From Candidatus Saccharimonadota bacterium (GTDB lineage Bacteria; Patescibacteriota; Saccharimonadia; Saccharimonadales; Saccharimonadaceae): 51,704 nucleotides of DNA. Numbering within the stretch: the first letter of the stretch is position 1; each line of letters begins with the position of its first letter. The notes under the pieces are model-generated. The model was not told the DNA's origin. It worked only from the letters and a program-made list of their open reading frames with translations, and did not search any database. Of this stretch, positions 1 through 51,704 are shown one piece after another. The DNA is taken from contig JAUMXR010000003.1 in assembly GCA_030528995.1 (NCBI GenBank), forward strand, positions 1-51,704. Direction: 5' to 3'. A program made the position numbers and the translations under genes.

Positions 1-1060
1 ATTTACCATCAGCGAGTTTAGCCACAGCATAGGTTTCGCCGTCACGCTGGTCGGTAAGAGCAGTGACAGCTCCAGATGCCATAGTAGAGCAACCCGTCCA
101 GCCTTGAAGATTACCAGCAGATTTAATCCAGCTAGCATAGAGGGATAGGCCATTGTTGGTACCTGTATATTGTCCTGCGGTGAAGGTGATATATTCCTGT
201 GGGCCAAGGTAACCTGTTGTGTCAGAGTAGTCGTAGGTGGTGCTCCAACCTGCGAAGCCGTAACCGGCGCGGCTGAAGTTGGATGCGAGGAGAGTGGCAG
301 AAGTGGCGGAGGCTGAGATGGATTGGCAGCCCATAGTGCCTTCTACATTGCCGCCATTGGGATAGTAACGGATACAGCCTGCTTCGGTGGTTTGGGGCTG
401 CAAAGGCACTTCATTAGCTGGGTGAACGAGGGTGTATTTGACTTGGCCAGAGTAGGTGCCGGCAGGTTGGGTTTTAGATATGAAGGCAGCGTAGGTAGTA
501 GTGAGTTTAACTCCACCAGTATTTGCGGTCATATCCGTAGCAGAGTTCTTATGGGCAGCTTTAGTGTATTCTGCTGGTACATTATGGTAATCACCAAAGC
601 CATTATCAAGTGAGAAAGCATTGGTCCCTGTGGTATCACCAGAATCCTGAGTGATAGCTAGTTTCATCGCCCAGTTAGATGTGTTCCCATTTTCAGCTGT
701 TCCAGTCGCAATATCATAAGTATTCCCAAGTGTAGAGTTTGTTAATACATTCTTGCCAAATTCATCATCAGTATATCCAATAGTATATATAGCAAATCCC
801 TCATTATCATTACAGAAAGCATGAAGTGTAGTAGTACCAATATTTGGTGTATATGTATTATTGTTTATATTTGCAGTATGACTATTCATGCCAGTACCGG
901 ACATAGTACAAGATGTTGGGACTGTAATATTAACTTGATCTACTACGTCGGTATTATCAGCATTTGCTTTATTGGATATTAAAAAGGCTCCAGTGAGGAT
1001 GGTCAGCCCAACTATTCCAACGGGAGCAATGAGCGTTTTATTATAATTACGACTTGTCAT
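1..1060 (-). CDS. Secreted InlB-repeat/FISUMP surface protein, 3' end cut by the window
   Basis: This is the first 353 codons of a secreted protein; the C-terminus lies beyond base 1. The ATG at 1058-1060 is followed by a signal peptide ending near residue 33 (..SNKANA-D), a beta-rich N-terminal region with sparse cysteines, an InlB/Listeria-Bacteroides-type repeat (GYGFAGWSTTYDYSD) and the beginning of a FISUMP domain (LTDQRDGETYAVAKLADGK). It is a paralogue of the next two genes and closest to the one at 1549-3369 (shared NEVPLQPQTTEAGCIRYYPNGG), but its first 20 residues differ from theirs. No Shine-Dalgarno sequence is present; an extended -10 box sits 6 nt before the ATG. Role is inferred as adhesion or host contact; no enzymatic motif is visible. 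Confidence 0.8.
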   Translation of the reverse strand, partial: MTSRNYNKTLIAPVGIVGLTILTGAFLISNKANADNTDVVDQVNITVPTSCTMSGTGMNSHTANINNNTYTPNIGTTTLHAFCNDNEGFAIYTIGYTDDEFGKNVLTNSTLGNTYDIATGTAENGNTSNWAMKLAITQDSGDTTGTNAFSLDNGFGDYHNVPAEYTKAAHKNSATDMTANTGGVKLTTTYAAFISKTQPAGTYSGQVKYTLVHPANEVPLQPQTTEAGCIRYYPNGGNVEGTMGCQSISASATSATLLASNFSRAGYGFAGWSTTYDYSDTTGYLGPQEYITFTAGQYTGTNNGLSLYASWIKSAGNLQGWTGCSTMASGAVTALTDQRDGETYAVAKLADGK

Positions 1061-1066
1061 AATAAT

Positions 1067-1074
1067 ATTATAAC
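1067..1074 (-). promoter_or_regulatory. Extended -10 promoter giving a leaderless start
   Basis: On the minus strand TGT-TATAAT ends 6 nt before the ATG at 1060, which places the start codon at or next to +1. No good -35 box is visible. Confidence 0.6.
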
Positions 1075-1151
1075 ACAAGAATTATAAATCATAGCCATAT
1101 ATTCATTTAGAACTGACAATACTTCTGTTATTTTATCAGAACACACCCTTC

Positions 1152-1197
1152 TTACACGGCAAATCCAGTTTCCCGTGTAATTTACACGGCAAATCCA
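1152..1197. repeat. Pair of 16-bp direct repeats, with an inverted copy at 1435-1446
   Basis: TTACACGGCAAATCCA occurs at 1152-1167 and 1182-1197, exactly 30 bp apart. CCGTGTAA at 1173-1180 forms a palindrome with the second copy, and TTTGCCGTGTAA at 1435-1446 is the reverse complement of the 12-bp core. Function unknown; a protein-binding or recombination site is possible. Confidence 0.6.
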
Positions 1198-1280
1198 AAG
1201 CTCAGTTAACTCTTAAAATTGAGCGCTAATCACAAGCATAAGCGTTTTACGCTCCCAAGAGCGCGGTAGAAAAATCAAAC

Positions 1281-1308
1281 AATCACCCCTATTTTAGGGG
1301 ATTTTTTA
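1281..1308 (+). terminator. Terminator-like hairpin with T tract, no gene upstream
   Basis: Stem CCCCTA/TAGGGG (1286-1291, 1295-1300) is followed by ATTTTTT, the form of a plus-strand intrinsic terminator. No plus-strand gene precedes it, so it may end an unrecognised short RNA, or act weakly for minus-strand transcripts. Confidence 0.4.
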
Positions 1309-1470
1309 TTAATTAAAATTCGGTTTACATAGTTTTAGCCACCCCAATATAAATGAAACTCTTAAAACCGTTCACTAATTCCCCCAGGGAGTGCAAAAAT
1401 ACAAAAAATACACACCCCGTGTGCATTTTCTTAATTTGCCGTGTAAAAACAATTCCGCCGCAGAGCAGCG

Positions 1471-1521
1471 GCCCTGCTTAAGTTATTTTGCTACGCAAAA
1501 TCCTTAAGCTATTCCTAGGGC
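1471..1521. repeat. Long inverted repeat just downstream of the 1549-3369 gene
   Basis: Nested arms GCCCT/AGGGC, GCTTAAG (1476-1482)/CTTAAGC (1503-1509) and ATTTTGC (1485-1491)/GCAAAAT (1495-1501) close on a 3-nt loop. It lies 28 bp beyond the stop codon. It lacks a clear U tract on the minus strand, so it may be a cruciform or a recombination-associated hairpin rather than a plain terminator. Confidence 0.6.
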
Positions 1522-1548
1522 TCGTGGAACGACACGAACAGCGGAACG

Positions 1549-3369
1549 CTACACGCTGGACACGACGCAACGAACTGCCCCCCCGTAATACTTGTAGTCC
1601 GTGCCCGGGCCGACGAAGGACGAACCCAGGTCCAGGCTGTAGGCGTGGTAGCTAGAGAATGCCGTAGACGACCAGAAGAGGCCGCCCGTGCCGCGAATGT
1701 ACACAGAACCGCTGTCGACGTAGCCGGGATAAACGGTATTGACTGGGTATTTGCGCCAGCGGAGAGAAGCTTCTGCGGAGAATTGGTCTGTTCCAGTGCC
1801 TCCCATTTTACGGTCTAAGTAGGAGAAGCCTGGGACTTTGTTGGCTGGGTCGGAGGCGCCTTGGTCTATGTTGCCAGTGCTGGTACTGCCTAGTGGGAGC
1901 TTCCAACCAGTAGGGCAGATGGAGGTGGTGTTGTGATCACCGCTGGTATAGTCAGTGGTATCGGCGATGGCAGCAGTCCAAGTGTAGTAGTTGCCGTAGC
2001 TGTACATACTAGCGTTTGAGGTGGTGTTGGTGGCATCATTTGTGGTTGGGTTTTGTGGGCGGTCAGAAGCTGTGGTTGGAGTGTTGATATTATTATATCT
2101 TGGCATACGGTAGGCGGTGTTACTGGTACCTATGTTGATAGTATCATTAGCTCCATCGTTGCTATATAGTGAGTTGGCTGAATATGTGTCACTAAACTTG
2201 TCTGGAGTTTCTCGGTCAGCGAGACCAGCGAATTGACCACCGTAACCTTGGGAGAGGGTGCCGTCAGAGTTGTGTTCTGCAGTGCTTTCTAGGCGGAGGT
2301 TTTCTATCATCCAACACTGTCCATCCGCCAGTTTGGCGATGGCGTAGGTTTCACCGTCACGCTGGTCGGTGAGAGCAGTAACGATACCACTTTGTAAGCT
2401 AGGGCATCCAGTCCAACCTTGGAGATTACCAGCTGATTTAATCCAGTGAGCGTAGAGGGATAGACCATTGTTGCTGCCGGTGTATTGTCCTGCGGTGAAG
2501 GCGATGTCTTCCTGTGGGCCAAGGAAACCAGTGGAATCAGAATAGTCGTAGGTGGTACTCCAGCCGGCGAAGCCGTAACCTTCACGGCTGAAGTTTGATG
2601 CGAGGAGAGTGGCAGAAGTGGCAGAGGTTGAGATGCTTTGACATCCCATGGTGCCTACTACATTGCCACCATTTGGATAATAGCGGATACAACCGGCTTC
2701 AGTGGTTTGGGGCTGCAAAGGCACTTCGTTAGCTGGGTGGACCAGTGTGTATTTGACTCGTCCGTGATAAGAACCAGCTGGCTGAGTGGGGGAAGTGAAA
2801 ATGGCATAGGTCGAGGTGAGCTTCACCCCACCAGTGACTGGCGTCATGTCGGTAGAGACATTCTTGTGGGCGACTTTGGTAAATGTGCTTGGTACCGTGC
2901 GGTAGTCGCCAAAACCATTATCCAACGTAAAGACGTTATCGCCGGTCACATCGCCGCTATCCTGGGTGAGATTTAGTTTCATCGCCCAGTTACTAGTGGC
3001 GCCACCCGTGGCAGTACCAGTTACAATATCGTAAGTAGCACCAAGCGAAGCATCGGTGAGAACATTTTTACCATCTTCATCATCGGTGAAACCAATAGCA
3101 TAGATGGCAAAGCCGGCATTATCATTACAAAAAGCGCTAATAGTAGAAGTGCCGATATCTGGGATATAAACACTGCCACCGGTGCTGGCGTTGTGCGTTT
3201 CGGTGCCGGTAGCACCTAAAGTGCAGGTAGGTAGAACGTCAAGAATTACAGTTTCACTTGAATCGGCAGCTTGAACCGTCGTTGATGACAAGACCGCGCC
3301 CGTCAGGATTGTCAAGGTCGCAGTTAAAGTTGATATTATTAATGTATTTGGTACCACACTTTTACTCAT
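1549..3369 (-). CDS. Secreted InlB-repeat/FISUMP surface protein with unusual 3' end
   Basis: A 606-aa exported protein. Residues 1-35 form a signal peptide (MSKSVVPNTLIISTLTATLT.., cleavage near VQAA-D). Residues 40-225 are a beta-rich domain with paired cysteines, 262-310 an InlB/Listeria-Bacteroides repeat, and 335-606 a FISUMP domain (GQCWMIENLRLE, GWKLPLG, GLFWSST, GGAVRCV). No membrane anchor follows. Likely a secreted binding protein; ligand unknown. The last 61 codons (1552-1734) are GC-rich, have no Asn codon and end mostly in C, unlike the rest of the gene and unlike its neighbour paralogue (see findings). A run of seven C (1578-1584) lies in this segment. The start is leaderless: TATATA ends 6 nt before the ATG. 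Confidence 0.85.
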   Translation of the reverse strand: MSKSVVPNTLIISTLTATLTILTGAVLSSTTVQAADSSETVILDVLPTCTLGATGTETHNASTGGSVYIPDIGTSTISAFCNDNAGFAIYAIGFTDDEDGKNVLTDASLGATYDIVTGTATGGATSNWAMKLNLTQDSGDVTGDNVFTLDNGFGDYRTVPSTFTKVAHKNVSTDMTPVTGGVKLTSTYAIFTSPTQPAGSYHGRVKYTLVHPANEVPLQPQTTEAGCIRYYPNGGNVVGTMGCQSISTSATSATLLASNFSREGYGFAGWSTTYDYSDSTGFLGPQEDIAFTAGQYTGSNNGLSLYAHWIKSAGNLQGWTGCPSLQSGIVTALTDQRDGETYAIAKLADGQCWMIENLRLESTAEHNSDGTLSQGYGGQFAGLADRETPDKFSDTYSANSLYSNDGANDTINIGTSNTAYRMPRYNNINTPTTASDRPQNPTTNDATNTTSNASMYSYGNYYTWTAAIADTTDYTSGDHNTTSICPTGWKLPLGSTSTGNIDQGASDPANKVPGFSYLDRKMGGTGTDQFSAEASLRWRKYPVNTVYPGYVDSGSVYIRGTGGLFWSSTAFSSYHAYSLDLGSSFVGPGTDYKYYGGAVRCVVSSV

Positions 3370-3407
3370 ATTTTATATATAGCATAATCGGAAATGCGTG
3401 TAAAGAC
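3316..3407. repeat. 92-bp repeat covering promoter and signal-peptide start (copy 1)
   Basis: Matches 5152-5243 with one mismatch that I can see (position 3397). It includes the -35, -10, start codon and first 18 codons, so the two paralogues share expression signals through recent duplication or gene conversion. Confidence 0.8.
3376..3404 (-). promoter_or_regulatory. Promoter of the 1549-3369 gene
   Basis: Minus strand: TTTACA (3399-3404), 17-bp spacer, TATATA (3376-3381), then 6 nt to the ATG. The same promoter precedes the paralogue at 5205. Confidence 0.65.
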
Positions 3408-3417
3408 CAAAGTGAAC

Positions 3418-5205
3418 TTAATTAGAAGACAACATACATCGGATGGAGCGACCGACATACTTATTGCTGGTACCAGTACCCGGATAGATATAGGAACTAC
3501 CAAAATTCAGATTGCCTGCCCAGTTATTAGAATAAACCGTAGAAGTCCAAAATCCACCGAGAGTGCCTCTATCTCCAGCGATATATCCAGAGAAAACAAA
3601 GTTGTTTGGATACTTACGCCAGTTAAGAAGAGAGGCCCCAGTAGCCGATTGGTTTGCTCCTGTCCCGCCCAATTTGCGGTCCAGGTAGGAGAAACTCCCT
3701 ACCCTGTTTGCCGGGTCACTTGCGCCTTGTTCTATATTGCCAGTACTAGTTTCACCTAGTGGAAGTCGCCAACCACTTGGACATATCGAGGTGGAACCAT
3801 GATCGCCAGTATTGTATTGATTTGTGTCTGCTATAGCGGCAGACCAAGTATAATAGTTGCCATAGCTATAGATATATTGACTATTTGTGGTGTCAGTAGC
3901 CCTAGCAGAAGTGTTCTGATTATTGTAGCGTGGGAAGCGAAAGGCAGCATTTGTGGAGCCAATGTTTATGGTATTGTTGGAGCCATCTATGCTATATAAA
4001 CTGTTGGCGGTGGTGTAGGACGCAGTTGCGGCCCATGGTTCTTCCGGGTCAGCTAGGCCAGAGAAATTACCGTATTCAGCAGATGTAGCATATCCCTGAG
4101 CAAGGCTACCATCCGTGTTACCGATTGCAGTATTGTCTAGCCTGAGATTCTCAATCATCCAACAATTACCATCAGCCAGTTTAGCTACGGCGTAGGTATT
4201 ATTGTCGCGTTGGTCGGTAAGGGCAGTAACTGCACCCTCAGCTAGTGTGCTACAACCGGTCCAGCCCTGGATACTGCCAGCTGATGGGACCCAATAGGCG
4301 TAGAGGGAGAGACCATTGGTTGTAGTATCTGCTGGGGTAGTGATGGTCTCATTTGGACCATAAAATCCGGTTGGGTCAGAATAATCAAAAGTTGTGCTCC
4401 AACCAGCGAAGCCATAACCTTGACGGCTAAAGTTAGAAGGATACAATGTAACGGAGGCATTGTCGCCCGCCGTTTGGTCTGCTATAGTACCGACGGCTAT
4501 GCCACTATTGGAATGGTATACAATCTTGCCCGGCTTTGCAGGTTGTGGTTGTAATGGGACCTCATTGCTCGGTTGAACTAATGTGTATTTAACTTTTCCA
4601 ATGTAGGTGCCGGCAGGCTGAGTAGCAGAAGCGAAGACAGCATAAGTGGAAGTAAGTTTGACCCCACCAGTCGTTGGTGTCATATCGGTGGAAGTATTCT
4701 TGTGGGCGACCTTAGTATAGACGCTTGGAACTGAACTATAACTGCCAAAGCCATTATCTAGTGTGAAAGCATTCGTGCCGGCAGTATCACCACTGTCTTG
4801 GGTGAGGTTAAGTTTCATTGCCCAGTTACTAGTAGCCCCTTCCGTGGCAGTACCCGTGACAATATCATAAGAGCTGCCAAGGGATGAGTCAGTGAGGACG
4901 GTTTTGCCATATTCATCATCCGTATAACCGATAGCATAGATAGAAAAACCGCTATTATCATTACAATATGCATGAAGAGTAGTACTACCAATATCTGGGA
5001 TATAGTCGTTGCCTTGCGTGGTGGCAGTATGGGATTCGGTGCCAGAACCGCTCAAAGTACAAGAAGCGAGAATGGTTAAGTTGATATCGTCTATCGCATT
5101 GTCAGCGCGGACTGTGGCAGATGATAAAGCGGCACCGGCGAGAAGCGTGAGGGTCGCAGTTAAAGTTGATATTATTAATGTATTTGGTACCACACTTTTA
5201 CTCAT
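3418..5205 (-). CDS. Secreted InlB-repeat/FISUMP surface protein
   Basis: A 595-aa paralogue of the adjacent gene with the same plan: signal peptide (residues 1-34), beta-rich region with NWAMKLNLTQDSGD and GGVKLTSTYAVF motifs, InlB repeat at about 255-300, and a FISUMP domain from about 325 to the end (NCWMIENLRLD, GWRLPLG, GGFWTSTVYSNNW, RSIRCMLSSN). The C-terminal segment keeps Asn codons (SNNWAGNLNFG) where the neighbour has Ser, Tyr and Asp. It ends 48 bp before the next gene's start, and its first 18 codons plus promoter are almost identical to that gene's. Probable role: extracellular binding or adhesion. Expression should be leaderless. Confidence 0.85.
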   Translation of the reverse strand: MSKSVVPNTLIISTLTATLTLLAGAALSSATVRADNAIDDINLTILASCTLSGSGTESHTATTQGNDYIPDIGSTTLHAYCNDNSGFSIYAIGYTDDEYGKTVLTDSSLGSSYDIVTGTATEGATSNWAMKLNLTQDSGDTAGTNAFTLDNGFGSYSSVPSVYTKVAHKNTSTDMTPTTGGVKLTSTYAVFASATQPAGTYIGKVKYTLVQPSNEVPLQPQPAKPGKIVYHSNSGIAVGTIADQTAGDNASVTLYPSNFSRQGYGFAGWSTTFDYSDPTGFYGPNETITTPADTTTNGLSLYAYWVPSAGSIQGWTGCSTLAEGAVTALTDQRDNNTYAVAKLADGNCWMIENLRLDNTAIGNTDGSLAQGYATSAEYGNFSGLADPEEPWAATASYTTANSLYSIDGSNNTINIGSTNAAFRFPRYNNQNTSARATDTTNSQYIYSYGNYYTWSAAIADTNQYNTGDHGSTSICPSGWRLPLGETSTGNIEQGASDPANRVGSFSYLDRKLGGTGANQSATGASLLNWRKYPNNFVFSGYIAGDRGTLGGFWTSTVYSNNWAGNLNFGSSYIYPGTGTSNKYVGRSIRCMLSSN

Positions 5206-5243
5206 ATTTTATATATAGCATAATCGGAAATGTGTGTAAAGAC
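5152..5243. repeat. 92-bp repeat covering promoter and signal-peptide start (copy 2)
   Basis: Second copy of the repeat at 3316-3407, at the head of the 3418-5205 gene. Confidence 0.8.
5212..5240 (-). promoter_or_regulatory. Promoter of the 3418-5205 gene
   Basis: Minus strand: TTTACA (5235-5240), 17-bp spacer, TATATA (5212-5217), 6 nt to the ATG. It lies between this gene and the enolase stop codon. Confidence 0.65.
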
Positions 5244-5248
5244 TTTTT

Positions 5249-6529
5249 TTAGAATGGGTCGGTTAGTCCGAGGCGAGAGTTGGTATCCGCAATGCGGATT
5301 AACTCATTGTATTTAGCAATACGTTCGCTGCGGGAGAGGGAACCAGTCTTGATTTGACCAGTACCAAGTCCGACAGCGAGATGGGCGATGGTGATATCTT
5401 CGGTTTCGCCAGAGCGGTGTGACATGACAGTGCGGTAGCCGGCTTTCTTGGCGGTCAAGACAGCATCAATAGTTTCGGACAAAGTGCCAATTTGATTCGG
5501 CTTGATTAGAATCGCATTGGCAACGCCAGATTCGATACCTTTCTTTAGCAATTTTGTGTTGGTCACAAACAAATCGTCACCTACGAGTTGAATGCGATTG
5601 CCTAGTCGCTCGGTCATGATTTTCCAGTTTGCCCAATCGTTTTCGGCGAGACCATCTTCGATAGAAACCACGGGATAATTGTCGATAATCCAAGTGTACC
5701 AGTTGATGAGATCGTCGGCGGATTTCCAATCGCCGTTGGTTTTGAGGACATAATGGTCGTGATCGTAAAATTCGGATGCAGCAATATCCATCGCGATAGC
5801 AATATCTGTACCAAATTTAAGGCCGGCACGTTCGACAGCTAGTTTGATGCATTCGAGCGGCTCATTGTTGCCGTCACGGACTTTGGGAGCATAACCACCC
5901 TCATCTCCGACTGTGGTAGGATAATCGCGTTCTTTTAGAATATCTTTGAGCGCGTGAAAAACCTCTGCGCCATAACGTACGGCTTCAGCAATATTACCAG
6001 CGCCACGCGGAATAATCATGTATTCTTGAAAATCAGTGGCCCAAGAGGCATGCTCGCCGCCATTCATGACGTTCATCATTGGCATCGGAATAGACATAGA
6101 GGCTTCCGTGCCAGCTAACTCGGCAATATAACGATAAAGTGGCATTCTGAAAGCGCGAGCGTTAGCTTTGGCGTTGGCGAGTGAAACCGCGAGGATGGCA
6201 TTGGCACCAAGATTGGTTTTGTTTTCGGTGCCGTCAAGTTCGAGCATCATTTGGTCGACCATTTTGGGGTCCGAAGTGTTATCGACTAAAATATCACGAA
6301 TTTTGGAATTAACGTTCCAGACGGCCTTCAAAACGCCTTTGCCGCCGTAGCGAGTCTTGTCGCCATCACGGAGCTCTAAGGCTTCGCCAGAGCCGGTCGA
6401 AGCGCCCGATGGCACAATGGCGCGGCCGAAGCCGCCATTATCAAGATAAACCTCCGCCTCCACGGTGGGGTTACCACGAGAATCTAATACTTGTCTTGCT
6501 TTGATGTTTGTAATTATGCTATTTTCCAT
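5249..6529 (-). CDS. eno: Enolase (phosphopyruvate hydratase)
   Basis: Converts 2-phosphoglycerate to phosphoenolpyruvate in lower glycolysis. The product of 426 aa has the usual family length and motifs: ARQVLDSRGNPTVE near the N-terminus, MNVMNGGEHA, TVGDEGGYAP, SIEDGLAENDW, QLVGDDLFVTN with metal ligands, LIKPNQIGT and the SHRSGETED/KTGSLSRSERIAKYN C-terminal signature. A longer frame begins at 6547, but its extra codons (MVYNNN) are the promoter -10 box read as protein. The ATG at 6527-6529 gives the family N-terminus (MENSIITNIKARQ). It is transcribed alone, away from the 6604 gene, and no other glycolytic gene is adjacent. Confidence 0.97.
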   Translation of the reverse strand: MENSIITNIKARQVLDSRGNPTVEAEVYLDNGGFGRAIVPSGASTGSGEALELRDGDKTRYGGKGVLKAVWNVNSKIRDILVDNTSDPKMVDQMMLELDGTENKTNLGANAILAVSLANAKANARAFRMPLYRYIAELAGTEASMSIPMPMMNVMNGGEHASWATDFQEYMIIPRGAGNIAEAVRYGAEVFHALKDILKERDYPTTVGDEGGYAPKVRDGNNEPLECIKLAVERAGLKFGTDIAIAMDIAASEFYDHDHYVLKTNGDWKSADDLINWYTWIIDNYPVVSIEDGLAENDWANWKIMTERLGNRIQLVGDDLFVTNTKLLKKGIESGVANAILIKPNQIGTLSETIDAVLTAKKAGYRTVMSHRSGETEDITIAHLAVGLGTGQIKTGSLSRSERIAKYNELIRIADTNSRLGLTDPF

Positions 6530-6535
6530 ATTATT

Positions 6536-6543
6536 ATTATATA
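6536..6543 (-). promoter_or_regulatory. Extended -10 promoter of eno, leaderless
   Basis: Minus strand TGG-TATAAT; the hexamer (6536-6541) ends 6 nt before the ATG at 6529. No SD is present. Confidence 0.65.
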
Positions 6544-6561
6544 CCAAAAAAATGAAACTTA

Positions 6562-6570
6562 TGCTAAAAT
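6562..6570 (+). promoter_or_regulatory. Extended -10 promoter of the 6604 gene
   Basis: TGC-TAAAAT (hexamer 6565-6570), followed by a leader of about 27 nt with AAAGGAG. It is divergent from, and close to, the eno promoter. Confidence 0.5.
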
Positions 6571-6603
6571 GATTTTAAGGTTTATAAAATAAAGGAGTTA
6601 TTT

Positions 6604-7881
6604 ATGGATGGAAACTCAGGGGCAACCCCTAATCCACTTAGCGCAGCACCGGATACGGGTCCTGCGCCAGCACCAACACAACCAACGCCGGCTGCGGAGC
6701 CGGCCGTAGCACCAGCCACTAGTGAGGCTATGACTCAGAGTGTGCCGGTAGAATCTTTAGATCCGAACGGCCGTCCGATGGAGAAAGTGGCGCCAGCTAC
6801 TGCTCCGGCTAAGAAGAAGACTGGACTGATTGTCGGTATCATTATTGGTGCCGTAGTATTAATTGGCGGTATCATCGCAGCGGTGCTTTTGATGATGAAT
6901 ATGAACAAAGGTGATGCTGTGGCGCAGGCAATGTCAAAAATCATGGGTGGCAATGCTCCCGCAAATGTAGCGATTGACGGCGATATTACCGTCCTCGTTA
7001 ATACCGAGGGTTCACCCATCAAGCGCGTGAATATTGATTTGGATTCCGACATCATCACCGGTTCGATGATTAATACTTCATCGGCGGTGCTCAACTTCAC
7101 CACGAATGATAATAAAGATTTTTCGGTGGAATTTGATGAAGTTTATGCCGCCAATGGTGATTTGTATTTCAAGATTGATGGTATTACTGCGGTCTTGGAA
7201 GATTCGGATTTGATTGAAATACTGTCTAATGGCGCACTAACCAGCAATACTGCCGCCGGCATCATTGATGTGTTCGAAGTAGTAGACGGAGTATGGCTAA
7301 AGATTTCGACCGAAGAGATGAATGCCCTCGGTGGCTCTTTCGTTTCGCAAGACAGTCCTTTGACTTGTGTGACAAATTTGGTGACAGATTTGAACAAGAA
7401 CAGCAATTCGACGGCCGAGTTATATAATAAATACCCGTTTGTGACTTCCACTACAGAAAATGTGGTAATCCCTGGCAAGCAAGGCCCAGTCTATCAGGTG
7501 AGTTTGGATAGTAAGAATTTTGCCGACTTTGCGAATTCATCCATCAATTCTGACGTGATGAGGAGAGCTTATGAATGTATGGGCTACGAGGACAATGTAG
7601 CAGTTGACGAAGCCGAGATTGAAAAGATGGTTGCTGCGATGCCAAAAGTTTACGTAGAAGTGAACGGCAACAACGACTTTACGAGACTATATCTCGAAAG
7701 CGATGTTAGTGAAGGTGCAGCTACCGCGACGATTGATTTGGGCTTTAGCTACCCAACCAATGTCAATGTCTCAGAGCCAGTAAACTACACGGATTTCTCA
7801 AAAGTTATCACGCAAATTATGTCTGGATTTTATAACATCGATGGGAATGGCAACGGAACGGTGAAAGTGAATAACAAATAG
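6604..7881 (+). CDS. Single-pass membrane protein with Pro/Ala-rich cytoplasmic tail
   Basis: Unrecognised 425-aa protein. Residues 1-70 are a disordered Pro/Ala/Thr-rich segment ending in a KKK stretch, 73-97 form one transmembrane helix (TGLIVGIIIGAVVLIGGIIA), and 105-425 are an extracellular domain rich in Asp/Asn and beta-strand-like segments with two cysteines (about residues 257 and 325) that could pair. The positive-inside rule puts the N-terminus in the cytoplasm. A good Shine-Dalgarno (AAAGGAG) lies 7 nt before the ATG. The layout resembles small-domain envelope proteins common in CPR bacteria. No catalytic motif is visible, and the function is unknown. Confidence 0.8.
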   Translation: MDGNSGATPNPLSAAPDTGPAPAPTQPTPAAEPAVAPATSEAMTQSVPVESLDPNGRPMEKVAPATAPAKKKTGLIVGIIIGAVVLIGGIIAAVLLMMNMNKGDAVAQAMSKIMGGNAPANVAIDGDITVLVNTEGSPIKRVNIDLDSDIITGSMINTSSAVLNFTTNDNKDFSVEFDEVYAANGDLYFKIDGITAVLEDSDLIEILSNGALTSNTAAGIIDVFEVVDGVWLKISTEEMNALGGSFVSQDSPLTCVTNLVTDLNKNSNSTAELYNKYPFVTSTTENVVIPGKQGPVYQVSLDSKNFADFANSSINSDVMRRAYECMGYEDNVAVDEAEIEKMVAAMPKVYVEVNGNNDFTRLYLESDVSEGAATATIDLGFSYPTNVNVSEPVNYTDFSKVITQIMSGFYNIDGNGNGTVKVNNK

Positions 7882-7899
7882 ATTTTGTCAGAGGTTTAC

Positions 7900-7928
7900 T
7901 TGACTTTTTGGCATAAGTGTGATATAAT
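7900..7928 (+). promoter_or_regulatory. Promoter of uvrC, leaderless
   Basis: TTGACT (7900-7905), 17-bp spacer, TATAAT (7923-7928) with an upstream TG, then exactly 6 nt to the ATG at 7935. Confidence 0.75.
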
Positions 7929-7934
7929 TAAAGT

Positions 7935-9194
7935 ATGAATGAGGCTTTGAAACAAAAACTAAATAAACTCCCGGCCGCACCGGGGGTTTATTTTCATAAA
8001 AATGCGGCGGGGGAGATTATTTATGTAGGAAAGGCGGCGGTACTCAAAAACCGCGTCAGGCAGTATTTTCAGAAGTCGCATAAGGATGTCAAAACCGAAG
8101 CTTTGGTGGCAGAAATTAACGATACGGATTGGATTGTGGTAGACACCGAGATGGATGCGCTGTTTCTAGAATCCGAAATGATAAAGCGCTACATGCCAAA
8201 GTGGAATATTTTGTTGAGAGACGATAAGACGGTGTCTTATGTGCGAGTGACGATGAATGAGGAAGTGCCATATATTTCGTTTACGCGAAACCCAGTGGAC
8301 GATAAAGCAACCTACGTGGGGCCGTTTTACGGCAAGTCGTCGGTAGAAAAGGCGGTGCGGATTTTGCGTCGGATTTTTCCTTATTACGTGAAACCTTATA
8401 CGGGGCATAAAACTTTGGATACTGACCTTGGTTTGACCCCCGGGATTGAAGTGGGACGTTGTACGCCAAAGGATTATAAGCGGAATCTAAAGAAACTGAT
8501 TCGCTATATTGAGGGCGACAGGGAAAAGTTGCTACGAGATTTGGAGAAAACAATGCGTGTGGCGGCCGCGAAAGGCGATTATGAATTGGCTGCCGAAGCG
8601 CGTGACCAGCTGTTTGGGCTGAAAGAGTTGAAAAAGAAAATTGTGTTTTCGGACAAGGAATTTTTGGATATTTCGTCGGATCAGGCTTTGAAACAGTTGC
8701 AAGATTTGCTTGGCCTAGCGGAGCCACCTCGTCGGATTGAGGGGTATGATATTTCGCACCAATCGGGCGAGAATACGGTGGGGAGTATGGTAGTGTTTAT
8801 TAATGGTACGGCGGCGCGAAGCGAATACCGCAAGTTCAAAATTCGGACTTCACGAAACGATGATTTAAAGAGCATGAGCGAGATGATTGGGCGACGCCTG
8901 AAACATAAAGAGTGGGACTTTCCGGATTTGATTATTCTGGATGGTGGGGTTACGCAAGTGAATGCGATTTTGCCTTTGGCCGAGCCGTTTGGTATACCAG
9001 TGATTGGGCGCGACAAGTCGGGCGACCATACACGAAACGCGGGAGTTAAACTGGTAATTCCAAAGTATTCCGAACTGAAGGAATTACCAAATGATTCTCA
9101 CGTTGCACGATTAATTGCTCGAATTGACGAGGAGGCGCATCGATTTGCGATTACATATCATTCTTTACTGAAACGAAAATCTATGCTAAAATAG
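7935..9194 (+). CDS. uvrC: UvrC, short form lacking the HhH domain
   Basis: Nuclease subunit of UvrABC excision repair, making the 3' and 5' cuts around UvrB-bound lesions. At 419 aa it is about 190 shorter than E. coli UvrC (610 aa). Visible domains: GIY-YIG nuclease at about 12-95 (GVY17-19, YVG30-32, R40), UVR/UvrB-binding motif at about 196-232, and RNase H-like nuclease at about 266-410 with D272 (YDISH), D336 (DGG) and H402 (AHRFA). The spacer between UVR and RNase H is short and the chain stops at KRKSMLK, so the C-terminal tandem HhH DNA-binding domain is missing. uvrB is in the same window, but uvrA is not. Both nuclease sites look intact. Confidence 0.93.
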   Translation: MNEALKQKLNKLPAAPGVYFHKNAAGEIIYVGKAAVLKNRVRQYFQKSHKDVKTEALVAEINDTDWIVVDTEMDALFLESEMIKRYMPKWNILLRDDKTVSYVRVTMNEEVPYISFTRNPVDDKATYVGPFYGKSSVEKAVRILRRIFPYYVKPYTGHKTLDTDLGLTPGIEVGRCTPKDYKRNLKKLIRYIEGDREKLLRDLEKTMRVAAAKGDYELAAEARDQLFGLKELKKKIVFSDKEFLDISSDQALKQLQDLLGLAEPPRRIEGYDISHQSGENTVGSMVVFINGTAARSEYRKFKIRTSRNDDLKSMSEMIGRRLKHKEWDFPDLIILDGGVTQVNAILPLAEPFGIPVIGRDKSGDHTRNAGVKLVIPKYSELKELPNDSHVARLIARIDEEAHRFAITYHSLLKRKSMLK

Positions 9195-9213
9195 TTCCTA
9201 TAAGGAGTTATTT

Positions 9214-9441
9214 ATGCAATTTGGCAGCTTTCTGGAAACAGTGACATTTATCTCAGCAATTCTAACTATTCTTTTGATTTTATTACAACAACGCGGTGCG
9301 ACTTTGGGGTCGGGTTCGGCGAGTTCGAGTGAAATTTATACGACACGTCGGGGCTTAGAGAAGTCGATGTTTATCGCAACTATCGTGTGTGCGGTGATTT
9401 TTGTTTTATCAATTTTGGGGCTATTATTAATACCATCATAA
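9214..9441 (+). CDS. secG: SecG, preprotein translocase subunit
   Basis: Auxiliary subunit of the SecYEG channel for protein export. The 75-aa product has the SecG plan: a hydrophobic helix at about 6-25, the conserved loop LLQQRGATLGSGSASSS (family LLQ(R/S)GKG..LG..fGG), and a second helix at about 50-73. An SD (AAGGAG) lies 7 nt before the ATG. It follows uvrC by 19 nt and precedes the solute-binding protein by 3 nt, so these three are probably co-transcribed. The large number of exported proteins nearby fits its role. Confidence 0.85.
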   Translation: MQFGSFLETVTFISAILTILLILLQQRGATLGSGSASSSEIYTTRRGLEKSMFIATIVCAVIFVLSILGLLLIPS

Positions 9442-9444
9442 AAT

Positions 9445-11181
9445 ATGAAAAAAACTATAACAAAGCGTGGGCAAAAAATTCTCAAGAAGTTTTCGAAAGC
9501 TTCGTTGAAGGCCAGTGAGGACAGCAAGGAACACATCAAGGAAAACTTGTTTCAGCGCATTTCGCATATTGCGAATATCCGGCTTTTGATTTTGGAATGG
9601 GGGCTTCTAGTGGTGGCATTGATTATGCTCGCGGTGACACAGGCATTTTGGTTTGGCGACTCTTATGCGGAAAATACTTGGACGACTGGTGGTACTTACA
9701 CCGAAGCGACGCTCGGCGAGGTGGATTCGATGAATCCGCTGTTTGCCACTACTAATAGCGAACGGACTCTGAGCCGATTACTATTTAGCACTTTGGCGAC
9801 AAATGATTATTCTGGTCATCCAAAACCCGAGCTAGCTCAGTCTATCACACCAAGCGAAGACGGCAAAATTTGGACGGTGAAACTGCGTGAGGGTCTGAAA
9901 TGGTCGGACGGTGAGCCGATTACCAATGAAGACGTGATGTTCACTTTTAGTTTGATTAAGAATCCAGCCGTAACCACTATTTATGATGCCAACCTCGCCA
10001 ACGTGAAGGTCACGGAAGGGGAGAACGGCACAATTGTGTTCACTTTGCCGACGGCTTATGCGGATTTTATTTCGGCGCTAATTATTCCAATCGTGCCAAA
10101 GCACGAACTTGCCGATTCAGACCCCAAGACCTTGATTGAAGATAGCTTTTCGAATGCGCCGGTCACTTCGGGGCCGTTTACCTTCAACGCAGTTCAATCT
10201 GGTGCTTTGACGCAGGATGAGACTTTTTATTTATCGGTAAACCCAAATTATTACAAAGAGGGCGCGATGCTGGGGAGTTTTGCCGTTCATGCTTACCTGG
10301 AAAGAGATGATATTATCGGGGCACTTAACAGTGGTTCGATTACAGCCACGGCGGAACTAAACGAAGCAGATGCGGAGAGGGTTACTACGGGTAAGTTTCT
10401 CCAGAAAAATTCTAGCTTGGATTCCGGGGCATTTATCTTCTTCAACACATCTAGTGCCAAGCTAAAAGACGCCGAGGTAAGGCGAGCTATTCGCCAGGGA
10501 ATTGATATGGCGGCGGTGCGAGCCAACGTGCCGGAGGCTGAAGCAATTAATTATCCGATTCTGGAATCGCAGATGAAACTGACTGTTTATCCAGCTTTGC
10601 CAGAATATAATGCCGATGCGGCCAAAGCGAAGCTCGCCGAACTGCGTGGCGGAGAAAACGTTAGCCTAGAGCTTGCTACGGTAAATACCGGGATTTTGCC
10701 AAAGGTGACGGAAACTGTGGCGGAAAGTTTGAGAAATCTGGGCTACGAAGTAAACGTGACAGCTTACGAAGAAAACCAGGAATTTATTTCGAGCGTGTTG
10801 TCTAAACGTAATTACGACATATTGGTGTACGACATTGAACTAGGGGCCGATCCAGACCCGTTGCCGTATTATCATTCTTCGCAGGCGTCCAAGTCTGGGT
10901 TAAATCTGTCAAACTATCGGAATGCCTTGGTGGATGATTTGTTACTGGCTGGACGGGAAACCCTGGACCAATCACTTCGCGTCAAGAAATATGAGAGTTT
11001 CCTAGAGTATTGGGTAAGCGAGGTGCCGGCGATAGCGATTTATCGTTCGAATTTGACCTATTATTATAATCGCAATGTGCGAACGTTCAGCAACGATTTG
11101 AGATTGGTCACGGCACTAGATAGATTTGCGGATGTGACAAATTGGGCAGTCAATAATACGACCAAAAATAAAACCCCATAA
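9445..11181 (+). CDS. Family 5 extracellular solute-binding protein (oligopeptide type), membrane-anchored
   Basis: Resembles DppA/OppA-type receptors for peptide ABC importers (SBP_bac_5): EATLGEVDSMNPLF, ERTLSRLLFSTLAT, PELAQSITPSEDGKIWTVKLRE and GLKWSDGEPITNEDVMFTFSLI are the family N-lobe signatures, and the C-lobe follows (YDILVYDIELGADPDPLPYYHSS). The 578-aa chain begins with a basic cytoplasmic segment (1-46) and one transmembrane helix at about 47-70, without a lipobox, so it is tethered by a signal anchor rather than lipid. No permease or ATPase genes are next to it, so its partners must lie elsewhere or it works alone. Peptide uptake fits a scavenging epibiont. Confidence 0.85.
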   Translation: MKKTITKRGQKILKKFSKASLKASEDSKEHIKENLFQRISHIANIRLLILEWGLLVVALIMLAVTQAFWFGDSYAENTWTTGGTYTEATLGEVDSMNPLFATTNSERTLSRLLFSTLATNDYSGHPKPELAQSITPSEDGKIWTVKLREGLKWSDGEPITNEDVMFTFSLIKNPAVTTIYDANLANVKVTEGENGTIVFTLPTAYADFISALIIPIVPKHELADSDPKTLIEDSFSNAPVTSGPFTFNAVQSGALTQDETFYLSVNPNYYKEGAMLGSFAVHAYLERDDIIGALNSGSITATAELNEADAERVTTGKFLQKNSSLDSGAFIFFNTSSAKLKDAEVRRAIRQGIDMAAVRANVPEAEAINYPILESQMKLTVYPALPEYNADAAKAKLAELRGGENVSLELATVNTGILPKVTETVAESLRNLGYEVNVTAYEENQEFISSVLSKRNYDILVYDIELGADPDPLPYYHSSQASKSGLNLSNYRNALVDDLLLAGRETLDQSLRVKKYESFLEYWVSEVPAIAIYRSNLTYYYNRNVRTFSNDLRLVTALDRFADVTNWAVNNTTKNKTP

Positions 11182-11195
11182 TGCAAATTGTATGA

Positions 11196-11201
11196 TATAA
11201 T
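11196..11201 (+). promoter_or_regulatory. -10 box upstream of tRNA-Leu
   Basis: TATAAT lies 8 nt before the mature tRNA 5' end (11210). The -35 region is weak. Confidence 0.55.
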
Positions 11202-11209
11202 ATATACAC

Positions 11210-11300
11210 GCGCCTGTGGTGGAATTGGTAGACACGCTACCTTGAGGTGGTAGTGGCCACATTTACGGCTGTGCTGGTTCAAGTCCAGTCGGGCGCACCA
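11210..11300 (+). tRNA. tRNA-Leu, anticodon GAG
   Basis: A full cloverleaf with a long variable arm can be drawn: acceptor GCGCCTG/CGGGCGC, D arm TGGTGGAATTGGTAGACA, anticodon stem CTACC/GGTAG with loop TTGAGGT (anticodon GAG, reading CUC and CUU), and T loop GGTTCAAGTCC. Discriminator A is followed by an encoded CCA (11298-11300). The next gene starts 25 nt later with its own strong SD and no visible promoter between, so the tRNA and that mRNA are probably one transcript. Confidence 0.95.
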
Positions 11301-11324
11301 ATGTTTTGGTAAAAAAGGAGGTAA

Positions 11325-12353
11325 ATGAAAAAAACATTAGTTAGCATTATAGTTGCGATAGTTGCGGTGTTCGGTGGTGCTTGGTGGTTTGGCTCTGCGA
11401 CATACGCGGAAGAGAACGAAAGCGCGGATGGAAGTTCCGAAGAGCAAACCAGCGAAGCGGCAAAGATGGCTACTAGCATTAGCGTGACGCCTGTTAGTAG
11501 AATCATGCAACTAAAAAGCGGCGAAGTATATGACAATAATTTTTCGATTAATAACGATGGCTCGCGTGAGCTAGCGGTGGAGATTTTTGCGGCGCCCTAT
11601 TCTTATGTTTATTCGGAAGATACCGACTCTTACCAGCTTGGTTTCAGCAACGAGAATAACTACACCCAGATTGTACGCTGGATTACCTTCAAGGGCAAGG
11701 ATGGCAATTATGCCAAGACCGCTAACTTTACTGTGGCGCCAGGAGAATCAAAACAAATTGACTTCCGTGTAACCACGCCTAGCAACCTACCCGATGGTGG
11801 ACAATATGCCGTCATCTTCGCGCGTACCACCAATGGCGTAGCGTCGGCTAATGGCATTAAGACTGAAGCTAGCCCAGGGATGGTATTGTACGGCCGTTCG
11901 ACTGACGGTGAGACCATCACCAAGGCAGAAATTTCTAACCTTTCGATTCGCCAATCCATTACCGAAGACAATGTGACGCGCAACACGATTAGCGCTTCCG
12001 CCAAAGTTAAAAATAGCGGTAATATGGATTTCAATGCCAAAGGAACGCTTGTAGTGGATGGCGTCATCGGTGGAGGTCACTATGAGACGCCGGCAACTGC
12101 TGGAAGAACTTCCGTAATCCCGGAGGCTGAATTGGTCGTATCCGACGAATGGAAAGAAACACCTGGTTTTGGCATTTTTAAAGTTAAATGGACGGTAGAA
12201 GCCGGTGGGGAAACAGAGACGATTGAGCAAATCGTAGTAATTAATATAATTCCGGTCATAATTATAACCATAATCCTATTGACAATTGTTGTTGTATGGT
12301 GTATAATTAGGGGTAAGAAGCGTAAAGAACGCCGTTCTAGACTATCAGTCTAG
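11325..12353 (+). CDS. Exported Ig-like envelope protein with C-terminal membrane anchor (DUF916-like)
   Basis: A 342-aa protein with signal peptide (1-27, cleavage near TYA-EE), an acidic linker, a two-domain beta-sandwich region (residues 45-285) with motifs like those of Gram-positive DUF916/WxL-associated proteins (YDNNFSINNDGSRELAVEIFAAPYSY, FTVAPGESKQIDFRVTTPSNLPDGGQYAVIFART), then a transmembrane helix at about 303-328 and a basic tail (RGKKRKERRSRLSV). The family assignment is tentative. It has a strong SD (AAGGAGGT), follows tRNA-Leu without a promoter, and its last codons contain a full promoter for the next gene. Probable role: cell-surface structure or attachment. Confidence 0.7.
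   Translation: MKKTLVSIIVAIVAVFGGAWWFGSATYAEENESADGSSEEQTSEAAKMATSISVTPVSRIMQLKSGEVYDNNFSINNDGSRELAVEIFAAPYSYVYSEDTDSYQLGFSNENNYTQIVRWITFKGKDGNYAKTANFTVAPGESKQIDFRVTTPSNLPDGGQYAVIFARTTNGVASANGIKTEASPGMVLYGRSTDGETITKAEISNLSIRQSITEDNVTRNTISASAKVKNSGNMDFNAKGTLVVDGVIGGGHYETPATAGRTSVIPEAELVVSDEWKETPGFGIFKVKWTVEAGGETETIEQIVVINIIPVIIITIILLTIVVVWCIIRGKKRKERRSRLSV
12279..12307 (+). promoter_or_regulatory. Full-consensus promoter inside the 3' end of a coding sequence
   Basis: TTGACA (12279-12284), 17-bp spacer, TATAAT (12302-12307), both perfect hexamers, inside the transmembrane-helix codons of the 11325-12353 gene. It should drive the PDTG protein at 12428 with a 5' UTR of about 115 nt. Confidence 0.7.
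12337..12353 (+). other. Perfect 7-bp hairpin at a stop codon
   Basis: CTAGACT-atc-AGTCTAG; the final TAG is the stop codon of the upstream gene. It has no T tract, so it is more likely an RNA stability or processing element in the leader of the 12428 gene than a terminator. Confidence 0.5.
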
Positions 12354-12427
12354 CAAACCGGTAGCCAATGCGAGTGGCAGTCTTTACAAATCAAAACAAA
12401 TATTAAATATAAACAAGAGTGTAGAGT

Positions 12428-13363
12428 ATGAAAAAGACACAAAAACAACTTTTAGGCTTTTTCGGCTTAGGTGCTGTGGTCGCGATGACTGCGGTCGCAA
12501 TTGCATTACCTAGCCCTGCAGCCAATGCTCTTTCTGGCGTAACGGAGACGCTAGTAGTAAGAGTAGTAGGGGAAACACCAAATGTAAATGTGACCGGGAT
12601 TGAGTCTGGTAGCGAGTTTTTTAGTCCAGACAAAGACGTCACAGTGACCTACGAGAACGTAGATCATATTGTAGTAACTTTGAAGTATACGGATTTGGAT
12701 GGAGTGGAACACGAAGTGGTTTTGAAGGACGATTATGTTGATTATGCACCTGGGCAGGAAGATTTTCACTTGGATTTGAGAGGACCACAATTTGGGTATG
12801 GTAGTTATGTGCTGACGGTAAGAGGAACTGGTTATGATGGTGTGACGGACGAGGACATAATTGAGTTTACACGTACACCATTTACGGCGGAACTAGAGGA
12901 AGAGGAAGACAGTGGTAAGACATATGTAGATTTGGATTATGTGGCGGATGAGGAAGGCGAAATTGACGAAGGCGAGATTGAGAAGTTCGTTATTGAAGTG
13001 TATGACAAAGATGGCAATTTGATTAGCCCACTTTCACCGATCGAAGTACCTTCACCGGAGAAACAAGTAGAGCTTCCGTTCGACGAATATGATTTGGAGT
13101 CAGGAAAATACACGGTTAAAGTTACAGCTTATGATAAGAATGGTAAGGCCTTGGAAGTAAAGTATCTATACAAGGACTACGACAACGGTAAAGAAATTCC
13201 AGTGCCAGATACCAATGCTCCAGATACTGGTGGTCTATTTAAGAACCTAAACATTTCGCAAAGTGATTTCATGATTACGGGACTATTGATATTCTTTATG
13301 GTAGGAATTGCAGGGATTGTGTTTGTGAGTAAGAAGGACAAGAAGAACTCGAGAAGGCGTTAA
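12428..13363 (+). CDS. Surface protein with PDTG-type C-terminal anchor
   Basis: A 311-aa exported protein. Signal peptide 1-34 (cleavage near ANA-LS), two Ig-like beta domains (about 38-150 and 160-255: KVTVTYENVDHIVVTLKYTD-like strands, then VEKFVIEVYDKDGNLI, KYTVKVTAYDKNGKA), a separating acidic stretch (ELEEEEDSG), and a C-terminal sorting-like signal: APDTGG near residue 265, a hydrophobic helix at about 281-301 and a basic tail KKDKKNSRRR. The same PDTG-helix-basic layout ends three other proteins in this window. No adjacent sortase. SD is weak. Function is probably surface display; ligand unknown. Confidence 0.75.
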   Translation: MKKTQKQLLGFFGLGAVVAMTAVAIALPSPAANALSGVTETLVVRVVGETPNVNVTGIESGSEFFSPDKDVTVTYENVDHIVVTLKYTDLDGVEHEVVLKDDYVDYAPGQEDFHLDLRGPQFGYGSYVLTVRGTGYDGVTDEDIIEFTRTPFTAELEEEEDSGKTYVDLDYVADEEGEIDEGEIEKFVIEVYDKDGNLISPLSPIEVPSPEKQVELPFDEYDLESGKYTVKVTAYDKNGKALEVKYLYKDYDNGKEIPVPDTNAPDTGGLFKNLNISQSDFMITGLLIFFMVGIAGIVFVSKKDKKNSRRR

Positions 13364-13383
13364 AGAAATATTACTCTGCACAA

Positions 13384-13424
13384 AAAATCGGGCACCTCTA
13401 ACTGCGAGGGTGCCCGATTTTGGT
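13384..13424. terminator. Bidirectional terminator between the 12428 gene and tsf
   Basis: AAAATCGGGCACCTC pairs with GAGGGTGCCCGATTTT (one bulged G). A-run and T-run flank both sides, so it serves both convergent genes. Confidence 0.85.
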
Positions 13425-13428
13425 TTGA

Positions 13429-14025
13429 TTACTCAGTTACGCCGAGCTCAATACGCTTGAATTGGCGAACAGTGATATTCTCACCGGTCTTGGCGATAGC
13501 TTCTTTGATGAACTGTTCAACAGTCTTGGTATCGTCCAAGATATAAGGCTGATTCATCAGAACCTTATCGGCAAAGGCTTTTTTCATTTGGCCTTCGAGA
13601 ATCTTTTCTTTCATATTCTCTGGGCCTTTGAAGTTGGCTTCAAGCTCTTTGATTTTCGCTTTCCTGACATCTTCCGGAATGTCGTCTTCACTCACATAGA
13701 GTGGGCTCATCGATGCTACCTGCATAGCAATCTGGTGGGTCAAAGTTTTGAACTCATCAGTCTTGGCGACGAATGAAGTTTCGCAGTTGACCTCAACGAT
13801 GGCACCAAGGCGACCGTCATGAATGTAGGCATCAACTAGACCTTCGCGGGTTTCACGGTCGCCGCGTTTCTCGGCTTTGGTGAGACCTTTTTTACGCATT
13901 GCTTCGAGAGCTTTGTCGAAATCACCTTTGGCTTCGACCAATGCTTGCTTAGCGTCAGTAAGACCAGCGCCAGACAATTCTTTTAGTTTTTTGATTTGTT
14001 CAATGGTAACTTTCGTGTCTGCCAT
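13429..14025 (-). CDS. tsf: Elongation factor Ts, short form
   Basis: Nucleotide exchange factor that recycles EF-Tu-GDP. The 198-aa protein has the N-terminal UBA-like domain (IKKLKELSGAGLTDAKQALVEAKGD), the EF-Tu-contacting region (VEVNCETSFVAKTDEFK) and one core subdomain; it is about the length of the Thermus protein (196 aa) and shorter than E. coli's (283 aa). It follows rpsB by 15 nt with a strong SD (TAGGAGG), the classical rpsB-tsf operon. Confidence 0.96.
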   Translation of the reverse strand: MADTKVTIEQIKKLKELSGAGLTDAKQALVEAKGDFDKALEAMRKKGLTKAEKRGDRETREGLVDAYIHDGRLGAIVEVNCETSFVAKTDEFKTLTHQIAMQVASMSPLYVSEDDIPEDVRKAKIKELEANFKGPENMKEKILEGQMKKAFADKVLMNQPYILDDTKTVEQFIKEAIAKTGENITVRQFKRIELGVTE

Positions 14026-14040
14026 TTTGCCTCCTATTAA

Positions 14041-14727
14041 TTATTTTTTACCTGCTTTAATTGCCTCAACAAAGTAGTCAAGGATAAGTTTGGTCGCTTT
14101 GATTGAATCGTCATTAGCTGGAATGACATAATCGATTGGGGTAGGATCAACATTGCTGTCCACAATAGCGAAGACTGGGATATTCAAGCCTTTGGCTTCC
14201 TTAATGGCGTTCTTGTCTTCAAGAGCATCAGTCACAATGATAGCGGCAGGTTGCTCAGACATCTCTTTGATACCGCCATAACGTTCGTTTAGGAGGTCGA
14301 TTTCTTCCTGAAATCTCTGAACCTCAAGCTTAGAATAGCGGTTTTCGAGCTCACCAGAAGCCATGCGACGTTCTAGGTCTTTTAGCTTCTTGATTTGGCG
14401 ATTAACGGTCTCGACATTGGTCAAGGTACCGCCAACCCAACGCACCGTAACGTATGGCATCTCGACCGATTCGGCGGCCTCTTTGACAATGCCTTTCATC
14501 TGCTTCTTGGTGCCAACGAAAAGAACTTTTTTGCCGTTCTTGACGATGTCGGTGATTTTGGGGAGAGCTATCTCTAGGCCCTCAATCGTCTTTTCTAGGT
14601 TGATAATATGTACATCCCCACGCTTGCTGTGGATGTATGGTGCCATCTTAGGATGCCACCGACTGGTTTTGTGCCCAAAATGAGCACCACTCTCCAGTAG
14701 AGCCTTCATATCGACTGATATAGCCAT
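14041..14727 (-). CDS. rpsB: 30S ribosomal protein S2
   Basis: Small-subunit protein bound between head and body of the 30S particle. The 228-aa chain shows the S2 signatures: ESGAHFGHKTSRWHPKMAPYI near the N-terminus, KKVLFVGTKKQ, RWVGGTLTNVETV and PVFAIVDSNVDPTPIDYVIPANDDS. The C-terminus stops soon after (KAGKK), slightly shorter than E. coli S2 (241 aa). It has an SD (AAAGGAAA) and a leader of about 90 nt that may carry regulation. First gene of rpsB-tsf. Confidence 0.97.
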   Translation of the reverse strand: MAISVDMKALLESGAHFGHKTSRWHPKMAPYIHSKRGDVHIINLEKTIEGLEIALPKITDIVKNGKKVLFVGTKKQMKGIVKEAAESVEMPYVTVRWVGGTLTNVETVNRQIKKLKDLERRMASGELENRYSKLEVQRFQEEIDLLNERYGGIKEMSEQPAAIIVTDALEDKNAIKEAKGLNIPVFAIVDSNVDPTPIDYVIPANDDSIKATKLILDYFVEAIKAGKK

Positions 14728-14820
14728 CTATGATTTCCTTTCTCTTTGTTTTCGGGCCAATTCTAGTGCGCCATGCACTTAAGGAAACCTCCCAAAAACT
14801 GTTTCATTAAATGATATATG
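14728..14820 (-). promoter_or_regulatory. rpsB 5' leader with hairpin
   Basis: The rpsB leader contains a stem AGTGC/GCACT around ATGGC (about 14770-14785) and a GGGAGGTTTCC segment upstream. The ATG in the loop opens a four-codon frame (M-A-H-stop). S2 autoregulates through its leader in other bacteria; whether that applies here is inference. Confidence 0.35.
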
Positions 14821-14825
14821 CTTCT

Positions 14826-14854
14826 ATTATAGCACATATGCTTGAGAAAATCAA
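14826..14854 (-). promoter_or_regulatory. Promoter of rpsB-tsf
   Basis: Minus strand: TTGATT (14849-14854), 17-bp spacer, TATAAT (14826-14831) with TGC before it. Confidence 0.75.
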
Positions 14855-14870
14855 GAGAATCCTCTAAAAT
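14842..14870 (+). promoter_or_regulatory. Promoter of the ClpP-family gene
   Basis: TTGAGA (14842-14847), 17-bp spacer, TAAAAT (14865-14870). It overlaps the divergent rpsB promoter region. Confidence 0.6.
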
Positions 14871-14920
14871 AGGTTTCGGATGGACAATATCTGATGCACT
14901 TTAAAAAGGAGGTGGAGAAA

Positions 14921-15580
14921 ATGAAAGCACCATTAGAGGTAATGGACATACCGTCGTCTGGCCTTCGCTTAAATTTGGCTTTGCCGGAAGTATATAGCGC
15001 GCGTGAGCTGGAAGATCGCAAGTTGTATCTTTATGGTGAAATATCCAGTGTAGATGAATGCGAAGACGAGTTTGGGCCAAACATTTCGCCAGTGTCAATG
15101 CTAGTCAAGAAGATTATGACGATTAATACACTAGATAAGGATATCCCGCCGGAGGAAAGGAAACCCATTATCTTGTATATCAATTCACCAGGCGGAGAGG
15201 TCAGCGAGGGTTTTGCTCTGGTTTCAATTATCGAGGTAAGTAAGACGCCAGTTTATACCGTCAATGTTGGCGAGTGGTGTTCGATGGCATTCCTGATTGG
15301 AATTACCGGAAAAAAGCGCTTTTCTCTGCCGTATATGACATTTCTGATGCATGAGGCGTCTAGTTTTTCGATGGGTAAGATTAGCAATATGGAAGACAAG
15401 ATTGACTATGACCGGAAGTTCGGCGATCAGGTCATCAAACAGCACATACTTAAGCATAGTTCTATGGATGAGCGCGAGTATGGCTTAGTGGAGAAAAAAG
15501 AGCTATACATGCTCCCAGAAGATGCGCTGAAATATGGTTTCATTGATGAAATAGTTACAGACATTGATACCATCCTTTGA
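14921..15580 (+). CDS. ClpP-family serine protease with Glu in place of the catalytic Asp
   Basis: ATP-dependent protease subunit family (S14). 219 aa from the ATG at 14921, chosen because AAAGGAGGT lies 8 nt upstream; an upstream ATG at 14894 has no SD. Family motifs: PIILYINSPGGEVSEG with the oxyanion GG, GEWCSMAFLIG with Ser121, and TFLMHEASS with His144. The third triad position, Asp in the usual (R)D(R)F(L)S..EA..YGL(I/V)D, is Glu194 here (KKELYMLPEDALKYGFIDE). The N-terminal 40 residues and an acidic insert (VDECEDEFGPN) are unlike canonical ClpP. It may be active with altered kinetics, or be a non-canonical paralogue. No ClpX/ClpC gene is nearby. Confidence 0.85.
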   Translation: MKAPLEVMDIPSSGLRLNLALPEVYSARELEDRKLYLYGEISSVDECEDEFGPNISPVSMLVKKIMTINTLDKDIPPEERKPIILYINSPGGEVSEGFALVSIIEVSKTPVYTVNVGEWCSMAFLIGITGKKRFSLPYMTFLMHEASSFSMGKISNMEDKIDYDRKFGDQVIKQHILKHSSMDEREYGLVEKKELYMLPEDALKYGFIDEIVTDIDTIL

Positions 15581-15584
15581 TTCG

Positions 15585-15608
15585 GGGCGAGCTTTGACTC
15601 GCCCTTTT
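15585..15608 (+). terminator. Terminator after the ClpP-family gene
   Basis: GGGCGAG/CTCGCCC stem (15585-15591, 15598-15604) followed by TTTT, 4 nt after the stop codon. Confidence 0.75.
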
Positions 15609-15610
15609 AC

Positions 15611-15639
15611 TTTACTTTTTTAAAAATCTCTGGTATAAT
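15611..15639 (+). promoter_or_regulatory. Promoter of L31
   Basis: TTTACT (15611-15616), 17-bp spacer, TATAAT (15634-15639) with TGG before it. The ATG follows after 11 nt, leaving at most a very short leader without SD. Confidence 0.65.
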
Positions 15640-15650
15640 GGTTAGCAATT

Positions 15651-16004
15651 ATGAGTAAAAAAGAGTTACATCCCAAAGATTATCGCGATGTCGTGTTTTC
15701 CGACGAAGCGGCTGGCTTTTCGTTTTTGACCAAGTCGACAGCGAAGAGTGAAGAGACCATCAAATGGAAAGATGGCAATGAATACCCACTAGTCAAGGTA
15801 CAGATTTCTTCAGCTTCACATCCGTTCTTTACGGGCGAAGAGAAGATTATCGATACCGAAGGTCGTGTGGATAGATTCAAGGCTCGTGCTGCAAAGGCGG
15901 CCAAGCTGAAGTCCGCTCTCGAGAACAAGGCGAAGAAAGCAGCCAAAGAAGCCGAGAAGAAGGCTAAGGCTAACGACAAAATCGAAGCAGAAGTCAAAGA
16001 ATAA
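15651..16004 (+). CDS. rpmE2: 50S ribosomal protein L31, type B, with Lys/Ala-rich tail
   Basis: Large-subunit protein at the intersubunit bridge. Residues 1-82 match type-B L31: [51 protein letters not shown] and [13 protein letters not shown]. No CxxC zinc ligands are present (the C-minus form). At 117 aa it exceeds the usual 80-90 because of a coiled, Ala/Lys-rich extension ([27 protein letters not shown]), a tail that probably contacts rRNA. Leader is nearly absent. Confidence 0.92.
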
Positions 16005-16010
16005 TCTTGG

Positions 16011-16041
16011 AAAATCGGCACCGCAACAGGGCCGATTTTTT
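16011..16041 (+). terminator. Terminator after L31
   Basis: AAAATCGGC pairs with GCCGATTTTTT around a loop ACCGCAACAGG. Confidence 0.8.
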
Positions 16042-16054
16042 GTGGCTCCAAAAA

Positions 16055-16086
16055 AAAATACAGCCCGTGAGCCTGGGCTGTATTTT
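16055..16086. terminator. Terminator of the LRR surface gene
   Basis: AAAATACAGCCC/GGGCTGTATTTT around GTGAGCCT. Symmetric A and T runs allow use from either side; on the minus strand it follows the gene ending at 16104. Confidence 0.8.
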
Positions 16087-16103
16087 GTTTCGGTTGTTAA
16101 CCT

Positions 16104-17243
16104 TTAGAATTTGATGTGGTTGCGACGGCGGTTATGAATGTAGCTGCCGATGAACCCGAGCGCGGCTACCGTAGCGAGGCCAAGGATAGAGGCCTCGATG
16201 ATGTGTGCGCTAGCATCTTCGGATGAGTTGATACCAGTGTCTGGAACTTTAACATCGGAGCCTTCGTCTGCTTTTTTGGGCTCGCACTTGTCGAGTTTAG
16301 CAAATTCAGTTTTGAGGTCGTCACCGAAGCTAATTCGGTAAGTGGCACTGCGGCCTTCGTATTTACTCATTACCTCGATAGCATCTACGCCGTTACCAGC
16401 TGGGCGCTTAGCCATAGTCAAGATGTGGGTATCGTTGTTGAACGAGTAGTCGTTAGTTTTAACAATCGTGTTGTAGACGCCGACAAATTTCAAGCTAGCC
16501 GTGAGCTCACATTGATCGGTTTGGCCGTATTCGGTGTAAGGCTTAATGACAGTTTCCGGATCGGCGAATAAGGTGGCGAGCTTAGGCGATTTAGAGACAT
16601 CAATAGTAGTCAAATCGTTGTCAACAACTTCAAGAGCTTGAAGCTCACTTGTTTCTGGTAGTTTTAATTTTAAGCTTGTAAGATGATTATGCGAAGCTTG
16701 TAGCCATGTGAGTTTCGTCTGTTTGGTCAAATCTAATTCCGTTAGTTCGTTTGCGCCAATGTTAAGCGTTTGCAATGATGGCTGAGCAGATAAGCTTATC
16801 CTGGTTAAACCATCACTATGCACATCTAGGTGCCTTAGATAAGACAAATCACTAAGGGTTATTTCGCCGAGATTTCCGTGACCTGCAATATATAGAGTCC
16901 TGAGACCCTTCATCAGGCTAAGACCCGTGGTGTCCGTAATTTTAGCCGTTGCTTTATAATATGACGGCAAATCGGAATAGCCCTCTCCAGTTGTACCATA
17001 ATTACAGTTGAGCACTTCTAGCGACTCAACTTGTGAAACTTTGATACCCTCTTTAGTGGTAGCGTCGTCTGGATTCAATGCGTTATATTGGCCTACGACG
17101 CATTCTAGGAAGTTCTGATCGTTAAATGCGCCAGATGCTAACGCATCTGCGAATGTATTCGGCGCCATCAAAGCGGTGCCGCAAAGTGCCGAACTAGCAA
17201 GAACTCCGATCGCTAGAGCACTTTTTTTGGTTATTTTGTTCAT
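16104..17243 (-). CDS. Leucine-rich-repeat surface protein with PDTG anchor
   Basis: A 379-aa exported protein from the ATG at 17243, chosen for its SD (AAAGGA) and because the upstream frame to 17291 runs through the promoter. Signal peptide 1-32 (MNKITKKSALAIGVLASSAL, cleavage near TFA-DA), then internalin-like LRRs at about 100-235 (LSYLRHLDVHSDGLTRISL, PSLQTLNIGANELTELDL, KLTWLQASHNHLTSLKL, LQALEVVDNDLTTIDV), a C-terminal beta domain with two Cys, and VPDTG-hydrophobic helix-NRRRNHIKF. LRRs of this type usually bind proteins or glycans on partner cells. The partner is unknown. Confidence 0.85.
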   Translation of the reverse strand: MNKITKKSALAIGVLASSALCGTALMAPNTFADALASGAFNDQNFLECVVGQYNALNPDDATTKEGIKVSQVESLEVLNCNYGTTGEGYSDLPSYYKATAKITDTTGLSLMKGLRTLYIAGHGNLGEITLSDLSYLRHLDVHSDGLTRISLSAQPSLQTLNIGANELTELDLTKQTKLTWLQASHNHLTSLKLKLPETSELQALEVVDNDLTTIDVSKSPKLATLFADPETVIKPYTEYGQTDQCELTASLKFVGVYNTIVKTNDYSFNNDTHILTMAKRPAGNGVDAIEVMSKYEGRSATYRISFGDDLKTEFAKLDKCEPKKADEGSDVKVPDTGINSSEDASAHIIEASILGLATVAALGFIGSYIHNRRRNHIKF

Positions 17244-17286
17244 TTTTATCCTTTCTGTTTGTTTTAGTATAACCTTTAATGCTTTA

Positions 17287-17315
17287 ATCATAAGCTATTT
17301 GTAAAGTTTTGTCAA
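17287..17315 (-). promoter_or_regulatory. Promoter of the LRR gene
   Basis: Minus strand: TTGACA (17310-17315), 17-bp spacer, TATGAT (17287-17292). Its -35 overlaps that of the divergent frr promoter. Confidence 0.8.
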
Positions 17316-17335
17316 GAGTTTTTATATGTTATAAT
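17309..17335 (+). promoter_or_regulatory. Promoter of frr-uppS
   Basis: Extended -10 TGT-TATAAT (hexamer 17330-17335) with TTGTCA (17309-17314) at a short 15-bp spacing. Shares sequence with the LRR-gene -35 on the other strand. Confidence 0.65.
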
Positions 17336-17357
17336 AAATACATAAAAAGGAGTTATT

Positions 17358-17903
17358 ATGTTTGACACCAAAGAAGACCGCAAAAAAATGGAGGGGGTAA
17401 TTGCGCGATTTGAAGATGAAATGAAAAAGGTTCGCACGGGTAGGGCGCATCCAGATATGATTTCTGGCGTCAAGGTGGAAGTGTATGGTCAGTTTATGCC
17501 ACTAAACCAAGTAGCCAATATTACCGCTGCCGATGCGACTCTACTGGTTATCACACCGTTTGACCCGTCTAATATCCAAGCCATTGCTAGCGCCATCCGA
17601 GCCGATCAGGCACTGGGGCTAAATCCAGCTGACGATGGTCGCGTAATACGGGTGCCGATTCCAGCTTTGACTGAGGAGCGCCGTAAGGAAATCGTCAAAA
17701 CCGCTTCGACAAAAGTTGAAGAGGCCAAGGTAGCTCTAAGAAACATTCGCGAAGATGCTCGTAAGGCAGTAAAAGTTGCCGCAGAGATGGGTGAAGACGT
17801 CAAGAAGCGTGCCGAGAAGGAAATCGATGAGCTCACCAAAGAATTCAGTGACAAAGTCGAGGCCGCGTTCAAGACCAAATCTGAAGAAATCATGAAGATA
17901 TAA
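17358..17903 (+). CDS. frr: Ribosome recycling factor
   Basis: Splits post-termination ribosomes together with EF-G. The 181-aa product is full length and shows the family core: RFEDEMKKVRTGRAHPDMISGVKVEVYGQFMPLNQVANI, TPFDPSNIQAIASAIR, GLNPADDGRVIRVPIPALTEERRKE and the coiled-coil arm ending KDEIDELTKEFSDKVE-like. SD AAAGGAG is 8 nt from the ATG. uppS follows after 10 nt, the common frr-uppS pairing. Confidence 0.97.
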   Translation: MFDTKEDRKKMEGVIARFEDEMKKVRTGRAHPDMISGVKVEVYGQFMPLNQVANITAADATLLVITPFDPSNIQAIASAIRADQALGLNPADDGRVIRVPIPALTEERRKEIVKTASTKVEEAKVALRNIREDARKAVKVAAEMGEDVKKRAEKEIDELTKEFSDKVEAAFKTKSEEIMKI

Positions 17904-17913
17904 TAGGAGAAAA

Positions 17914-18588
17914 ATGACAGAATTAAAGCATCTCGGCGTTATTGCTGACGGCAATCGTCGTTGGGCAAAAGAAAGAGGTTTACCATCGATAGAAGGACAC
18001 CGACAGGGCTTGAAGTCCATTGAGAAATTAGTAGATGGAGCGATGGAAGCTGGTATTCGGTATATTTCGTTTTACGTTTTTAGTACCGAAAACTGGGGTC
18101 GAAGCGAAAAGGAAGTTTCATATATTCTGAAACTAGCTGAGACTAAAATTTTGGGTTACGCCGAAAAGATGAAGGCCAAAAATGGACGCATGGTGATTCT
18201 GGGTTCCAAAAACAAGATACCACCGAAGCTGCTCACGATAATTGAAAAGGCTGAAAAGGTTACCGAAAATTGCGATGGGATTACGGTAGGATTTTGTTTC
18301 AATTACGGGGGAGAACAAGAAATCGCCGATGCTGCTAATATCGCTGCAGAAGTCGAAGGTGAGATTACCCCCGAAACCATTCGCAAACATTTGTACCATC
18401 CAGAAATACCAGATATTGATATGGTGGTGCGGAGTTCGGGTGAAGAAAGAATATCTGGCTTTATGCTTTGGCGCTCTTCTTATGCGGAATTTATGTTTAT
18501 CAAAAAATACTTCCCCGAGATGGAAGGGTCAGACGTAAAAGAAATCGTAAAAGAATACGAAAAGCGTAACCGTCGATTCGGAAAATAA
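17914..18588 (+). CDS. uppS: Undecaprenyl diphosphate synthase
   Basis: cis-Prenyltransferase that makes the C55 lipid carrier for peptidoglycan and other wall polymers. 224 aa with LGVIADGNRRWAKERGL (catalytic Asp and diphosphate-binding loop), GHRQGLKS, SFYVFSTENWGRSEKEVSYI, and VRSSGEERISGFMLWRSSYAEF in the C-terminal half. It is second in the frr operon with SD TAGGAGA. It supplies the lipid used by MurJ and PBP1A encoded elsewhere in the window. Confidence 0.95.
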   Translation: MTELKHLGVIADGNRRWAKERGLPSIEGHRQGLKSIEKLVDGAMEAGIRYISFYVFSTENWGRSEKEVSYILKLAETKILGYAEKMKAKNGRMVILGSKNKIPPKLLTIIEKAEKVTENCDGITVGFCFNYGGEQEIADAANIAAEVEGEITPETIRKHLYHPEIPDIDMVVRSSGEERISGFMLWRSSYAEFMFIKKYFPEMEGSDVKEIVKEYEKRNRRFGK

Positions 18589-18596
18589 TTTATTTG

Positions 18597-18605
18597 TGAT
18601 ATAAT
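18597..18605 (+). promoter_or_regulatory. Extended -10 promoter of rseP, leaderless
   Basis: TGA-TATAAT (hexamer 18600-18605) ends 6 nt before the ATG at 18612. Confidence 0.65.
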
Positions 18606-18611
18606 AATCTT

Positions 18612-19925
18612 ATGGATATATTTTTAGGTGTGATTGTGGGGCTTATTGTGCTGATGTTTCTCGTTACGGCACATGAGTTTGGTCACTTTTTGGCAGCGAG
18701 AAGAAATGGTGTAAATGTACTAGAGTTCGGGATAGGATTCCCACCCCGAGCGATCGCTTGGCGCAAAGATCCGAAGACCGGCAAGTGGCATCGGTTGCCG
18801 CGCAAAGAATGGAAAAAAGAAAGTGTTTCAAAAGTAGTTTATTCCGACAGCGAAGATGGATTAGCGCAGAAGGGTATGATATTTAGCTTGAACTGGTTGC
18901 CCATCGGCGGATTTTGCCAGATGGACGGCGAGTCAGCAGCGGATACGAGGGCAGGAACCTTTGGCAAAGCAAAATTCTGGGCTAAAACCAAGATTCTGTT
19001 TGCTGGCGTAGCAATGAACTGGTTAGTGGCGTTTGTGATTTTTACAATTTTGGCCTGGGTAGGGATGCCAGAATTCCTAGAGGGCCAGTTCACCATGCCT
19101 AACGATACCAGACGCGATGCGACGCCAGTACAAATAACCATGGTGGCCGAAAATTCACCCGCCGAGCGAGCTGGACTAAAGGAAGGGGATTACATTTTAG
19201 CAGTAGACGACAATAATGTTCAATACTCTAGCGAGATAACCGACTACAACGAGGCGCATGCGGGCGGGGAAGTGAAATATAAAATCGAAAGAACCGAGAC
19301 CGGCTGTGTCGTTCAACCAGATTGTTATCAGGAGCCTTGCCCATGCCTAGAAGAAGGCGAGACTAAGAAGGTGTTCGAATCTACAGTGACACTAAACTCG
19401 GCTGATTCGGAATATCTGCTTGGTGTCACGATGGCGTCATCGCAGGCTATATCATATTCAACCTGGTCGGCACCGATTGTAGGGGCAGGGCTCACCTTGC
19501 AGCTGACGGGCGAAACTTTCCGTGGTCTTGGAATCATGGTGGGAAATTTAGTGTCTGGTACGGCTCGCTTATTTAGTCCCAATGCAGAGGTACGCGAAGA
19601 TGGGCAAGAGGCACTAGGCGAGGTGCGCGATTCAGTTTCTGGACCGGTGGGGATTATTGGTGTATTATTCCCAGCCTTTACTGCGGCGGGGCCGTCCAAC
19701 TTAGCTTTCCTAGCGGCATTAATTTCAGTGTCTTTGGCCTGTATGAATGTGTTGCCTGTTCCGGCATTAGATGGCGGAAGATGGCTACTTATCGCAATTT
19801 ATAAAATTCGCAAGAAAAAACTCACCAAGGAAACCGAAGAGAAAATCGTCTCACGCGCAATGATAGTATTACTCGCACTAATATTCCTCGTAACAATTCT
19901 AGACATCATAAGGATAGCGCAGTGA
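18612..19925 (+). CDS. rseP: RseP-family site-2 intramembrane metalloprotease
   Basis: Zinc protease that cuts transmembrane segments of signalling proteins or signal-peptide remnants. 437 aa: first helix with HEFGH (H21, E22, H25), a periplasm-side PDZ domain (ENSPAERAGLKEGDYILAVDD), and the C-terminal third ligand motif LPVPALDGGRWLL. Between HEFGH and PDZ lies a soluble loop (DPKTGKWHRLPRKEWKK). An insert within the PDZ region has four cysteines (GCVVQPDCYQEPCPC), unusual for the family. The stop overlaps the start of the next gene, coupling two membrane proteases. No anti-sigma gene is nearby, so the substrate is unknown. Confidence 0.9.
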   Translation: MDIFLGVIVGLIVLMFLVTAHEFGHFLAARRNGVNVLEFGIGFPPRAIAWRKDPKTGKWHRLPRKEWKKESVSKVVYSDSEDGLAQKGMIFSLNWLPIGGFCQMDGESAADTRAGTFGKAKFWAKTKILFAGVAMNWLVAFVIFTILAWVGMPEFLEGQFTMPNDTRRDATPVQITMVAENSPAERAGLKEGDYILAVDDNNVQYSSEITDYNEAHAGGEVKYKIERTETGCVVQPDCYQEPCPCLEEGETKKVFESTVTLNSADSEYLLGVTMASSQAISYSTWSAPIVGAGLTLQLTGETFRGLGIMVGNLVSGTARLFSPNAEVREDGQEALGEVRDSVSGPVGIIGVLFPAFTAAGPSNLAFLAALISVSLACMNVLPVPALDGGRWLLIAIYKIRKKKLTKETEEKIVSRAMIVLLALIFLVTILDIIRIAQ

Positions 19926-20695
19926 AAACCATAGTTAGCGCTATTGGTCTATTGATTTGGGTGGGCGTTTCGGTTGTGGCGTCACAACTAGCTGTTGGAT
20001 ACCTAATGGTGGCGCTGATGGGCGCGGAGAACTTTGTCCAACCAGTGCCAACTGCAATTTATTCTGCTTTATCATATATCATAGCGATGGTATTAATTAT
20101 TTTCGTACCAAAGATTTTGGCCGATAAACGGAAAAAGGCTGATAAGAAAAAGGACAAATTCTCTAGTCATAAAGTGGATTTAGCTTCCGAACGCAAGGCT
20201 CTAGGATTAAAAGGCTGGCCAACTTGGACGGATATCGGTTTAGCGCCGGCTGGTTTTGTTGCTTATTTACTTTTAGCGGCTGGTCTCGCGGCATTGTTTA
20301 GCTTGTTCCCGTGGTTTAATGCGACAGAAGCCCAAGAAGTTGGTTTTAGCGTATATGTTGTGGGATTCGATCGCATAATCGCTTTTATTACGCTAGTAGT
20401 AGTGGCACCAGTGGCGGAAGAGATTATTTTCCGCGGATGGCTTTACGATAAATTGCGAGGGAAATTTCTAGAGAAATATTCGAATATGGTTTCCATCGTG
20501 GTATCAAATCTACTGGTGTCGCTTTTATTCGGCATAGTGCATATGCAGTGGAATGTGGGGGTAAATGTTTTCGCGATGTCCGTAGTAATGTGTGTGCTCC
20601 GAGAGATTACTGGTACCATTTATGCCGGAGTGTTGCTTCATATGCTCAAGAATGGCATTGCCTTTTATCTGCTCTACGTGCTAGGTATCACATAG
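19922..20695 (+). CDS. CPBP/Abi-family intramembrane metalloprotease
   Basis: A 257-aa polytopic membrane protein of the CPBP (CAAX protease/bacteriocin-processing, Abi) family. Motifs: EEIIFRG (E166, E167, R171), FGIVHMQW with a catalytic His, and GVLLHMLKN with the last His. About seven hydrophobic segments; residues 66-100 form a Lys-rich cytoplasmic loop. It starts with GTG at 19922, overlapping the rseP stop (GTGA), so translation is coupled. Substrate unknown; family members process peptides or give bacteriocin immunity. Confidence 0.85.
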   Translation: MKTIVSAIGLLIWVGVSVVASQLAVGYLMVALMGAENFVQPVPTAIYSALSYIIAMVLIIFVPKILADKRKKADKKKDKFSSHKVDLASERKALGLKGWPTWTDIGLAPAGFVAYLLLAAGLAALFSLFPWFNATEAQEVGFSVYVVGFDRIIAFITLVVVAPVAEEIIFRGWLYDKLRGKFLEKYSNMVSIVVSNLLVSLLFGIVHMQWNVGVNVFAMSVVMCVLREITGTIYAGVLLHMLKNGIAFYLLYVLGIT

Positions 20696-20705
20696 ATGGA
20701 AACTG

Positions 20706-20714
20706 TGGTATAAT
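20706..20714 (+). promoter_or_regulatory. Extended -10 promoter of proS, leaderless
   Basis: TGG-TATAAT (hexamer 20709-20714) ends 6 nt before the ATG at 20721, just after the CPBP gene stop. Confidence 0.65.
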
Positions 20715-20720
20715 GCGTAT

Positions 20721-21950
20721 ATGAGATTTTCGAAAACTTTTATCAAAACTTTACGCGAAGCACCAAAAGATGAAACCGCTCGGAACGGGGCGTTGCTCAC
20801 ACGCGCTGGCTATGTCCATAAGGAAATGGCCGGTGTATATGATTATTTGCCTTTAGGTCTTCGGGTAATAGACAATATTAAGGGAATTATCCGCGAGGAA
20901 CTCGGCAAGATTGGGTGCGAAGAAATCGCCATGTCGACCTTACAGAATCCGGAACCGTGGGAAAAGACCGGCAGGTATTCGGACCAGGAAGTAGACATTT
21001 GGTTTAAGACCGAGCTTTCTGCTGGTGGTGAATTAGGATTAGCGCCCACCCACGAAGAACCAGTGACAGAAATGATGAAATCCTATATCTCTAGTTATAA
21101 AGATTTGCCGCTTTACATTTATCAATTTCAGACTAAGTTTCGCAATGAATTGCGGGCTAAGTCAGGAATTTTAAGAGGCCGGGAATTCTTAATGAAGGAC
21201 TTGTATAGCTTCCATACTTCAGAGGAAGATTTAGATAGATTTTATGCCGAAGTTGAAGAAGCTTATCGCCGGATATTTGAGCGAGTAGGGGTTGGCGATT
21301 CAACCTACGAAACTTTTGCAAGCGGAGGTATTTTCTCGAAATATTCACACGAATTCCAAACCGTTTTGCCAGTGGGTGAAGATACAATCTATTATAATGC
21401 CGATAAGTCCATCGTACTCAACAAAGAGGTTTACAACGATGAAGTGTTGGAAGATTTAGGCGCAAAAGGTGAAAAATTCGAAGAGACTACGGCTGCAGAG
21501 GTAGGTAACATTTTTAAGTTGAATTTTAAATATTCAGAGCCACTGGGCCTCAAGTTTATCGATGAGCAAAATGAACAAAAGACCGTCTATATGGGTTGCT
21601 ATGGGATTGGTGTGTCACGCCTCATGGGCGTCATTGCGGAGAAGTTTGCGGACGAAAAAGGTTTAGTTTGGCCAGAGTCGGTTGCGCCATTCAAATACTA
21701 TTTGATTGGCATTGGCGAAAAGGGAATGGCCGAGGCTGAGAAGTTTTTTGCTGGGCGCGAAGAAATGGCGTTGTTTGACGACCGCGACAAAAGGCCTGGC
21801 GAAAAGTTCGCAGATAGCGAGTTGATTGGTTTGCCATTTAGAATTGTGATTTCGGATAAAACTTTGGCAGAGAACGAAGCGGAGATTTGCGAGCGTAGCA
21901 CTGGCAAAACTTGGCGCGTGAGTCTCACGGAATTGTTTGAAAAATTCTAA
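20721..21950 (+). CDS. proS: Prolyl-tRNA synthetase, form without editing insert
   Basis: Class II synthetase charging tRNA-Pro. 409 aa: motif 1 region (AGVYDYLPLGLRVIDNIKGIIREE), motif 2 (FRNELRAKSGILRGREFLMKDLYSFH), THEEPVTEM, motif 3 (YMGCYGIGVSRLMGVIAE) and an anticodon-binding domain from about 320. The ~180-residue INS editing domain between motifs 2 and 3 of E. coli ProRS (572 aa) is absent, so post-transfer editing of Ala-tRNA-Pro would need another protein. Cys residues of the usual GEDTI(Y)xCxxC segment are lost (GEDTIYYNADKS). Confidence 0.95.
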   Translation: MRFSKTFIKTLREAPKDETARNGALLTRAGYVHKEMAGVYDYLPLGLRVIDNIKGIIREELGKIGCEEIAMSTLQNPEPWEKTGRYSDQEVDIWFKTELSAGGELGLAPTHEEPVTEMMKSYISSYKDLPLYIYQFQTKFRNELRAKSGILRGREFLMKDLYSFHTSEEDLDRFYAEVEEAYRRIFERVGVGDSTYETFASGGIFSKYSHEFQTVLPVGEDTIYYNADKSIVLNKEVYNDEVLEDLGAKGEKFEETTAAEVGNIFKLNFKYSEPLGLKFIDEQNEQKTVYMGCYGIGVSRLMGVIAEKFADEKGLVWPESVAPFKYYLIGIGEKGMAEAEKFFAGREEMALFDDRDKRPGEKFADSELIGLPFRIVISDKTLAENEAEICERSTGKTWRVSLTELFEKF

Positions 21951-21964
21951 CTTGCCGAGTAGGG

Positions 21965-21993
21965 TTGACACTTGAAGTGTTTTCGTGTAAACT
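21965..21993 (+). promoter_or_regulatory. Promoter of greA
   Basis: TTGACA (21965-21970), 17-bp spacer, TAAACT (21988-21993); leader of about 34 nt. Confidence 0.75.
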
Positions 21994-22033
21994 TGATTTT
22001 GGTTATTAAGTTTGTCTATGAATTGGAGTCAAA

Positions 22034-22480
22034 ATGATTAAGAAAACAATAAGTCTGACCGCTGAAGGCAAGAAAGATTTAGAAGCCGAACTTGATGAGT
22101 TGATAAAGAGCCGTCCGATGATTGCGGAGCGGATTGCTACAGCTAGGGCTTTTGGTGACTTGTCAGAAAATGAAGAATACAGCTCTGCGCGCAATGAGCA
22201 GAAAATCGCCGAGCGGCGCATTTTGGAGATTCAAGAGATTTTGAAGAACGCCAAGGTGATTCGTGGCGGCAAACGCACGAAGGTAGATCTTGGAGCATTG
22301 GTGTCTTTAGATTTAGGTGGGCGTAAATTGGAATATACCATAGTTGGGCCGACCGAAGCGAACCCATTAGAGGGTAAGATTTCCAATGAATCGCCAATCG
22401 GTAAAGCTCTGCTGGGACATAAGGCTGGTGAAACCTTTGATTTTAACGGTAGAAAAGTAAAAGTCATTAATATTCAATAA
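22034..22480 (+). CDS. greA: Transcription elongation factor GreA
   Basis: Rescues backtracked RNA polymerase by stimulating transcript cleavage. 148 aa, slightly shorter than E. coli GreA (158). N-terminal coiled coil with the acidic tip (ARAFGDLSENEEYSSARNEQ) that enters the polymerase channel, then the FKBP-like C-terminal domain (VSLDLGGRKLEYTIVGPTEANPLEGKISNESPIGKALLGHKAGE). SD TTGGAGT precedes the ATG; a strong terminator follows at once, so it is monocistronic. Confidence 0.96.
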   Translation: MIKKTISLTAEGKKDLEAELDELIKSRPMIAERIATARAFGDLSENEEYSSARNEQKIAERRILEIQEILKNAKVIRGGKRTKVDLGALVSLDLGGRKLEYTIVGPTEANPLEGKISNESPIGKALLGHKAGETFDFNGRKVKVINIQ

Positions 22481-22492
22481 AATAGTAAAAGA

Positions 22493-22539
22493 GCCTTTCG
22501 GAATACGACTATTCAGATTAGACCCGAAAGGCATTTTTT
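22493..22539 (+). terminator. Terminator of greA
   Basis: GCCTTTCGG (22493-22501) pairs with CCGAAAGGC (22524-22532), followed by ATTTTTT. Confidence 0.85.
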
Positions 22540-22548
22540 GTGGTTTTA

Positions 22549-22557
22549 TGTTATAAT
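22549..22557 (+). promoter_or_regulatory. Extended -10 promoter of lysS, leaderless
   Basis: TGT-TATAAT (hexamer 22552-22557) ends 7 nt before the ATG at 22565. Confidence 0.65.
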
Positions 22558-22564
22558 ATATATT

Positions 22565-24046
22565 ATGTTACTTGAAGATTATAGAAACGAAAGATTACGC
22601 AAACTTAAAGAGATACGTGAAAAGGGGATTGAGCCGTATCCATCAAAATCAGAACGGAATTGCAAAATTGCCGACGTGATAAACCATTTCGACGAAAAGC
22701 AGGGTCAGGAAGTAGTGATTGCTGGTCGCATTGTGGCGATTCGTTCGTTTGGAAAGTTGGTGTTTATCAAACTCCGCGACTATACGGGTGAGGTGCAGAT
22801 TTTCATGAAAGCAACTGGCGAAGACACGCCAGAAGGATTATTTGGAGCTAAAGAAATCAAGCTGCTCGATATTGGTGATTTTATTGAAGCACGTGGCACG
22901 ATTGATAAATCGCAAACTGGCGAAATCTCGGTGTTTGCTGATTTCGTAAAACTTCTAACCAAGACGCTGCGACCTTTGCCAGAACAGTTCACTAATAAGG
23001 AAGAGCGCTACCGCAGACGTTATGTTGATATGAATGTGAACCGCGAAGTGCGCGAGCGATTGGTGAGGCGATCAAAGTTTTGGCAGGCGACACGTGATTT
23101 TATGAATTCGCATGGATTTATCGAAATCAACATTCCAGTACTTGAACATACAACTGGTGGTGCAGATGCTGAGCCATTTGTAACGCATATGAATGCTTTG
23201 GACGAAGATTTTTATCTACGGATTTCACATGAGTTGCCATTAAAGCGATTACTGGGTGGCGGATTTGAAAAAGTATACGATATTGGGCCAAGATTTCGCA
23301 ATGAGGGTGTAGATGATGAACATCTGCCAGAACATATTGCATTCGAGGCTTATGCAGCGTATGAGAATTACGAAGACGGCATGAAGTTTTATGAAGAAAT
23401 GATGAAATATGTTTGTAAGGAGACTTGGGGAACTTTGAAGTTTAATGTGAGTGGGTTTGAGATTGATTTGGACCAAGAATGGCCGAGATATAAATATGCG
23501 GATTTATTGCGTGATAGGTTTGGTGTGGATGTATTTAACCCGGATAGAGAACAATTGATTCAGATTTTGCTCGAAAACTGGGAAACTGAAGATTTGAAAC
23601 GAGAAGATTTCTTGCGCAAGCTAGAGAATACCACTACGCCACATTTGATTGACGATGTTTGGAAGCTAATTCGTAAGACTTCAGCTGGGCCATATTGGGT
23701 AATTGAAGAACCTTTAAGCTTATCACCGCTCGCGAAGAAGTCCGCCGAGAATCCTTTGGTGACGGAAAGATTCCACCCGGTGATTGCTGGTACCGAGATG
23801 GGTAATGGTTTCTCGGAACTAAATGACCCGATCGACCAATTAGAAAGATTCCAGGAACAGCAGGCGGCGCGCGATGCTGGCGACGCGGAAGCGCAGATGC
23901 TTGATATGGATTTCGTGGAGATGCTAGAATACGGCATGCCGCCAGCTTGTGGTTGGGGCAATTCCGAACGAAACTTCTGGCTACTTGAAGGCGTGCCAGG
24001 CAGAGAAGCAGTGCCATTTCCAACGATGAAGAGCAGAGAAGACTAG
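22565..24046 (+). CDS. lysS: Class II lysyl-tRNA synthetase with atypical motif 3
   Basis: Charges tRNA-Lys. 493 aa from the ATG at 22565; nine upstream codons to 22538 are the promoter read as protein. N-terminal OB-fold anticodon domain (about 40-145: VVIAGRIVAIRSFGKLVFIKLRDYTGEVQIF), motif 1 around RRSKFWQATRDFMNSHGFIEINIPVLEHTTGGADAEPF, motif 2 (YDIGPRFRNEGVDDEHLPEHIAFEAYAAY), and NGFSELNDPIDQLERFQEQ. The usual GMPPT.G.G.GIDR motif 3 is replaced by GMPPACGWGNSERNFWLL, keeping an Arg. The family call is firm; the odd motif 3 needs comparison with other CPR LysRS. Its last codon overlaps the convergent DUF167 gene. Confidence 0.92.
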   Translation: MLLEDYRNERLRKLKEIREKGIEPYPSKSERNCKIADVINHFDEKQGQEVVIAGRIVAIRSFGKLVFIKLRDYTGEVQIFMKATGEDTPEGLFGAKEIKLLDIGDFIEARGTIDKSQTGEISVFADFVKLLTKTLRPLPEQFTNKEERYRRRYVDMNVNREVRERLVRRSKFWQATRDFMNSHGFIEINIPVLEHTTGGADAEPFVTHMNALDEDFYLRISHELPLKRLLGGGFEKVYDIGPRFRNEGVDDEHLPEHIAFEAYAAYENYEDGMKFYEEMMKYVCKETWGTLKFNVSGFEIDLDQEWPRYKYADLLRDRFGVDVFNPDREQLIQILLENWETEDLKREDFLRKLENTTTPHLIDDVWKLIRKTSAGPYWVIEEPLSLSPLAKKSAENPLVTERFHPVIAGTEMGNGFSELNDPIDQLERFQEQQAARDAGDAEAQMLDMDFVEMLEYGMPPACGWGNSERNFWLLEGVPGREAVPFPTMKSRED

Positions 24047-24258
24047 ATTTCGATAGTTTTGGTGCGGGATTTGTGGCCATGGGTGATTTTGATGGCGGTT
24101 TTGGGAACATCGAAATATTTAGCTAGGAGTTTGATGAGAGCAGTATTGGCCTCACCGTCGTGAGGTTTGGCGCGTAGATAAACCGTCAACTCATGGTCGC
24201 CCGATTCAACGATTTTTTCCTGAGAGGTGCCAGGTTTTACGATTATAGCGTATTTCAT
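24043..24258 (-). CDS. DUF167/YggU family small protein
   Basis: A 71-aa protein matching the DUF167 (YggU) family: KYAIIVKPGTSQEKIVE, LTVYLRAKPHDGEANTALIKLLAKYF (family core V.l.ApP.dGkAN.al...la) and IKITHGHKSRTKTIEI. Biochemical function is not established for the family. It is convergent with lysS, sharing the last 4 bases, and divergent from uvrB with overlapping -10 boxes. The start is leaderless: ATTATA on the plus strand (24265-24270) lies 6 nt from the ATG. Confidence 0.85.
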   Translation of the reverse strand: MKYAIIVKPGTSQEKIVESGDHELTVYLRAKPHDGEANTALIKLLAKYFDVPKTAIKITHGHKSRTKTIEI

Positions 24259-24264
24259 GACTAT

Positions 24265-24274
24265 ATTATATAAT
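24265..24274. promoter_or_regulatory. Overlapping divergent -10 boxes for the DUF167 gene and uvrB
   Basis: Minus-strand TATAAT at 24265-24270 (6 nt from the ATG at 24258) and plus-strand TATAAT at 24269-24274 (7 nt from the ATG at 24282) share two bases. Only 23 bp separate the two start codons, so the two promoters cannot be occupied together. Confidence 0.65.
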
Positions 24275-24281
24275 ATATATT

Positions 24282-26384
24282 ATGGCTAAATTCAAATTAG
24301 TGTCAAAATACCAGCCGACCGGAGACCAGCCTTCCGCAATCAAGCAGCTCGTGGAGGGGATTAATCGTGGTATCCACGAACAAACTTTGCTGGGCGTAAC
24401 TGGTTCTGGTAAAACCTTTACGATGGCGAACATTATCGAGCAGACTCAGCGCCCGACTTTGATTTTGGCACACAATAAGACTTTGGCAGCACAATTATAT
24501 TCTGAATTCCGGGAGTTTTTTCCGGAGAATGAAGTGCATTATTTTGTTTCTTATTTCGATTACTACCAACCGGAGGCCTATATCGCTTCTACGGATACTT
24601 ATATCGAGAAAGATTCGGCCATCAACGATGAGATTGACCGTTTGCGACATGGTGCTACAGAGGCACTACTGACGCGACGTGATGTGATTGTGGTGTCGTC
24701 CGTTTCCTGTATCTACGGCATCGGTTCGCCAGCGCATTACGAAGAGATGTCATTGCCGATGTGGCGGGGGAAAACGGGTTGGACGATTGGCAATAAAGAG
24801 TTTGAGGGGCTTCCGGAGGTTACGACCGAGGATGAGGGCGCGAGCCCCGTAACGACGGGCGCGAGCGACCCGTCCCCGAAAAACTTTATTGGCAATCGTT
24901 TGTCACAACTTGATTTCATTCGCCGACTCGTCGGAATGCAATATCATCGAAATGATTTGGCGTTTGAACGTGGTAATTTTCGTGTGATGGGCGATACGAT
25001 TGATTTGTATCCGGCAAATGGGGAATATGCCTATCGATTTGAATTTGGGTTCGATACGCTTGAGGAAGTTAAAATCGTAGACTCGCTGACTTTTGAGGTA
25101 CGAGAAAAACCTGACCATGTACACATCTTTCCGAACACCCACTACGCTACGCCAATGGACCAGCTAGAAAAAGCCTTGGTGACGATTCGGGCAGAATATG
25201 AAGATAGATTGAAATATTTTGAAAAACATCAGAAGTATTTGGAAGCCCAGAGACTTTCGCAGCGCACTAAGTATGATCTCGAAATGCTAAAAGAAACCGG
25301 TTTCGTGAAGGGAATTGAAAATTATTCTAGGCATCTGGATGGCCGGAAGGCCGGAGAACCACCCTCCACGTTGCTCGATTTCTTCCCGAGGGATTTCTTG
25401 CTGATTGTAGACGAATCACATATGACCTTGCCGCAGGTGAGAGGAATGTATAACGGCGACCACGCTCGCAAGCTAGCTCTTGTGGATTATGGGTTCCGTT
25501 TGCCATCGGCGTTAGACAATAGGCCTCTAACTTATGGTGAGTTCCAGAAGCATATCAATCAAGCCGTTTATGTATCAGCGACGCCAGGAGAATACGAATT
25601 GGAGGTTTCACCTAAACCAGCTGAACAGGTTATTCGCCCGACCGGTTTACTAGATCCAGAGATTGAAGTCCGATCATCCGATGGTCAGATTGATGGCTTA
25701 ATGGAAGAAATTGATAAACGAATCGCAAAGGGCCAGAGGACACTAATCACGACTTTAACTAAGCGCATGGCAGAGGATTTGACTGACCATCTAAAAGAGC
25801 GGGGGGTAAAGACGGCATATATTCACTCAGATGTTGATACTTTGGAGCGCGGAGATATTCTCCGAGATTTACGCGAAGGGGTGTACGATGTGCTGGTTGG
25901 CATCAATCTATTGCGCGAGGGGTTGGATTTACCGGAAGTATCACTAGTGGCGATTTTGGATGCCGATAAAGAAGGTTTCTTGCGCTCGGAATCGGCCTTG
26001 ATTCAGACGATTGGGCGCGCAGCGAGACACGAAGAAGGCAAAGTAATTATGTATGCGAATTTCATCACTGAAAGTATGGAAAAAGCCATTAGCGAAACTA
26101 ACCGACGACGCGAGATTCAGAAAGAATACAATGAAAAACATGGCATTACACCTCATTCTGTGAAAAAAGAAATCTCCTTGGGACTTCGCGCGATTATTCC
26201 GGAGAAGGAAAAAGAGAACAAGTTTGACGTCAAGCGTATTCCGAAGGATGAGCTACCAGCACTCATTAAACAGCTTTCTTCCGAGATGCAACTAGCGGCG
26301 GCTAATCTGGAGTTTGAGAAAGCTGCGGCACTGCGTGATGAGATTGAACGTATTAAAGATTATATGGGTGGAAACAAAGGATAA
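24282..26384 (+). CDS. uvrB: UvrB, excision repair helicase-like subunit, with GC-rich insert
   Basis: Damage-verification subunit of UvrABC. 700 aa: Walker [10 protein letters not shown] (about 38-46), beta-hairpin [36 protein letters not shown] motif ([10 protein letters not shown]), helicase motifs [48 protein letters not shown] and QTIGRAARH, and a C-terminal UVR motif ([24 protein letters not shown]) for UvrC contact. An insert of about 35-40 residues at about 158-198, between [14 protein letters not shown] and [12 protein letters not shown], is not in E. coli UvrB and contains [17 protein letters not shown]. The rest is ordinary. Leaderless start. Confidence 0.97.
24836..24874. repeat. 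In-frame palindromic GC-rich insert in uvrB
   Basis: Two adjacent hairpins: GGGC-GCGA-GCCC (24836-24847) and GACGGG-(9 nt)-CCCGTC (24854-24874). They lie in codons for GASP and GASDPSP and are far GC-richer than the surrounding gene. A related GASP-coding palindrome lies in gatB. Confidence 0.6.
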
Positions 26385-26412
26385 AAAAGGTTTCCTCCTT
26401 AGCATACGTTTT

Positions 26413-26441
26413 TTGACTTCTGTTAAAGATTGTTGTATAAT
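26413..26441 (+). promoter_or_regulatory. Promoter of the 26492 gene
   Basis: TTGACT (26413-26418), 17-bp spacer, TATAAT (26436-26441); leader of about 43 nt ending in AAAGGAGG. Confidence 0.75.
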
Positions 26442-26491
26442 TATAGTCGGTAATTATAGTTTGTAATTAGAACATTAAAAGGAGGCTATCT

Positions 26492-27094
26492 ATGTCGGAA
26501 AAAACCTGTTTGACGTATGATGAGATTTCAGAAGCCATAGCAAATGGTAACACGAAACAAGTAAAAGAGATGTTTGAGGGTTTTCACGTCTTAAAAGGTA
26601 AAGGCGCTTCTACTCGCGTAACCGCTTCTGCTTTGACGCTTATTAATTTCGCGCTCAGAATAGCAGCGGTCAAAACATGGAAAAAGGAGTTGGGAGACGA
26701 TATGGCCAATGTATTGATTGAGTACATTTCACCCATAATCAACATCTTCGGTTTCGTCTATTCATTGGTAGACCAATCATCCGTTGTAGACTTCGACGAA
26801 ATCCCCAAAGAAATCCGCGACAGTTTGCGCAAAAACGCCTACACCAAAAAGATCGGGGAGCAAATAATGGCATTAGATAAAGACACGTTCGGTAAAATGC
26901 TCAGGTACCTTATTACCAAAGAAGAAGTCGAGTGTTTGAACCTGAAATTTAGTTTACCGATTGCGCAATACTGTTTCGTGAATGAGATAATCCCCAGGAA
27001 TGCCTTTTTCTCATATATGGGTAATTGTCTCAATGAGTCACGGGAATATCACGCTTTTGCTGGCTTCATGGGTGACTTGATAGGCATTAGCTAA
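26492..27094 (+). CDS. Unknown soluble protein
   Basis: Unrecognised 200-aa protein, predicted mostly alpha-helical, without signal peptide or clear membrane helix. N-terminal YDEISEAIANGNTKQVKEMFEGF resembles a helical repeat; a hydrophobic patch (ISPIINIFGFVYSLVD) lies near residues 80-95. It has its own near-consensus promoter, strong SD (AAAGGAGG) and a strong terminator, thus is an independent, probably well-expressed unit. Its signals resemble those of the unknown genes at 38070-43242. No function can be assigned. Confidence 0.75.
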   Translation: MSEKTCLTYDEISEAIANGNTKQVKEMFEGFHVLKGKGASTRVTASALTLINFALRIAAVKTWKKELGDDMANVLIEYISPIINIFGFVYSLVDQSSVVDFDEIPKEIRDSLRKNAYTKKIGEQIMALDKDTFGKMLRYLITKEEVECLNLKFSLPIAQYCFVNEIIPRNAFFSYMGNCLNESREYHAFAGFMGDLIGIS

Positions 27095-27120
27095 ACAAAG
27101 ATGCCGTCCATAGCCTACCG

Positions 27121-27160
27121 ATACCCCCTCTAGAGAGGGGGTATTTTGATTTAGTTTTTT
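27121..27160 (+). terminator. Terminator of the 26492 gene
   Basis: ATACCCCCTC/GAGGGGGTAT, a perfect 10-bp stem with a TAGA loop, followed by a T-rich tail ending TTTTTT. Confidence 0.85.
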
Positions 27161-27161
27161 A

Positions 27162-27170
27162 TGTTATAAT
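27162..27170 (+). promoter_or_regulatory. Extended -10 promoter of the phosphoketolase genes, leaderless
   Basis: TGT-TATAAT (hexamer 27165-27170) ends 6 nt before the ATG at 27177. Confidence 0.65.
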
Positions 27171-27176
27171 TAAAGC

Positions 27177-28133
27177 ATGAGTGCGGTGGGCATTGCTGAG
27201 ATTGATAAGATAAAAAAACGCATTAGGCTATGCGATTATTTATGCGTGGCACAGCTTTTTCTACAGGACAATTTTTTGCTAACGCGAGAGCTAAGGTTTG
27301 AAGATGTTAAGCCTAGGCTACTTGGGCATTGGGGGACTTGTCATGGCATCAACGTGGCGTATGCTAATCTAACAGCACATTTCATCGACGATGACGATTT
27401 TAGCTTTATCTTAGGTCCTGGACACGGGTTCCCGGCACTACAAGCTAATTTGTGGCTGGATGGCGAACTGGCCAAAGTAGATCCCAAAGCAACCGTCGAT
27501 GAGGCTGGATTAGAATACATTTGCCGAAATTTTTCGTGGCCTGATGGTTTTCCGAGTCACGCCAGCCCTTATACGCCCGGGATTATCACGGAGGGTGGTG
27601 AGCTTGGTTACGCGCTAGCTAATGCTTACGGCATGAATCTTGGACACCCCGAGAAGACTACCGCCGTGTTAATTGGCGATGGGGAATTAGAAACGGCGAC
27701 TGCAATTGATTCTCTGAATCTTCGCAACTTATTGTCTGGCTCTAATAATGGTAAGGTTTTGCCAATTTTACATCTCAATGGTTATAAAATTTCGGCACCA
27801 TCGCTCTATGCGCGCAAATCCGAACGCGAACTAAATGAATTGATACGAGGCTTTGGGTTTATGCCGTGCTGGGTGGGTGAAGATGTGGAAGAATTTCAGC
27901 TCGCTCTCGATAATATGGGCGAATCTCCGTTCTTCGTCTTAAAAACCGAAAAGGGAGAAGGTGGACCAAATAGGTATCACCTAGCACATCAGATACCGCT
28001 GAAGTTGCCGAAGACTAATCCGGATGAGCTAAAACAGCTAGAAGAATGGCTAAAAAGTTACCAAGTGGATGAGCTAATAAAAGAGGCGTTTGATGGAGTT
28101 TTGGTTTCGGAAACAGGAGGTAGTGATGATTGA
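27177..28133 (+). CDS. Phosphoketolase, N-terminal half as a separate protein
   Basis: 318 aa covering the XFP N-terminal thiamine-diphosphate-binding domain of D-xylulose 5-phosphate/fructose 6-phosphate phosphoketolase, which makes acetyl phosphate plus a shorter sugar phosphate. Motifs: RLLGHWGTCHGINVAYAN, GPGHGFPA, FPSHASPYTPGIITEGGELGY, and LIGDGELETA..LPILHLNGYKIS with the ThDP/Mg GDG..N signature. It ends in the interdomain linker (LKQLEEWLKSYQVDELIKE). The other half is the next gene, whose start overlaps by 8 nt. Histidines corresponding to known active-site positions (GHWGT, GPGHG, PSHA) are present, so the pair may form an active two-chain enzyme. Confidence 0.88.
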   Translation: MSAVGIAEIDKIKKRIRLCDYLCVAQLFLQDNFLLTRELRFEDVKPRLLGHWGTCHGINVAYANLTAHFIDDDDFSFILGPGHGFPALQANLWLDGELAKVDPKATVDEAGLEYICRNFSWPDGFPSHASPYTPGIITEGGELGYALANAYGMNLGHPEKTTAVLIGDGELETATAIDSLNLRNLLSGSNNGKVLPILHLNGYKISAPSLYARKSERELNELIRGFGFMPCWVGEDVEEFQLALDNMGESPFFVLKTEKGEGGPNRYHLAHQIPLKLPKTNPDELKQLEEWLKSYQVDELIKEAFDGVLVSETGGSDD

Positions 28134-29298
28134 TAAAGTCGAACAGCCTGGCGCCGAAAAGTTTTCACCGGCCAAAAGAATCGGCGAACTCTTGACGGAG
28201 GAATTTAAACACAACCCGCATTTTTATTTCTTTTCACCAGACGAAACAACCTCGAACAAGCTTGATCAGATTTTTGAGGTGGAAAAACGTGCGTGGGGTA
28301 GCCTTCCAATTGAATCTTGGGATTTGCCGGAATCGGAAAATGGACGAGTCGTAGAAATGCTATCAGAAAATGTATTATTCTCGGTGATGTGTGGACACCT
28401 AGCAAATGGCGAAAAGGCCATGATGGGGAGTTACGAAGCGTTTTACCCCATCATTACGGCGCAGTTGTTACAGCAAATGAAGTTCATCAAACAATCTAAA
28501 TCCGTGCGTTGGCGCAAGCCGATGCCAGCAGTGAATTTATTATCTACTTCGACCTGCTGGCGACAGGACCACAATGGATTCACGCATCAATCTCCGGCTT
28601 TGATTTCTACTTTACTATCAGTGCCTTCTGGTCTCGCGAATTGCCTTTTCCCGATTGATGACGTGGCGGCAGAAGAAGCGTTTCGTTTCATGATGGATGC
28701 CGAGAATGTTGTAAATCTTACAACATTTGATAAGAATGAGCGGCCGAGATATATTGATTCACACCACGCTAAATATGAGTTTGAGAACGGCGGAGCATCA
28801 ATTTATCAATTCGCTTCAGACGAAGAGCCAGATATTATTTTTGCCGGCTGCGGTGATATTACGGGCCACGAAATGATTGAGGCGATTAAGGTTTTGAAGA
28901 AGGATTTACCTACCATAAAGATTCGTTTTGTATATATTAATGCTTTGTCATATCGTGGGATCGGCACAACTCAAAACAAACTGAGTGGTGATAAATTCTC
29001 GGAGCTGTTCACTGCCGATAAACCGATTATTGCAAACTTCCACGGATACCCCGAAACTTTGGAGAACATATTGGAGAATTATACATTCCGGGGCAGGCTC
29101 AGAGTTCATGGTTTCAATGAAGAGGGTTCAACTACCACGCCATTTGAGATGTTACGACGTAATGCGGCTTCAAGATATGATATTGCGATTGATGTGGCGA
29201 AATTGGCACATCGACTCGATTTGGTTTCTAAATATGAAATGTTCCTCGCCCAGAACCACTTTAGAGCTATACAATCAGGTGAAGATTTGATAAAATAA
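28126..29298 (+). CDS. Phosphoketolase, central and C-terminal part as a separate protein
   Basis: 390 aa from the ATG at 28126, selected because CAGGAGGT lies 5 nt upstream; a farther in-frame start at 28090 lacks an SD. It begins in the linker (EKFSPAKRIGELLTEEF) and contains the XFP pyrimidine-binding domain (FYFFSPDETTSNKL, LSENVLFSVMCGHL with the catalytic-type Glu, YEAFYPIITAQLLQQ, STCWRQDHNGFTHQSPA) and C-terminal domain (RGRLRVHGFNEEGSTTTPFEMLRRN). Together the halves total 708 aa, against about 790-825 in one-chain enzymes; most of the loss is in the linker. Co-translated with the N-terminal half. Confidence 0.88.
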   Translation: MIDKVEQPGAEKFSPAKRIGELLTEEFKHNPHFYFFSPDETTSNKLDQIFEVEKRAWGSLPIESWDLPESENGRVVEMLSENVLFSVMCGHLANGEKAMMGSYEAFYPIITAQLLQQMKFIKQSKSVRWRKPMPAVNLLSTSTCWRQDHNGFTHQSPALISTLLSVPSGLANCLFPIDDVAAEEAFRFMMDAENVVNLTTFDKNERPRYIDSHHAKYEFENGGASIYQFASDEEPDIIFAGCGDITGHEMIEAIKVLKKDLPTIKIRFVYINALSYRGIGTTQNKLSGDKFSELFTADKPIIANFHGYPETLENILENYTFRGRLRVHGFNEEGSTTTPFEMLRRNAASRYDIAIDVAKLAHRLDLVSKYEMFLAQNHFRAIQSGEDLIK

Positions 29299-29323
29299 CA
29301 ATGTTATGGAAATACTAACATTG
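29299..29323 (+). promoter_or_regulatory. Inverted repeat spanning the start of the PIN-TRAM gene
   Basis: CAATGTTA (29299-29306) pairs perfectly with TAACATTG (29316-29323); the A of the ATG at 29306 is in the stem. It could hide the start codon in mRNA or be an operator for a dimeric regulator. A TAAAAT box lies at 29291-29296. Confidence 0.45.
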
Positions 29324-29992
29324 ATTATTGTTTTGGTAATTTTGGCGGAAACTACTTTTTTGTTGGTCAAGAAATACAAACCAATGCGAAGCGGAGTGCG
29401 AAAGATCTATGTAGATACCTCCGCACTGATTGACGGCAGGATACTCAATGTGGCCAGAACTGGGTTTATTGATGGGGATTTAATCGTGCTAAAAAGCGTA
29501 CTAAGAGAGCTACAACTACTCGCGGATGGCAAAGATAGTGAAAAGCGTAACCGGGCGCGGGCTGGGCTCAATAATGTGTCGGAATTAGAGCGCGTGATTG
29601 AGGTGAACACTGTCATAGAGGATGACGGGGAAGACTTTGTAAAGGTAGATGAACAATTATTGAAATTTGCAAAAGCAAATAAGGGTGCTATTCTGACGAT
29701 TGACTATAACTTAATTAAAGTTGCCGAGGCAGAAAAAATCCAGGCGTTAAACGTAAATGATTTGGCTTTAGCTGTGAGAACCGAGTTCTTGCCAGGCGAG
29801 AAAATTAAACTTAAAATCACAGAGAAAGGCTCAGGCAAAGGCCAGGGCGTGGGGCATTTGCCGGATGGGACAATGGTGGTAGTCGATAAAGCATCTGGCA
29901 GAATTGGGAAAGAAATCACAGTTGAGTTTATGCGATATCATGAAACCTCTTCCGGCAAAATGGTGTTTGCGAAAATTACGCGCCAAAAATAA
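29306..29992 (+). CDS. PIN-TRAM domain membrane-anchored protein (YacL-like)
   Basis: 228 aa: one N-terminal transmembrane helix (about 2-21), a PIN ribonuclease-fold domain at about 34-150 (IYVDTSALIDGRI with the first Asp, VLRELQLLADGKDSEKRNRARAGLN, ILTIDYNLIKVA with later acidic residue) and a C-terminal TRAM RNA-binding domain at about 165-228 (GEKIKLKITEKGSGKGQGVGHLPDGTMVVVD). The family (Bacillus YacL) usually has four helices; this one has a single anchor. Likely a membrane-bound RNA-processing enzyme; target unknown. It directly abuts the stop codon of the convergent PBP gene with no spacer. Confidence 0.85.
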   Translation: MEILTLIIVLVILAETTFLLVKKYKPMRSGVRKIYVDTSALIDGRILNVARTGFIDGDLIVLKSVLRELQLLADGKDSEKRNRARAGLNNVSELERVIEVNTVIEDDGEDFVKVDEQLLKFAKANKGAILTIDYNLIKVAEAEKIQALNVNDLALAVRTEFLPGEKIKLKITEKGSGKGQGVGHLPDGTMVVVDKASGRIGKEITVEFMRYHETSSGKMVFAKITRQK

Positions 29993-32725
29993 TTAAGGAT
30001 TCTTTTTAGAATTGTCGTCAACCTTAGTAGGAGTTAATGTCATCTCAGCACTTGCCGTGTAGCCGGCCGCATCCGTAATCATTATTTTTACGCCAGATTC
30101 GGTATTATTTAACGTGTAGCCATTGACAACACCGCCACTACCAATTGAAATATTATTGTAGTCAGTGGTTTTACCGTTGGCGGTAACTTGGAGAGTGTAA
30201 CCAGTTATATCGTAACTACCTTTACTGATAGTTGCCACTACTTTGTTGCCACTGGTGGATATAGCCACCGTAGGTGGAACATAATTACATGGGTCGCTAG
30301 TTTCATTGTCATAAGGTTCCGGTACAGTATAGTTATCCTTGCCAGTCATTGGGTCAGTGATTTTAGTAACTTCGACGGCTATTTTATATTCCTCCTTGGT
30401 ACACTCAGCAGCTAAAAGGTGATTGTAGCGGTTAAAAGTTAGGGTTTCTTTGGCGATGCCGGAGTTTTTGCTAGCGTCAAACCAGCTTGGCCAAATATCA
30501 GAGTGGCCATTAACAGTTAGGTGCTTGATGCCGGCTGGGCGCACGGGCTCGTCGCCAGGATGCCAGCGACCGTCTGGCTCATAGACTTCACTATGGACAC
30601 GCCCCATGTATTCGGCAACGGTATAACGCGCAATATCGTGCGTATTGGAGGTTAAGCCGCTACCATCGTGATTTCCATTCCAGACCAACGTAGAAACAGC
30701 GGTGGAGTAGCTCTCCATCAAGGAGTCTTTAGTGACGGCGGAGTTAGCCGTAGTAGTAGTACCGGTCTTGGTAGCCGTCCAAACGCCCGGAATGACATAA
30801 CCGGCACTTTGTGAACCGCCAGCGGCGTAAATGCCGAAGCGGGCACCGCCATCGGATAGGATATCAGAAATCATATAAGCGACTTGGTCATCCACTATGC
30901 GAGTAGCTTCTTTGTCGGTCCAGGATTCAATTACTTCACCAGAGGAATTCTTGACCTCCAAAACATAGGCGAGATCTTTATAGGCACCGCCACGGGCAAG
31001 GGAAGCGTAGGCGTTGGCGTGTTCAACCATCCTAACACCACAACCGGAACCGATGGCGATGGAAAGACCATAGCTATCGCGACCTTCGCAATAGGCTTTG
31101 TCACCCAATGCGTGTGCTACTTCAAGTGAATTGTCGATACCGTTAATATATAAGGCTTTAACTGCGGCAATATTGAGCGAGTGGCCGAGTGAGAAACGGA
31201 TGGTTACGTTGCCATAGAATGAACCCGTGGCGTTAGTCAAGGCACAGGAACCGGAGTAACCAGCACAATATAGTCTATTGATGTTTTCGTCTTTCAGGAC
31301 ACTGCCTGGGCCATAATTAATACCATCGCGTTGCATGAAGAGCGGGGAATAATCCAAAATTGGCTTAATGGAAGAACCAGGTTCAACTAAGGAATCGGTC
31401 GTGACGTTCAATTCGCCATAGGTAGGGTTGAAGAAATCAGAAGAACCAACCATGGCTACGACCTGAGAGGTTTCGACGTCCACGGAGACAAGTGCGAGAT
31501 TGTCGCTACTATTCTTGTAAGCGTGACTCATACCAACCTGAACAGCGTCTTCGGCGATTTTCTGGGCACGTAGGTCGATAGTGGTCTTAATAGTCCAGCC
31601 GCCAGCACGCATGGTGGAAATGCCATATTTCTTCTCGAGCTGTTTTTTGACTTCAAGCACAAAATGTGGTGCCAACATGCCAGCATATTGGTTGGCTTCG
31701 GGTTGAATGGTGTCAAGAATGGCAACTTCTTTGGCGGAGTTAGCTTCTTCTGAAGTGATATAACCCATGGAAACCATATCGTCTAGTACTTTATGCTGGC
31801 GTTCGATTAACATCTCGTTGCCATAAACATTGTAAGGGTTCAGGACGGCTGGGTTGTTTGGAATGGCAGCAAGCAAAGCGGCTTCTGCCAGGGTCAAGTC
31901 CTTGGCGGATTTACCAAAGTATGTTTGCGAAGCGGATTCTACACCATTACGCCGACCACCATAAGGTGATTGGTTAAGGTACATGGTGAGAATTTCTTCC
32001 TTGGAATACATTTTTTCTAGCTCGATGGAAAGAATTAACTCTTTAATCTTACGTTGTAGGCCACCACGGTTAGCCGAGGCAGCTTCGTCAGAGAAATAAA
32101 CTTGCTTAATCAACTGCTGAGTCAAAGTAGAGCCACCCTGGACACCCCGACCACCTAGGGTGGAAAGGGTAGCACGGATGAGCGCGATAAAATCGACACC
32201 GTGATGGCCATAGAAGTTTCTATCCTCAATCGCAACGGTGGCCTGATACATATATTCAGAAATGTCGTCACCACTAACTACGAGACGATAATCTTCGTTG
32301 CCGGTGTCTTTCCAAAGTAATTCGCCGTTACGATCTAAATAGGTGTTAACGGTCTCAGAAATGGTCATTTCGTCAAGGCGGATTTCTTCAAGGTCTTTCT
32401 TGTAGTACAGGAATAAGCCACCGATAAAGATAATCCCGATTAAGATACAAGCTGCAATGAATTTTAGGATGGCTTTTTGGCCACGCCAAGAGAACCACCA
32501 TTTAAACACACGCTTAGGATGTAGGCGAGCAAAGAAGCGTTTAACTGGTTCTTTGGGAAGCTTAGCTAGCTCTTCGGCGCGCCGACGCGCATTGGCCTCT
32601 TTCTTGGCTCGGTGTTTATAACTCAAGCTAGAATAGAGATTCATATTTTTCTTCGCAGTTTTTTTGGATGATTTAGCCTTTTGGGATTTCCTCGGCAAAA
32701 TCACCTCTGATTTCTTTTTTGCCAT
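29993..32725 (-). CDS. Class A penicillin-binding protein (PBP1A type)
   Basis: Bifunctional peptidoglycan glycosyltransferase/transpeptidase. 910 aa from the ATG at 32725; six further codons to 32743 (MVYNNY) are the promoter read as protein. Residues 1-85 are a very Lys/Arg-rich cytoplasmic tail, 86-107 the membrane helix, about 150-330 the GT51 domain (E167 in EDRNF, GGSTLTQQLIKQ, KIKELILSIELEKMYSKEEILTMYLN), about 405-700 the transpeptidase (S451-S-I-K, SLGHSLN, KTGTTTT), then a C-terminal Ig/PASTA-like extension rich in Ser/Thr. Divergent from murJ, forming a wall-synthesis module. Confidence 0.95.
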   Translation of the reverse strand: MAKKKSEVILPRKSQKAKSSKKTAKKNMNLYSSLSYKHRAKKEANARRRAEELAKLPKEPVKRFFARLHPKRVFKWWFSWRGQKAILKFIAACILIGIIFIGGLFLYYKKDLEEIRLDEMTISETVNTYLDRNGELLWKDTGNEDYRLVVSGDDISEYMYQATVAIEDRNFYGHHGVDFIALIRATLSTLGGRGVQGGSTLTQQLIKQVYFSDEAASANRGGLQRKIKELILSIELEKMYSKEEILTMYLNQSPYGGRRNGVESASQTYFGKSAKDLTLAEAALLAAIPNNPAVLNPYNVYGNEMLIERQHKVLDDMVSMGYITSEEANSAKEVAILDTIQPEANQYAGMLAPHFVLEVKKQLEKKYGISTMRAGGWTIKTTIDLRAQKIAEDAVQVGMSHAYKNSSDNLALVSVDVETSQVVAMVGSSDFFNPTYGELNVTTDSLVEPGSSIKPILDYSPLFMQRDGINYGPGSVLKDENINRLYCAGYSGSCALTNATGSFYGNVTIRFSLGHSLNIAAVKALYINGIDNSLEVAHALGDKAYCEGRDSYGLSIAIGSGCGVRMVEHANAYASLARGGAYKDLAYVLEVKNSSGEVIESWTDKEATRIVDDQVAYMISDILSDGGARFGIYAAGGSQSAGYVIPGVWTATKTGTTTTANSAVTKDSLMESYSTAVSTLVWNGNHDGSGLTSNTHDIARYTVAEYMGRVHSEVYEPDGRWHPGDEPVRPAGIKHLTVNGHSDIWPSWFDASKNSGIAKETLTFNRYNHLLAAECTKEEYKIAVEVTKITDPMTGKDNYTVPEPYDNETSDPCNYVPPTVAISTSGNKVVATISKGSYDITGYTLQVTANGKTTDYNNISIGSGGVVNGYTLNNTESGVKIMITDAAGYTASAEMTLTPTKVDDNSKKNP

Positions 32726-32731
32726 ATAATT

Positions 32732-32737
32732 ATTATA
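32732..32737 (-). promoter_or_regulatory. -10 box of the PBP gene, leaderless
   Basis: Minus-strand TATAAT ends 6 nt before the ATG at 32725. The divergent murJ -10 is 37 bp away. Confidence 0.6.
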
Positions 32738-32773
32738 CACCATATTTTGAAAAACATAAAAATTAATTTGTGA

Positions 32774-32779
32774 TATATT
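32774..32779 (+). promoter_or_regulatory. -10 box of murJ, leaderless
   Basis: TATATT, preceded by TGTGA, ends 6 nt before the ATG at 32786. No SD. Confidence 0.5.
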
Positions 32780-32785
32780 ATATAT

Positions 32786-34426
32786 ATGAGGAAATTTAAG
32801 TTTCGTTCCGTTGTGGCGCTTGCGAATATTAAGCTGTCGGTGAAGTCGGCAGCGATTGTGCTTGCGTCTTCGACCTTGGTTTCAGCTCTTCTGGGATTAT
32901 TCCGTGACCGTTTACTAAATTCCTATTATCTTGGTACTTATCCGACTGGAATTGACGCTTACACAGCAGCTTTTACGATTCCGGATTTCATGTTCTTCAT
33001 TTTGACCTCAGGAGCGTTGGCGGTCTCATTTATCCCGGTGTTTAACCAGCGTTTGGCGACCGGCAATAAGAAATCTGCTTGGGAGATGTCTTCTAGTTTG
33101 ATTAATCTTTTAGCACTCTTGACGTTGGTTGCCTCAATCCTAATTATGATTTTTGCGGATCCTTTGATTCGCTATGTGGTGTCGCCTGGTCTCGATGAGT
33201 CTGGGATGGTGCTAGCTATCAATATGACGCGCGTGATTGCAATTAATCCATTTTTATTTTCGATTGCTACGGTGCTAACCTCAATGCAACAGGCGGTGGG
33301 TCGGTTCATTTTCTACGCTTTTGCGCCTGCTATATATAATATAGGTATCATTATCGGTATCACTGGATTTACCGGTGGGATTAATTTGTTTGGCGTGCAG
33401 ATTTTCGAAGGTGGGATTATGGGTGTAGCACTCGGTGTGATTTTGGGTGCAGTATTACAGCTAATCGTGTCTTTGATTGGCTTGTTTGGATTGGGCTTCG
33501 ATTATGATTTCAAGATTTATTGGCGAAACCAAGGTTTCAGGACGATTTTGCGGCTATTGCCACCTAGGTCACTAGACCAGGGGATTGATTACGTAAACGC
33601 TCTGGTGTCTACTAATTTGTCTTCAAGGATGGGGGCAGGAGCAGTGCGGTCGTTTGATCAGGCGACTACTCTACATACGGTGCCGGTGAGTCTTGTGGGC
33701 GTGGCGATTTCGACGGCCTTTTTCCCGAAACTGACAGAAGAATTGGGGAGTGGTGACAAGAAACGATTCAATGAAACTTTCCAGCAGGCACTTCGTACTA
33801 TCATTTGGATTGCGCTGCCGATTTCGGTGATTGCGTTCTTTGGACGCGGTTACGTGACAAGTTTTATTTCAAATATCGGTAATAACGATAGCAACGGAAC
33901 GATTTCGTCAATTCTGGGAACTCTGTGCGTAGCGATTTTCGCAAAGTCGGTTTTCCATATCGCGTCGCGAGGGTTTTATGCCTACCAGGATACCAAAACA
34001 CCATTTCGCGTTTCGATTGTAGCAATTGGTTCGACAATTGCTTTGATGGTATTATTCGCGGCGTTGGGTTGGGGTGTGGACGGCCTAGGTGTCGCGCAGT
34101 CTATCGGAGCGGTGGCGGAAATCATAATATTGTTGGGCATCTTGCAGCGCCGCGCAAAAGGCGATTTGCTCGACAAGGCGTTTTGGCGAGCTTTTATCCG
34201 AATGCTAATTGCGACAGCAGTAACTGGATGCGTAGCGTTCTCAATGACTAAGTTTATTCCTTTGATGGCGACGGATAATTCGTTGGTCATCACGATACCG
34301 AAGTTTTTGTTGATTTCGGTGGTTTCTTTGATAGCATATCTCGTGGCCAGTTATTTCTTGGATCTTAAGGAATCGAAACCAATTTTTGAATTTGTCAAGA
34401 AAAAACTATTTAAGAATGTGAAATAG
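32786..34426 (+). CDS. murJ: MurJ/MviN lipid II flippase
   Basis: Flips the lipid-linked peptidoglycan precursor across the membrane. 546 aa with about 14 hydrophobic segments; family motifs include SALLGLFRDRLL near the N-terminus, FTIPDFMFFILTSGALAVSFIPVFNQ, the DPLIRYVVSPG loop, and RSFDQATTLHTVPVSLVGVAISTAFFPKLTE at the start of the second half. Terminal extension FEFVKKKLFKNVK is cytoplasmic. Its partner PBP is divergently encoded 60 bp away, and uppS supplies the lipid carrier. A leaderless transcript is predicted. Confidence 0.94.
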   Translation: MRKFKFRSVVALANIKLSVKSAAIVLASSTLVSALLGLFRDRLLNSYYLGTYPTGIDAYTAAFTIPDFMFFILTSGALAVSFIPVFNQRLATGNKKSAWEMSSSLINLLALLTLVASILIMIFADPLIRYVVSPGLDESGMVLAINMTRVIAINPFLFSIATVLTSMQQAVGRFIFYAFAPAIYNIGIIIGITGFTGGINLFGVQIFEGGIMGVALGVILGAVLQLIVSLIGLFGLGFDYDFKIYWRNQGFRTILRLLPPRSLDQGIDYVNALVSTNLSSRMGAGAVRSFDQATTLHTVPVSLVGVAISTAFFPKLTEELGSGDKKRFNETFQQALRTIIWIALPISVIAFFGRGYVTSFISNIGNNDSNGTISSILGTLCVAIFAKSVFHIASRGFYAYQDTKTPFRVSIVAIGSTIALMVLFAALGWGVDGLGVAQSIGAVAEIIILLGILQRRAKGDLLDKAFWRAFIRMLIATAVTGCVAFSMTKFIPLMATDNSLVITIPKFLLISVVSLIAYLVASYFLDLKESKPIFEFVKKKLFKNVK

Positions 34427-34427
34427 G

Positions 34428-34436
34428 TGGTATAAT
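34428..34436 (+). promoter_or_regulatory. Extended -10 promoter of the gat operon, leaderless
   Basis: TGG-TATAAT (hexamer 34431-34436) ends 6 nt before the gatC ATG at 34443. Confidence 0.65.
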
Positions 34437-34442
34437 AAAGAG

Positions 34443-34730
34443 ATGGAAATAAAACGCGAGGACATCTTACATCTGGCTGATTTGTCGGAGCTTTCGTTGT
34501 CGGAAGCCGAGATTACTACTCTTGAGAAAGATTTGCAGGGGATTATTAATTATATTTCACAAATTGGAGAGCTAGATACTAGCAAGGTAGAGCCAACTTA
34601 CCAAGTGTTTGAGATGGAAAATGTTTGGAGAGATGATGTCATTAAAGAACAGGACGCAACACGGGAAGAGCTATTGGCGCTCACCAAAGAAGAAAAAGAT
34701 AACCAAGTAAAGGTGCCAAAAGTATTATGA
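34443..34730 (+). CDS. gatC: GatC, Asp/Glu-tRNA amidotransferase subunit C
   Basis: Small subunit that clamps GatA and GatB in the tRNA-dependent amidotransferase. 95 aa with the family layout: REDILHLADLSELSLSEAEITTLEKDLQGIINYISQIGELDTSKVEPTYQV, then WRDDV and a C-terminal VPKVL. The final ATGA overlaps the gatA start by 4 nt, so translation is coupled. First gene of a four-gene operon. Confidence 0.95.
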   Translation: MEIKREDILHLADLSELSLSEAEITTLEKDLQGIINYISQIGELDTSKVEPTYQVFEMENVWRDDVIKEQDATREELLALTKEEKDNQVKVPKVL

Positions 34731-36097
34731 AAACCGCTAACAAGAAAGTAACTGCCGAAAGACTAGTAAAAGATGCTTTAGAGAAAGCAAAGCATTTTGC
34801 GGATTATAATATTTTTACGTTCCTGGACGAAGAAGGGGCTTTGGCGCGAGCACGCGAGATTGATGCACGAATTGCCAAGGGTGAGAAGGTTGGGCGCCTG
34901 GCCGGCGTACCGTATGCACTCAAGGATAATTTCTTGTCACCACGCGGAGAGACGACGGCAGCGGCACATATTTTGGGTGGTTTCGTGTCGCCCATTACGG
35001 CTACTTCAGTAGAGAAGATTGAGGCGGAAGGTGCAATTATGATAGGGCGCGTCAACATGGATGCGTTTGCGCATGGTTCTTCAACGGAAAACTCGTATTA
35101 CGGGCCAACTTTGAACTCCCATGACCGTGAGCGGGTGGCCGGTGGTTCATCTGGTGGCTCAGCAGTGGCGGTGGCATTAGATATTGTCGAATTTGCGCTA
35201 GGCACAGATACGGGCGGTTCGATTCGGCAGCCAGCGGCTTTCAATGGTATTTATGGGTTCAAGCCTACTTATGGAACAGTGTCACGATATGGCGTAGTAG
35301 CGATGGCCTCATCGACGGATTGTATTAGTTTTATGGCGCAAACGCCGGATGATATTGATTTACTCATGTCTATTGCCTCAGGACAAGACCCGAAGGATAT
35401 GACCACTTTGCCAGATTATTATAACGATAGCAAAGTCAAGAAGGTAAAGAAAATTGGCGTGGTTACGGATTTTGATAATGATTCAATTGACATTGAGATT
35501 CGTAAAGCCTTGAAGAAAAAGTGCGAATTACTAAAGTCAAAAGGTTACGAAATCGTCGAGCTGTCGATGCCATCGCTCAAATACGCCTTGAATGCGTATT
35601 ATGTGATTGTGCCGGCGGAGGTGGCTAGCAATTTGTCGCGTTATGATGGAATTCGATACGGATTTCGCTCGGAAAAGTCTGAGGTTTTGAACGATTTATA
35701 CAAGCACACGCGCGATGAAGGCTTTATGCCGGAAAACAAGCGCAGAATTATGGTTGGTAACTTTGTGCTATCGAGTGGATTTTACGATGCATATTTCTTA
35801 CAAGCGGCAAAAGTGCGGACCCTGATTGTAAACGAATATGCGAAGGCGTTTGAGCAATGTGATTTTATCCTGATGCCGATTTCACCAAATCCGCCATTCA
35901 AGCTTGGCGAGAAAGTAGACGATCCGGTAGCAATGTATATGGAAGATATGATGTCGGTTTCGACCAACCTGGCGGGTATACCAGGCCTAGCGGTACCGGC
36001 AGGCGAAACCACTAATGGACTACCAATTGGGCTACAGCTAGTCGGGCCAAGGCGGAGCGATAAATCACTAATCGAATTTAGTAAGGAGCTAAACTAA
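34727..36097 (+). CDS. gatA: GatA, Asp/Glu-tRNA amidotransferase subunit A
   Basis: Amidase subunit releasing ammonia from glutamine for conversion of Glu-tRNA-Gln (and/or Asp-tRNA-Asn). 456 aa, with the amidase-signature catalytic set: K66 (VPYALKDNF), cis-Ser141 (GGSSGGSAVA) and nucleophile Ser165 (GTDTGGSIRQPA). Also GIYGFKPTYGTVSRYG and a C-terminal PGLAVPAGETTNGLPIGLQLVGP. Shorter than most GatA (480-490 aa), mainly at the C-terminus. Its stop TAA shares one base with the next gene's ATG. Confidence 0.96.
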   Translation: MKTANKKVTAERLVKDALEKAKHFADYNIFTFLDEEGALARAREIDARIAKGEKVGRLAGVPYALKDNFLSPRGETTAAAHILGGFVSPITATSVEKIEAEGAIMIGRVNMDAFAHGSSTENSYYGPTLNSHDRERVAGGSSGGSAVAVALDIVEFALGTDTGGSIRQPAAFNGIYGFKPTYGTVSRYGVVAMASSTDCISFMAQTPDDIDLLMSIASGQDPKDMTTLPDYYNDSKVKKVKKIGVVTDFDNDSIDIEIRKALKKKCELLKSKGYEIVELSMPSLKYALNAYYVIVPAEVASNLSRYDGIRYGFRSEKSEVLNDLYKHTRDEGFMPENKRRIMVGNFVLSSGFYDAYFLQAAKVRTLIVNEYAKAFEQCDFILMPISPNPPFKLGEKVDDPVAMYMEDMMSVSTNLAGIPGLAVPAGETTNGLPIGLQLVGPRRSDKSLIEFSKELN

Positions 36098-36516
36098 TGG
36101 ACGGTGGGGTTGTAACATTTGTGATTGCTATTTTAATAGTAGCGGTTTTGATTTTCGTGGCAATTTTGCTAACTGGGAAACGTGGACACCATTTCAATAT
36201 GGAACAGTACCAAACCAGAATGTTGGAAATCGAAAACGGGTTAAAGCAAGATAATCCAGCAAGTTTTATAGTTAGTATCATCAATGGAGATAAATTGCTA
36301 GATAAAGCTTTGATTGAAATGGGCGTGCCTGGCAAAACTATGGGCGATAGATTAAAGAGAGCCGGCGATAAATTCAGCAATCTAAACGCAGTGTGGCGAG
36401 CTCACAAGTTGCGCAATACCATCGCACACGAATCTGATTTGGAAATAAGTTATAAACAGGCTTATAATGCTTTGGCGGTTTACAGGCAAGCATTAAAAGA
36501 TTTAGGAGCAATATGA
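36097..36516 (+). CDS. Membrane-anchored HEPN-like protein inside the gat operon
   Basis: 139 aa, not a known Gat subunit. One N-terminal transmembrane helix (about 4-26), a short basic linker, then an all-alpha domain (35-139) with the R-x4-H motif RNTIAH (R106, H111) typical of HEPN domains, where it forms an RNase or nucleotide-modifying site. It overlaps gatA by 1 nt and gatB by 4 nt, so it is co-translated with both. HEPN assignment rests on the motif and helical pattern only. It may help assemble, localise or regulate the amidotransferase, or act on RNA. Confidence 0.7.
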   Translation: MDGGVVTFVIAILIVAVLIFVAILLTGKRGHHFNMEQYQTRMLEIENGLKQDNPASFIVSIINGDKLLDKALIEMGVPGKTMGDRLKRAGDKFSNLNAVWRAHKLRNTIAHESDLEISYKQAYNALAVYRQALKDLGAI

Positions 36517-37988
36517 AATATATACCGACGATTGGAATTGAATGCCACGTACAGTTATGTACCAAAACGAAGTTGTTTTCTGAAGTAGACAACGATGCGA
36601 GAGGGAAGGAGCCAAATTCTTGCGTGTCGCCAGTGTGCTATGCTTTGCCTGGGATGTTGCCAAGACTAAATGGGGAAGCGATACGGCTAGCCATTCTAGC
36701 GGGTCGCGCTATGAATTGCGAGATAAATCCTCGTTCACGCTTTGATCGTAAGCATTATTTCTACCCGGATTCGCCTAAGGGGTATCAGATTACTCAGTTT
36801 TACCACCCGATTATCGGTGAGGGTTACGTGGAGTTGCCGTCCGGCGTAAAAGTACGCATAGAACACGCACATCTGGAAGGCGACGCGGGTAAATTGACGC
36901 ATTTTGATACTTATTCGCTAGTGGACTTGAACCGCGTGGATACACCATTAATTGAAATCGTTTCGATGCCCGATATCCATTCGGCAAAAGATGCACATGA
37001 TTATTGTAAGGAATTATGGCGTTTGATGTGCTTTGCTGGAGTGACTTATGGTGACTTGTACAACGGCAATATGCGTTTTGACGTCAATATCTCGTTGGCG
37101 CCAGAGGGGTCCGATAAGCTCGGTACACGAGCGGAAGTAAAGAATTTGAATTCGTTTAGAAGTGTTGAGCGGGCGGTGGAATATGAAATCAAGCGTCAAA
37201 GTAAGTTACTAGATAAAGGTGAAAAAGTAATACAAGAAACACGCGGCTGGAGCGATGCTACCGGTGAAACCACAGGACAACGCTCTAAGGAAGAAGCCAA
37301 AGATTACCGCTACATGCCGGAACCAGATTTGCCACCGATTAATCTTAGCCCTGAGTTCATCGCTGAAGAGTCGGCGAAGTTGCCTTTGATGCCAAAGGAT
37401 TATCGTGAGAAATTTGGCAAAGTGATTGCGAGTGATATTTTGGAGATACTACTAGATTATCCTCAATTAACAATAAAATTAGAAGAAGTTGCTAGCTCCT
37501 CCTCGGGAGCGCTCCGGGGCGCTAGCCCAAGTCTTACTCCCTCGGATGAGCCATCAACTTCTTCCATAACATTGCTATCTAATTTATTCGTATCGGTGTT
37601 GCTTGCTGAGGAGAAGTCGGCAGAGTATTTGAATGATTTGCCGAGTGCGCAGGATTTGAGTGAACTAGCTGAGATGAACGAGAAGAAAGAGCTGTCATCT
37701 ACAGCAACGAAAGAGGTGTTTTTGCGATTATTCGATCCGCAAATGAAAGGACGGGGCACGAGACAGATTGCTAAAGAATTGGGATTAATTCAGGAAAATG
37801 ATTTAGGGGCACTAGAGAAAATAGTTGATGCGGTTCTAGCCAAACCAGAGACTGCGAAAGCTCAAGCCGATTTTAAGGCAGGGCAAGAAAAAGTGCTAGG
37901 ATTCTTGGTGGGACAGGTGATGAAAGAATCTCATGGTAAAGCCAATCCCTCAGCAGTGCAAGAGATTCTGCGTAAGAAGCTAAAATAG
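36513..37988 (+). CDS. gatB: GatB, Asp/Glu-tRNA amidotransferase subunit B, with GC-rich insert
   Basis: Binds mischarged tRNA and phosphorylates the acyl group before amidation. 491 aa with the family signatures: IGIECHVQLCTKTKLFSE, CPVCyal-like CVSPVCYALPGMLP, FDRKHYFYPDSPKGYQITQF, HLEGDAGK, DLNRVDTPLIEIVSMPD, RFDVNISL and AEVKNLNSFRSVERAVEYE, plus the YqeY-like C-terminal tail (GFLVGQVMKESHGKANP). An insert at about residues 326-350 (SSSSGALRGASPSLTPSDEPS) interrupts the helical domain and is GC-rich and palindromic, like the uvrB insert. Last gene of the operon. Confidence 0.96.
   Translation: MKYIPTIGIECHVQLCTKTKLFSEVDNDARGKEPNSCVSPVCYALPGMLPRLNGEAIRLAILAGRAMNCEINPRSRFDRKHYFYPDSPKGYQITQFYHPIIGEGYVELPSGVKVRIEHAHLEGDAGKLTHFDTYSLVDLNRVDTPLIEIVSMPDIHSAKDAHDYCKELWRLMCFAGVTYGDLYNGNMRFDVNISLAPEGSDKLGTRAEVKNLNSFRSVERAVEYEIKRQSKLLDKGEKVIQETRGWSDATGETTGQRSKEEAKDYRYMPEPDLPPINLSPEFIAEESAKLPLMPKDYREKFGKVIASDILEILLDYPQLTIKLEEVASSSSGALRGASPSLTPSDEPSTSSITLLSNLFVSVLLAEEKSAEYLNDLPSAQDLSELAEMNEKKELSSTATKEVFLRLFDPQMKGRGTRQIAKELGLIQENDLGALEKIVDAVLAKPETAKAQADFKAGQEKVLGFLVGQVMKESHGKANPSAVQEILRKKLK
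37491..37560. repeat. In-frame palindromic GC-rich insert in gatB
   Basis: Contains the perfect palindrome GGAGCGCTCC (37506-37515) and the hairpin GGGC-GCTA-GCCC (37517-37528), with GCTAGC at both 37491 and 37521. It codes for SSSSGALRGASPSLTPSDEPS. The GASP codons match the uvrB element. Confidence 0.6.
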
Positions 37989-37996
37989 CCAGCTTA

Positions 37997-38025
37997 TTGA
38001 CTTTTTACCTCTATTATGCTATAAT
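37997..38025 (+). promoter_or_regulatory. Promoter of the 38070 gene
   Basis: TTGACT (37997-38002), 17-bp spacer, TATAAT (38020-38025) preceded by TGC. The leader has GGGC-ATTTTT-GCCC before the SD. Confidence 0.8.
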
Positions 38026-38069
38026 ATAGTGAAGGGGGCATTTTTGCCCATATTTTGAAGGAGGTAAAT

Positions 38070-38546
38070 ATGGTAAAAAAATGGAGAAATTTTTGTCTAT
38101 CCCAAGTGGGAGAAGATGAAAGTCAAAGAGAGAGGATTAAAAACCTTTTGAGTAACTTGTGTGAGGATATCCACTTCAAATCTATGCCTGAAGCGGTATC
38201 TGAGTTCATTAAAAGGAACGTCTTAGGGTTATTGCTGGAGCAGCTCTGGTTTATAATCCTGGAAATCGGTAGCTACGATATCGTTTATCTGCCGGACAAC
38301 CAGGAAATGCCCGACAAGCAGTGTAAGAGTCTGTTATTTATAGACGAAAAAGTTTGCTTGGTCGGACAGAAAACCTCCATACCTGTGTTCGATTATCTCG
38401 AATACTACCAGAAACATGGTGGATCGGAAATCGTCACCGAGTATTCGGGCATCCCAGTTGATAAGCAAGGGTATGTTTATCAGAGTATCGTTGAATATAT
38501 CCGCCAGCAACTGGCCGAAAGACAACAGCAGCCTTCTGTTGGCTAA
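38070..38546 (+). CDS. Unknown soluble protein
   Basis: 158 aa from the ATG at 38070, chosen for the ideal SD AAGGAGGT 5 nt upstream; a TTG in frame at 38055 overlaps that SD. No signal peptide or membrane helix is certain, although residues 50-70 are hydrophobic (VLGLLLEQLWFIILEIG). The middle (SLLFIDEKVCLVGQKTSIPVFDYLEYY) looks like an alpha/beta fold; the C-terminus is Gln-rich (RQQLAERQQQ). It is a single-gene unit with a strong promoter and terminator just before fusA. I do not recognise a family. Confidence 0.75.
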   Translation: MVKKWRNFCLSQVGEDESQRERIKNLLSNLCEDIHFKSMPEAVSEFIKRNVLGLLLEQLWFIILEIGSYDIVYLPDNQEMPDKQCKSLLFIDEKVCLVGQKTSIPVFDYLEYYQKHGGSEIVTEYSGIPVDKQGYVYQSIVEYIRQQLAERQQQPSVG

Positions 38547-38567
38547 TAAGTAAAGTGTTCCTTTATG

Positions 38568-38594
38568 AGACCCCGAAATCTCGGGGTCTTTTTC
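38568..38594 (+). terminator. Terminator of the 38070 gene
   Basis: AGACCCCGA (38568-38576) pairs with TCGGGGTCT (38581-38589), followed by TTTTTC. Confidence 0.85.
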
Positions 38595-38615
38595 TTGCTT
38601 TTTTATGGGAAAGTG

Positions 38616-38624
38616 TGATATAAT
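38616..38624 (+). promoter_or_regulatory. Extended -10 promoter of fusA
   Basis: TGA-TATAAT (hexamer 38619-38624); leader of about 65 nt to the SD CAAAGGAG. Confidence 0.6.
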
Positions 38625-38696
38625 TTTGGAAAATATGTCTTGTTTTTGAGCGTGGAGCTTTGAGATAAGCAAAAATAATAATAATCAAAGGAGTAT

Positions 38697-40796
38697 ATGG
38701 CTACTGGAATTAAAAGCTTGGCTGATATGCGGAACATTGGTATTATCGCCCATATCGATGCCGGCAAAACCACAACTTCCGAGGCGATTTTGTATCGTAC
38801 CGGGCTAAAACATAAAATTGACCTAGTTAAGGGCGGCACAGGGGGAGCTGATACCGACTGGATGGAGCAGGAAAAGGAACGCGGTATCACGATTACTTCG
38901 GCCGCAGTGACTGTTTATTGGAAAAATCATCAAATCAACATCATCGATACCCCAGGACACATCGACTTTACCGCTGAGGTGGAGCGTTCACTGCGTGTGC
39001 TTGATGGCGCCGTAGTGGTGTTCGATGGCAAAATGGGTGTCGAAGCTCAGTCTGAGACGGTGTGGCGCCAAGCTACCAAATATGGTATTCCACGCATCTG
39101 TTTTGTAAACAAAATCAACCAAATCGGTGGTGATTTTTACAAGTCTTTGGATTCTATTCATAAGCGTTTGTCTAAGAACGCAGTAGCGATTCATTTGCCA
39201 ATTGGTTTTGAAAAAGATATCTGTGGCGTGGTTGACCTAGTTGATATGAAGGCTTACACTTACAAGGATTACGCCGACCACGAGTTGACCGTGGGTGAAA
39301 TCCCAGCTGACATGGTAGAGAAAGCTAAGAATGCTCGTTCGATGCTAGTCGAAGAAGCTGTTCAAGCTGATGAAGCTTTGATGGACAAGTATTTCAACGA
39401 AGGTGAAGATGCTATCACAATTGATGAGCTAAAAGCTGCTCTCCGCAAGCGTGTGCTAGACGGCGACTTCTTCTTGGTAACCGGTGGTGATGGTCGTGGT
39501 GTGATTGTCGAAAAGGTCCTCGACCTTATGACTGACTACTTACCATCTCCGCTTGATCGCGACCAGGGGCAAACTGTTGGTACCGATCCAAAGACTGGCG
39601 ACCAAATCGTGCGTAAAGCCGATGATTCAGAGCCACTCACTGCTTTAGCATTTAAGATTGCAACCGACCCGTTTGTAGGTAAACTCATCTTTATTCGCGT
39701 ATACGCTGGTAAACTCAAATCTGGTGATACCGTCCTCAATGCTTCTACGGGAGACAGAGAAAGAATCGGTCGCTTAGTGCGTATGCACGCAAATGACCGT
39801 AAGGATATTTCCGAAATTGGCGCAGGTGATATTGCCGCTGTGGTAGGGTTAAAGAACTGCACCACTGGTACAACTCTTTGTTCACCAGCACATCCGATTT
39901 TGCTCGAGTCAATTGAATTCCCGGATCCACCAGTATCCATCGCCGTGGAGCCAAAAACTAAGGCCGACCAAGAGAAAATGGGTATTGGTCTTTCCAAGAT
40001 GGCTGAAGAAGACCCAACTTTCCGCGTTCACACCGATGAAGAAACGGGTCAGACCATTATTTCTGGTATGGGTGAGCTACACCTTGAGATTATTATTGAC
40101 CGTTTGAAGCGTGAGCATGGCGTAGAGGCCAACACTGGTGCACCACAGGTAGCTTATCGTGAGACCATTCGTGGGACCGCTGAAGCTCAGGGTAAGCACA
40201 TCAAACAGTCCGGTGGTCGTGGTCAGTATGGTGACGTCTGGATTAAATTTGAGCCAAATGAACCAGGGAAAGGCTTTGAATTTATTGATCAGATTAAAGG
40301 TGGCGTGGTGCCTCAGGAATACCGCAAACCAGTGCAAAAGGGTGTGGAAGACACCTTGGCTGGTGGCGTGATTGCCGGTTACCCGGTAGTAGACGTAAAG
40401 GCTACTCTATATGATGGTTCGTACCACGATGTAGACTCCTCTGAGCTCGCCTTTACTTTGGCCGGTTCGTTGGCTACCCGTGAAGGTATTAAGAAAGCAA
40501 ATCCGGTGCTCCTCGAGCCTGTGATGAAGATGGAAATTACTACCCCTGAAGACTTCATGGGTGACGTAATTGGCGATATTAACTCACGTCGCGGTCGCAT
40601 CGATGAAATGGAAGATTTGAACGGTGGCGCAAAGCTGATTAAAGCTTTCTGCCCGCTAGCTAACCTTTTTGGTTACACTGGTGACCTTCGTGGTATGACC
40701 CAAGGTCGCGCAGCTTCTTCGATGGAGCTCTTCGCTTACGAAGAAGTACCACCGAACGTGGCCCAAGAGATTATTGAGAAGAGAAATTCAAAATAA
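38697..40796 (+). CDS. fusA: Elongation factor G
   Basis: GTPase for ribosomal translocation and, with Frr, recycling. 699 aa, full length. G1 [19 protein letters not shown], switch [12 protein letters not shown]3 [10 protein letters not shown]4 [10 protein letters not shown] (NKID/NKMD in most EF-G; here NKIN), domain [20 protein letters not shown], domain [27 protein letters not shown] and domain [13 protein letters not shown]. It stands alone here, not in the rpsL-rpsG-fusA operon. NKIN in place of NK(I/M)D changes the base-specificity Asp of G4 and is worth a check. Confidence 0.97.
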
Positions 40797-40813
40797 TCCC
40801 ACGATAAACAGAG

Positions 40814-40836
40814 AGACCCCGGATGGGGTCTTTTTG
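40814..40836 (+). terminator. Terminator of fusA
   Basis: AGACCCC-GGAT-GGGGTCT followed by TTTT; its stem words resemble the terminator just upstream of fusA. Confidence 0.85.
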
Positions 40837-40863
40837 CTTTTCTCATAGAATGTGGTCTTGATA

Positions 40864-40892
40864 TTGACTTTTTAAGCTGTTTGTGCTATAAT
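40864..40892 (+). promoter_or_regulatory. Promoter of the 40945-42200 pair
   Basis: TTGACT (40864-40869), 17-bp spacer, TATAAT (40887-40892) with TGC before it. Confidence 0.8.
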
Positions 40893-40944
40893 TATATTAT
40901 ACCTATTTTTGTGGCAAAAAATTAGAAGAAAGGGGGACAAAACC

Positions 40945-41310
40945 ATGAAAAGGGTAGAAGAAAGTACGTTAAAAATGATGAAGGCCTACCCCAAATTGTT
41001 TTTCGATGAGGGGTTGACGCCGGTTGAAATCGGTGAGAAGTTCGGGCTGTCCAAGAGGACAGTTTACGATCATCTTGGAGAAATCGCTGAAAAGCTGGGA
41101 ATGCCAAGGGAATCTTTACTGAAGCGCCCCGTTAGTAAGTACACCTTAGGTGTTAAGGAAAAGAAGTCGTCGACACCTGTTGACGTCAATGAATTTCGCG
41201 AAAACTTAAAGGTGTTTCGCGAAGACATGGCAAGATTGAACGACTCTATGGAGAGAACTATCCAGAGAGTTGAGGATTTTGAGGAATTCTTGGAGGAGGT
41301 GCATAAGTAA
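40945..41310 (+). CDS. Small HTH protein with coiled-coil tail
   Basis: 121 aa from the ATG at 40945 (SD AAAGGGGGA; an upstream TTG frame start has none). Residues 20-60 form a helix-turn-helix: EGLTPVEIGEKFGLSKRTVYDHLGEIAEKLGM, like sigma-4/LuxR-type or DeoR-type HTHs. Residues 85-121 form a likely coiled coil (FREDMARLNDSMERTIQRVEDFEEFLEEV). It is probably DNA-binding and dimeric. It overlaps the next gene by one base (TAATG) and is co-expressed with it. The next protein also begins with an HTH-like segment, so the two may work as a pair. Target unknown. Confidence 0.7.
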   Translation: MKRVEESTLKMMKAYPKLFFDEGLTPVEIGEKFGLSKRTVYDHLGEIAEKLGMPRESLLKRPVSKYTLGVKEKKSSTPVDVNEFRENLKVFREDMARLNDSMERTIQRVEDFEEFLEEVHK

Positions 41311-42200
41311 TGACGGTATTCGTAAAACCAGTTGGCACAATGACGGCGAAACAGTTGAGGCTCCATTTAAAAAGCGGCATGACGACAGACGAAGTCTGCT
41401 CTAAATATGGCTGCACCACCATGGATCTGCATGAGCGGATTTTCCAGCTCTATGGCAAGGATGAGAAGGGTCGCGATGATATATTTAAATCATTCAAGGC
41501 CAACGAGAAAAAGTCCAAACCAAAGTCTGCGAAGCAAGAGACCGATGGGACCGTTGAACAGACCACACCTGAGCAGACTAGACCGGAAACTGTTGAGCCA
41601 GAGCAGAGTGCGCCTGAGCAAACTCAGCCTGAACAGGACAGCAAGAGTGAATCTTCCGAGCTGGAGACCCTCACGGAGTTAGAGAAAACTCTAAGTCATG
41701 AGGTCATGACACTCGAGGCAGAACACAAAGGCCAGGTAGAGAAGCGCCGGCAGTCCGCGAAAAAGCTGAGAGAGCTTCAGAAACAAATCCTGGAGCTCCA
41801 GGATAAGATCTCTGGCTTGGCACAGGATTTCGATAGTGAGTCCGAACTAAGCGACTCATATGCTGAGAACATGAAAAGCCTCTCAGAAGAGATACGAGCG
41901 AAATCTGAGCAGCTCGAAGGGGTGCGCAAGCGCCTTGAGGAGCTGACAACGGTAACACTGGCCGTGTACGATTCTGGCGAGATCGCTGTAATCGATCAGG
42001 ATTACACACTCGATGACACAGGCCATGAGGAGGTTTACGCAAAACTCCTCAATGACGCTCGTTGTGAGGAGCTCAGAATGAAAGACGTTCGTGTTCTTGC
42101 GAGAGTGATGCAGATTACTTCTCACTTGAGCAAGAAATTCATTCTGCTCTTTGATAGAGCGGAGGTTGAGGAGGCGTATAAATTGCTCTCCGCCAAGTAG
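41310..42200 (+). CDS. Long coiled-coil protein with N-terminal HTH-like segment
   Basis: Unrecognised 296-aa protein. Residues 10-50 are HTH-like (MTAKQLRLHLKSGMTTDEVCSKYGCTTMDLHERIF), 68-115 a low-complexity linker with PEQ-type repeats (TTPEQTRPETVEPEQSAPEQ), 118-215 a long coiled coil rich in Glu/Lys/Leu, and 216-296 a small folded domain (VTLAVYDSGEIAVIDQDYTLDD..). No signal peptide or membrane helix. Codon use is somewhat GC-richer than nearby core genes. It could be a structural or chromosome-associated protein; no evidence fixes this. Confidence 0.7.
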   Translation: MTVFVKPVGTMTAKQLRLHLKSGMTTDEVCSKYGCTTMDLHERIFQLYGKDEKGRDDIFKSFKANEKKSKPKSAKQETDGTVEQTTPEQTRPETVEPEQSAPEQTQPEQDSKSESSELETLTELEKTLSHEVMTLEAEHKGQVEKRRQSAKKLRELQKQILELQDKISGLAQDFDSESELSDSYAENMKSLSEEIRAKSEQLEGVRKRLEELTTVTLAVYDSGEIAVIDQDYTLDDTGHEEVYAKLLNDARCEELRMKDVRVLARVMQITSHLSKKFILLFDRAEVEEAYKLLSAK

Positions 42201-42222
42201 CGATCAAAAATTCATCATTTAC

Positions 42223-42260
42223 AATACCGCCCCTAAGCTATATCAGGGGTGGTATTTTTG
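42223..42260 (+). terminator. Terminator of the 40945-42200 pair
   Basis: AATACC-g-CCCCT pairs with AGGGG-t-GGTATT, followed by TTT. Confidence 0.8.
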
Positions 42261-42287
42261 TTGAAAAACAAAATAATGGTGTGGGTA

Positions 42288-42316
42288 TTGACTTTTTATA
42301 GTGTTTGTGCTATAAT
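42288..42316 (+). promoter_or_regulatory. Promoter of the 42384-43242 pair
   Basis: TTGACT (42288-42293), 17-bp spacer, TATAAT (42311-42316) with TGC. The leader can fold GGGG/CCCC around 42335-42358. Confidence 0.8.
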
Positions 42317-42383
42317 ATAGACATATGGTTAGATTGGGGCAACCTGGGAATGACCCCGATAGTAAATTAATAAGGAGGATGTG

Positions 42384-42653
42384 ATGAAGAACTATAGTTA
42401 TTATGAAAACATCGTTAAGGATTGGGTAAAGAAAGACCTGATTTATGCAACTGAGACCGTAAACGGTCGGAAGAGAAGAACCGGATATAATCACTGGAAG
42501 CGGATGCGGAAAACATGCATCGATGGATTTAAGTTCCTTTCAAATCAGCAAAAAAAGCAGTTAAAAGAGCTTTATGTACAGCTGATGGAAGAAGGGCTGC
42601 CACCGGTAGAGATCCCGTTCGCGCCAATGAGTTCGCCTTTTGTGCAGCACTAG
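42384..42653 (+). CDS. Small basic unknown protein
   Basis: 89 aa from the ATG at 42384 (SD AAGGAGGA; a GTG three bases earlier is too near the SD). Lys/Arg/Tyr-rich first half (YYENIVKDWVKKDLIYATETVNGRKRRTGYNHWKRMRK), helical second half, Pro-rich C-terminus. Basic charge suggests nucleic-acid contact, but no family is recognised. It precedes the 42667 gene by 13 nt. Confidence 0.65.
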   Translation: MKNYSYYENIVKDWVKKDLIYATETVNGRKRRTGYNHWKRMRKTCIDGFKFLSNQQKKQLKELYVQLMEEGLPPVEIPFAPMSSPFVQH

Positions 42654-42666
42654 GGGAGGTGAGATA

Positions 42667-43242
42667 ATGACAAGATCTTTCGAGTTTACCGACATCGTCG
42701 GTAATGCCGCGACAAGGGACGAAAAGATAGCCCCGTATCGCTGGTCAACAGCCGTCGAAATAAAAGACGGCTTAGTCACCGCTACCGTTAGTTTCCATTC
42801 AACGCGAAGCGTTGATGGCTCAACTGCTAGGGGTCAAAGTATTTTCACTTTCACAGCCTGGGAAATTGAGGATTCAATTCGGGCAATGTTGCCAGAGGAG
42901 TTCTACAATTTTGACGAAGACAGATACACTCTGGCGAGAGTACATGGTGCCACCAAGGATACCCAAGGTAGGATGCACGCTGAGATACTGGCGCTTTTGG
43001 CGGAGAGACTGGATAGCTGCAGAACCACAAAAGATGCCGACGCCGCCTTCGTGGAGGCACTTAGCAATCGTCGCGTCGTAAGGAAATCGCAGGGATTGGG
43101 TAAGCCAGATGAGGTGGCCTACATTGAAAAGCCCGTCAGCACGGACCCAATTCTTTCCAGGCTTCGCCTGGAAGCGATGATGAAAGCGTTCAGAACACTG
43201 TCGAACCACACATACGTGGGTTTCAATGTTCTGAGATATTAA
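42667..43242 (+). CDS. Unknown protein
   Basis: 191 aa from the ATG at 42667, set by the strong SD GGGGAGGTGAG; the frame extends back to 42640 without an SD. No signal peptide or membrane segment. Alpha/beta appearance with VTATVSFHSTRSVDG and FTFTAWEIEDSIRAMLPEEF in the first half and charged helices in the second. Second gene of a two-gene unit ended by a strong terminator. I do not recognise it. Confidence 0.65.
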   Translation: MTRSFEFTDIVGNAATRDEKIAPYRWSTAVEIKDGLVTATVSFHSTRSVDGSTARGQSIFTFTAWEIEDSIRAMLPEEFYNFDEDRYTLARVHGATKDTQGRMHAEILALLAERLDSCRTTKDADAAFVEALSNRRVVRKSQGLGKPDEVAYIEKPVSTDPILSRLRLEAMMKAFRTLSNHTYVGFNVLRY

Positions 43243-43267
43243 ACGTCTCATAGTAACTCCTTTCTAT

Positions 43268-43285
43268 GTGGCCCGGGGGAGCCAC
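43268..43285. other. GC-rich hairpin after the 42667 gene
   Basis: GTGGC/GCCAC around CCGGGGGA, 26 nt after the stop codon and before the terminator; role unknown. Confidence 0.35.
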
Positions 43286-43300
43286 GCCCGTAAATCCTCC

Positions 43301-43330
43301 AAAACGGCCCTAATTAAGGGCCGTTTTTTT
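43301..43330. terminator. Bidirectional terminator between convergent genes
   Basis: AAAACGGCCCT/AGGGCCGTTTT around AATTA, with T tracts on both strands, serving the 42667 gene and the giant gene ending at 43350. Confidence 0.85.
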
Positions 43331-43349
43331 ATGCTCTGAAGAAGGCTAA

Positions 43350-46300
43350 TTAATAGATATCAGCGTAGCGGCTGGAGCGTTTCTTCTTCACCCCAAACCC
43401 AATGATGAGGAAAGCGGCTGGAAGAGCTACGGCGACGATGGAGATAACCGGAGCAATTTGTTCTTCTCTATCTTCCCAATCAGCCTTAGTGAAGAGACCA
43501 GTATCTGGAGTGGGGACGAGGACGGAGACGGTTTCGGAAGCATTTTCATAGTCCTCATGGGCGATTAATCTCTCGTTGTCGTAGTAAAGGCTTTCAAAGA
43601 TAATCAACTCGGAGCCGCCCAGCCCAGTAGTATCTAGAGTATATTCCATATTAACCGAGCCACACTTTTCTTCTGGAGTAATGGTAATGGTTTGTTCTAC
43701 TGGAGCACCATTGATGAGGAGGATTTCTTTGGTGGTTTTATTCATGACTACACCTTTGATGGTAAAGGTTTCGTCTTCTAGTAAGCAATAGTCTACTTTG
43801 TCTGTAATAGTAACTTGTTTATTGGCAGCCATGAGTTTGTCACCATCTTCTAAGTCAGTGGCAGTAGTAGAGAGTGATAGGACATTGATGGTTTCGTATT
43901 TATCAAAGAGGGTGTTATGTTCTAGGACTAGGTGGTCATTATAGTAGAGGTCTTCAAACATAACTATGTTACGGCCGGCTATTTCAGATGGGTCTACATC
44001 AAAGTAAAGTTCTACATAATCACAATTCTTGGTTGGAGTAATTTCCGTGGAAGCTTCTATCTTTTCACCATTGATTTTGATAGGAAGACCATTCTTGCTA
44101 TCCATAATCACACTTTTGATGGTATAGGTTTTGCCTGGAATGAGACAATAATCTACAACATCACGGATTTTGGCTTCTTGTTCATCAAAGATGATGTGGT
44201 CGCCATCAGAATCGTCAGTGGCTAGAGTAGAGAGGCTGACGATGTCAATGGTCTGAGATTCGTCGTTGATATCTTCGTGGGAGATGATATCACGATTATT
44301 GTGTTCTACCGTTTCAAAGACAACTACTTCAGTGCCGCCAAGCCAAGTGACATCAATGTCAAAGATCATTGAGGTAGTACCGCAAGGAGTGGTTGGATCA
44401 ATTGCTTTGGTGGCAGTGATTTCTGAACCATTGACGAGCAAAGGTTGGTTAGTGGCCTTATCCATGAGGATGCCTTTGATTATATAGTGCTCGTTGGCTT
44501 TCAAACAGTAATCAATGGTGTCTTTGATATTGGATTCGGTGATGGCGTTGTAGATGATTTGGTCACCATCATGAGTGTCTGTGGCAGTGGTGCCGAGGGA
44601 GATGACATAGAGAGTCTGAGCAGTGTCTTCATTGTCGGCGTGGCTGATGATGGTAGAGTCACCGACCTTTACGGACTCGTGAACTACAATTGTATGACCT
44701 GCAACAGCGTTTACGCCAGAGAAGGTCATTTCGGTATTCCCGCAGGCATCAGCGTCAGCTGCTAAGACTAGTTCTTGGCTTTCAGTTTTAATGACTGAGC
44801 TTGCTGTGATATCGTATACTTCACCGACGACAGTATAGGTTCTACCTGGTGCTAAACAATAGGCAATATTGTCATATACAGTAGCATTATCTGAAGTTTC
44901 TACAAACTCATCACCGTTTGCATCGGTGTCTTTAGCAGTGGTGCCAAGGGAGATAACGTAGAGCGTCTGAGCAGTATCATTATTATCGGCGTGAGTGATA
45001 ATAGTAGAGTTACCAACTTTTATGGCTTCGTGTACTACAAGCTTGTGACCAGCCACAGCGTTAACGCCGGTGAAAGTCATTTCGGTATTGCCGCAAGCGC
45101 CAGCATTAGCCGCTAAGGTCAGTTCTTTGCTTTCGGTTTTGATAACTGAGTCAGCAGTAACGTCATAAACTTCGCCAACGATGGTGTAAGTCCGCCCTGG
45201 TGCTAGACAGTAGGAAATATTATCATAAATAGTAGCATTATCGGAGGTTTCTACGAATTCATCGCCGTTCGCATCGGTATCTTTGGCAGTGGTGCCAAGA
45301 GAGATAACATAGAGGGTCTGAGCCGTGTCATTGTCGTTCGCGTGACTCACGATGGTGGTATTCCCAATCTTGGCGGTTTCATGCACTACGAGCTTGTGAC
45401 CAGGAATAGCGTTTACGCCCGTGAAAGTCATGGTAGTAGTGCCACAGGCATTAGCATTGGTCGCTAAGACTAGCTCTTTGCTACCGGTCTTAATGACTGA
45501 ACCTGCCGTAACATCATAAACTTCACCAGAAATAGTGTAAGTCTTGCCTGGCGCTAAACAGTAAGCAATCTCGTCGTAGATGGTGGCATTATCAGAGACT
45601 TCTACAAATTCATCGCCGTTCGCATCGGTATCTTTGGCAGTGGTGGCAAGGGAAACAACCGTTACAGTTTGACTGGCATCATTTTTGTCTTCGTGCTGAG
45701 CTAGCATTCTGTTGCCTTTTTTGAAATATTCATAGACAACTAAATCTGCGCCTTTTAGATTAGCAAGTTGAGTAGCTGTAATTGAATAAGAAACCGTCGT
45801 AGTCCCGCAACCATTAATTCCAGTCGTAACATCAGTTGCGCCTAGAGTGTTGATTACCGCATCGTTGCTTTTATTGATTAGCTTGCCCTCTATTTGATAA
45901 GTGGTATTAGCGGCACCACAATAGGTGACTTCGTCTTTGACTATAGCACTTGAAGTATTCTCAATGTAAACATCGTTTTTGTCCGCGTTGTTATTGGTGC
46001 CATCATAGGCCTTAGTAGAAATAGTGTAAATACAAGTATTCTCCCAATTGCCAAGATCTACCGTGGTGTTATTTGTGCTGATAGTGAATGTTTTGGTTCT
46101 ACCAGTTGCTGTACAATGTTTGTTCGCAAGACAAGAGAGCTCTGTGACTGTATAGGAATCGTATGGCAGAGCGCCCAGGTTATTGTTGACAGTAGTGCCA
46201 CCAAACCAAGTACCATGTGCTTGATATGTTACGTTATTGAAATCGGTAATATTATCGAAACCATTGGTGTTGGTAGAGTGTGGGGTGGCGGACGTGTCAA

Positions 46301-47783
46301 CTACTCCACTAGCATTGGAAACCACGTTGTGTTTTTCATGGGTCGTGTTTGACTCAATTTGAAAAACTACATTTGCCATGGTTGAATCGGCCACAGTATC
46401 CCTTTTGACAAATTTAACATTGCCGCGGATAACTTGGTTAGAAAATGTTTTACTGATACTGGTAGAGCCGCTAGTAGGAATAGTAGCAGACTGCGTGCCG
46501 CCGTTTAGGATATAGCCATCTCCTACAGCTGTCTCCTTGATGTCATATGTGCCATAAGGAAGATTTTCAAAGGTCACACTACATTGACCAGCGGCTAGGG
46601 TCTTTGTGTCCACTACGCCATTTACAGCGATAGTCGAGCTGCCATAATAGATTGAATTTGTTGATTTATTAATAATCTGGAATTTATTACCTACGAAAGA
46701 AGCTGAGCCAAGGGTGCTACAATTGCCTTTCTCGGTGTCATTTTTGGATACGATGATTTGGCCTTTTTTGACCGTATCGTAGAAAGTAAGTGTCTTGGTT
46801 TCTCCGTCAGTAGCGATGGTGGCGCTTTGACCCGAGCTCGATGCTGTATCTAGATTATAGGTGGTATTTGAACTGGTTTCTTTGACGGTATAAGTGCCAC
46901 TAGGTAAGTTAGAAAAAGTGACTTCTCCGCTAGCGTTGGTTGTACCTTCAGTTATTTTAGTGCTGCCATTGTAGACCTCAAATTTAATACCTTGAAGGCT
47001 CGCATTGCCTTGCGCAGTACATGTTCTAGTCTCGGCATCACATTTCTTTACTTTGATGCTGCCATAGATTTCTTCAGGAGGGAAGACCGCCCAACCGAAA
47101 TCTTGACCTTGGTTCAGGTCGTAACCCCATAAATAATAGATGTCGCCCTGACTAGCTTTCCGCCAAACTGGAGCGTTGTCGTCAATATAATCTAATGCCT
47201 GGCCAATTACGCGATCAACATAATTAGCGTCGTCGGCGCTGAGAAGCCAATAAGAACCGCCATATGTGCCGGATTGGGAATCACCAATCAATGGAACCAT
47301 GGCGCTAATTATTGCATGCGTCCATGCGTATCTTTTATCACGGTTGGGGGTTCTGTATGTATTAAAAAGCGCTTGTCTAGCGGCAACAGCTTCAGGGCTA
47401 TCTGATTGGTCGACATACATCAAAAGTAATATTGCGTTGGTGTAATCTGCAGACGAATACCCGTAAAAGTGGCTAGAGAAGTTGGTTCTAACCGTTGCAC
47501 TACTACCAGAATCCGCCGGTAGCCAATGCGGTTGCAAACAATAACCAGTATAAGTGTCGCTTCCCACCGTGATATGGAAGAATGGCGTGTATGACGCATT
47601 ATTGTTCTCACCACCATAACGGATTCTATCACTATTATACGTTACTGTAGCTTCACTTGCGGCGTGAGTGTTATTGACTAGTTTATGCGCAATGAATCCG
47701 CCGACAATGGCAAGCGCAGATGCAACAACCAAAGCAAATATTGAGAGCCTGAGCGTTGCAAACTTTTTTGACAACCTAAACAT
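43350..47783 (-). CDS. Giant surface protein: TED-like, CnaB and seven T-Q ester-bond-type repeats, PDTG anchor
   Basis: 1477 aa. Signal peptide 1-42. Residues 45-225 resemble a thioester (TQXA) domain: GYCLQP with C82, but the usual Gln is H156 (YAWTHAIIS). About 240-590 hold three CnaB/SpaA-like domains (YGSIKVKKCD..YTVKET, QIIVSKND..YDIKET, NVKFVKRD..YTVTELS). About 595-1420 hold seven T-Q/VaFE-type repeats (TTA.D..GD..I.D.V.YCL.PGKTYTI.G...VVFE...H.D..D..QT); repeats 2-4 share TDANGDEFVE. The last two end with Glu instead of Gln (KYETINV, ASETVSV). C-terminus: VPTPDTGLF, hydrophobic helix, KKKRSSRYADIY. Probably a fibre-like adhesin with self-generated covalent bonds. Own promoter and SD AAAGGAAA. 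Confidence 0.85.
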   Translation of the reverse strand: MFRLSKKFATLRLSIFALVVASALAIVGGFIAHKLVNNTHAASEATVTYNSDRIRYGGENNNASYTPFFHITVGSDTYTGYCLQPHWLPADSGSSATVRTNFSSHFYGYSSADYTNAILLLMYVDQSDSPEAVAARQALFNTYRTPNRDKRYAWTHAIISAMVPLIGDSQSGTYGGSYWLLSADDANYVDRVIGQALDYIDDNAPVWRKASQGDIYYLWGYDLNQGQDFGWAVFPPEEIYGSIKVKKCDAETRTCTAQGNASLQGIKFEVYNGSTKITEGTTNASGEVTFSNLPSGTYTVKETSSNTTYNLDTASSSGQSATIATDGETKTLTFYDTVKKGQIIVSKNDTEKGNCSTLGSASFVGNKFQIINKSTNSIYYGSSTIAVNGVVDTKTLAAGQCSVTFENLPYGTYDIKETAVGDGYILNGGTQSATIPTSGSTSISKTFSNQVIRGNVKFVKRDTVADSTMANVVFQIESNTTHEKHNVVSNASGVVDTSATPHSTNTNGFDNITDFNNVTYQAHGTWFGGTTVNNNLGALPYDSYTVTELSCLANKHCTATGRTKTFTISTNNTTVDLGNWENTCIYTISTKAYDGTNNNADKNDVYIENTSSAIVKDEVTYCGAANTTYQIEGKLINKSNDAVINTLGATDVTTGINGCGTTTVSYSITATQLANLKGADLVVYEYFKKGNRMLAQHEDKNDASQTVTVVSLATTAKDTDANGDEFVEVSDNATIYDEIAYCLAPGKTYTISGEVYDVTAGSVIKTGSKELVLATNANACGTTTMTFTGVNAIPGHKLVVHETAKIGNTTIVSHANDNDTAQTLYVISLGTTAKDTDANGDEFVETSDNATIYDNISYCLAPGRTYTIVGEVYDVTADSVIKTESKELTLAANAGACGNTEMTFTGVNAVAGHKLVVHEAIKVGNSTIITHADNNDTAQTLYVISLGTTAKDTDANGDEFVETSDNATVYDNIAYCLAPGRTYTVVGEVYDITASSVIKTESQELVLAADADACGNTEMTFSGVNAVAGHTIVVHESVKVGDSTIISHADNEDTAQTLYVISLGTTATDTHDGDQIIYNAITESNIKDTIDYCLKANEHYIIKGILMDKATNQPLLVNGSEITATKAIDPTTPCGTTSMIFDIDVTWLGGTEVVVFETVEHNNRDIISHEDINDESQTIDIVSLSTLATDDSDGDHIIFDEQEAKIRDVVDYCLIPGKTYTIKSVIMDSKNGLPIKINGEKIEASTEITPTKNCDYVELYFDVDPSEIAGRNIVMFEDLYYNDHLVLEHNTLFDKYETINVLSLSTTATDLEDGDKLMAANKQVTITDKVDYCLLEDETFTIKGVVMNKTTKEILLINGAPVEQTITITPEEKCGSVNMEYTLDTTGLGGSELIIFESLYYDNERLIAHEDYENASETVSVLVPTPDTGLFTKADWEDREEQIAPVISIVAVALPAAFLIIGFGVKKKRSSRYADIY
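43392..44256. repeat. 865-bp direct repeat, copy 1
   Basis: Matches 47914-48778 at a constant offset of 4522 bp. I find only two mismatches (43415-43416) by reading and spot checks. It codes for the last two T-Q-type repeats and the PDTG anchor of both giant proteins. Identity extends to silent positions. Confidence 0.85.
44590..45660. repeat. Three tandem ~348-bp repeats inside the giant surface gene
   Basis: Repeats 2-4 of the T-Q type units (each about 116 codons) are similar at DNA level, for example in the codons for TAKDTDANGDEFVE and DTAQTLYVISLGTTA. Copy number could change by slippage or recombination. Confidence 0.7.
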
Positions 47784-47824
47784 TTGTATTTCCTTTTTTT
47801 ATGTATTGACCTTATACAATATAT

Positions 47825-47853
47825 AGTATAAGCACTATATAATTATTTGTCAA
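47825..47853 (-). promoter_or_regulatory. Promoter of the 43350-47783 gene
   Basis: Minus strand: TTGACA (47848-47853), 17-bp spacer, TATACT (47825-47830). Confidence 0.8.
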
Positions 47854-47871
47854 GGAAATTCTAATGTTTTT

Positions 47872-50800
47872 TTAATTAAATTTAACGTGGTGACGTGAAT
47901 GCATCTTCCTTATCCCAAACCCAATGATGAGGAAAGTAGCTGGAAGAGCTACGGCGACGATGGAGATAACCGGAGCAATTTGTTCTTCTCTATCTTCCCA
48001 ATCAGCCTTAGTGAAGAGACCAGTATCTGGAGTGGGGACGAGGACGGAGACGGTTTCGGAAGCATTTTCATAGTCCTCATGGGCGATTAATCTCTCGTTG
48101 TCGTAGTAAAGGCTTTCAAAGATAATCAACTCGGAGCCGCCCAGCCCAGTAGTATCTAGAGTATATTCCATATTAACCGAGCCACACTTTTCTTCTGGAG
48201 TAATGGTAATGGTTTGTTCTACTGGAGCACCATTGATGAGGAGGATTTCTTTGGTGGTTTTATTCATGACTACACCTTTGATGGTAAAGGTTTCGTCTTC
48301 TAGTAAGCAATAGTCTACTTTGTCTGTAATAGTAACTTGTTTATTGGCAGCCATGAGTTTGTCACCATCTTCTAAGTCAGTGGCAGTAGTAGAGAGTGAT
48401 AGGACATTGATGGTTTCGTATTTATCAAAGAGGGTGTTATGTTCTAGGACTAGGTGGTCATTATAGTAGAGGTCTTCAAACATAACTATGTTACGGCCGG
48501 CTATTTCAGATGGGTCTACATCAAAGTAAAGTTCTACATAATCACAATTCTTGGTTGGAGTAATTTCCGTGGAAGCTTCTATCTTTTCACCATTGATTTT
48601 GATAGGAAGACCATTCTTGCTATCCATAATCACACTTTTGATGGTATAGGTTTTGCCTGGAATGAGACAATAATCTACAACATCACGGATTTTGGCTTCT
48701 TGTTCATCAAAGATGATGTGGTCGCCATCAGAATCGTCAGTGGCTAGAGTAGAGAGGCTGACGATGTCAATGGTCTGATTTGCGTCATTAATTTCCGCAT
48801 GTTCAATCACTAGCTCGTCGCCGTAATACATTCTTTCAAAGACTACAATTTCTTTTCCGGCTAAGTATGTAGTGTCTAGATTAAATGTCATTTGCGCCCA
48901 CGCCTCTTCTCTTGAGGATGGAGTAACTTCAATACTGCTTTCAACCTTGTTGCCGTTTACCAACAGCGGAGAATTGGTAGCCTTATCCATCAATATACCC
49001 TTGACGATAAATGTCATGTTGGCCGTTGCGACATACCTAATATTATCGACGATCACCGTATCTGAACCTGCTACAACAAACTTATCCCCATCTTTTTGAT
49101 CAGTTGCGGTGGTAGATAATTCAAAAACTGTACAATCATTCTCCCATGTGCCAAGATCAACCTTTTGTTTGTCCGATGTAATGCTAAAAGTTTGTTTTTC
49201 AGCATTAATGTCATAGCAGAACTTATTGCTGTCACAGCTTAATTCTACAACTTCATAGGTATCATAGGGAAGGGCTCCCAGATTATCGTTAGCCGTCGTT
49301 CCGGTTCCAAACCATGTACCGTAATCATTATGATAGGTAACATTAAATAGTTGTTCGGTAGTTAGGCTGTCGTAGCCATTAGTGTGTAACGTATGGCGAA
49401 TAGCCGAAGTGTCTACCTCGCCATTAGCATTGGTGACTACGATATGGTTTTCGCCTGTAGTTTTGGAAGTAATGCGAAAGGGAACATTAGCCATAGCTGC
49501 GTTATTATTGTTTTTGTCTACTTTTTTGAATTTAACATCACCACGTATGACTTGGTTAGAAATTGTCTTGCTAATATTATATGAATCGTTGGTCGGGATG
49601 GAGAAGGATTGTTCGCCTCCGTTTAAGATATAACCGTTACCGACGGCAGTTTCTTTCAGAGTGTAACTTCCGTAGGGTAAATTATCAAATACTACACTGC
49701 AATCTTCGGCAGACATCGTCTTGGTTGTCACTACGGCATTGACTGCTATTGTTGAACCGCCATAATAAATAGAATTGGTAGATTTGTTGACGACCTGGAA
49801 TTTGTTGCCCGCAAAGGTGGCTGAACCTAATTTGCTACACGTGTCAAGCTCTGCGTCTTTTTTGGAGACTGTGAGTTTGCCTTTTTTGACCGTGTCGTAA
49901 AAGGTGAGCTCTTTAACCTCTCCGCTAATAGAAATGGCAGTGGTTTGGCCCGAACCCGATGAGGTATCTAGATTATAGCTGGTATTTGAATTAATCTCTT
50001 TAACTGTATAAGTGCCGTTGGGTAGATTGGAGAAAGTTGCCACACCACTTTCATTGGTTGTTGCCTCATATCTGTTATTGCCATTACTGGCTTCAAATTT
50101 GATGCCTTCAAGGCTGGCGTTACCCTGCGCAGCACATGCTCTAGTCTCAGCATCGCATTTCTTTACTTTAATGCTACCATAAACGGTTAGCGCTTCAATC
50201 CAAACTACGTTTTGGTTTAGCTTCCCGCTTTGTTGGTTTAGAACCTGATTAATACCCAATAATTTATAGTTTTTTGATTCGGTAAATGCTGAGTCATTGT
50301 TATTTATGAGTTGGCGTACCGCGGTAATTGTATTGTCTATTCTTGTAATGACACTAACGCCATCTATTTCCCAACCTTCTAGTCCAGTATAATCATCGTT
50401 AATTGCTCCAATCGTAGCATGGACCATTGAATATACCATATTCTCACTTATATTCACTTCGCCGCTGGTCGATGAAGACGCCCACCCAAAGAGACTACGC
50501 ATCAAGCTGCTATTGTGGCTGTTGCTGATAGTTGAGATATAAACGAGCAGTCTTATAGCATTATTATTGGCTGTGCCATAGTCCGGCGTTTGGACGACAT
50601 GGGGGTCAAGTTCAGGGCCAGAAAGCCAAGGATTCGCACAATAGCCTTGATGTTCAACATTGTCAGATGTCGTAGCATAGTAGCGTTTTGTGCCATGGCC
50701 AACGATACCATATTCCATCCATGGGCCAGCAGTAATAACGACTGGCGTGTCATCTGCGCTAACCGCATTAACCTCTTGATCTGATTGCCTGACAGCAATC

Positions 50801-50889
50801 GTAACGGCAGTAGTAATAATACCTAAAACAAAAACCACTAAAGTCGAAATCTTTAATATTTTTTTACTGATAGAATTAATAGCAAACAT
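47872..50889 (-). CDS. Giant surface protein: TED-like, CnaB and three T-Q ester-bond-type repeats, PDTG anchor
   Basis: 1005-aa paralogue of the adjacent gene. Signal peptide 1-45; TED-like region with GYCANP (C84) and H157 in MVHATIGAI where a Gln is expected; three CnaB/SpaA-like domains (YGSIKVKKCDAETRACAAQGNAS, LTVSKKDAELDTCS, DVKFKKVDKNNNNA); three T-Q-type repeats. The first repeat is unique and keeps Gln (ANQTIDI); the last two and the anchor are identical to the neighbour's. C-terminus: VPTPDTGLF, helix, RKMHSRHHVKFN. Role is probably the same (adhesion or host contact), with a different tip domain. SD ACAGGAAAC precedes the ATG. Terminus and leader are homologous to the other gene, consistent with tandem duplication followed by gene conversion. 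Confidence 0.85.
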   Translation of the reverse strand: MFAINSISKKILKISTLVVFVLGIITTAVTIAVRQSDQEVNAVSADDTPVVITAGPWMEYGIVGHGTKRYYATTSDNVEHQGYCANPWLSGPELDPHVVQTPDYGTANNNAIRLLVYISTISNSHNSSLMRSLFGWASSSTSGEVNISENMVYSMVHATIGAINDDYTGLEGWEIDGVSVITRIDNTITAVRQLINNNDSAFTESKNYKLLGINQVLNQQSGKLNQNVVWIEALTVYGSIKVKKCDAETRACAAQGNASLEGIKFEASNGNNRYEATTNESGVATFSNLPNGTYTVKEINSNTSYNLDTSSGSGQTTAISISGEVKELTFYDTVKKGKLTVSKKDAELDTCSKLGSATFAGNKFQVVNKSTNSIYYGGSTIAVNAVVTTKTMSAEDCSVVFDNLPYGSYTLKETAVGNGYILNGGEQSFSIPTNDSYNISKTISNQVIRGDVKFKKVDKNNNNAAMANVPFRITSKTTGENHIVVTNANGEVDTSAIRHTLHTNGYDSLTTEQLFNVTYHNDYGTWFGTGTTANDNLGALPYDTYEVVELSCDSNKFCYDINAEKQTFSITSDKQKVDLGTWENDCTVFELSTTATDQKDGDKFVVAGSDTVIVDNIRYVATANMTFIVKGILMDKATNSPLLVNGNKVESSIEVTPSSREEAWAQMTFNLDTTYLAGKEIVVFERMYYGDELVIEHAEINDANQTIDIVSLSTLATDDSDGDHIIFDEQEAKIRDVVDYCLIPGKTYTIKSVIMDSKNGLPIKINGEKIEASTEITPTKNCDYVELYFDVDPSEIAGRNIVMFEDLYYNDHLVLEHNTLFDKYETINVLSLSTTATDLEDGDKLMAANKQVTITDKVDYCLLEDETFTIKGVVMNKTTKEILLINGAPVEQTITITPEEKCGSVNMEYTLDTTGLGGSELIIFESLYYDNERLIAHEDYENASETVSVLVPTPDTGLFTKADWEDREEQIAPVISIVAVALPATFLIIGFGIRKMHSRHHVKFN
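47914..48778. repeat. 865-bp direct repeat, copy 2
   Basis: Partner of 43392-44256, at the 3' end of the 1005-aa gene. Recombination between the copies would remove about 4.5 kb and leave one intact giant gene. Confidence 0.85.
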
Positions 50890-50928
50890 TTTTGTTTCCT
50901 GTTTTTATGTTAGACCTTTTACTTCCAT

Positions 50929-50957
50929 AGTGTATATGGTTTTTTGAAATTTGTCAA
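50929..50957 (-). promoter_or_regulatory. Promoter of the 47872-50889 gene
   Basis: Minus strand: TTGACA (50952-50957), 17-bp spacer, TACACT (50929-50934). The leader resembles that of the neighbour gene (AAGGTC..ACATAAAAA). Confidence 0.75.
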
Positions 50958-50996
50958 TACCTTTATGATTTTTGGGGAGTTTTTTGAAAATTACTC

Positions 50997-51025
50997 TTTA
51001 CAAGTTGGGCAAAATAGTCTAAAAT
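50997..51025 (+). promoter_or_regulatory. Promoter of tuf
   Basis: TTTACA (50997-51002), 17-bp spacer, TAAAAT (51020-51025). Confidence 0.75.
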
Positions 51026-51038
51026 AGTAGGGTAGAGA

Positions 51039-51068
51039 TTTGGAGCTGGTTTTTATTAGCGCTCCAAA
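51039..51068 (+). promoter_or_regulatory. Stem-loop in the tuf leader
   Basis: TTTGGAGC (51039-51046) and GCTCCAAA (51061-51068) form a perfect 8-bp stem 13 nt before the SD AAAAGGAG. Possible regulatory or stabilising leader element. Confidence 0.55.
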
Positions 51069-51093
51069 CATAATATAAATAAAAGGAGATTGA

Positions 51094-51704
51094 ATGGCAA
51101 ATTTTGACCGTTCCAAGCCGCACATTAACGTCGGCACCATGGGTCACGTCGACCATGGTAAAACCACTTTAACAGCTGCGATTACGAGCGTTCTTGCGAA
51201 GAGACTTCCATCGGACGTAAATAAACCAGTTGCTTATGATCAAATCGATAATGCACCTGAGGAAAAGGCTCGCGGTATCACTATCGCAACTTCTCACCAG
51301 GAGTATGAATCTGAAAAGCGTCACTATGCACACGTAGATATGCCAGGTCACGCTGACTACATTAAAAACATGATTACCGGTGCTGCCCAGGTAGATGGCG
51401 CCATCCTCGTAGTTGCTGCGAATGATGGTCCTTTGCCACAGACCCGTGAACACGTACTTCTTGCTCACCAGGTGAACGTACCAAAAATCATCGTGTTCTT
51501 GAACAAAATGGACCTTGCCGATCCTGAGCTCGTTGAGCTTGTCGAGATGGATGTCCGCGAACTTTTGAACAAGTACGGTTTCGATGGTGACAACGCTCCT
51601 ATCATCAAGGGTTCTGCTACTAAGGCTCTCGAAGGTGATAAGGAAAATGAAGATGCTATTATGGAACTCGTTCATGCGATGGATGAATACTTTGACATTC
51701 CTGA
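51094..51704 (+). CDS. tuf: Elongation factor Tu, 3' end cut by the window
   Basis: First 203 codons of the GTPase that delivers aminoacyl-tRNA to the ribosome. G1 [14 protein letters not shown], switch [17 protein letters not shown]3 [15 protein letters not shown] (most EF-Tu have DCPGH), G4 NKMDL and the start of the G5 region (GSATKALEG). It begins with ATG at 51094 after SD AAAAGGAG. The codons are strongly biased, as expected of a highly expressed gene. tsf in the same window encodes its exchange factor. Confidence 0.97.

Follow-up and report, generated by a model that had tools for sequence, protein, structure and literature searches.

Diversity-generating retroelements (DGRs) are known machinery by which selected bases of a gene are randomised. 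We asked whether such machinery has written the 3' end of the FISUMP gene at 1549-3369 of the window, that is, the whole stretch of 51,704 nucleotides analysed here (contig C48 of genome G000), as the original prediction had proposed from the letters of this stretch. Our comparisons make it very probable that the last ~60 codons of the gene are the variable region (VR) of a DGR target, as judged from the pattern of sequence differences. The features used below refer to the template repeat (TR) and VR of G042, a genome found among 174 congeners (one genome per species).

2 to 1078, minus strand: third gene of FISUMP type, truncated where the contig begins, within a paralogue-conserved stretch; its 3' end lies off the contig
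1445 to 1471, minus strand: second hairpin (1455-1471) followed by AATTGTTTTT, seen in the fold and conserved after the VRs of G042, G138 and C42
1476 to 1509, minus strand: post-VR hairpin with stems of 7 bp and 7 bp, a 1x2 interior loop and a 3-nt loop
1525 to 1566, minus strand: 3' end of the TR/VR homology, an IMH-like segment (..CTGTTCGTGTCGTTCCA) that crosses the stop codon and is shared with both the TR and the VR of G042 as far as GTTCCA
1549 to 3369, minus strand: probable DGR target gene, 606 aa, with an N-terminal hydrophobic segment and a C-terminal FISUMP domain
1567 to 1731, minus strand: coding part of the probable VR aligned to the G042-type TR; 27/46 A sites and 13/119 non-A sites differ (p = 1e-9)
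1578 to 1584, plus strand: run of seven C, the GGG GGG of a Gly-Gly in the 1549-3369 gene
3418 to 5205, minus strand: FISUMP paralogue with no VR features; template-Asn third bases changed at 10/16, no post-gene hairpin of the window-VR type

The gene tail and its G042 counterpart

The protein of 1549-3369 matched TIGR02145 (FISUMP) with 54.7 bits, above the NCBIfam cut-off of 41.65, and matches to PF09603 and, weakly, to PF09479 (Listeria-Bacteroides-type repeat) were both below cut-off. The AlphaFold2 model of the FISUMP domain was unusable (pLDDT 39.5); the domain is presumably a C-type-lectin-like binding domain. Recounting confirmed that the last 61 codons hold no Asn codon and 33 codons ending in C. 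The GC-rich gene end was also correctly described, with 61.7% GC in these codons against 42.1% at the end of the 3418-5205 paralogue; GC3 reached 78.7%, and a 180-base GC profile peaked at 60.6% over 1561-1740. As had been noted, the paralogue end does contain Asn codons (7 of its last 61), its C-ending codons numbering 15 and not about 14. In the direction of the gene, a hairpin (1476-1509) is indeed found after it, and the run of seven C that was placed after the gene lies instead inside the coding segment. The number of C-ending codons was set aside as evidence by itself, as it is not distinctive (38 are found in a different stretch of 61 codons within this gene); what distinguishes this tail is its pattern against a template.

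Such a template was present in G042. The VR of this genome and the window tail share 76% identity, and another copy, 0.7 kb from this VR, carries 18 AAC triplets and adjoins a reverse transcriptase (RT) gene, so that VR, TR and RT all lie within 2.2 kb. The VR of G042 differs from its own TR at 21/50 A and 0/121 non-A positions, and this is therefore a real DGR. By sequence, the G042 cassette is a third type, distinct from the two host cassettes described below, and its TR matches the window VR. The window carries A at 19, G at 14, T at 11 and C at 2 of the template A sites, and the 13 non-A differences from this TR are to be read as those of a between-species comparison.

As the A-site bias could partly reflect Asn at variable surface positions, we made a second test on the third base of the template Asn codons. 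Results showed that positions 1 and 2 of these codons are changed in 23/34 cases in the window and position 3 in 1/17 (p = 2e-5). In the ordinary paralogues C48b, C13 and C44, third-base changes reach 10/16, 15/18 and 11/18 (61-83%), together with 39-43% non-A mismatches; pooled, the paralogues give 36/52 against 1/17 for the window (p = 4e-6). Copying from AAC codons protects the largely synonymous third base, and amino-acid selection alone would not. The probable VR lies at the gene 3' end with the AAC codons of the template turned into NNC, as in known DGRs. Since the third-base test covers 17 codons, recent activity of the window VR is not proven by it.

These results bear directly on ordinary divergence, in which the tail would be a GC-rich, fast-evolving lectin end common to homologues, with no DGR involved. 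The abundance of FISUMP paralogues (about 30 FISUMP-type genes scattered over G000, 47 matches) and the richness in C-ending codons elsewhere in the gene (38/61) would fit this view; however, the A-site bias and the third-base test already contradict it, the paralogues C48b, C13 and C44 do not have the pattern, and the nearest matches of the window tail are precisely a DGR template and its VR, those of G042. We consider ordinary divergence highly improbable. Several of the FISUMP-type genes in this 0.87-Mb genome exceed 900 aa and have repeated domains (C9, C32, C53, C18).

The two DGR cassettes of the host genome

G000 belongs to the Saccharibacteria, near Nanosyncoccus, and its assembly comprises 55 contigs and 873 kb (93% complete). 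It contains two RT genes that are 82% identical (C23:28236-29387 and C49:8352-9500), each part of a cassette of RT, Avd-like accessory protein and TR (C23:28236-29647, L001; C49:8058-9500, L002). Both RTs have the IGNLTSQ and YVDD motifs; their best solved relative is the DGR RT of BPP-1 (8ub7, E 3.9e-24), and they also match phrog_1423. Named relatives of the host RT are Saccharibacteria, many from ruminant guts, the best being Candidatus Nanosyncoccus alces (65%). In both cassettes an A-rich repeat, its sense on the other strand from the RT, follows after about 120 nt, and a hairpin resembling a terminator separates it from the RT. Reading by eye, we noted two genes after the C49 TR, one PIN-domain-like and the other small and antitoxin-like (L002:3-640).

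The gene preceding each host RT encodes a protein with an Avd-like, four-helix C-terminal domain. The predicted structure of the C-terminal 125 aa (pLDDT 84) aligned to Avd (4dwl) with Foldseek probability 1.00 and TM 0.65/0.75, but with an E value of 0.35, and stood at Z 11.6 among helical bundles. Searched by sequence against solved structures, the accessory protein had no Avd match, and it is placed in the Avd group by predicted fold only. The N-terminal part of the C23 accessory protein is a helix-turn-helix domain.

We also compared each template with the VRs of G000. TR49 differs from the C49 VR at 25/62 A and 0/115 non-A positions (p = 9e-14), and TR23 from the C23 VR at 15/44 A and 0/73 non-A positions; TR23 against the VRs of C12 and C4 gave 22/44 and 21/44 at A with 3/73 and 2/73 at non-A. 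On these alignments both cassettes are DGRs of the working type, each with a perfect A-only target elsewhere in G000, and those targets are VRs of genes other than 1549-3369. Four VRs, that of C4 (L079), that of C43 (L054), L103 and L106, are A-biased and have no post-VR hairpin, their TR homology ending at or near the stop codon; such VRs could be one-way or dead targets. L106 (G138:C13:24224-24422) comes from a species with no detected RT, and its tail differs from the G042 TR at 23 A sites and one other site.

One of the two host cassettes could itself have written the window VR, as they share its genome and TR49 shows a modest A bias against it (p = 1e-4). However, the non-A mismatches to the window VR are 37/113 for TR49, which also has a 6-nt length difference, and true targets show 0-3; with 19/71 for TR23, both templates were rejected, and we give this origin hardly any credence. 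In the search of the genome that the original prediction had suggested, an RT and an A-rich template were both found in G000, and a near-copy of the window VR differing only at A was not.

The target site and the cognate template

Beyond GTTCCA the TR and VR of G042 diverge, and the window continues like the VR, not the TR, with GAGCCCTAGGAAT and then the hairpin at 1476-1509. As single-stranded DNA this hairpin folds at -11.1 kcal/mol (z -5.9). In a hand alignment of the four distinct sequences that follow the VRs of the window, C42, G042 and G085, all 14 of the 14 pairs were kept, 9 were compensated and none was broken. The second hairpin and its T run can be read as a transcription terminator. 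In BPP-1, homing depends on a hairpin directly behind the VR, for which the stem structure matters and the stem sequence does not (PMC3240598); the window resembles this system in having a VR at the gene 3' end followed by a hairpin of varying stem sequence and kept pairing (PMC3240598). The invariant 3' (IMH-like) segment and the hairpin at the window VR thus correspond, by sequence and predicted pairing, to the known DGR target signal. The conserved hairpin, together with the A-biased and NNC-preserving differences from the G042 TR, supports the prediction that the end of the 1549-3369 gene is a VR. An IMH 16-mer searched against IMG/VR gave 57 scattered matches, which we took as chance.

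DGR machinery in G000, the mark of copying from an AAC template in the window tail and the target signal are read directly from the sequences. In the mechanism that we propose, an RT would read an RNA copy of an A-rich TR and insert bases at random wherever the template has A. The resulting cDNA would then take the place of the tail of the 1549-3369 gene, with the invariant 3' segment and the hairpin past the stop codon serving as anchors. In this way about 17-19 codons (AAC to NNC) would be randomised in the C-type-lectin-like FISUMP domain of a protein that is secreted or at the surface. The binding of the domain would presumably change as a result, and the partners affected may be on host cells or on phages. 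The writer of the window VR would be a third cassette of the G042 type, unassembled or recently lost.

No cognate TR for the window VR was found in the G000 assembly, which is broken at these repeats: the G042 TR, TR49 and the window VR, used as queries, matched TR49 and TR23 and no third template, and no third RT was found in the assembly. Among the loci examined (part of those of the congeners and of the 75 named RT loci), no TR was closer than that of G042. The assembly breaks at DGR repeats: C23 ends within its own TR, contigs C30 and C34 each begin within VR genes, and the first base of the window already falls in a FISUMP gene. The missing TR is therefore most simply explained by a gap in the assembly; loss, or a template elsewhere, could also account for it. 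The two genes at the starts of C30 and C34 (L021 and L022, bases 1-222) are FISUMP VR genes of the same kind, with identical starts and differences mainly within the VR.

Loss would make the window tail a relic, written by a G042-type DGR that has since disappeared and now frozen and evolving normally; this is a sub-case of our explanation, with the same origin and a different activity. It would agree with the lack of a cognate TR and of a third RT in the G000 assembly, and with ten congeners, several of them 94-99% complete, that have window-like tails and no RT at E<=1. Against it, the IMH-like segment and the hairpin are intact, the third bases at template Asn codons are still kept (1/17 changed), and the assembly is 93% complete with its breaks in repeats (C23 in the TR; C30 and C34 in VR genes). 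We regard a relic as possible and somewhat unlikely. The conservation of window-like tails across species could mean that templates are shared, that tails were transferred or that loss was recent.

Cassette layout and likeness to known systems

RT and TR are on opposite strands in both host cassettes and in G042, that is, in the inverted arrangement. We also counted the layout in saccharibacterial cassettes with a findable Asn-rich TR (L143, L155, L156 and L168-L250 besides L001 and L002): in 27 of the 29 distinct cassettes the TR lies 38-186 nt 3' of the RT and is on the other strand. In the two exceptions, L184 and L219, RT and TR share a strand, the TR again being 3'. L225, labelled Clostridia and taken as misbinned (RT 57% identical), was counted; L192, labelled Nomurabacteria, gave no credible TR and was left out. 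TRs were called by Asn-codon density, TR/VR pairing having been checked for C49, C23 and G042 only. Outside the Saccharibacteria, 19/20 relatives have the usual layout, with the TR 5' of the RT on the same strand.

In DiGReF (2012), RT and TR on opposite strands define group 4, a rare type with three RTs (PMC3521204). These 'inverted' DGRs resemble the present ones in having the RT on one strand and the TR and target on the other (PMC3521204); in contrast to their rarity, here the arrangement is the usual one of a bacterial clade (27/29). We do not claim the layout as new, as later surveys of candidate-phyla DGRs may record it. A broader reading, which we put forward as speculative and on balance unlikely, is that the genus shares an inverted, convergent layout with the template as its own transcription unit behind a terminator, that the G042-type template circulates between species as VR tails on different FISUMP gene bodies, also in RT-less genomes, and that some VRs, including that of the window, were written in trans or acquired ready-made.

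The host cassettes are like that of BPP-1 (mtd/avd/TR/brt) in their RT family, Avd-like accessory domain and A-restricted TR/VR differences. Unlike the phage BPP-1, the present DGRs are cellular, their TR follows the RT and is encoded on the other strand, and the accessory protein has an N-terminal helix-turn-helix domain; the window hairpin has a GTA loop and an interior loop, in contrast to the GRNA tetraloop and plain 7-10 bp stem of the BPP-1 type. DGR-targeted Fib_succ_major proteins were reported from human microbiomes (PMC4159848), and in these, as in the window gene, FISUMP / Fib_succ_major is the diversified C-terminal domain; here, in contrast, the targets are saccharibacterial, and a single genome of 0.87 Mb holds dozens of paralogues. 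The Patescibacteria-restricted DGR clade 2 (PMC8144416) also consists of DGRs encoded by cells of the candidate phyla radiation, a likeness that does not imply clade membership of the present RTs.

With the window gene, a cell-surface protein family of host-dependent bacteria would join the DGR targets, and a reading of sequence alone can spot such a target with no template in view. RTs of this kind are present in 95/174 congeners; therefore, these epibionts may quite generally use randomised surface lectins to tune their attachment or to escape phage. Concrete questions on template expression and VR exchange arise from the inverted layout and from the VRs that lack a template.

Repeated motifs were also seen next to these genes. 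Copies of TTACACGGCAAAT in both orientations lie at 1149-1197 and 1434-1449 of the window, around the intergenic region, and a dispersed motif, TTTACACGGCAAAT, has only three exact copies in G000, all beside FISUMP genes.
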